A DNA stretch of 33,480 nucleotides from a bacterium (lineage in GTDB: Bacteria; Patescibacteriota; Gracilibacteria; Peribacterales; Peribacteraceae). A program made the translations under genes and the position numbers. Location of the stretch: assembly GCA_027623015.1 (NCBI GenBank), contig JAQBVR010000012.1, positions 1 to 33,480 on the forward strand, given 5' to 3'. The notes below the pieces were generated by a model. The model searched no databases. It had not been told where the DNA came from and saw only the letters and a program-made list of their open reading frames with translations. This document shows, one piece after another, positions 1 to 33,480 of this stretch; position 1 is the stretch's first letter, and each line of letters begins with the position of its first letter.

Positions 1-2667
1 AAGCGTCAAGCTTCAGACATTTTAAGCAAAAAGGGTCGAGTTATCCCACATTCATCTTTGTTCGTTGAGCCTACAGTGGAGCCAGTACCTACATCTTCAA
101 GTCCAGTAGAAGATGAACTAACACTATCAACGCCTCCAGAAAATGCAGAAAGTCCTCCTGAAAGAACAAAAGAGAAGATCGCAGATGAACTTGCCGATGT
201 CATAAGTCTAAAAGCGCAGTTGAGCTACAAGATGCAGCGATTCGCTAAGGAGATGAAGTTTCGCGGGTATACACAGCGTCCTGAGTACAGAGAGATGGTG
301 AAGCAGAGACTACAATACAGTAGTGATTATAGACGTTTACGTGGTGAGTTCGAAGATACCACTGGGATGAACTACTCTGCCTTTTTGCGTGATGATCCAG
401 AACATATGAGGTTGGCGAGCATTGGTGTAGACTCCCGCTATAAATCTGCAGATCAAATTGGTAAGGGTCCTGTGCGTCGGTTCTCAGATCCGTATATAGA
501 AGAAAGAGTTGCTGCCATGAATAGTGGCACTTCTGAGGAAGATCTCAGTGGCTTTGCAAACATCAGTGATGAAACTCCAAGTAGAGACTCGGCTGAGACT
601 GCAGACGCATATGAAACAACTATTTCTTACTCTAAAAACAAAGGGCCATTGGCAATGACTCTACCTGATGGTTCGATCGTAATGATCGAGCACAAATCAG
701 GATTCAATCCATTTAAGAAATATGCACGTGGACAGGGAACGCCTAGCTATGCACGTACAGAAACTACAGAATCACGAGACAATGAGCGTATTGCAGAATA
801 CGGTATAAAGGTAGAAGCGCGAAAAGGTGGCACATTCATCAGTGTTCCGAAGAAGTTATTGGGTCGTGTCAGTATTCCAGGTGTATTAAAAGGGTATAAC
901 CCAAACTATTCTGTCGTTGGTGATGATACACTCAAGCGCACGCGTTGGAATTCTTCGACTGGAACGTACGAAGATGTAACAGCAAAGTACAATGAATTTA
1001 TGCGCATTGGTGCGAAGGGGGTTGCAAGAAAAGATGCTCTCGGTGGTGGATCTGCTGAGCAGACAGAGATAAGATCCAAGGCTCTAGATAAATTGATTGC
1101 AGACTATCCTAGAATGAGGCAGAAATTCAATGCTCTTGGAGATCGGTACCGTGATCATCCTCAATTTGGAGACAGTTATAGGAAGTGGGAAGGTATACTC
1201 AGTCGTGAACCTGTCGATGTGTACGCACATCTAACAGAATTTAAAACACAGATAGAGGCATATACTAAGGGGGACAACACTGAAAGGGTTATGGAAGACG
1301 TTCGTGAAAACTATCGTACTATAAAAACAGAACGTATTAAGGTTCCTACAAGCTTTACGGCAGATTGGAGAACTGCAAAAGTAATTGTAGAGAAGATCGA
1401 CGGCCCAAAGCCCGAAGGAAGAATGGCCTATATGCCAGGTATTGTAGAACGCTTTGATGATGCACAGAGTGTAGAAAATGCTGATGAGTATGGTGTGACA
1501 TTGAATAATAGCTATTCTGTAGCGCAGGGGTACCGATGGGATCAGCAAGGTGAAAGGAAGGTGAATGGTATCAATGTGCACTTCTCACAACCGGGAACGT
1601 ATTCTATAACCGTAAGCAACGAAAGGCATTACGTGAAGTCATTTACGGTTACAGTACTACCACCTGCTCCTGTCGCCGCACCACCACCAGTTGCTCCACC
1701 ACCTGCTCCTGTCACCGCACCACCACCAGTTGCTCCACCACCTGCTCCTCCTGTTACCGCACCACCACCAGTTGCTCCACCACCTGCTCCTCCTGTTACC
1801 GCACCTCCACCAGTTGCTCCACCACCTGCTCCTGTCACCGCACCACTATCTGAGCCAGAAAAACCTAAAGAATTATTAGATATTACGAAAGCATTCACAG
1901 AAAAGGAGGCAGAGGAGGTAAAGCAATACTTTAATGCAAAGTATGGCATGGAGATGAACGTTGCTATCAACGGTAGTGAAGTAAAGGTATCTGCAGAGGT
2001 TGGTAACAAACGCCCAACATTTACATTCAATATTGCATCGAAGAGCGAGAAAGATTTACCAGTGGGAGGATCGAAGTATGTAGAAATAGCTGTCTGGGGA
2101 ATTACCGCAACAAAGCCGGACAAGAAAAATGATTCATTTACTCAGCGTCCTTTAACGCGCAGAAAGGTGCTTCTGCAAAGCATACAAAATTATGTAGAGG
2201 AGAATCTAACGCAGTTTGAAGATTGGGACAACCTTCCAGTAAAGCAATACCCACGAAATGAAAAAGAGCAGAGTGAGTTAAATGGAGCATTGTTCAAGTT
2301 TTCCCATCGTCAATTCTTCGAGTTCTATGCATCACTTGTACCGACTCAGTTAAAGAATCCTCAACCTCATCCAATACTTAGTCATTATAATACGTTGAAC
2401 AACAAAGGAATTATCGCATTAAAGCCCCTGCTGAAAGAGATTTTACAGACTTCGGATACGGATGAACGTAAGAATCTAGCAAAAAAAGCATATCAGATAA
2501 TAAAAGATATGGAAATACCAACTATTTTTATCATTAATGTTTTAAAGTTAGCGACGACTGAGAAGTATCCTGAATCGCAAACTATTGCTAAAATTAATCT
2601 CAATTCAATGGTTTACAGTCGATTAGGAGATATTGCTAGATCAGGGGATTTAAATGGAAAGGACTAA
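1..2667 (+). CDS. Large unrecognised protein with proline-rich segment (5' end outside window)
   Basis: I do not recognise this protein. The frame is open from base 1 with no stop, so the true start lies upstream; 888 codons are visible. The visible N-terminal third is charged and probably helical, with a low-complexity Ser/Pro/Glu stretch near the window edge. At about residues 515-550 there is a short beta-rich stretch (a GTYSIT segment followed by FTVTV) that resembles the end of an Ig-like or PKD-like module. A Pro/Ala/Val repeat follows (about residues 553-616), then a mixed alpha/beta C-terminal region of about 270 residues. No transmembrane helix or catalytic motif is visible in the part present; a signal peptide cannot be judged because the N-terminus is missing. 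The proline segment probably acts as an extended linker. It ends 416 bases before rpsL and is unlikely to be in that operon. Confidence 0.85.
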   Translation, partial: KRQASDILSKKGRVIPHSSLFVEPTVEPVPTSSSPVEDELTLSTPPENAESPPERTKEKIADELADVISLKAQLSYKMQRFAKEMKFRGYTQRPEYREMVKQRLQYSSDYRRLRGEFEDTTGMNYSAFLRDDPEHMRLASIGVDSRYKSADQIGKGPVRRFSDPYIEERVAAMNSGTSEEDLSGFANISDETPSRDSAETADAYETTISYSKNKGPLAMTLPDGSIVMIEHKSGFNPFKKYARGQGTPSYARTETTESRDNERIAEYGIKVEARKGGTFISVPKKLLGRVSIPGVLKGYNPNYSVVGDDTLKRTRWNSSTGTYEDVTAKYNEFMRIGAKGVARKDALGGGSAEQTEIRSKALDKLIADYPRMRQKFNALGDRYRDHPQFGDSYRKWEGILSREPVDVYAHLTEFKTQIEAYTKGDNTERVMEDVRENYRTIKTERIKVPTSFTADWRTAKVIVEKIDGPKPEGRMAYMPGIVERFDDAQSVENADEYGVTLNNSYSVAQGYRWDQQGERKVNGINVHFSQPGTYSITVSNERHYVKSFTVTVLPPAPVAAPPPVAPPPAPVTAPPPVAPPPAPPVTAPPPVAPPPAPPVTAPPPVAPPPAPVTAPLSEPEKPKELLDITKAFTEKEAEEVKQYFNAKYGMEMNVAINGSEVKVSAEVGNKRPTFTFNIASKSEKDLPVGGSKYVEIAVWGITATKPDKKNDSFTQRPLTRRKVLLQSIQNYVEENLTQFEDWDNLPVKQYPRNEKEQSELNGALFKFSHRQFFEFYASLVPTQLKNPQPHPILSHYNTLNNKGIIALKPLLKEILQTSDTDERKNLAKKAYQIIKDMEIPTIFIINVLKLATTEKYPESQTIAKINLNSMVYSRLGDIARSGDLNGKD
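1659..1847 (+). repeat. In-frame 36-42 nt tandem repeat encoding a Pro/Ala/Val linker
   Basis: About five tandem units of 12-14 codons encode variants of APPPAPVTAPPPV. Units differ by one proline codon, so the array varies in steps of 3 nt and keeps the frame. Near-identical DNA between units suggests recent expansion by slippage or recombination. The product would be a stiff polyproline-like spacer between the Ig-like segment and the C-terminal region. Confidence 0.85.
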
Positions 2668-2718
2668 GTAGGCTACGCAGAGAATGTGGATCAACGCCAA
2701 AATTGAGCGGTCACCCTT

Positions 2719-2856
2719 TGTCAGAACCGCAGATGACGCAGATAGCGCTGATTACACAGATATGATGTAGTGATCTGCTTATGAAGGATTTCAAGTACAC
2801 TCTCCCAGTACCTCATCTGTCCTATCCGACAAATCTGCGCAATCTGCGGTTCAGAC
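2719..2856. repeat. Dispersed inverted-repeat element, copy 1
   Basis: The left arm (about 2721-2743) contains AACCGCAGATGACGCAGAT and the right arm (2831-2856) carries its reverse complement with small changes, separated by about 88 bases. A shorter copy of the same family lies at 17715-17790. It occupies part of the 416-base gap between the first gene and rpsL and may fold as a hairpin near the end of the upstream transcript. The rest of the gap holds a small hairpin (GAGTGC/GCACTC at 2970-2988) and the rpsL leader repeat; I see no gene there. Confidence 0.7.
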
Positions 2857-2920
2857 GATGAGAAGCTTTATTTCCTCCCTGATATTTGATGATGATCCGA
2901 GAATTTTCCCCACAAATCCC

Positions 2921-2949
2921 TTTACTAATCATTTTGGACCGTTTAGAGT
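2921..2949 (+). promoter_or_regulatory. Possible promoter for rpsL-rpsG-fusA
   Basis: TTTACT at 2921-2926 and TAGAGT at 2944-2949 are separated by exactly 17 nt and each match the sigma70 consensus at four of six positions. Transcription would start near 2956, giving a leader of about 128 nt that contains the hairpin and heptad repeats ahead of rpsL. Tentative. Confidence 0.3.
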
Positions 2950-3015
2950 ATTTTCGTCTCTGATTTTTGGAGTGCGATAAATGCACTCGTCGGAGCATTC
3001 TACGTATCCTATCAG

Positions 3016-3083
3016 CCCCACATCGCTACGCTACGCGGGGCAAGCCCGTAACGAGTAACGAGTAACCAGTAACCCGTCATCCC
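3016..3083 (+). repeat. rpsL leader: GC hairpin plus heptanucleotide repeats abutting the ATG
   Basis: A short palindromic segment (CCCC at 3016-3019, CGGGG at 3036-3040, with GCTACGCTACG between) is followed by five 7-nt units from 3049 to 3083: taacgag, taacgag, taaccag, taacccg, tcatccc. The last unit touches the ATG. There is no purine-rich Shine-Dalgarno. The same hairpin core and the last 24 nt, including the ATG, recur before rpsG. Confidence 0.8.
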
Positions 3084-3506
3084 ATGCCTACAGTGAATCA
3101 ACTCATCAGAAAAGGCCGTCAAACGAAGCGCGTAAAGAGCAAGTCTCCTGCGCTCCAGTACACATGGAACTCCTTAAAGATGAAAAACGTACCTCTCCGT
3201 AAAGGAGCTCCGTACAAGCGTGGCGTATGTATCAAGGTAACGACAATGACACCAAAAAAGCCTAACTCCGCTCTGCGAAAGATTGCGAGAGTCCGTTTGA
3301 CCAATGGTCACGAGGTAAAAGCGTACATCATGGGAGAAGGACACAACCTCCAAGAACACTCCGTTGTACTTATCCGCGGAGGACGTGTAAAAGACCTTCC
3401 TGGAGTGCGTTATCACATCGTTCGTGGAATCCTCGATACAGAAGGTGTTCAAAACCGAAGGCAAGGACGATCGAGGTATGGTGCCAAGAAGCCAAAGGCA
3501 AAGTAA
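3084..3506 (+). CDS. rpsL: 30S ribosomal protein S12
   Basis: Small-subunit protein at the decoding centre. The 140-residue product starts [13 protein letters not shown] and carries the family landmarks in order: the [12 protein letters not shown] loop where streptomycin resistance changes normally fall (both lysines are present), [23 protein letters not shown], and a basic C-terminus ending KKPKAK. It is about 16 residues longer than the E. coli protein because of an N-terminal insertion of the kind also seen in Gram-positive S12. First gene of a str-type cluster, 107 bases ahead of rpsG. The start is fixed by the conserved N-terminus; it has no Shine-Dalgarno and follows C-rich heptad repeats directly. 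Confidence 0.98.
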
Positions 3507-3520
3507 ATTCCAAATGACCA

Positions 3521-3613
3521 GCAACCTATAACTTATAACTTATAACCAGTAACCCCACTTCGCTACGCTACGCGGGGCAACCCAGTAACCAATAACCAGT
3601 AACCCGTCATCCC
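3521..3613 (+). repeat. rpsG leader: two heptad arrays around a duplicated hairpin
   Basis: Heptads ataactt, ataactt, ataacca, gtaaccc run from 3528 to 3555. The GC palindrome seen before rpsL follows (about 3553-3577). A second array, taaccaa, taaccag, taacccg, tcatccc, runs from 3586 to 3613 and touches the rpsG ATG. The last 24 nt, counting the ATG, are identical to the rpsL leader, so the two leaders derive from one duplicated cassette. Confidence 0.8.
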
Positions 3614-4066
3614 ATGTCTAAACCTATAAAGCAATTCATCGGCACTGGCTCAGACCCTGTCATTGAGAAGTTTATCAACTGTGTGATGATGGACGGAAAG
3701 AAGTCTATCGCTCGAAAGATCTTCTGGGATGCTATGGATGTTATAAAGACACGTACAAACGATGCGCCTATCGACATCTTCAACAAAGCAATGCTCAATG
3801 TGACACCACTTGTTGAGGTTCGTCCGAAGCGTGTTGGCGGATCTGTGTACCAGGTTCCTGTCGAAGTAAACCCAAAGCGTCAGCAGGCTCTAGCGATTCG
3901 CTGGTTGATCAAGGCTTCACGTGAGCGCAAGGGTATGCCTATGGCACAGCGCCTTGCAGCAGAGCTACTTGATGCATCTGCAGATCTTGGAAATGCATTC
4001 AAAAAGAAGCAAGACGTGCTGAGACAAGCACAGGCAAACAAGGCGTTTGCGCACTTGGCTCGATAA
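3614..4066 (+). CDS. rpsG: 30S ribosomal protein S7
   Basis: Primary 16S rRNA-binding protein that nucleates assembly of the 30S head. The 150 residues include VRPKRVGGSVYQVPVEV, RQQALAIRWL and the C-terminal ANKAFAHLAR typical of S7. It is about six residues shorter than the E. coli protein, lacking the very basic N-terminal tail. It lies between rpsL and fusA, as in the classical str operon. No Shine-Dalgarno precedes the ATG, which follows the heptad array directly. The gap to fusA is unusually long (358 bases) and structured. Confidence 0.97.
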   Translation: MSKPIKQFIGTGSDPVIEKFINCVMMDGKKSIARKIFWDAMDVIKTRTNDAPIDIFNKAMLNVTPLVEVRPKRVGGSVYQVPVEVNPKRQQALAIRWLIKASRERKGMPMAQRLAAELLDASADLGNAFKKKQDVLRQAQANKAFAHLAR

Positions 4067-4138
4067 GCTGTTTATCGATTGCTAATATTCTTAGTTTAGA
4101 TAGCCATTCTAGGCTGTTTTTGTATGCTGTCTTGTTTC

Positions 4139-4206
4139 CCCCACCCCTAACCCCTCCCTCGCCAGCCGTCGCCTCTGGGCTATGGCTGGCAGGCGGGGAG
4201 AGGGGA
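4139..4206 (+). repeat. GC-rich inverted repeat in the rpsG-fusA gap
   Basis: CCCCTCCCTCGCCAGCC on the left pairs with GGCTGGCAGGCGGGGAGAGG on the right around a central loop of about 16 nt. It would form a strong hairpin in the str mRNA. A weak terminator-like element (AGCC, 6-nt loop, GGCT, then five T) lies just before it at 4102-4121. The form, a GC-rich arm pair flanked by CCCC/GGGG runs, suggests a dispersed intergenic repeat; I see no second copy in this window. Confidence 0.6.
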
Positions 4207-4259
4207 ATGTTTTGTTTTGTTTGTAGCTAATAGCTAATAATGGCTCTGTATCAGCCTCT

Positions 4260-4303
4260 CCTTTCTCCCCGTGGGGGAAAGGGATAGGGATAGGGGGAGG
4301 GAG
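4260..4303 (+). other. G-quadruplex-capable tract overlapping a palindrome
   Basis: From 4273 to 4303 five G runs of three or more (G5, G3, G3, G5, G3) are separated by loops of 1-3 nt on the strand that is mRNA for fusA. The first run can also pair with TTTCTCCCC at 4262-4270 to make a competing hairpin. It lies about 120 nt before the fusA start. The rest of the 358-base gap holds the hairpin at 4139-4206, a tagctaa heptad pair at 4224-4237 and the fusA heptads; no gene is visible. Confidence 0.55.
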
Positions 4304-4382
4304 CAAGTGGAGGTGAAAAGCTAAAAAAGCCCCCGAGAGCGTTGATTCTCGAGCAACGTTTCCGTATAGTTTCTCGGAATTA

Positions 4383-4424
4383 CTCTCCCTACACCCTACT
4401 CCCCACCCCCTACTCCCTAAAAAG
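4383..4424 (+). repeat. Six heptads abutting the fusA start
   Basis: Read back from the ATG the units are taaaaag, tactccc, caccccc, tactccc, tacaccc, ctctccc. The C-rich unit is in the same phase relative to the ATG as the array before tsf. The complementary strand has five G runs of three or more with loops of 1-4 nt and could form a quadruplex on the template strand. No Shine-Dalgarno is present. Confidence 0.8.
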
Positions 4425-6521
4425 ATGGACCTCAAGAACGTACGAAACATCGGAATCATCGCTCACATTGATGCTGGTAAAACGACGACAACTGAGCGTG
4501 TGCTTTTTTATACAGGTGTTTCCTATAAAATAGGAGAGGTGCACGATGGTGAAGCTACGATGGACTGGATGGAACAGGAGCAAGAACGTGGTATCACCAT
4601 CACATCTGCTGCTACACAGTGTCACTGGAAGACTAGCGCTACTGGTGAAGAGATCGATAGTACTATCAACATTATCGACACTCCTGGACACGTAGACTTT
4701 ACAGCCGAAGTTGAGCGCTCACTTCGTGTGCTCGATGGTGGTGTTGCGGTTTTCGATGGATCACAAGGAGTAGAGCCTCAGAGTGAGACAGTGTGGAGAC
4801 AGGCAGACAAGTACGACGTCCCTCGTATTGCCTTCATCAATAAGATGGACAAGACAGGAGGAGACTTCTACATGTCCCTTGCATCTATCCACGATCGTCT
4901 GAGCAAAGATGCCATCGCTATTCAGCTGCCTATTGGGGAAGAGAATGACTTCGTAGGACTCATCGACCTCGTTGGAAAGAAGGCATTCACATTCTCTGGA
5001 GACCATGGAGAGATCATCAATGAGATTGAGATCCCAGCGGATATGACAGAGAAGGTAAGTGAATACCGTGCACTCCTTATGGAAAAGGTAGCGGAATGCG
5101 ATGATAATCTTATAGACGCATACTTAGAAAACAACGCTCTAACAGATGAGCAGCTTGTACAAGGCCTTCGATCTGGCACCGTATCTGGTGCTCTGTACCC
5201 TGTATTGTGTGGATCATCTCTCAAAAACGTGGGTGTTCAGAAGATGCTCGATGCTGTCGTTGCATACCTTCCATCTCCTCTTGATGTTCCAGCTTCTATT
5301 GGCATAAACCCAAAGACTGAAGCAGAGGAGACGAGAAAGCCAGATAACAACGAGTCCTTTGCAGCATTGGCATTCAAAGTAGCTACAGATCCGTTTGTTG
5401 GAAAGTTGACATTTGTTCGAGTGTACTCAGGAGTGCTGAAGTCTGGAAGCTACGTTCATAACACACGTTCTGGTAACAAGGAGCGTATTGGTCGACTCGT
5501 AAAGATGCACGCTAACTCTCGAGAAGAGATCCAAGAGGTGCAAGCAGGAGATATCGCTGCTGTTATCGGTCTTAAGGACACGCGTACTGGAGATACTCTT
5601 TGCGATGAAAATAATCCAATCCAACTGGAGTCTATTACTTTTGCAGAACCAGTTATTTCCATCGCTGTAGAGCCAAAGACGAAGGCAGACCAACAGAAGA
5701 TGGGTATCGCTCTTCAGAAGCTTTCGGAAGAAGATCCAACATTCCGTGTAACGTCAGATGAAGAAACTGCACAGACTATTATCTCTGGTATGGGTGAGCT
5801 TCATCTTGAAATCATTGTTGATCGTATGAAGAGAGAATTTGACGTGGAAACAACTGTTGGACAGCCACAAGTTGCATACCGTGAGACAATTCAGAAAGAA
5901 GTACAGCATGAAGAAAAATACTCAAAGCAAACTGGTGGTCGTGGTCAATTTGGTCACGTACTCTTTCGTATGTCTCCACAGGAACCAGGAAAAGGCTACA
6001 CATTTGAAAGCACGGTAGTAGGAGGTCGTATTCCTCGTGAGTTCATCAAGCCATGTGACAAGGGATTCCAAGAGGGTATGACACGTGGAATACTCGCAGG
6101 GTACCCTGTTGTGGATATAAAAATAGAACTCTTTGACGGTTCATACCACGATGTTGACTCCTCTGAGATGTCTTTCAAAATTTGTAGCTCTATTGGATTC
6201 CGAAATGCAGCAAAGAAAGCAAGCCCAACTCTTCTTGAGCCAGTTATGAAAATAGAGGTCGTATGTCCAGAAGATTTCCTCGGCGATGTTATGGGAGATA
6301 TATCGTCTCGTCGTGGAATTATAAAAGATCAGTCAGACCGTGGAACAGCAAAAGTGATCTCTGCAGATGTCCCCCTTTCATCGATGTTTGGTTACGCAAC
6401 CGAGCTACGATCTATGACGCAAGGTCGTGCTAGCTACTCTATGGAATTTGCTCATTACGACAAAGTTCCAAATAACGTATCTGAAGAGATCGTCAAGAAG
6501 CGTGGTGGTGGGGATGAGTAA
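4425..6521 (+). CDS. fusA: Translation elongation factor G
   Basis: GTPase that drives translocation of tRNA and mRNA on the ribosome. The 698-residue length is normal. The G domain shows HIDAGKT (residues 14-20, P loop), RGITITSAA (about 55-63, switch I), DTPGH (85-89) and NKMD (139-142). Later domains carry GMGELHLEI and the GGRGQFGHV segment, and the C-terminal domain is complete. The start [16 protein letters not shown] matches the family. It is the third gene of the rpsL-rpsG-fusA cluster, but tuf does not follow; a regulator with its own promoter does. Confidence 0.98.
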
Positions 6522-6594
6522 GCATTGCTCGTAAAGTATTTTGTACTGTGTTTTGCGGCTCCGCGATGATTTCAGAGTCAAATTCATTATGAAG

Positions 6595-6642
6595 TTTTCC
6601 GTAATATCGCCGAAGCGATATCGCTACGCCGTCATTTGGTTA
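6595..6642 (+). other. Small hairpin after fusA
   Basis: ATATCGC and GCGATAT form a perfect 7-bp stem around a CGAA loop. A smaller GCGG/CCGC palindrome lies before it (about 6554-6563). There is no T run, so this is at best a weak processing or termination structure between fusA and the next promoter. Confidence 0.4.
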
Positions 6643-6686
6643 CATTTAGAATGTACATAAATCGTGCTATTTTCGCGAAGACGTAA

Positions 6687-6692
6687 TACAAT
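6687..6692 (+). promoter_or_regulatory. -10 element of the YerC-like gene
   Basis: TACAAT ends 8 nt before the ATG at 6701, which puts the predicted transcription start at or within about 2 nt of the start codon. No good -35 is visible. A palindrome ATGTACAT lies about 30 nt upstream and could be an operator. Confidence 0.5.
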
Positions 6693-6700
6693 ACGTTGGC

Positions 6701-7063
6701 ATGCCAAAACGACGGTACAACGAAGGCGATTGGCGAAAGGACCCGTGGTTTCGTGCTCTTTGCTCAGCTATAAGTTCTTGTAAGAATGAAGCCGACATTG
6801 CAGACATCCTCAGAGATATAGGAACACTCAGTGAAATTCAAGCATGGAGTGAACGTCTTGAGGTAGCCAAACTCCTCACTACAGGCCTTACATATCGTCA
6901 GGTAGCTGCGAAGACTGGTGCAAGCACTACGACGGTGACAAGAGTGGCAAAGTACTTAGAAAACGGTACAGGAGCGTATAAGAAGTATTTGCATGGGAAT
7001 ACTAAAAATCCTGATTCTATTACACAGAGAAAGTCTGAATCGATGATTCAGAAGTACCTTTAA
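6701..7063 (+). CDS. YerC/YecD family TrpR-like DNA-binding protein
   Basis: The 120-residue protein matches the YerC/YecD branch of the TrpR superfamily: an N-terminal WRKDPWFRALCSAI segment, a central ILRDIGTLSEIQAWSERLEVAKLL helix pair, and a helix-turn-helix of the form GLTYRQVAAKTGASTTTVTR (about residues 62-81). Members bind DNA as dimers; the ligand of this branch is not established, and nothing here points to tryptophan. It stands alone between fusA and ribD, apparently with its own promoter and a leaderless mRNA. Good family call, target unknown. Confidence 0.9.
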   Translation: MPKRRYNEGDWRKDPWFRALCSAISSCKNEADIADILRDIGTLSEIQAWSERLEVAKLLTTGLTYRQVAAKTGASTTTVTRVAKYLENGTGAYKKYLHGNTKNPDSITQRKSESMIQKYL

Positions 7064-7069
7064 CATGCA

Positions 7070-7200
7070 AAATTCTAAATTCCAAATTCCAAATCTCAAA
7101 AAAACCTAATAGGTACAAGAATGGTTTGGAATTTGTAGCTTGAAATTTGGAATTTTCCTTGCAGTTTGCAATTTGCAGTTTGCAATTTCATACTCCACCC
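7070..7200 (+). repeat. Two heptad arrays and an inverted repeat ahead of ribD
   Basis: Heptads aaattct, aaattcc, aaattcc, aaatctc run from 7070 to 7097. Their complement reappears near 7124-7157 (TTTGGAATTT twice), so the region can fold back. A second array of ttgcagt and ttgcaat units alternates from 7159 to 7186, followed by ttcatac and tccaccc, the last of which touches the ribD ATG. I see no gene or clear promoter in it. Confidence 0.75.
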
Positions 7201-8115
7201 ATGTCACACAATACGTTCATCCACCATTGCCTAAAGCTTGCCGAAAAGGGCAGGGGAGTGGTTGGCATCAATCCAATGGTAGGTGCCGTACTTGTTCATG
7301 GTGATCAGGTGCTTGCCGAAGGGTGGCATGCAGGCTATGGAAAACCTCACGCTGAGCTAGCACTTTTGCAAAACAATAAACACATTGTCAGTACAGATGA
7401 TGTGCTCTACATCAATCTTGAACCCTGTTGCCATCACGGCAAGACACCACCATGCACGGGTGCGATTATCGCAAATGGTATACGAACTGTTGTTTTTGGT
7501 ATGTATGACCCCAATTCCTTCGTTGCTGGACGGGGGATCGCAACACTACGTGCAGCAGGTATCCATGTGTTAGGCCCTGTACTCCCTGAACTCTGTCGGA
7601 GGCTCAATAGGGGATTCGTCTCACTCCATGAGCAAGGAAGGCCGTTTATCACGCTAAAAAAAGCGAGAACGAAAGATGGAAGGACATCTGGCAAGATCAC
7701 TACACCTGAGCAAGATGAATGGTCGCACCAGTGGTTACGGGGGAAACATGATGCCATCCTTGTAGGCGTCGATACCGTGATAGCAGATGATCCTTCACTA
7801 ACGATTAGGACCCAGGACCAAGGGCTAAAGGACCAAGGGCGCCAACCTCTTCGCATAGTCTTAGATCCCAAGGGGCGTATGCCAAGCGATGCAAAGCTTG
7901 CCTTAGAATTAGCTGATGGAACCATGGTCATCACGAAGAAAGACATACCTTATAGAGACGGGCAGTTTAATCTACAAAAACTCCTGAAGTTCCTTAGCAC
8001 TCCTACAGATGATTTCCACGGCATCGCAAGTATCCTTGTTGAAGGTGGGCAGAGAACATGGGAAAGTTTCCGAAATGCAGGATTTGTGGATGAGGAGGTA
8101 GTTCTTTCTAGGTGA
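7201..8115 (+). CDS. ribD: RibD-like deaminase/reductase, short at the C-terminus
   Basis: Bifunctional riboflavin-pathway enzyme: pyrimidine deaminase then NADPH-dependent reductase. The deaminase domain (about residues 1-145) has INPMVGAVLV, the zinc-site HAE in GKPHAEL and PCCHHGKTPPC. The reductase domain starts near FITLKKARTKDGRTSG and keeps ILVGVDTVIADDPSLT and LVEGGQRTWE. The protein ends at 304 residues just after the VDE motif, about 45-55 residues short of typical RibD. The missing piece is not found in another frame; the downstream DNA is the convergent oxidoreductase gene, whose end overlaps by 8 nt. An upstream TTG at 7147 would add 18 residues read from the heptad repeat, so the ATG is preferred. 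No other riboflavin gene is in the window. Confidence 0.88.
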   Translation: MSHNTFIHHCLKLAEKGRGVVGINPMVGAVLVHGDQVLAEGWHAGYGKPHAELALLQNNKHIVSTDDVLYINLEPCCHHGKTPPCTGAIIANGIRTVVFGMYDPNSFVAGRGIATLRAAGIHVLGPVLPELCRRLNRGFVSLHEQGRPFITLKKARTKDGRTSGKITTPEQDEWSHQWLRGKHDAILVGVDTVIADDPSLTIRTQDQGLKDQGRQPLRIVLDPKGRMPSDAKLALELADGTMVITKKDIPYRDGQFNLQKLLKFLSTPTDDFHGIASILVEGGQRTWESFRNAGFVDEEVVLSR

Positions 8116-8782
8116 ATGCCTTCAGCAGTTTCTCTCCCATCCGCATGATCCTACCCCTAGCTCTATTGGCTAGAGGTGCTTTTCCAGTCCTTTCGTACTC
8201 TGCAACAACTTTAGCAAATACCAGCCCCTTTTCTTCGACTGCAGTAAGCGATGCAGGGCGTTTATCGACGATAAGTCCAAAATTCCCATTTGGGAGTGTG
8301 CATTTTTGCTCGAAGTGATGGCCCATATAGCTCGCCCCAAAGTACTGTAGTGCTTCAGCTATGCAACTCGTGGCTTTCTCCATCATTGCTGTCCATCCGA
8401 TCATAGGGACACCGGCAGTGAAGATTATATAGGAGGGGAGTCCTTTCAGTGTTCCTTTCCGTCGTGTTTCATCGAGAGCAAAGCTGCCCATACGATCGAT
8501 AAGATTTATCAGATGAGCAGGCACACTATAGTTCCAGACTGGTGTAGCGATAACGAGACCATGAGCATTCTCGATGAGTGATTGCACAGCGCAGAAGTCT
8601 TCCTCTTGGTGGCAGACAGATTTGTAAAAGTCGAGAGAGAAGTGCTTGATGTTGAGGTCCTTCAAGTTCTTTGTGTTGATAGAGACGTCACCATGCTTCT
8701 GCATGCCTTTTACGAAAGCATCTTTAAGGTATGCGCAGTTGCTTGGTTCGTTTGTGCCGGCAACGAGTACGAGAATATTTAT
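8108..8782 (-). CDS. NAD(P)H-dependent FMN oxidoreductase (flavodoxin fold), probable ATA start
   Basis: Flavodoxin-like NADPH-dependent FMN reductase family. The first ATG in frame (8704) gives 198 residues and would remove strand beta1 and the FMN phosphate loop. In the same frame upstream the DNA encodes NILVLVAGTNEPSNCAYL, which is exactly the expected N-terminus, preceded by ATA at 8780-8782. No ATG, GTG, TTG or CTG occurs between the upstream in-frame stop and 8704. A TATACT box ends 6 nt before the ATA, so the ATA coincides with the predicted transcription start. Downstream landmarks are VIATPVWNYSVPAHLINLID and IIFTAGVP. With the ATA start the product is 224 residues. Either AUA initiates on a leaderless mRNA or the gene has lost its start. 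Confidence 0.8.
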   Translation of the reverse strand: MNILVLVAGTNEPSNCAYLKDAFVKGMQKHGDVSINTKNLKDLNIKHFSLDFYKSVCHQEEDFCAVQSLIENAHGLVIATPVWNYSVPAHLINLIDRMGSFALDETRRKGTLKGLPSYIIFTAGVPMIGWTAMMEKATSCIAEALQYFGASYMGHHFEQKCTLPNGNFGLIVDKRPASLTAVEEKGLVFAKVVAEYERTGKAPLANRARGRIMRMGEKLLKAFT

Positions 8783-8788
8783 ATATGT

Positions 8789-8816
8789 AGTATAGCGGGT
8801 GTGTCGCTTGCAACAA
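8789..8816 (-). promoter_or_regulatory. Promoter of the FMN oxidoreductase gene
   Basis: On the minus strand TTGTTG (8816-8811) and TATACT (8794-8789) are 16 nt apart. The predicted start of transcription falls on the ATA at 8782. This placement is the main support for the proposed start codon. Confidence 0.55.
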
Positions 8817-8842
8817 TGGGATTTGGATTACAAAATCGAAAG

Positions 8843-8878
8843 AAATAAGAGGAATAAAAGAAATAAGGGAAATAAGGG
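8843..8878. repeat. Four 9-nt tandem repeats
   Basis: AAATAAGAG, GAATAAAAG, AAATAAGGG and AAATAAGGG follow each other without gaps. The array sits upstream of the oxidoreductase promoter, between two divergent genes. The remaining bases up to the nrdJ promoter (8879-9054) show nothing I can identify. Confidence 0.75.
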
Positions 8879-9054
8879 AGGGTCTCTTATTTCTAAATAT
8901 CCAATATATATTCACAACATAGTCAATGTAGTAACGAGCTGCGACTGTTACACTTTTACACTTTACGTAGCGGTATACATTGTGTCTAAGTACTACACCG
9001 TATCACTGCAAAAATATATGTGAATCGGCGAATAGCTAACACATCTTGCAAATA

Positions 9055-9082
9055 TTGACACGTGTTCTTCTGTGTTTATATA
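9055..9082 (+). promoter_or_regulatory. Probable nrdJ promoter
   Basis: A perfect TTGACA at 9055-9060 is followed after 16 nt by TATATA at 9077-9082 (or after 18 nt by TATAAC). Transcription would begin near 9090, giving a leader of about 113 nt that contains both NrdR-like boxes. Confidence 0.55.
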
Positions 9083-9103
9083 ACCGTTGCAAGAAAGACA
9101 GTG

Positions 9104-9151
9104 TATCTATATCTTGTGTACTTGTAGTCCTCGTGCCACTAGATAGTGTGT
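9104..9151 (+). promoter_or_regulatory. Pair of NrdR-box-like operators upstream of nrdJ
   Basis: The cores CTATATCTTG (9107-9116) and CTAGATAGTG (9139-9148) match the NrdR core CwAtATaTwG at 9 and 8 of 10 positions, and both are followed by TGT as in the consensus. They are 32 bp apart, the two- to three-helical-turn spacing typical of paired NrdR boxes. Known NrdR represses ribonucleotide reductase genes when dATP is high. Here the boxes would lie just downstream of the proposed promoter and block elongation or a second promoter. No nrdR gene is in the window. Confidence 0.6.
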
Positions 9152-9202
9152 TTTCCTTGTCTTCTGTCATTAGAACATCATTGTATTTTTCCGCCCCACC
9201 CC

Positions 9203-12200
9203 ATGAACCCTTCTTCTGCAGCGCCAAGCGCCACGTCAGCATCTTCTACAGCATCCCAAAAGCTGAATGCAGAACATAAATCGTCACCAAGTATGGTTGC
9301 AGGTTCTGGTACAGGAAAAGGACTGTCTATTCCTCGAGTATTTACCACTCCAGGAAGTGACCCTCTTGAAGAAGTCACATACGAAAAGCGAACGAGTCGC
9401 ATAGCAAATACAGATGGCTCTGTTGTTTTTGAGATGGAAGGTGCGGAGATCCCAGCAGACTGGAGTCAAGTTGCGACAGACATCATGGTAAGTAAATACT
9501 TTCGCAAAGCAGGCGTGCCACAGTTCAACGATGCTGGAGAAGTAAAGCGAGATGAAACGGGCGAAGTTGTCACAGGTCCAGAACGTTCTGCAAAACAAGT
9601 GATCAGTCGCCTTGCTGGATGTTGGCGTCACTGGGGTCAGCAGTATGGATATTTCGAAACTGCTCCAGATGCACAAGCATTTGAAGATGAGCTTAGCTAC
9701 ATGCTCATTCACCAGATGGCTGCTCCAAACAGTCCACAATGGTTTAACACAGGACTTCACTACTCCTATGGGATCACAGGGCCTGCTCAAGGACACTGCT
9801 ACTGTGACCCAGAAACAGGAGAGCTCAAGAAGAGCACAGATGCGTACACACACCCTCAGCCTCACGCATGTTTTATCCAGTCTGTAAAGGACGACATGGT
9901 AAATGAAGGTGGAATCATGGATCTCTGGGTACGTGAAGCTCGACTATTTAAGTTTGGATCTGGTACAGGAACAAACTTCAGTTACTTGCGTGGCGCTGGC
10001 GAACCCCTCTCAGGTGGAGGAAAAAGCTCTGGTCTTATGAGTTTCCTGAAGATAGGAGATCGTGCAGCTGGTGCTATAAAGTCTGGAGGTACTACTCGTC
10101 GCGCTGCCAAGATGGTCTGCCTAAACCTTGATCATCCAGATATCGAAGAATTTATAAACTGGAAGGTAAACGAAGAGAAGAAGGTTGCTGCTATGGCGCA
10201 AGCTGGGTACGACACTGACTATAACGGCGAAGCATACACTACGGTATCTGGTCAGAACTCCAATAACTCCATACGTATAGAGCACAGCTTTTTCGAATCT
10301 ATAGAGAAGGACAGCGACTGGTGCCTCTACTGGCGTACAGAGCTACGGAAGGCTGAGAAAGAAGGTCGTAAGGCTGAGCCGTGCAAGACGATGAAGGCGC
10401 GCGATCTCTGGGATCAGATTGGTTACGCAGCGTGGTCTTGTGCAGACCCTGGTGTACAGTACGACACGACGATCAATGACTGGCACACATGTCCAAATGA
10501 CGGTCGTATAAACGCTTCAAACCCATGTAGTGAGTATATGTTCCTCGACAACACTGCATGCAACCTTGCGTCTATCAACCTTCTGAAGTTCTTTGATGAC
10601 GAGCACGGCACATTCGCAGTAGAGAAGTATAAGCACGCAGTACGTCTCTGGACTATTGTTTTAGAAGTATCTGTCCTTATGGCACAGTTTCCAAGTGAAG
10701 AGATAGCAGAGCTGAGCTACATCTTCCGTACTCTAGGCCTTGGATTTGCAAACATTGGTGCCATGCTTATGCGCATGGGTATTCCATATGATAGTGAAGA
10801 ATCACGTTCTATTTGTGGAGCTCTTACAGCCATCTTGACTGGGGAGAGTTACGCTACGTCTTCGGAGCTTGCAGAGACACTGGGCGCATTTACAAAGTAC
10901 AACAGCAATAAAGAGCATATGCTTCGTGTTATGCGAAACCACCGTCGTGCTGCATACCACGCACCGAAATCTGAGTATGAACAGCTGAATATAGCACCTA
11001 TCGGTATTGACCAAAACAAATGTCCAGACTACTTGCTTGAGTCTGCCAAAGAATGTTGGGACAGGGCACTTGCAAGTGGGGAGAGGCACGGATACCGCAA
11101 CGCACAGACCACTGTTATCGCACCAACAGGCACCATCGGCTTACTCATGGACTGTGATACTACAGGTGTAGAGCCAGACTTTGCTCTTGTGAAGTTCAAA
11201 AAGCTTGCTGGTGGTGGATACATGAAGATTGCAAATCAGTCTGTGGAGCCAGCACTCAAAAACTTGAAGTACACCGAGGCAGAAGTGCGTGACATCATGA
11301 AGTACGTGATGGGAACACTTAGTCTCGAAGGTGCTCCACACATCAACCGCAATTCCCTTATCGAAAAAGGTTTGACCAATGAGGGCATCGCAAAGATCGA
11401 ACAAAACCTACCTCAAGTCTTCGATCTCTCATTTGCCTTTAACAAATGGACTCTCGGAGAAGACATGATGAAGAAGCTGAAGTTTACTCAGGAGCAAATT
11501 GCCGATGACACACTCAATGTTCTTTCTGCACTTGGATTTACGAAGAAGCAGATGGATGAGGCAAACACTTACGTGTGTGGTCATATGACTGTAGAAGGAG
11601 CACCGCACCTCAAAGATGAGCATTATGCGGTATTTGATTGTGCAAACAAGTGTGGACAAGATGGACAGCGATTCATCGCTGCAGAGGGGCATATCCGCAT
11701 GATGGCAGCAGCACAGCCGTTTATCTCTGGTGCTATCAGCAAGACTATCAATTTACCAAATGAAGCTACAGTAGAAGATATAAAGCAGTGCTACTTTCTT
11801 AGTTGGAAGCTTGGACTCAAAGCAAACGCCTTGTACCGTGATGGATGTAAACTTAGTCAGGCACTCAGCAACAAATCTGACAAAGACGAGAACAAGACTG
11901 AGGAAGAGGCTAAAGAAAAGGTTATTGTAGAAAAGATCGTCATCAAAGAAGTGCCAAGGCGTCGCAAGCTACAAGACGAGCGAATGTCTATAACACATAA
12001 GTTCTCTGTTGCAGGTCACGAAGGATACCTTCATGTTGGTATGTACGACGATGGTTCTCCTGGAGAGATCTTCATCAAGATGAGTAAAGAAGGGTCTACG
12101 CTCTCTGGCGTCATGGATACACTTGCACTAAGCCTCTCTATGAACCTGCAATACGGTGTACCACTCGATGTATTGTGCGACAAGCTTGTACACTTACGTT

Positions 12201-12631
12201 TTGAGCCTATGGGTATGACAACAAACCAAGAGATTCCTATGGTAAAGAGCTTCATGGACTATCTTGGTCGCTGGCTCGCTCTCAAGTTCCTTACAAAGGA
12301 ACAAGCCATGCAGTACCACAACAAAGATCTTGTCGAGAAAGCTTATAGCGAAGGAAGTAAAAGCAAAGATGCATATGCGATGAGACTGTCTGTCATAGAC
12401 GAGGGTGCAACAGCACACATGATAGACCTCGAAGCAGCAGTAGAAGAAAAGACCCACGACGAGATGGAGGAAGCTGCACAGCAAGTAACGACAGTGACCT
12501 CGAAGACACAGGTCGCAAAGAAGCAGGGGTTCACTGGTTCGATCTGTTGCGGCTGTGGAAGCTTACGTATGAAGCGTAATGGATCTTGTGAAGTGTGTCT
12601 CGACTGTGGTGCAACAAGCGGTTGTGGTTAA
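9203..12631 (+). CDS. nrdJ: Adenosylcobalamin-dependent (class II) ribonucleotide reductase
   Basis: Reduces ribonucleotides to deoxyribonucleotides using a cobalamin radical, so it needs no oxygen or separate radical subunit. The 1142-residue chain has the family blocks in order: FGSGTGTNFSYLRG (about residue 250), the NPCSEYMFLDNTACNLASIN active-site loop (about 440-458), the TVIAPTGTIG segment, and a C-terminal TSCPD-type region with GVPLDVLCDKLVHLRFEP. The tail is a cysteine-rich zinc ribbon (CCGCGSLR through CLDCGATSGCG), probably also the redox tail that regenerates the active site. No intein is present. A GTG at 9146 would lie inside an NrdR box and add residues unlike the family; the ATG at 9203 follows CCGCCCCACCCC and has no Shine-Dalgarno. 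Confidence 0.95.
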   Translation: MNPSSAAPSATSASSTASQKLNAEHKSSPSMVAGSGTGKGLSIPRVFTTPGSDPLEEVTYEKRTSRIANTDGSVVFEMEGAEIPADWSQVATDIMVSKYFRKAGVPQFNDAGEVKRDETGEVVTGPERSAKQVISRLAGCWRHWGQQYGYFETAPDAQAFEDELSYMLIHQMAAPNSPQWFNTGLHYSYGITGPAQGHCYCDPETGELKKSTDAYTHPQPHACFIQSVKDDMVNEGGIMDLWVREARLFKFGSGTGTNFSYLRGAGEPLSGGGKSSGLMSFLKIGDRAAGAIKSGGTTRRAAKMVCLNLDHPDIEEFINWKVNEEKKVAAMAQAGYDTDYNGEAYTTVSGQNSNNSIRIEHSFFESIEKDSDWCLYWRTELRKAEKEGRKAEPCKTMKARDLWDQIGYAAWSCADPGVQYDTTINDWHTCPNDGRINASNPCSEYMFLDNTACNLASINLLKFFDDEHGTFAVEKYKHAVRLWTIVLEVSVLMAQFPSEEIAELSYIFRTLGLGFANIGAMLMRMGIPYDSEESRSICGALTAILTGESYATSSELAETLGAFTKYNSNKEHMLRVMRNHRRAAYHAPKSEYEQLNIAPIGIDQNKCPDYLLESAKECWDRALASGERHGYRNAQTTVIAPTGTIGLLMDCDTTGVEPDFALVKFKKLAGGGYMKIANQSVEPALKNLKYTEAEVRDIMKYVMGTLSLEGAPHINRNSLIEKGLTNEGIAKIEQNLPQVFDLSFAFNKWTLGEDMMKKLKFTQEQIADDTLNVLSALGFTKKQMDEANTYVCGHMTVEGAPHLKDEHYAVFDCANKCGQDGQRFIAAEGHIRMMAAAQPFISGAISKTINLPNEATVEDIKQCYFLSWKLGLKANALYRDGCKLSQALSNKSDKDENKTEEEAKEKVIVEKIVIKEVPRRRKLQDERMSITHKFSVAGHEGYLHVGMYDDGSPGEIFIKMSKEGSTLSGVMDTLALSLSMNLQYGVPLDVLCDKLVHLRFEPMGMTTNQEIPMVKSFMDYLGRWLALKFLTKEQAMQYHNKDLVEKAYSEGSKSKDAYAMRLSVIDEGATAHMIDLEAAVEEKTHDEMEEAAQQVTTVTSKTQVAKKQGFTGSICCGCGSLRMKRNGSCEVCLDCGATSGCG

Positions 12632-12633
12632 TC

Positions 12634-12685
12634 CTTCGACGCGCTCCCTCCTTCGCCAAGGATTCGGACGGCGCGCAGGATGACA
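12634..12685. repeat. Imperfect hairpin between nrdJ and the next gene
   Basis: TCCTTCGACGCGCTCC and GGACGGCGCGCAGGAT form an imperfect stem with a loop containing CCTTCGCCAAGG. There is no T run. It may help end the nrdJ transcript; the sequence has the look of a dispersed repeat found in many bacterial intergenic regions. Confidence 0.45.
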
Positions 12686-12693
12686 AATTAGTG

Positions 12694-12699
12694 TATAAT
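12694..12699 (+). promoter_or_regulatory. -10 element directly before an ATG pair
   Basis: A perfect TATAAT ends 4 nt before the ATG at 12704 and 7 nt before a second ATG at 12707. The predicted transcription start falls on these codons, so the mRNA must be leaderless. The upstream hairpin occupies the -35 region. Confidence 0.6.
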
Positions 12700-12703
12700 T
12701 TGA

Positions 12704-13123
12704 ATGATGTGGCTAGACATGCTCCCCAACAACGAAAAGAAAAGGCTTCGCAAACGCATGCGGAGCCCTGAGGCATACCAAGAGTCACGGGAGAAAGTAA
12801 AAAGCCTTGAGGAGATAACCGATGAGGTGGATCAAAACGAACTAATGGCTGATCTACAGTTCGCTCTGGAGACAGAGCCACGTGTGCAAGAGGCACTGAA
12901 ACAGGAGATAGAAAAAGACCTTACAGACGTAGGAATAGAAAACATGGTTGAAGGTGCGCCGTCATCTTCAATGATCGATGCATTGTCTTCTGGTAGTTAC
13001 CAACTTTCTGTGCGGTCAAATGAAAGTACAGGTAGTGAAGAGATGGTCGTCACAGCAGAAGGACATGTGTCAGAGACGCTACCGATGAAAAAAAGTTACA
13101 GTGACAAGTATATTGCCACTTGA
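12704..13123 (+). CDS. Unrecognised small acidic protein
   Basis: I do not recognise this 139-residue protein. Residues 9-30 are strongly basic (KKRLRKRMR), residues 30-85 are acidic and look helical with coiled-coil character, and the C-terminal third is rich in Ser, Thr and Glu and probably disordered. There is no signal peptide, membrane helix or cysteine motif. The start could be either of two adjacent ATG codons; a consensus -10 box just before them supports expression from its own leaderless promoter. It lies between nrdJ and a convergent operon and shows no functional link to either. Confidence 0.65.
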   Translation: MMWLDMLPNNEKKRLRKRMRSPEAYQESREKVKSLEEITDEVDQNELMADLQFALETEPRVQEALKQEIEKDLTDVGIENMVEGAPSSSMIDALSSGSYQLSVRSNESTGSEEMVVTAEGHVSETLPMKKSYSDKYIAT

Positions 13124-13156
13124 AATGTATACATTACATAAATATTCTCAAAACTA

Positions 13157-13191
13157 GTAACGAGTAACCAGTAACGAATAAGAAGTAAAAA
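13157..13191. repeat. Heptad repeat array after the 139-residue gene
   Basis: Units gtaacga, gtaacca, gtaacga, ataagaa, gtaaaaa follow one another. The first three belong to the same family as the arrays before rpsL and rpsG, but here they lie between two convergent genes and precede no start codon. Confidence 0.75.
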
Positions 13192-13300
13192 GTTCAACTA
13201 CATTCCAACGAACAAAATGCCGAAGGCCGATGCAAATAATAAAAATCGCATAGGGGGTGGGGAAAGGGGTGTTATAGTAGTACATCCAAAATAGTTTATT

Positions 13301-13327
13301 CAAGGGTCGAAACGGAAAGAGCCCTTG
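13301..13327 (-). terminator. Possible terminator of the ychF operon
   Basis: CAAGGG (13301-13306) and CCCTTG (13322-13327) form a 6-bp stem with a 15-nt loop about 37 bases past the RNHCP stop. On the minus strand it is followed by an A/T-rich but not T-only stretch, so termination would be inefficient. Confidence 0.35.
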
Positions 13328-13363
13328 CTTGAAAGAAGAAACATGAACACAATAATGTTTCAA

Positions 13364-13669
13364 CTATAAAGATTTCTTACCAGATACGACGGTAATATCA
13401 TCATCTGGAGCAACAGTATTTGGTATCTGCTTGCCACAAGATTCACAAAGGTGGACGATCATCCAGCCCTTCTTTTTGCGGTGATCAACACCAACAGGTT
13501 TCATGAGTCCACCACAGCTTGACTTTCTATCTCCAGGGCCGTCTAGATCTACATGTTTAGAGTAAAGACACACAGGACAGTGGTTACGATAAGAGCCATT
13601 TTCCAGAGGTTGTACATCTGCATTGCAATGGGTACAAGTGAAATGTTCCTGGCGAGCAACGAAGACCAT
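13364..13669 (-). CDS. RNHCP domain protein
   Basis: A 101-residue protein with the signature that names the RNHCP family: RNHCPVCLYSKHVD followed by PGDRKSSCGGLMKPVGV. Cysteine pairs occur in an N-terminal CTHC, in the RNHCPVC segment and in a C-terminal CESCG, so it probably binds zinc. Its biochemical role is not known; the context with ychF hints at a translation-related or stress role, which is inference. The start ATG overlaps the ychF stop as TGATG, a translational-coupling arrangement; a GTG one codon upstream is also possible. Confidence 0.88.
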   Translation of the reverse strand: MVFVARQEHFTCTHCNADVQPLENGSYRNHCPVCLYSKHVDLDGPGDRKSSCGGLMKPVGVDHRKKKGWMIVHLCESCGKQIPNTVAPDDDITVVSGKKSL

Positions 13670-14763
13670 CACACATTAAAACGGAAGTGCATCACATCCC
13701 CATCTGCTACGATGTAGTCTTTTCCTTGTGCTATCATCTTCCCAACTTCCTTTGCTCCTTGCTCACCGTTATTATCGATGAAGTCTTGATATGCGATAGT
13801 CTCTGCTCGAATAAATCCTTTTTCAAAGTCTGTGTGGATGACACCAGCTGCCTGAGGAGCGGTGTAACCTTTGAGGATATTCCATGCACGAACTTCTTGG
13901 ACCCCCGCAGTAAAGTAGGTGATGTAGCCTAGAGCGCGATGCGCAGCTTCGATAAGCTTTGAAAGTCCAGATGATGTCACGCCAAGCTCTTGAAGCATGT
14001 CAGCAGCTTCCTCTGCAGAGAGATCTTGTAAGTCCTCTTCTATCTTTGCAGAGACGAGGATCAGTTGCTCGTTATCACCTAGACCAATACTACTGCGGAT
14101 GGCTTCTAGATTAGCTGTACCCAAATCCCCTTCTGAGATATTCGCCGCATAGATGATTGGCTTACTTGTAAGTAATTGCAGTTGCCTCTCTACGATCTTC
14201 TCTCCATCTGTAAGTGCAACAGTATTTGCCATATCTCCTTCACTCAGTGCCGTGTGAAACTTTTCACACAATGCCAACTCCGCAATCTTTTCTTTGTCAC
14301 CAGAGCGAGCAAGACTTTTTGTTTTATCTATCCTACTTTCGATACTATCGAGATCTGCCAACATCAGCTCTGTTTCAATAGTATCCTTATCTCGTTTTGC
14401 ATCCACGCTTCCATCGACGTGGATAACATTTTCATCGTCAAAGGCACGGACAATGTGACAGAGCGCATCGACTTCACGGATGGCACCCAAGAACTTATTA
14501 CCCAGCCCCTCTCCTTTACTTGCACCTTTTACGAGTCCTGCGATGTCCACAAATTCAATGGATGCAGGAAGTATCTTCTGAGGGTGTACGATCTTTGCTA
14601 GGGCTTGAAGCCGCTCATCAGGAACGTTAACAATACCAACATTGGGATCGATAGTACAAAACGGGTAATTCCCTGCCAGTGCCCCTTTTGATCGTGTAAG
14701 AGCATTAAAGAGCGTAGACTTCCCTACATTTGGCATGCCGATGATTCCTATGCGTAGTGCCAT
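13669..14763 (-). CDS. ychF: Ribosome-associated ATPase YchF/OLA1
   Basis: Obg-family P-loop ATPase that associates with the ribosome and is linked to stress responses. The 364 residues start [23 protein letters not shown] (P loop GMPNVGKS at about 9-16), then [22 protein letters not shown] (G3 region), and end with a TGS-like domain (residues about 280-364) containing [12 protein letters not shown] and KGKDYIV-like segments. The G4 position reads YAANISE rather than NKxD, as expected for an ATP-preferring YchF. It is the middle gene of a minus-strand operon: 11 nt after the membrane protein gene and overlapping the RNHCP gene. Confidence 0.97.
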
Positions 14764-14774
14764 GAGCGTGCAGG

Positions 14775-16328
14775 TTATATCCTCTGTCGTGCGTTTGCAC
14801 GCAAAGCGCGATCTATTCTAAAGATCGTAAACCCATTCTCATCACCCTCGAAGTGCATCTTGAGTTCAGGAAACTCACGTATATGGTCTACAAGATCCGG
14901 GTGATAGGGATTCCAGAGAGCCAGATAGTCTCCCTCGTATGCATCGAAGAGATCGAGAAGCCACTTGTGCCAGTCGATATATTCACTGTTGCTGTGCAGA
15001 GGAATGTCAAATAAACGCGCCTTCTTTTCATCGAAGATGAAATCAAATGTTGGATCTATGCCACGGGCGTAGCGTAGGTCTTGCCGTGATGAAAAAAGAA
15101 GAGAGAACAGGTCCCAGTCTATATTCAGAACCTTTGTCTCTGAGGGGATGTTCTCTAGCGCTATAGCTGCGGTTTCTGGAGAGTATCCACCGGACTCCTG
15201 AAGTGCGACGTACATCTTCCCCATGCTGATGATGGGAAAGAGGAACAGCAAGGAGAGAAAGATCCACTTTTTGCATACGCTACGGGGAAATATCGCTTGT
15301 GACAGAATACCGGGTGCATGCGGATCGATGGCAATCGTTATCATCATGAGAAGGACGGTAACAGGCCAGGCAAAGTCGATGGTTCGAGCGATTGCGATAG
15401 AAAGAACGAGGAGTAGACATGCGGTGATGTAGATCAACGACACACCACTGGAGTGAAGCTGTGCCATAGTCGTCCTCTTTTCTCTCATAGCTGCAACAAG
15501 CCACAGAGTAGACAGGCCGACCATCGCTGCAGGCATCCCCACTATATCGATACCTGACTGCATTTCAGCAGGTCTGTCAATGCCGGAAAAGAGCACTGCC
15601 TGATAGAAAACAGTACAGAGGTATCGCGCATAGTCCAAAGAATCCGGGTGAAGAACAATACCCACGCCGACACCCGTAAGACTGAGCAGTGCAAGATGCA
15701 CTCCGGTTTTACGTTCGCCAATACACCATAGCCATATACATCCCCAGCTGGCGAAAATGAGCGGTATCAAGAATAGATTGGATAGCAGTGTTCCAAGCGC
15801 AAGAAGGGCACATACCCGGTAGATCTTTCTGTGTATAGTGCACCAGAGCACGCCAATCGCAATAAGCAGTATAAGAACGTATGGTCTTGCCAGATGGAGC
15901 CGCGCATAGAACATGGTGTATTCCAACAGGAGGATCATCATGAACATGCTTGCTACTCGTGAAGAGAGGCGCAGTGAACGAGCAATACTGAGGAAGGTTG
16001 CACAGAGAAGTATCATCGTCAGGAGTACATACACTTTCATGGATATGATGAGTCCAAGCGTTGTGAGTGGAATAAGTGCGACGTGAGAGAGAAACCAAGG
16101 GTCGATATTGTGTTGAGAGAAGTACCCGCTATAGAGGAAATCCCCCCAACCGGAGAAGGAGTCTATTCCTTTGGTTCCAAGCATCTGCGCTAACGTGAAG
16201 TGGCGAATGCCATCATCATAGGAAAATACACCTTCAATACTTGTGTAGATGAGCCCTGCAATGGCAACAATACCCAAAATAGTAGCTATAGGGCCAAACC
16301 ACCAATGAATTGAGCTATGTTGCTCCAT
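14775..16328 (-). CDS. Polytopic membrane protein, probable GT-C type glycosyltransferase
   Basis: 517 residues with about ten to eleven hydrophobic segments spread over the first 380 residues and a soluble C-terminal domain of about 140 residues. The first extracytoplasmic loop carries a double aspartate (YDDGIRH, residues 37-43), the position where GT-C enzymes of the PMT/ArnT and mannosyltransferase type have their catalytic acid. GT-C members transfer sugars from lipid-phosphate donors outside the membrane. The overall pattern fits, but I see no family-specific motif, so the substrate is unknown. It heads the operon with ychF, which is probably co-transcription without shared function. 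It is divergent from the SLH-sortase gene, 123 bases away; both act at the cell surface. Confidence 0.7.
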   Translation of the reverse strand: MEQHSSIHWWFGPIATILGIVAIAGLIYTSIEGVFSYDDGIRHFTLAQMLGTKGIDSFSGWGDFLYSGYFSQHNIDPWFLSHVALIPLTTLGLIISMKVYVLLTMILLCATFLSIARSLRLSSRVASMFMMILLLEYTMFYARLHLARPYVLILLIAIGVLWCTIHRKIYRVCALLALGTLLSNLFLIPLIFASWGCIWLWCIGERKTGVHLALLSLTGVGVGIVLHPDSLDYARYLCTVFYQAVLFSGIDRPAEMQSGIDIVGMPAAMVGLSTLWLVAAMREKRTTMAQLHSSGVSLIYITACLLLVLSIAIARTIDFAWPVTVLLMMITIAIDPHAPGILSQAIFPRSVCKKWIFLSLLFLFPIISMGKMYVALQESGGYSPETAAIALENIPSETKVLNIDWDLFSLLFSSRQDLRYARGIDPTFDFIFDEKKARLFDIPLHSNSEYIDWHKWLLDLFDAYEGDYLALWNPYHPDLVDHIREFPELKMHFEGDENGFTIFRIDRALRANARQRI

Positions 16329-16408
16329 AAATAGAAGAAAACGAATACATTTGTACTAGAAACGGCTATTTAAAGCAAAATATTTAGCTTTGGGAACCTG
16401 TTTAAACC

Positions 16409-16437
16409 TTGACAAAAATAGCATTAATCCGTAGTAT
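16409..16437 (+). promoter_or_regulatory. Strong promoter of the SLH-sortase gene
   Basis: TTGACA at 16409-16414 and TAGTAT at 16432-16437 are exactly 17 nt apart. The predicted transcript starts near 16444, so the 5' leader is only about 8 nt. This is the best sigma70 match in the window. Confidence 0.8.
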
Positions 16438-16451
16438 GCTCTCCATTATTC

Positions 16452-17687
16452 ATGAAAAGATACGTGTCACTCCTATTGGCTCTCCTTATGGTTGTTTCTA
16501 CACCCATGGCACATGCTGCACCATTTGCAGATGTGACTGGAAGCGTATTCGATCCTTCATTTACCATGCTAGCTGAGAAGGGGATTGTACGTGGACAAGG
16601 AGACGGGCTTGGTCACCCAAATGACCCTTTGCGTCGTGCTGAGGCTCTTAAGGTAGTTTTAAGTGCACACCTTGAATTACATGAGCGTGTGCAGTGGCAT
16701 GCTGTACACATGGCACCATTACCTTTGTTTATCGATATGCGACAAACAGATTGGTTTGCCCCTTATGTCGAGGCTGCTTTTGAAGCTTTGATCATAAAAG
16801 GATACCCAGACGGGACATTTCGACCAGGTCAGGTTCTCACAGTAGAAGAAGCAGTGGTACTGCTTATTCGCACATTTGGCCTAGAGGGAACGGAGACTGC
16901 AGCAGCATTGTCTCCATACATAGCCAATAGAGCAGACACTTGGTACACAGCGTCAATAAATGCTGCTATCGCACGGAACCTCGTGATGCGCGGTACGATG
17001 TTACAACTAGGAACACCCATCACTCGTGGCCAGTTTTTCGATATGGTCTATAGGCTTATCTCCATTCAAGAGAAGGGGATCGAAAGATTCCAAGACATAG
17101 TTTCAAATACGTCTCCTGTAACACAAACAGCAACTGCACCTCAGGGGCCACGCATTGTCGCAGCATACCCAGGGGGTTCTCAGATCACACTCCCGCAGCC
17201 TGAGCTCGCTCAGATAGCACGGACAGATGTTCCGTATGCATCAGAGCAATACTTTGCTATCTCTATGCCAAGTCAGGGAATAGAAGATCTTACAATCACT
17301 CATCCAACAGATCCATTTTCGAGTAATGGTGTACTGGATGTTTTAAAGTACGGAGTAGGTCATCTCTTCGGTTATCCAGGTGGCGGCGGAAAGATCATGG
17401 TATATGGTCACAGTAGTGGCTACCCATGGGACGTCTCGAAGTACACGAAGATCTTCCGCAAAGTAAATAATCTTAAGGCAGGAGACCGTATTTATGTAAC
17501 CTACGCAGGAAAGCTTCATACGTACGAAGTGACATACGAGGAGACTATCGATGCGAAAGACACATCACCATTTAGTGACGATGGTACAAGTGAGGAGCTC
17601 ATTCTCTACACCTGTTGGCCACCAGACTCCATCACACAGCGATACCTCGTTCACGCAGTACCAGTTGAGACTGTGGCATTACGATAA
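16452..17687 (+). CDS. Exported sortase with N-terminal SLH domains
   Basis: A 411-residue exported protein. Residues 1-22 form a signal peptide (basic MKRY, hydrophobic core, AHA before the cut). Three SLH-like modules follow at about 25-70 (FADVTGSVFDPSFTMLAEKGIVRG), 92-142 (YPDGTFRPGQVLT, the clearest) and 150-205. After a Thr/Pro-rich linker comes a sortase domain (about 265-411) with the complete catalytic triad: His320 in YGHSSG, Cys388 in LYTCWP and Arg397 in TQRYLVHA. Sortases cleave sorting signals and form amide bonds to cell-wall or pilin acceptors; SLH domains bind secondary wall polymers. The fusion would tether the sortase to the cell envelope without a C-terminal membrane anchor. 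No LPXTG substrate is visible nearby. Confidence 0.9.
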   Translation: MKRYVSLLLALLMVVSTPMAHAAPFADVTGSVFDPSFTMLAEKGIVRGQGDGLGHPNDPLRRAEALKVVLSAHLELHERVQWHAVHMAPLPLFIDMRQTDWFAPYVEAAFEALIIKGYPDGTFRPGQVLTVEEAVVLLIRTFGLEGTETAAALSPYIANRADTWYTASINAAIARNLVMRGTMLQLGTPITRGQFFDMVYRLISIQEKGIERFQDIVSNTSPVTQTATAPQGPRIVAAYPGGSQITLPQPELAQIARTDVPYASEQYFAISMPSQGIEDLTITHPTDPFSSNGVLDVLKYGVGHLFGYPGGGGKIMVYGHSSGYPWDVSKYTKIFRKVNNLKAGDRIYVTYAGKLHTYEVTYEETIDAKDTSPFSDDGTSEELILYTCWPPDSITQRYLVHAVPVETVALR

Positions 17688-17714
17688 AAAGATACACATA
17701 ACATCTCACCTCCT

Positions 17715-17790
17715 GTCTGAACCGCAGATTTCGCAGATTCGGCAGATAAGCATGATAGTTTTTAGGATCTGCGTAATCTGTGGTTCAGAC
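17715..17790. repeat. Dispersed inverted-repeat element, copy 2
   Basis: GTCTGAACCGCAGATTTCGC at the left end and its near reverse complement at 17767-17790 enclose a short loop. The arms are the same family as 2719-2856. Here it sits exactly between two convergent genes (sortase and ATPase) and may act as a bidirectional transcript end. Confidence 0.75.
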
Positions 17791-17866
17791 AATAAAAGAA
17801 CATACATCATTATACAAAAATCTGTATATAAAAAGTCATACGCTGTCATACATTGTATATACAAAT

Positions 17867-20365
17867 CTACCCGATCCTTCGCATGATCTCTTGGTCGACA
17901 AATTCCTGTGAACGACCATAGTTTAGGCGGCTAAGTTGTTTAAATGCTTCTGCTGCTTGGTCGTCTTTTGGATATGTTGTGTCGAGCCATGGGCGCGGGA
18001 CGTCTATAGAGAAGGGTCGAGACGGCTGGTCATTGATGCTCAGTTTCATAGATCCCTTGAACGCATCGAGATTCACAAGGTCTTGCTCGCTGTACACCGG
18101 TGCCATTTCCTTCGCACAGACTTCTGCATCTTGTGGACCAATCTTGTAAAACATCATCGTACCAACGTTACCGAAGATAGCCCCTTTTAAACTAACGCTA
18201 CCACTGGTCTTACTGTCTTTCTCTAGTTGGTCTAAGTATTGGTGCGCGAGTATAAGACCAAGACGGTATTTTCGAGCCTCAGAGAGAATAGACTCGATAC
18301 TTGGAGTCACGAAGTTTTGGAATTCATCGATATACAAGAAGAAGTCTTTACGCTCCTCTTTGGACTGTCTCTGTCTACGCATAGCAGCAACCTGAATCTT
18401 GCTTACAAGGATCATACCAAGGAGTTGGGCGTTTATATCTCCGATGAGACCCTTGGAAAGGTTCATCATGATTATCTTGCTCTCATTCATGCAATCGGCG
18501 ATATTGAACGCACTTCGTGTCTGTCCAACGATATTGCGGATAAGCGTGTTGGTATAGAATTGACCAAACTTCGCAGCAAAGTAGGGGATCATCTCCTGCT
18601 TTTCTCGTTGACCTGTTTGTGCCATTTGCTTCTCCCAGAAGGCTTTGACGATTGGGTTTTGTACTTTGCTTACTTTGTACTTCTGCCATTCATCATCTGT
18701 GAATAGCTTAACAAGGTCTGTTATGGCTCCACCTTCATCGACATCTTCCATCAAAGTTAGACATCCATTTCGGAAGTAGTCCTGAATACGAGGCCCAAAG
18801 ATCTCTTCTCCAAACATCTTTACCATCATGTTCATCGCATCGAGAGCTACGAGGTCTCGCTCTTCTGGGCCATCTGCTTCCAGCAAGTTCAGACCCATAG
18901 GACGAGCTGTATCTGCAGGGTTGAAGTAGATAACATCATCTGCACGCTCACGTGGAATGTAGGGGAGTAGGTCTTCTACAAGAGATCCATGCGGATCGAT
19001 AACGCACATGCCTTTGCCATTGTGGAAGTCTTGGCGAGCCATCGTCTGGATGATCGAAGACTTACCAGTTCCTGTTTGTCCGATGATATAGAAGTGACGG
19101 AAGCGGTCTTCGTTATTCATGAAGATCTTCTGCTTGTTTCCTCGGTAGACATTTGTTCCTAGACGTAGTCCTTCTGTAGGTATGTTCTTTGGCGCAGCCG
19201 CTACTTTGAACTTCTGCCATTTGATGTTCTCTACTTTGTTATACTTGATGTTTGGAAGATGGAACAATGAGGTAAGCTCAGAAGTCCCAAGAAGCATCTT
19301 CTTTGCGAAGAGTGTTGTGCTTAGGCAGTTATGAGGGCTGCGACGGATGAATCGTGTAATGATGCCGCACTTGCTTACTATTCCTGTACGCGAATACTTG
19401 AGTCCATTGCCACGCACACTCTCGAATTGAGAGAAGGTGTTGTTTATCTCCTCAAGTGTACGTTGTGCTCTTGCGTGCGTATCTGCAGACGCGATGATTC
19501 GCATAACAGTATGAAAGCCTTGTCCGCTAGCTTTCTCGTCTACAGACTTACTGTATTCCTCCTGCATTTGTGTCACACGATCTGAACTATTTTGGTCTCC
19601 TTGTAGGTCTACCACATTTTCTCCAGAAGTAAGAAGTGCAAATACAGCACCAATCCATGTGATGGGATTATACCACTTGGCCCGTGCTTTCTTTGGGTTG
19701 AGGAGAGATGTAGCCTTCGAGTGTAACTGATTCTGCCATCCTGGTTTCGCTGGCCTTACGATGATCTGAATAGCAGCGCCCTCGCTAGATTTTAACTTCG
19801 AGAAGGCATTGGTGATAGAGCTTAAGGGGTCACTCTTAAAGTTCTGGTAGCTTCGAATCGAGCTTGTGAAGTGTTTCATAGGTACAAGCGTACGCGCAGC
19901 GACGACAGATTTGTCTGTAAAGATGTCGTAGTCCTCCACTTGGTCGATGATCGTATCTGGATACAGAGAATTTATCTGCTTCTCGACAAAGTGTGAGATC
20001 TCTCTAGGGCAGATGATGAAGAAGAGAATCTCATCTTGCAATGCTGCATACTCAAGCGAGAAGAAATGCTGCCCTTGCCAAAGCCTTTTAGTACGGTCTT
20101 CGTACATTCCATGAAGAGACTCATAGAGGTGATCCATAACTCCCAAGACCTCTTTGAAGTCCTGTCCAGTAGAAAATCGCTCAGAGTCAGACTCCTTGTC
20201 TTCTTTACTCTCTTTTTTTGGAACAAGAATCTGGAGAAAAACCAAGTCCCGCTCACGACGCCAATCTGCCATTAGGCGCATCATATAAAGCAGAACTATG
20301 GCTATAGCCACGATTACCCCTATAACGCCAATACTGACAAGAGTGAGATTCATTGAAGATATCAT
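17867..20365 (-). CDS. VirB4/TraG-like membrane-anchored secretion ATPase
   Basis: An 832-residue P-loop ATPase of the HerA/FtsK superfamily related to type IV secretion and conjugation ATPases. One N-terminal membrane helix (about residues 8-30) is followed by a basic cytoplasmic stretch. The ATPase domain holds Walker A GQTGTGKSS at about 430 and Walker B FFLYIDEFQNF at about 675, then an LAHQYLDQL segment like the sensor region of TraG/TraD proteins. No relaxase, coupling partner or pilin gene is nearby, so a role in conjugation is not implied; in CPR genomes such ATPases are often found alone and may serve DNA or protein transport. The start could also be the Met four codons later, which gives a more typical membrane-anchor N-terminus. 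Confidence 0.85.
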   Translation of the reverse strand: MISSMNLTLVSIGVIGVIVAIAIVLLYMMRLMADWRRERDLVFLQILVPKKESKEDKESDSERFSTGQDFKEVLGVMDHLYESLHGMYEDRTKRLWQGQHFFSLEYAALQDEILFFIICPREISHFVEKQINSLYPDTIIDQVEDYDIFTDKSVVAARTLVPMKHFTSSIRSYQNFKSDPLSSITNAFSKLKSSEGAAIQIIVRPAKPGWQNQLHSKATSLLNPKKARAKWYNPITWIGAVFALLTSGENVVDLQGDQNSSDRVTQMQEEYSKSVDEKASGQGFHTVMRIIASADTHARAQRTLEEINNTFSQFESVRGNGLKYSRTGIVSKCGIITRFIRRSPHNCLSTTLFAKKMLLGTSELTSLFHLPNIKYNKVENIKWQKFKVAAAPKNIPTEGLRLGTNVYRGNKQKIFMNNEDRFRHFYIIGQTGTGKSSIIQTMARQDFHNGKGMCVIDPHGSLVEDLLPYIPRERADDVIYFNPADTARPMGLNLLEADGPEERDLVALDAMNMMVKMFGEEIFGPRIQDYFRNGCLTLMEDVDEGGAITDLVKLFTDDEWQKYKVSKVQNPIVKAFWEKQMAQTGQREKQEMIPYFAAKFGQFYTNTLIRNIVGQTRSAFNIADCMNESKIIMMNLSKGLIGDINAQLLGMILVSKIQVAAMRRQRQSKEERKDFFLYIDEFQNFVTPSIESILSEARKYRLGLILAHQYLDQLEKDSKTSGSVSLKGAIFGNVGTMMFYKIGPQDAEVCAKEMAPVYSEQDLVNLDAFKGSMKLSINDQPSRPFSIDVPRPWLDTTYPKDDQAAEAFKQLSRLNYGRSQEFVDQEIMRRIG

Positions 20366-20368
20366 ACC

Positions 20369-20374
20369 ATTTTA
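20369..20374 (-). promoter_or_regulatory. -10 element of the VirB4/TraG-like gene
   Basis: TAAAAT on the minus strand ends 3 nt before the first ATG (20365) and 15 nt before the second (20353). With the usual spacing the transcript would begin inside the first codons, which favours the second ATG. No clear -35 is visible. Confidence 0.35.
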
Positions 20375-20425
20375 GCGTAAAAGTACTTATAGAGATAGAT
20401 AGATTTCACTCCTTAAGCTCAGTAA

Positions 20426-20454
20426 TTGCAAAAAAAGGCAAAAAAGAGTACAAT
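20426..20454 (+). promoter_or_regulatory. Promoter of the receiver-domain gene
   Basis: TTGCAA at 20426-20431 and TACAAT at 20449-20454 are 17 nt apart. The -10 ends 8 nt before the ATG, so the transcript should start at or next to the start codon. The promoter is back to back with that of the ATPase gene. Confidence 0.65.
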
Positions 20455-20462
20455 AAAGAGAA

Positions 20463-20849
20463 ATGGAAAAAGGATCTATCATCATCGCCGAAGACGACTC
20501 TGTTCTCAGGGAGATCTATTACAAGAAGTTCGCACTGAATGGGTATGATATCCGTACATGTGAAAACGGAGAACAAGCAATTGCAGCTGTAGAAGAAAGG
20601 ATACCAGATGTTCTTATTTTAGATGTAAACATGCCAGTCATGGACGGTTTCGAAGTACTGAGTAGATTCCCAAAAGAACAACGACCTTTCCCCATCATCA
20701 TGCTAACAAACTTCGGTTACGATAGTAACCGAAAGCGTGGAGATGAGCTTGGCGCAGATGATTACTTCATCAAAAGCGACATGACTATCCGAAAACTTAT
20801 GGAGATGGTTCAGTCTCTGATGACTGCAAAGAAGTACTTTAAAAAATAA
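20463..20849 (+). CDS. Stand-alone response regulator receiver (CheY-like)
   Basis: A 128-residue single receiver domain with no output domain. The acidic pair Asp11/Asp12, phospho-acceptor Asp54 (in LILDVNMP), Thr82 and Lys104 are all in place, so it should be phosphorylatable. Single-domain receivers act by protein-protein contact or as phosphorelay steps. No histidine kinase is in the window. It is divergent from the VirB4/TraG-like ATPase gene with a shared 97-bp promoter region and convergent with tsf (14-bp gap). Confidence 0.93.
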   Translation: MEKGSIIIAEDDSVLREIYYKKFALNGYDIRTCENGEQAIAAVEERIPDVLILDVNMPVMDGFEVLSRFPKEQRPFPIIMLTNFGYDSNRKRGDELGADDYFIKSDMTIRKLMEMVQSLMTAKKYFKK

Positions 20850-20863
20850 GGTAGTAGAGCAGG

Positions 20864-21640
20864 TTACCCAACAGCAACTCTCACATAAGCTGTCACCGTA
20901 GCACCATCAAGATACTTCTCGATAGTCATAGATGGATCTTTGACGAAGTCTTGAGAGACAAGAGCGTTTTCTTCACGGTATTTCTTCTCTTTGCCGATCA
21001 TGATCTTCTCGATGATCTCTGCAGGCTTGCCTTCTGTAGTAAGCTGCTCTGTCCAGATGTCTTTTTCCTTAGCAACCTCTTCTTCTGAAACCTCTTCTGG
21101 AGATACGTAGGTAGGGCTCATGGCAGCAGCGTGCATAGCAATATCTTTAGCGATCTCTGTGCTACCACCATCGAGACCAATAACAACACCGATCTTTCCG
21201 TTACTATGAACGTAGCTACCGATAGTTCCAGCTTCGACGACGTGCATCTCACCAAGAGAGATATTTTCTCCAAGCTTTTGTACCATTGCACTGATCAGCT
21301 CTTCTCCAGCTGCTTTTGCAGCATCCTCACCACCAGTTCGTAGAGCTTCTGCAAGAGATGCTCCAAGACTTCTGAAGTTGTCATCTCGTGCAACGAAGTC
21401 AGTTTCACATTGGATGAATACCACACCTGCCTTTCCGTCTGCTTCGTCTATAAACACACTTCCTTCCTTCTGTTCACGATCAGCTTTCTTTGCAGCTTGA
21501 GCAATGCCACGCTTACGAAGAAACTCGATTGCTTTCTCTTCGTCACCACCAGCTTCCTCTAGAGCATTCTTGCATTCAAGTATAGATACGCCAGTACGTG
21601 AGCGGAGTGAGGAGACGGCAGAAGCGGATACAGTAGTCAT
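20864..21640 (-). CDS. tsf: Elongation factor Ts
   Basis: Nucleotide exchange factor for EF-Tu. The 258-residue protein has the N-terminal UBA-like domain (LRSRTGVSILECKNALEEAG, then EKAIEFLRKRG) and the core motif CETDFVARDDNFR, followed by the dimerisation and C-terminal modules. A TTG 13 codons upstream is in frame, but the added residues would be read from the heptad repeat, so the ATG at 21640 is chosen. It follows rpsB by 31 nt in the common rpsB-tsf order; the whole spacer is repeat sequence apart from 3 nt. Confidence 0.97.
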   Translation of the reverse strand: MTTVSASAVSSLRSRTGVSILECKNALEEAGGDEEKAIEFLRKRGIAQAAKKADREQKEGSVFIDEADGKAGVVFIQCETDFVARDDNFRSLGASLAEALRTGGEDAAKAAGEELISAMVQKLGENISLGEMHVVEAGTIGSYVHSNGKIGVVIGLDGGSTEIAKDIAMHAAAMSPTYVSPEEVSEEEVAKEKDIWTEQLTTEGKPAEIIEKIMIGKEKKYREENALVSQDFVKDPSMTIEKYLDGATVTAYVRVAVG

Positions 21641-21668
21641 AGTGTCAGGGAGTAGGGGGTCGGGAGTA
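21641..21668 (-). repeat. Four heptads filling the rpsB-tsf spacer
   Basis: On the minus strand: tactccc, gaccccc, tactccc, tgacact, then the tsf ATG. Only TCC separates the array from the rpsB stop codon. The tactccc units are at the same distances from the ATG as in the fusA array (8-14 and 22-28 nt before it). No Shine-Dalgarno is present. Confidence 0.85.
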
Positions 21669-21671
21669 GGA

Positions 21672-22388
21672 TTATTCAAGTACGGGAACTTTTTCCTTGG
21701 TAGTCTTTTTTACAGGCTTGCCACCAAGCTGTTCTTGAACAGTTTCTACGATGATTGTGAGTGAGCCAACAGCATCATCATTTGCAGGGATGAAAGCAGT
21801 GAAATTACTTGGCTCAGCATTACTATCACAAATCCCGTAGACAGGGATGTGGAGTTTCCTTGCTTCAGCAATAGCAACGTAGTCACGTACTGCATCAAGA
21901 ACGAATATCGCATCTGGAGGCTTGGTCATACTTGCAACTCCTGAAAGAGCAATGTCGAGCTTTGCAAGTTTCTTACGCATGGAAGTACGCTCTTTCTTTG
22001 TGTACTTTTCCACTTCTCCACTTTGAAAAGACTTTTGGAGATCTAGGTAATACTTAAGTCTCTGCTTGATGGTGCTCCAGTTTGTCATAAGACCAGGAAT
22101 CCACTTTTTCGTTACGGTAGGTTGGTTGAGAGATTCACCAATATTTTCGATCAATGGGATACTCTGTTGCTTTGTCGAAACAAAAAGAATGACTTTTCCT
22201 TCTTTTTGCATTTTCTCCAAGGCGTCACATACCACTTCAAGGTGGGCCTTTGTTTGCTCAAGATCAAAGATGTGAACACCTTTGCGAATTCCGTAGAGAT
22301 AGGGGGCCATACGTGGGTTCCATCTGGTTTTTGGGTGCCCTAGATGGCACGCAGCAGTGAGTAGATCCTTTTCTGAAGGGATAGGCAT
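21672..22388 (-). CDS. rpsB: 30S ribosomal protein S2
   Basis: The 238-residue protein shows the S2 pattern: HLGHPKTRWNPRMAPYLYGIRKGVHIFDLEQT near the N-terminus, ILFVSTKQQ, and the later KPPDAIFVLDA and YGICDSNAEPSNFTAFIPANDDA blocks. It is required late in 30S assembly and binds S1 in other bacteria. First gene of rpsB-tsf. Its leader is long and structured (see the hairpins at 22413-22442 and 22493-22542), which is compatible with autoregulation, but I cannot match a known rpsB leader motif. Confidence 0.97.
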   Translation of the reverse strand: MPIPSEKDLLTAACHLGHPKTRWNPRMAPYLYGIRKGVHIFDLEQTKAHLEVVCDALEKMQKEGKVILFVSTKQQSIPLIENIGESLNQPTVTKKWIPGLMTNWSTIKQRLKYYLDLQKSFQSGEVEKYTKKERTSMRKKLAKLDIALSGVASMTKPPDAIFVLDAVRDYVAIAEARKLHIPVYGICDSNAEPSNFTAFIPANDDAVGSLTIIVETVQEQLGGKPVKKTTKEKVPVLE

Positions 22389-22412
22389 ACTATATGGGGG
22401 GAAATCCTTAGT

Positions 22413-22442
22413 CCGCCCGAATGTACCAATCGGTACGGGCGG
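22413..22442 (-). promoter_or_regulatory. Two-part hairpin in the rpsB leader
   Basis: CCGCCC (22413-22418) pairs with GGGCGG (22437-22442) and, after a 4-nt bulge, GTACC pairs with GGTAC around an AATC loop. It lies 24 nt before the rpsB ATG in the mRNA and has no T run after it, so it is more likely a regulatory or protective stem than a terminator. Confidence 0.5.
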
Positions 22443-22492
22443 GGGCTTCCTTTTAACGTCTTACCACCTGTGTGCGGAGGATACGGATTTGG

Positions 22493-22542
22493 CACCCTTC
22501 GAGTTCCTCAGGGTGACGCTTCGCGTCAGGACCGCAGCGGTC
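22493..22542 (-). repeat. Three consecutive palindromes in the rpsB leader
   Basis: CACCCT/AGGGTG, TGACGC/GCGTCA and GACCGC/GCGGTC follow each other with almost no spacing. The first contains the CCTTCGAG...CTCAGGG form common in dispersed bacterial repeats, and a shortened relative occurs at 30097-30121. In rpsB mRNA these would be three adjacent stems near the 5' end. Confidence 0.55.
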
Positions 22543-22560
22543 AGTTAAAAGTGCCCATGC

Positions 22561-22588
22561 TTTATACCTGAAATTGGGCTAGGGGCAA
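22561..22588 (-). promoter_or_regulatory. Possible rpsB promoter
   Basis: On the minus strand TTGCCC (22588-22583) and TATAAA (22566-22561) are 16 nt apart. Transcription would start near 22554, giving a leader of about 165 nt that contains all four palindromes before rpsB. Confidence 0.45.
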
Positions 22589-22619
22589 GTATTATCCTAT
22601 AATTTATATATTGGATTAA

Positions 22620-24050
22620 TTAATAATGTGTATTTCTTAGTTTCTTCCAGTGCTTTGCGATCTCTTCCCGCAAATTAGCTATAGGTACCCTTTTCTGTTC
22701 TAGGGTATCTCTATCACGGATAGTAACCGTATCCAGAGCACCTTGCTCATCCTCTTCGCCAAGAGTGCCAAAATCGACGGTGATACAGAGGGGAGTACCT
22801 ATTTCATCTTGTCTCCTATATCGCTTACCTATAGATCCAGTAACATCAAAATCTGTAACCAAGTTCGTTTGGTCGAGAAGTAATTGGTGCACCTCTTTTG
22901 CTTTTGCGATGAGATGCTCTTTCTTACTAAGGGGAAGGATGGCAATATCGATAGGAGCAAGACGCTTATCAAATTTCATAACTGTTCGTGATTCCCCATT
23001 TGGAAGTTCTTCTTCTGTGTAGGCTTCAAGTAGGACCATCAATGTCAGTCGAGATAGTCCAAATGTTGGCTCTATAACATGAGGGATATATTTTTCCCCA
23101 GAGTCAGGATCTGTGTACTGTAAATCTTGACCACTTTGTTCCATGTGATTTTTTAAGTCGAAGTCCGTTCTATATGCGAGTCCAAATAACTCCTTCCAAC
23201 CAAATGGTGTATTATATTCGATGTCTACAGTCTTTTTTGAATAGTGCGATAGCTCATCAGCTGTGTGTTCACGTATGCGTAGATTCTTTGCATTAAATCC
23301 TATCTCACTTAGCCACTTCTGTTGTTCAGAAAGCCAATACTCAAAATACTCTTCCCATTGGTCTTCCTGTATAAAGTATTCAAATTCCATGAGATCAAAC
23401 TCCAAAGTGCGGAAGATAAAGTTCCCTGGAGAGATCTCGTTTCGAAAAGCTTTTCCAACTGATGCAATGCCAAATGGTATGCGCTTTCGCATGGTGTCGA
23501 GAATATTTTTAAAATTTACGAACATCGCCTGTGCAATCTCCCCGCGAAAGTATACTTCGCGCTGTTTACCTTCTTCAGTAACTCCTAAAGATGTTCTAAA
23601 CATAAGATTAAATGTTCTAGCATCGGTAAAAGATTTTCTTTTACCACAGTGTGGGCATGCAAGGTTCAATGCTTCCAATATCGTATTGAGTTCATCTAGT
23701 GGTTTACCATCTACAGACAAATCTGGATTTGCTTCCTCTATCAAGTGGTCAGCACGAAACCGTTTTTTACATGATGTGCAATCCACCATCGCATCACTAA
23801 AATTTTCAACGTGACCGCTCGCCTCCCAGACTTTTGGGTTCATGAGTATCGCTGCATCTATACCAACCATATCCATTCTTTTTTGGACAAATCTCTCCCA
23901 CCACCAGTCACGGATGTTGTTTTTTAATTCAACGCCTAGAGGGCCATAATCCCAACTATTAGCTAAGCCTCCATAGATATCTGATCCTGGGAAAACAAAG
24001 CCTCTGCGTTTGCAGAGAGAGACAATCTGGTCGAGAGATGTAGCTGGCAT
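22620..24050 (-). CDS. glyS: Glycyl-tRNA synthetase (alpha2 dimer type)
   Basis: Class II synthetase that charges tRNA-Gly. The 476-residue single chain is the dimeric form (archaeal, eukaryotic and Gram-positive type), not the alpha2beta2 form. It begins SLDQIVSLCKRRGFVFPGSDIYGGLANSWDYGP, contains a CXXC zinc-type insertion (CTSCKKRF and CPHCGKRKSF), motif 2 GKAFRNEISP followed by FRTLEFDLMEFEYF, and motif 3 PTFGLSRLTL. The C-terminal anticodon-binding domain is complete. It lies upstream of rpsB-tsf on the same strand, but a 231-bp structured gap with its own promoter separates them. Confidence 0.97.
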   Translation of the reverse strand: MPATSLDQIVSLCKRRGFVFPGSDIYGGLANSWDYGPLGVELKNNIRDWWWERFVQKRMDMVGIDAAILMNPKVWEASGHVENFSDAMVDCTSCKKRFRADHLIEEANPDLSVDGKPLDELNTILEALNLACPHCGKRKSFTDARTFNLMFRTSLGVTEEGKQREVYFRGEIAQAMFVNFKNILDTMRKRIPFGIASVGKAFRNEISPGNFIFRTLEFDLMEFEYFIQEDQWEEYFEYWLSEQQKWLSEIGFNAKNLRIREHTADELSHYSKKTVDIEYNTPFGWKELFGLAYRTDFDLKNHMEQSGQDLQYTDPDSGEKYIPHVIEPTFGLSRLTLMVLLEAYTEEELPNGESRTVMKFDKRLAPIDIAILPLSKKEHLIAKAKEVHQLLLDQTNLVTDFDVTGSIGKRYRRQDEIGTPLCITVDFGTLGEEDEQGALDTVTIRDRDTLEQKRVPIANLREEIAKHWKKLRNTHY

Positions 24051-24138
24051 GGCCCAGACACTAGCAGGGAATCAATACGAGCGCTAGAAAGAAGGTTATG
24101 CTATTAAAGTACTACTTTCAAATTATGTCAAAATATGG

Positions 24139-24144
24139 TATAAT
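24139..24144 (+). promoter_or_regulatory. -10 element of the PrsW-like gene
   Basis: A perfect TATAAT ends 8 nt before the ATG at 24153, so the transcript should start at or within 2 nt of the start codon. A weak TTTCAA lies 17 nt upstream. Confidence 0.6.
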
Positions 24145-24152
24145 TTAAGGAA

Positions 24153-25703
24153 ATGGTAATTGTCTCATTTATTGCATTCTTGGCGGTTAGTCTCATATTC
24201 AGTCGTTTATGGCTGGGTATTATAAATGCATCTCTCATTGAGTCTGAAACACTTGAATCCATCGAAAAGAGACAGCCGTATCTTCCATCAGCAAAAGTGA
24301 TTTTTGGGACAATCTCAGGAACTATAGTACTATTTCTCCTTTCGATTCGTGGATTAGAAGGCGTCGTGCCAGTAGATTCCCCAGCTGCAGTGCTGACCTT
24401 GGCAGTGTTCTTTGCGACTCTTGCCCTTGTACTTATTGCAGTAGAACAGCGAGTAAAAGCAGCAAGAGAGTATGTATTCTCATGTATGATTGGCTCTGGT
24501 ATATCTATAGCTCTCCTGAACTTTGAACGAGCATTATTTTCTGGGTCTGAAGGGAATCCTTTCTTTCTGACGCTTGTTGTTATCGGTGTATTTCTCTCAT
24601 GGAGATTTCTCTTTGGTCCATGGTCTGCACATGTAAAGGCAACAGTTCTAGGCACGTTTATTTTTTGGCTTGGCCTGCTTATGTTTTGGTCAGATTCCCC
24701 AGATGTGCGAATGGCTCGTATACTTGCTACAGCAGTTGCACTTGTGCCTGCAGGCATCTGGTGTGGGTTCTTCCTAAAGTATCACTACCAACGCACAAGC
24801 TTGGTACTTCTTATGTTTTTTGCAGGGATGATATCGACTGCTCCTATATTGTTTTATGACAAAATAGTGCGGAGTGGCATCGAATTGCAATTTTTCTTCT
24901 TTCGTATAGTTCCAGAAAACTTCAACAGAACGTCTAGTGTGTTTATCGCAGGAGACCTCTTCGGAATAACAGGCGTACGGTCTACGCTCTTGGCGACTCT
25001 TGTATCTTTCATGCTAGTTGGTGTGATAGAAGAATGCAGTAAGTTCTGGGTGATGCGACATAGTGGTAAGAAGTTTTACACAAGTATTGACGATGCTATG
25101 CAGCTGTCCATCATCGTTGCTATCGGTTTTGCATTCGCTGAAAATATTCTGAATCCAACGTACTTTATGAGCTTTGTACGTGAGTACCTCATGGGTTCTT
25201 CTCCAGATTGGGGTGCATTTATCGGAAACGTAATGGGGCGTGCCATACTCACAAATATGGTGCACATTGTTTCTACTGGTGTGATCGGGTACTTCTTTGG
25301 ACTTGCTCTATTTGCACGACCATATATTCGCGATAAGCATGCAGCAGGAAAAGTGCTTTGGGTCTCAGATGGACTTCATGCATTCTTTGGATTCCCTCGT
25401 AAGGCAGTATTTCGCATGCAGATGATCTTCATAGGAGTAGCATCGGGAGTTGTACTTCATGGCATGTTTAACTTCCTCGTCACATTCCCAGATATCATCC
25501 CAGGTAATCCGCATACACTAGCAGACCTTTTCAATCTATCTACATCATCTCCATTACACTATATCCCTCTACTTATGATCCCATCATTATTCTATGTCGT
25601 TGGGGGGTTCTGGCTTTTGACGGAGATCTTCTACCAAAAAGATAATATGAAAGAGAGGGGACACCTCATTACTACAGATTCATTTGTGACAGTTATGTCG
25701 TAA
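24153..25703 (+). CDS. PrsW-like intramembrane protease
   Basis: A 516-residue membrane protein with about ten to twelve hydrophobic segments. The C-terminal half has the ordered motifs of the PrsW/CPBP superfamily: a double glutamate (VIEECSKF, Glu293-Glu294), GFAFAEN about 35 residues later, then a histidine in TNMVHIVSTG and another in LHGMFNF. In Bacillus, PrsW cleaves an anti-sigma factor in the membrane; in this organism the substrate is unknown. The N-terminal half (about 230 residues) is membrane-embedded and longer than in typical PrsW. It is followed after 154 bases by an exported S41 protease on the same strand, which suggests a proteolysis-related neighbourhood. Confidence 0.8.
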   Translation: MVIVSFIAFLAVSLIFSRLWLGIINASLIESETLESIEKRQPYLPSAKVIFGTISGTIVLFLLSIRGLEGVVPVDSPAAVLTLAVFFATLALVLIAVEQRVKAAREYVFSCMIGSGISIALLNFERALFSGSEGNPFFLTLVVIGVFLSWRFLFGPWSAHVKATVLGTFIFWLGLLMFWSDSPDVRMARILATAVALVPAGIWCGFFLKYHYQRTSLVLLMFFAGMISTAPILFYDKIVRSGIELQFFFFRIVPENFNRTSSVFIAGDLFGITGVRSTLLATLVSFMLVGVIEECSKFWVMRHSGKKFYTSIDDAMQLSIIVAIGFAFAENILNPTYFMSFVREYLMGSSPDWGAFIGNVMGRAILTNMVHIVSTGVIGYFFGLALFARPYIRDKHAAGKVLWVSDGLHAFFGFPRKAVFRMQMIFIGVASGVVLHGMFNFLVTFPDIIPGNPHTLADLFNLSTSSPLHYIPLLMIPSLFYVVGGFWLLTEIFYQKDNMKERGHLITTDSFVTVMS

Positions 25704-25740
25704 GAAAATTAAAAACCTATATCTCGATTTCATGTAAATG

Positions 25741-25834
25741 TACAAGATAGCAAGATACAATAAATCCTACGCTACACATCTAAATACCTAAAATCCATTT
25801 GTATCTTGTATCTTCTAATCTCGCATCTTTCCTA
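25741..25834. repeat. Fold-back pair of short tandem repeats before the S41 protease gene
   Basis: A copy rich in CAAGATA units at 25741-25760 is complementary to tgtatct, tgtatct, tctaatc, tcgcatc heptads at 25800-25827. The region can form a long imperfect stem. Unlike the arrays before rpsL or fusA it does not touch a start codon. Confidence 0.6.
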
Positions 25835-25893
25835 GTTGTGTCTTTAGTTTTAGCGTAATGCAGGTTAGAATAAACAAGCTTCACCCCATTTCT

Positions 25894-27540
25894 ATGTTCA
25901 AAACTTTTCGTATAATTGCTCTAACACAGGTCTTCACGCTTTGCATGGCACTGCTTCCTATAACACAAGCCCATGCAGCAAGTGACCCATTGCGAACTGC
26001 TGATGGAGCTGTTGTGACACGGGGTGACTTTATTCGAGGCGCTGTTCAGGTGCTCAATATCTCTACAAATGATGAAAAGACAGTATTGCCATACATGAGA
26101 GTCGCAAGTGCACTTACTCCCTTTGTTATAGCCGCTCATAAAAAAGGGGCACTCAAAGTATTTGGAGATGATCTTCTTCTCGCACAAGGTATAACAAGAG
26201 GGGATGCTCTTTTTGTCGTAGCAAAACTTGGAGGATTTCGCTCGATGCAAACGAAGACAGACTATACAGATGTTCCATCTGGTTCCGATCTTGAAAACGC
26301 AGTTGCTATGGCTATAGAAAATAATTGGATGGCACCAGTACGTGACAACATCTTTGGAGCAAGACGCATGTTGATTGGCAAAGATGCCAATTTGCTCCTA
26401 CGAAAAGTACGTGGTGATGATGTTCCAACTTTTGAACCTCAAACAGAAGATATGATCGAATCGGCACCAAAGATCCGTTACAACATCCAGACGCAACCTC
26501 GCGCAAGCACTCCACTACCAAAGTCTCAGATTCTCGAGGCTTTGTGGGAACTTATCAATAAAGAGTACCTCTATGAAGATCGTATCGATCCAGACAACGC
26601 AGCTTACGCTGCAGCTGAGGCAATTATGAAAACACTTGATGACCCATACACAACATTTATGCGTCCTGTAACATCACGCAACTTCCAGTCACAGATACGT
26701 GGTGAGATCTCTGGTATTGGTGCTCAGGTAGAACAGAAAGATGGTTACCTAACTATCGTTGCTCCTATAACTGGTTCGCCCGCTGAAGATGCCGGTCTTC
26801 TCCCAGGAGATCGTGTGCTCGAAGTTGACGGTGTGGACTTGGTACCACTGGGTTTCCTAGATGCCGTGGAACATGTACGTGGAAAGCGCGGTTCTACTGC
26901 GAAGCTTCTTATCTGGCGCAATGGTTCAGAACTTACAGTAAACGTGAAGCGCGATACAATCTCTGTTCCAGAGATCATCATTACATGGAATGGTAATGTC
27001 GCTATCGTAAAACTTGTACAGTTTGGCCGTTTAACAGAAACAGAACTGCGAGGACAGGTAGCTGCTATAAATACAAAGGGTGCAAAGGGTCTCATATTAG
27101 ATCTGCGTAATAACCCTGGTGGCCTACTCGATGCAGCTAGTGTTGTCATGAGTAACTTCGTTCCGAAGGGGACAAGTGTTGCACGTATTCTTTCACGACT
27201 CGTTACGCGAACAGAGAAAACAACTGAGGACCCAACACTGGATGCTTCTGTACCTATGGTTGTTCTGATCAATGGAGGATCAGCTAGTGCATCTGAGATC
27301 GTTGCTGGGTCACTGCAAGATGCAAAACGCGCTATCATCCTTGGGCAGAGGAGCTTCGGAAAGGGTACGGTACAGCAAGTGATTCAGTTTAACGATCAGT
27401 CTGCTTTTAAGATGACCATAGCAGAGTGGCTCACACCAGATGGACGTAAGATCAATGGTGATGGCGTCCACCCAGATATCGAAATCCTCGAGGGTGATCG
27501 TGATGAACAGCTTAGTCGTGCGCTTGAGCTCTTACGTTAA
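25894..27540 (+). CDS. Exported S41 (CtpA-type) carboxyl-terminal processing protease with SLH-like N-terminus
   Basis: Serine protease acting outside the membrane. From this ATG the protein has 548 residues with a signal peptide (MFKTFRIIALTQ, hydrophobic core, AHA before the cut). Residues about 30-170 resemble one or two degenerate SLH modules (VTRGDFIRGAV, ITRGDALFVVAKL, YTDVPSG). A PDZ domain follows (GIGAQVEQKDGYL through DRVLEVDG), then the S41 domain with the nucleophile region GGSASASEIVAG and the lysine in SFGKGTVQQV, so it should be active. An ATG 12 codons upstream (25858) is also in frame; it would give a long n-region, so the later start is preferred. Convergent with rpsU. Confidence 0.92.
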   Translation: MFKTFRIIALTQVFTLCMALLPITQAHAASDPLRTADGAVVTRGDFIRGAVQVLNISTNDEKTVLPYMRVASALTPFVIAAHKKGALKVFGDDLLLAQGITRGDALFVVAKLGGFRSMQTKTDYTDVPSGSDLENAVAMAIENNWMAPVRDNIFGARRMLIGKDANLLLRKVRGDDVPTFEPQTEDMIESAPKIRYNIQTQPRASTPLPKSQILEALWELINKEYLYEDRIDPDNAAYAAAEAIMKTLDDPYTTFMRPVTSRNFQSQIRGEISGIGAQVEQKDGYLTIVAPITGSPAEDAGLLPGDRVLEVDGVDLVPLGFLDAVEHVRGKRGSTAKLLIWRNGSELTVNVKRDTISVPEIIITWNGNVAIVKLVQFGRLTETELRGQVAAINTKGAKGLILDLRNNPGGLLDAASVVMSNFVPKGTSVARILSRLVTRTEKTTEDPTLDASVPMVVLINGGSASASEIVAGSLQDAKRAIILGQRSFGKGTVQQVIQFNDQSAFKMTIAEWLTPDGRKINGDGVHPDIEILEGDRDEQLSRALELLR

Positions 27541-27648
27541 ATGTTTCCGAGGGTTCCTACGTTTCCTAGGTATAAAAGTCTAGATACAATCAAAGATGCA
27601 GAAAACCTAGTAAGCATAGAAAAGCTCTATACAGAACCTGACGCATTA

Positions 27649-27864
27649 TTACATGTTGCTGTAAAACTGCTTCTTTCGGTTGATGGCACGGTACTCTTCT
27701 CGTTTTAAAGCGCTGTTACGTACAAGGCGAGTATTTGGTTTCTTCTTGAGTGTTTTACGTGAACGAAGCAGCTTCATAAGACCTGTTTTCTGCACCTGAC
27801 GCTTGAAGCGCTGCTGCAGACCATCGTTACTTTCGTTGCCTTTCTTGTGTGCGTGAATCGCCAT
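27649..27864 (-). CDS. rpsU: 30S ribosomal protein S21
   Basis: A 71-residue very basic protein with the S21 pattern: LQQRFKRQVQKTGLM, then LRSRKTLKKKP, and a basic C-terminal helix (SALKREEYRAINRKKQ). S21 sits near the 3' end of 16S rRNA and in other bacteria helps initiation at Shine-Dalgarno sites. That it is kept here is of interest because few genes in the window have such sites. A possible CATAAT -10 lies at 27893-27898 and a weak AGGA lies 9 nt before the ATG. It is a single gene between the S41 protease and gyrB. Confidence 0.85.
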   Translation of the reverse strand: MAIHAHKKGNESNDGLQQRFKRQVQKTGLMKLLRSRKTLKKKPNTRLVRNSALKREEYRAINRKKQFYSNM

Positions 27865-28006
27865 CGTGGTGAATCCTAGGGAAGTGGTGAAGATTATGCA
27901 AGATAACTAAAATCTTTTTTAGGCCAGCAAGGCAGCGGGACACAGGGCACAAAACGCGAAAGGTGCAAAACGTAACCCAAAACAAAAAAACAAACCCTAT
28001 TCGCCG

Positions 28007-30151
<2,145 letters not shown>

Positions 30152-30374
30152 GATTGAAAAAACTGAAAATCGCAAAAAGCAACTTGCAATAAAACTTCAA
30201 GTATCAAATGCCAATATCTTTGGAGAAAAGTTTGGATATAAAGAATCTACCAGATCTACATATACCTAAGCAGGGCACCCCTCCCTTTCATTCTCCCCGC
30301 TCATCGACTCCGCTCAGTATAAAAAATTCCAAATCCTAAACAGGTGCCAGGCTCGTTTGCAGCATATGAAAGAG

Positions 30375-30400
30375 CCCGATCATAATAATGATCGGGTCTA
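30375..30400 (-). terminator. Hairpin terminator of the 71-residue gene
   Basis: CCCGATCAT and ATGATCGGG form a perfect 9-bp stem with an AATA loop about 30 bases past the stop codon on the minus strand. It is followed there by CTCTTT, a weak T tract. It may work on both strands and so also end gyrB read-through. Confidence 0.55.
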
Positions 30401-30427
30401 AATGCGCGAGCTTCCTTACGAAAGCTG

Positions 30428-30643
30428 CTAGTCCTCTGTTTCGTTTTCCAGTGGGTCTTTAATGCAGTTGAGTTTCAACTGCTCAAGGGTTTCAATGACC
30501 CAAATGCACACGAGTCCCCAGAGCAACTTGCAACACGGAATGACCCATATTGCTTGCACCAGATCTAAGTAATCTAGGCTAAAGTAGCCTAGAGCCCATA
30601 TAAATCCGATAGAAAGAATGTAGATTGTAATTTGATTTTTCAA
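30428..30643 (-). CDS. Small two-helix membrane protein
   Basis: I do not recognise this 71-residue protein. It has two hydrophobic segments (about residues 4-22 and 28-50), the second with a CC pair, and an acidic C-terminal tail. The only start in frame is TTG; an ATG 3 nt upstream is in another frame and stops after two codons. It lies downstream of a second small membrane-protein gene on the same strand, but a strong terminator separates them. Whether it is expressed is uncertain. Confidence 0.5.
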   Translation of the reverse strand: MKNQITIYILSIGFIWALGYFSLDYLDLVQAIWVIPCCKLLWGLVCIWVIETLEQLKLNCIKDPLENETED

Positions 30644-30715
30644 CTCATTTTTCTTTCAAAGTGGAGTAAGGAACAGCGAACTGGCGGCAGTTAAAGGCTT
30701 TTTATACCTTTTGTC

Positions 30716-30747
30716 AAAAAAACCCGCTCGAAACTAATCGAACGGGG
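30716..30747 (-). terminator. Intrinsic terminator of the 54-residue gene
   Basis: On the minus strand CCCG-TTCGA pairs with TCGA-GCGGG around a 6-nt loop with one internal mismatch, followed directly by seven T. It begins at the stop codon of the small membrane protein gene. This is the clearest intrinsic terminator in the window. Confidence 0.8.
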
Positions 30748-30912
30748 TTAAGGCTTCTCACTGTGTTGTCCTTTTTCGGCGATCGCCCATATAAATATGG
30801 ACATCGGTAGCGACATCGCGAGTGCGGCAGTGCCAAGTGCAGAACCGAACACAAGTCCGATACAAACAGCTACGACTACTCCTGCGGATAGGTAGATACG
30901 TAGTCTTCTCAT
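30748..30912 (-). CDS. Small membrane protein with Shine-Dalgarno start
   Basis: A 54-residue protein that begins MRRLRIYLSAG and has two hydrophobic stretches (about 10-32 and 33-45) and a short polar tail ending HSEKP. I do not recognise it. AAGGA lies 8 nt before the ATG, one of few real Shine-Dalgarno sites in the window. Just upstream (30925-30942) is a five-codon ORF, MKKSA-stop, which itself has GGAG 7 nt before its ATG, and the AAGGA follows its stop codon directly. A strong intrinsic terminator ends the unit. The set-up suggests a translated leader that could couple to the small gene. Confidence 0.6.
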   Translation of the reverse strand: MRRLRIYLSAGVVVAVCIGLVFGSALGTAALAMSLPMSIFIWAIAEKGQHSEKP

Positions 30913-31002
30913 GACTTCATCCTTTCAAGCGGATTTTTTCATAGCGGATCTCCAAAAAAGGTGATGGAAAAAGACCAGTGAGGGGGGGGTATATCAAAGA
31001 CT

Positions 31003-32346
31003 TCAGTCTTCATCCACTCCATCGGCCATGTGGTCTTTGAGTGTGTAGGTATCGAGGTTTTCTGCACCAAGGTGCTTGATGATCAAAGGTACTGCTTGCT
31101 CTATTTTGATCTGCTTCTGCTTTCCAGCAACCATATCACGTAAGATTATAGTCCCTTCTTTTACTTCCATCTGACCGAGGAGCAACGTGTACCGTGCACC
31201 AAACTTATCTGCAAGACGCATCTGACTTTTGAGGCTTGCTTCACCAAGTGCACCAAGTGTGTGCACTCCAAGATCGCGTAGTTGAGAGATCAGCTGCAGA
31301 CACATCTTCTTTGCATCTGGTCCTAGCTGTGCAACGAACACATCTATCTGGTCTTTGTTTGGTGCTTGTACACCTGCCTGCTTCATCTGCCAGACGATAC
31401 GCTCCATACCACATGCAAACCCGATACCGGGGGTTGGATTTCCACCAAGGAGTTCGATGAGTGGGTCGTACCGACCACCACCACCGACTGCATTCTGTGC
31501 GCCTGTTTCATTATCCCAGTATTCAAATACGGTCTGTGTGTAGTAGTCGAGTCCACGGACAAGCCCTGGATTTTCTACGTAATTGATCTCGAGAACATCG
31601 AGATACTCTTTCAGAGTCTCGTGAAACGCAATACTATCCTCATCTAAGAACTGACTGAGAGTTGGAGCACTCTTGAGTAAGATCTGTGTGTCTTCTTCTT
31701 TGGAGTCGAGTAGACGAAGAGGATTTGATTCTAGTCTTGAACGATCTATATCTGGAAGGTTGCGCTCTTTGCCGATGAAGTAATCCTTCAGCGCAGCGAT
31801 GTATTCACTACGATTTTCAGCAGTACCAATGTTATTGAGCTGCAAGGTGAGACGATCGAGTATGCGGAGGTCTGAGAGGATCTTGCTCAGTACGTGGATC
31901 AGCTGTGCATCTATACTTGCATCTCTGAGACCAATAACTTCGAAGTCGAACTGGTTAAACTGTCGGTACCGTCCTTTTTGTGGTCTGTCGTGTCGGAAGC
32001 AAGGTCCAATAGCGTAGAGCTCCACAGGGAGGGGGAGTTGCTGCATGCCGTGTTCCACGAAGCTTCGACAGATACCTGCTGTAAATTCTGGTCGCAATGC
32101 GTACTCTGGGTCTTCTGCCTTTTGCTTGGATGAGACCATAAAGAGCTCCTTTTCTACGATATCTGTATGCGCGCCGATACCACGCTCAAATATGTCCTTA
32201 CTTTCAAATATAGGAGTCTCTATACGTTTATAACCTGCCTGACGTGCCCTGTGGCGTACTGCCTTCTTAATGTACGTCATATACTGTTGATCCTCTGGGA
32301 GGAGGTCATGCGTGCCTTTCGGTGTTCGGAATGAGGGTTGTGACAT
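31003..32346 (-). CDS. hisS: Histidyl-tRNA synthetase
   Basis: Class II synthetase that charges tRNA-His. The 447-residue protein has TPKGTHDLLPED near the start, motif 2 GPCFRHDRPQKGRYRQFNQFDFEVIG, the histidine A site GLDYYTQTVFEYWD, and motif 3 region GGGGRYDPLI followed by GIGFACGMERIV. The C-terminal anticodon-binding domain is complete (DVFVAQLG through LGALGEASLKSQMRLADKFGA). It keeps the residues that read the G-1 of tRNA-His, and a tRNA-His gene with encoded G-1 lies about 1.1 kb away. Downstream it is followed by the small membrane-protein genes after an 8-G homopolymer tract (30982-30989). Confidence 0.97.
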   Translation of the reverse strand: MSQPSFRTPKGTHDLLPEDQQYMTYIKKAVRHRARQAGYKRIETPIFESKDIFERGIGAHTDIVEKELFMVSSKQKAEDPEYALRPEFTAGICRSFVEHGMQQLPLPVELYAIGPCFRHDRPQKGRYRQFNQFDFEVIGLRDASIDAQLIHVLSKILSDLRILDRLTLQLNNIGTAENRSEYIAALKDYFIGKERNLPDIDRSRLESNPLRLLDSKEEDTQILLKSAPTLSQFLDEDSIAFHETLKEYLDVLEINYVENPGLVRGLDYYTQTVFEYWDNETGAQNAVGGGGRYDPLIELLGGNPTPGIGFACGMERIVWQMKQAGVQAPNKDQIDVFVAQLGPDAKKMCLQLISQLRDLGVHTLGALGEASLKSQMRLADKFGARYTLLLGQMEVKEGTIILRDMVAGKQKQIKIEQAVPLIIKHLGAENLDTYTLKDHMADGVDED

Positions 32347-32401
32347 AGAATCTTAGTAGTATCTATAGTTTCAGAGGAGATCGACCATATATACGTTGTA
32401 T

Positions 32402-32460
32402 TACACTAAAACGCGAAAAATAGTGTACCTGAGACTTCTCATCTTGGGAAGTCTCGTTTT
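32402..32460 (+). ncRNA. Tandem hairpins ending in a T run: candidate small RNA or upstream terminator
   Basis: TACACTA/TAGTGTA (7 bp, 12-nt loop) is followed after 3 nt by GAGACTTC/GAAGTCTC (8 bp, 9-nt loop) and then GTTTT. A TATATA at 32388-32393 could be its -10 box. It lies between divergent hisS and the next gene, with the plus-strand terminator ahead of that gene's own promoter, so it either makes a ~60-nt RNA or shields the gene from upstream transcription. No known RNA family is recognised. Confidence 0.3.
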
Positions 32461-32505
32461 GGGCAATAAAAGTGGAGATTTATGGCTTATTATAGACGTT
32501 AGTCG

Positions 32506-32533
32506 TTGACGAAGACAATTGAAGTGATAGAGT
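32506..32533 (+). promoter_or_regulatory. Promoter of the 278-residue gene
   Basis: TTGACG at 32506-32511 and TAGAGT at 32528-32533 are 16 nt apart. The -10 ends 6 nt before the ATG, so the mRNA should begin at the start codon. Confidence 0.5.
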
Positions 32534-32539
32534 CTTGCC

Positions 32540-33376
32540 ATGCCAGAATCACCAACACAGGAACCGGTATTTTCTGCAAAAAAGAGGGCATTCTATGATC
32601 CTATTATTAAAGAGCGCATGGAGCGACATGTCATCTTTCCTGAGGATGCTGAAATCGCAGAAAAGGGGGCTTCGCATGTAGATATAGAGACAATAACCTA
32701 TGTCGCTCAGCTAGAGCGCGTCGTAGACGGATATTTGGCAGAAACAGGCAGTGCAGCATCGCAGGTAGCAATGTTTGTAGATGAGCTACCACAAACTAAG
32801 CAAATTCGTGAAGAGGTATATGATAATGAAAAAATTCTTGCAGAAGTATCTGCTATGCATGCAGTGGCACAGTTACGAGCAACTCATACTTTTTTACTGT
32901 CCCGACTAGAGGGTGAAATTGACATAAAAAAAGCCGCAGACTCATACAGAAAAGACACTGGGGGCAGTGGTACAGATCTGCGTAGTGCAGCAGAGCCATC
33001 TCCTCAGGATGGATTGGATCAAGCATTGCGCGATCAAGAAATTAAAGATCTTACACGCGATTTTGAGATAAAACGTGACCAGGCCTCTCAGCCTGACTAT
33101 ATTTCGGAAGATGAAGTCACACAGAGTGCGCGTGGAGAGGATGCAGATGAATTTGTAGGGCTGACACCAAATAAGTGTTTCGATATAGCAAAGAAGAGGT
33201 TATTTAGCGGCATTATGCGTTCCTGTAGACAGAGAATTGCAGGACTACAACTCGATCTATTGGCAGGGGGTGTTATGGAAAGTAAAGAGGATTTACAGCT
33301 TTCAGATGAGATAGCCAAAATGGCTGATGCTTTTACGTACAAAGGAGATGAAGGAATGTCTGACAGAAAACTTTGA
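32540..33376 (+). CDS. Unrecognised acidic helical protein
   Basis: I do not recognise this 278-residue protein. It has no signal peptide or membrane helix and looks mostly helical. Residues 1-145 seem to form one folded region; 146-200 is polar and acidic (GGSGTDLR through SARGEDADEF) and probably a linker; the last 70 residues (NKCFDIAKKRLFSGIMRSC onward) form a second helical part. It resembles in composition the large protein at the start of the window, but I see no clear homology. It is followed by a tRNA-His gene with its own promoter. Confidence 0.7.
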   Translation: MPESPTQEPVFSAKKRAFYDPIIKERMERHVIFPEDAEIAEKGASHVDIETITYVAQLERVVDGYLAETGSAASQVAMFVDELPQTKQIREEVYDNEKILAEVSAMHAVAQLRATHTFLLSRLEGEIDIKKAADSYRKDTGGSGTDLRSAAEPSPQDGLDQALRDQEIKDLTRDFEIKRDQASQPDYISEDEVTQSARGEDADEFVGLTPNKCFDIAKKRLFSGIMRSCRQRIAGLQLDLLAGGVMESKEDLQLSDEIAKMADAFTYKGDEGMSDRKL

Positions 33377-33411
33377 TAGTGATGTATTCTCTTGAATTCG
33401 GTGGATTTGTG

Positions 33412-33417
33412 TATACT
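33412..33417 (+). promoter_or_regulatory. -10 element of the tRNA-His gene
   Basis: TATACT, preceded by TGTG, lies 21 nt before the mature 5' end of the tRNA. The upstream TTGAAT is only 14 nt away, so recognition may depend on the TG-type extension. Confidence 0.45.
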
Positions 33418-33438
33418 ATGGGCAGGCTATTTCATTAT

Positions 33439-33480
33439 GGCGAGAGTAGCTCAGTTGGTTAGAGCGTCCGGTTGTGGTCC
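33439..33480 (+). tRNA. tRNA-His (GTG), 3' part outside window
   Basis: The acceptor strand GCGAGAG (33440-33446) is followed by TA, the D stem GCTC/GAGC with loop AGTTGGTTA, and the anticodon stem TCCGG with loop TTGTGGT, giving anticodon GTG at 33474-33476. The G at 33439 is the G-1 identity base of tRNA-His, encoded in the DNA as usual in bacteria. The window ends in the anticodon 3' strand, so the rest cannot be checked. Confidence 0.9.

Follow-up and report, generated by a model that had tools for sequence, protein, structure and literature searches.

The locus examined here raises a simple question: how could translation begin on a gene whose reading frame has an ATA codon where its relatives have a standard start? 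The gene lies in the window, by which we mean the whole 33,480-nt stretch of DNA that was analyzed, and its product is predicted to be an FMN reductase. The original prediction held that no standard start codon exists between the upstream stop and residue 27, and our reading of the minus-strand frame (8827-8108) confirms it. The frame is closed on its 5' side by TAA at 8830-8828, and the 15 codons that run from its start to the ATA (TCC AAA TCC CAT TGT TGC AAG CGA CAC ACC CGC TAT ACT ACA TAT) include no start codon. ATG, GTG, TTG and CTG are all absent upstream of the ATG of Met27 at 8704-8702. The features of the gene, from 5' to 3', are listed below.

8828 to 8830, minus strand: in-frame upstream TAA that closes the frame (sequence)
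8789 to 8794, minus strand: -10 box TATACT, followed by ACATAT (8788-8783, 6 nt) and then by the ATA (sequence; 8.0 bits)
8780 to 8782, minus strand: ATA codon aligned with the ATG or GTG start of homologues, the proposed 5'-terminal start codon (sequence and homologue alignment)
8111 to 8782, minus strand: 224-codon NAD(P)H-dependent FMN reductase or flavodoxin-fold reductase, stop codon at 8110-8108 (Pfam and AlphaFold2)
8738 to 8779, minus strand: strand beta1 (residues 2-7) and FMN phosphate loop AGTNEPSN (residues 8-15) (alignment and predicted structure)
8702 to 8704, minus strand: first in-frame ATG (Met27), at the end of helix 1 (sequence and predicted structure)

Read from the ATA at 8782-8780, the protein begins INILVLVAGTNEPSN and belongs to the Flavodoxin_2/FMN_red group, matching PF02525 (9.9e-18) and PF03358 (3.2e-17) with scores of 65 bits (cut-off 27) and 62.9 bits (cut-off 24), both above the curated cut-offs. 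The AlphaFold2 model is a confident flavodoxin fold (pLDDT 91) with a strand at residues 2-7, a loop at 8-14 and a helix at 15-28, and among solved structures the nearest folds are those of FMN-dependent azoreductases and quinone reductases. The expected N-terminus was proposed to be encoded only after the ATA, and the conserved N-terminus does begin exactly at that codon; the remainder of the frame is likewise intact as claimed, with 224 codons free of frameshifts and stops. Strand beta1 and the phosphate loop are present only if translation starts at the ATA, earlier, or at most a codon or two away. This bears directly on the idea that the true start lies elsewhere, at Met27 (8704), at an AUU at residue 3, or at an unseen upstream start, which we regard as highly improbable. 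Some relatives do begin 1-18 codons upstream, and AUU (8776-8774), two codons downstream of the ATA, is a known rare initiator. However, in the window gene only 15 codons, none of them a start codon, separate the ATA from the stop that closes the frame, and the AUU sits 6 nt inside the predicted 5' end and offers no gain over AUA. Met27 was rejected on structural grounds, since a protein begun there would lack beta1, the phosphate loop and helix 1; judged by the model, it is not credible as the start of a functional enzyme.

Our comparison set comprised 74 genomes of the same family (Ca. Peribacteraceae), and the relatives considered are Ca. Peribacteria/Peregrinibacteria, mostly Peribacteraceae. 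A homologue of the reductase was found in 63 of the 74 and is absent from 11 (8 of the 57 high-quality genomes lack it); judging from this absence from 11 of 74 genomes, the reductase is dispensable in the family. We compared the window gene with 61 of its homologues. At the position of the ATA, 39 of these have ATG and 6 have GTG; the remaining 16, with the exception of L008, have an ATG or GTG start 1-18 codons upstream. In all, 45 of 61 have a standard start at the aligned codon, 15 start upstream and L008 stands apart. An ATA at this codon with no alternative start occurs in 1 of 62 genes, that of the window genome only, and is not conserved in relatives; L057 also has ATA there, yet with an ATG eight codons upstream. 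In L008 (G070, genome coverage about 3.5), the frame opens GAT GGC TAC ACG ACA TAC TTG, without ATG or GTG, and its -10 box, TAAGAT, points to the ACG, where its sister L011 has GTG; alternatively, a TTG two codons on may be the start. The observation of ATA in place of the relatives' start codon holds. As homologues carry ATG or GTG at or upstream of this codon, the ancestral state is a standard start, and the window gene differs by one base. From the alignment, this is a single lineage-specific G-to-A change of ATG to ATA and not a system.

The surroundings of the gene are conserved. The order trpR-like gene, ribD, FMN reductase (minus strand) and class II ribonucleotide reductase, spanning 6701-12631 of the window, is kept in near relatives and is ancestral, and an Rfam scan of the window found nothing. 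The neighbors are as follows.

6701 to 7063, plus strand: Trp-repressor-like protein, syntenic neighbor (profile match and synteny)
7147 to 8115, plus strand: RibD-like deaminase/reductase, convergent with the reductase gene, with an 8-bp overlap at the 3' ends (profile match and synteny)
9203 to 12631, plus strand: class II ribonucleotide reductase, divergent neighbor, with ATG 9203 taken as the likely start (profile match and synteny)

We built a -10 matrix from the window genome's own genes. The TATACT box upstream of the ATA reaches 8.0 bits on it, and 21% of that genome's aligned starts reach at least 7 bits, versus about 1% of control windows. The spacing of 6 between box and ATA is the modal spacing among this genome's genes. 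Of the 60 relatives whose start is usable, 45 have a TANNNT box that ends 6-9 nt upstream of it (46 of 61 with the window gene included), compared with 12 of 186 control positions (6%). At the genome scale, we assembled from stretches the whole window genome (G000; 1,099,175 bp) and a relative (G050; 1.22 Mb). Across 291 aligned ortholog starts in these two genomes, TANNNT boxes peak sharply at spacings of 6-9 (54, 39, 28 and 19 boxes at 6, 7, 8 and 9 in G000, and about 8 per position elsewhere), while Shine-Dalgarno tetramers form no peak; roughly 40% or more of these starts have a -10 box at 6-9 nt. There is also no Shine-Dalgarno in the sequence upstream of the reductase ATA, and a motif search of the G000 and G050 sequence gathered did not locate the 3' end of the 16S rRNA. 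The pile-up of boxes at one spacing, together with the missing Shine-Dalgarno peak, suggests that leaderless mRNAs are common in both genomes, and leaderless transcription looks to be a common mode in Ca. Peribacteraceae; a literature search found no paper on common leaderless expression in this CPR family. With its strong and conserved promoter geometry, the reductase gene fits this predicted mode. The original prediction had the TATACT box set the transcription start on the ATA itself: the box and its spacing are indeed strong and conserved, though the start position is deduced from that spacing.

Whether ATA serves as a start more widely in this genome was addressed in two ways. In a codon scan of G000 and G050, each codon lying 6-8 nt after a -10 box and opening a long frame was counted; ATG stands out in both genomes (27% in the window genome) and GTG in G050, whereas ATA is not enriched among leaderless open reading frames of the window genome (5.1% versus a median of 4.5% over codons). 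A survey of ortholog starts covered about 537 gene pairs and misses genes with variable N-termini, such as infC. In it, just two genes, the reductase and one for a pilT-type ATPase, are clearly left with no usable start, and there is no further clear case of an ATA start. Together these surveys led us to reject a general ATA start system in the window genome. We also rejected a mitochondrial-type code in which AUA is reassigned to Met: ATA codons of the window genome align with Ile 1260 times and with Met 86 times, and a tRNA-Ile(UAU) is present; TilS was not detected above the cut-off in G000. By this comparison, AUA is ordinary Ile in elongation here. In a separate observation, the initiator tRNA of both genomes carries A29-U41 where the first G-C pair of the anticodon stem, G29-C41, is usual, giving a stem of CGAGG/CCTCG (the pair numbering is our own reading).

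G000 C12:27925-28001, plus strand: initiator tRNA, A29-U41
G050 C1:588410-588486, minus strand: initiator tRNA, A29-U41

Contig C21 of G000 holds two further oddities. The pilT-type gene (C21:37081-38106, plus strand; L204, L281) has an in-frame TAA at codon 48 and is otherwise intact, and its homologues in G023 (L290) and G037 (L295) likewise carry a stop. From about 8475 on the plus strand, a frame stays open for about 7,292 codons and would encode a giant protein for a 1.1 Mb genome, and no ATG, GTG or TTG occurs in the first 25 codons after its candidate ATT start.

Two readings, both serious rivals, would remove the need for any unusual initiation. The ATA may be a mistake of the consensus or the assembly, or an allele untypical of a population that has ATG. 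This we consider unlikely, although the ATA is one base from the family consensus and unique to the window genome among 62 genes, and the source is a draft assembly in 46 contigs that, as with its relatives, is most likely a MAG; a second strain of the species did not turn up. The stop in pilT might be an error of the same kind, but very few clear lesions occur among about 537 conserved genes, and as the G023 and G037 homologues also carry a stop, it need not be an error at all. Were this one stop an error, it would imply some 5e-5 errors per base, at which only about 0.05 start losses would be expected across the genome. Alternatively, the change of ATG to ATA is real and has silenced the gene, or nearly so, leaving an early pseudogene or strain-level null allele too young to have decayed further. 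This leans to the improbable side but deserves somewhat more weight: AUA is a poor initiator with no Shine-Dalgarno here, the family can lose the gene (11 of 74 genomes overall, 8 of 57 at high quality), and the same genome's pilT-type gene has its one in-frame TAA. At near-invariant columns, moreover, the window gene (L001) departs at 5 of 43, the most of all 62 homologues, which is a weak hint of relaxed constraint in the alignment; two of the five departures, F85Y and V171I, are conservative. Against silencing stand the 224 uninterrupted codons with their confident fold, the intact promoter box, and a divergence from relatives that matches that of the neighboring genes. The relative size of the mutational targets also argues against it, as stop-gain is a 15-19 times likelier route to inactivation than start loss. 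Under random damage, stop-gains should exceed start losses by 15-19 to 1, yet about 537 conserved genes show one clear in-frame stop (pilT) and one start loss (the reductase), where about 0.05-0.07 start losses from errors or random damage would be expected given one clear stop. This count favors a tolerated start change modestly, not decisively.

The reading we prefer, tentatively and at somewhat short of even confidence, is that a lineage-specific change of ATG to ATA left a leaderless mRNA that begins at or near AUA, where weak initiation most likely persists. Under this proposal, a G-to-A substitution in this Peribacteria lineage would have turned the start codon ATG into ATA, and RNA polymerase would start at the A of AUA, or no more than two bases away from it, as the spacing of the box implies. 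A 70S ribosome carrying fMet-tRNA would then bind the 5' end of the mRNA, a mode of binding reviewed for leaderless 5' ends in PMC9031893, and the C:A mismatch of fMet-tRNA with the third position of AUA would be tolerated, if weakly. In E. coli, even GUG, UUG and CUG work poorly on leaderless mRNAs (PMC9031893). The window genome encodes IF3, a factor that discriminates against weak pairing at the third position (PMC10158994) and that, given the weak C:A pair, would select against an AUA start. AUA had been called a very rare initiator in bacteria, but it is less unheard-of than that claim suggests: infC, ccpN and citZ of Staphylococcus aureus use natural AUA starts, the lineage-specific AUA of citZ supporting roughly 10% of AUG expression and that of ccpN up to 30% in rich medium (PMC13009471). 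By analogy with these starts, at about 10-30% of AUG, we infer low-level expression of the reductase, a reduced enzyme level being the likely consequence of a weak AUA start.

The ribosomes of this family may be permissive in other respects. The gene infC, which encodes IF3, is known for using rare start codons. In this family (L312, at G000 C30:22108-22677 on the minus strand, and L313-L341), it starts with CTG in 24 of 28 genomes and TTG in 4 of 28, never with ATG or GTG, and TTCCCC is conserved about 10 nt upstream. A CUG start in 24 of 28 genomes suggests that these ribosomes accept non-standard starts. A bolder version of our preferred reading is that this is a functional bacterial leaderless mRNA starting with AUA and lacking a Shine-Dalgarno, and that, with the CUG of infC, Peribacteria use IF3-sensitive rare starts at 5' ends to set enzyme levels; we hold this to be doubtful at present. 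Little is understood of how ribosomes select the start codon when no Shine-Dalgarno is there to guide them, and in E. coli hardly any codon but AUG is tolerated on leaderless mRNAs. A natural leaderless AUA start, if true, would show how loose this choice can be. Ca. Peribacteraceae appear to be rich in leaderless mRNAs, to leave the Shine-Dalgarno unused and to start infC with CUG, which would allow comparative genomics to test leaderless start-codon choice in a phylum without cultures. Gene callers will misplace or miss such starts, and the family-wide leaderless promoters and conserved CUG start of infC may be of greater interest than the ATA itself.

As an enzyme, the window reductase shares its flavodoxin fold and Pfam matches (PF02525, PF03358) with FMN-dependent NADH azoreductases and NAD(P)H:quinone reductases, though it is only 14-19% identical to the nearest solved structures and is known here by fold and profile. 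Its proposed manner of initiation has three partial parallels. In mitochondria, some leaderless mRNAs start with AUA, which there means Met and is decoded by a modified tRNA-Met. The AUA at the 5' end is what we propose for the window gene as well, whereas AUA in the window genome means Ile; leaderless translation does occur in mitochondria (PMC7797035). The leaderless mRNAs of Deinococcus-Thermus (PMC12340547) share with the present genome a -10 motif about 6-7 bp before the start, the lack of an RBS and a genome-wide abundance, but they use standard start codons (a GTG example is shown), and our organism is a Patescibacterium. The AUA sites of S. aureus (PMC13009471) were demonstrated by ribosome profiling and reporters, whereas ours is predicted from DNA, and infC and ccpN of that species have an extended Shine-Dalgarno, whereas the window gene has none and is predicted to be leaderless. 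In citZ of S. aureus (PMC13009471), as proposed for the reductase, a lineage-specific AUA serves as the start codon of a metabolic gene.
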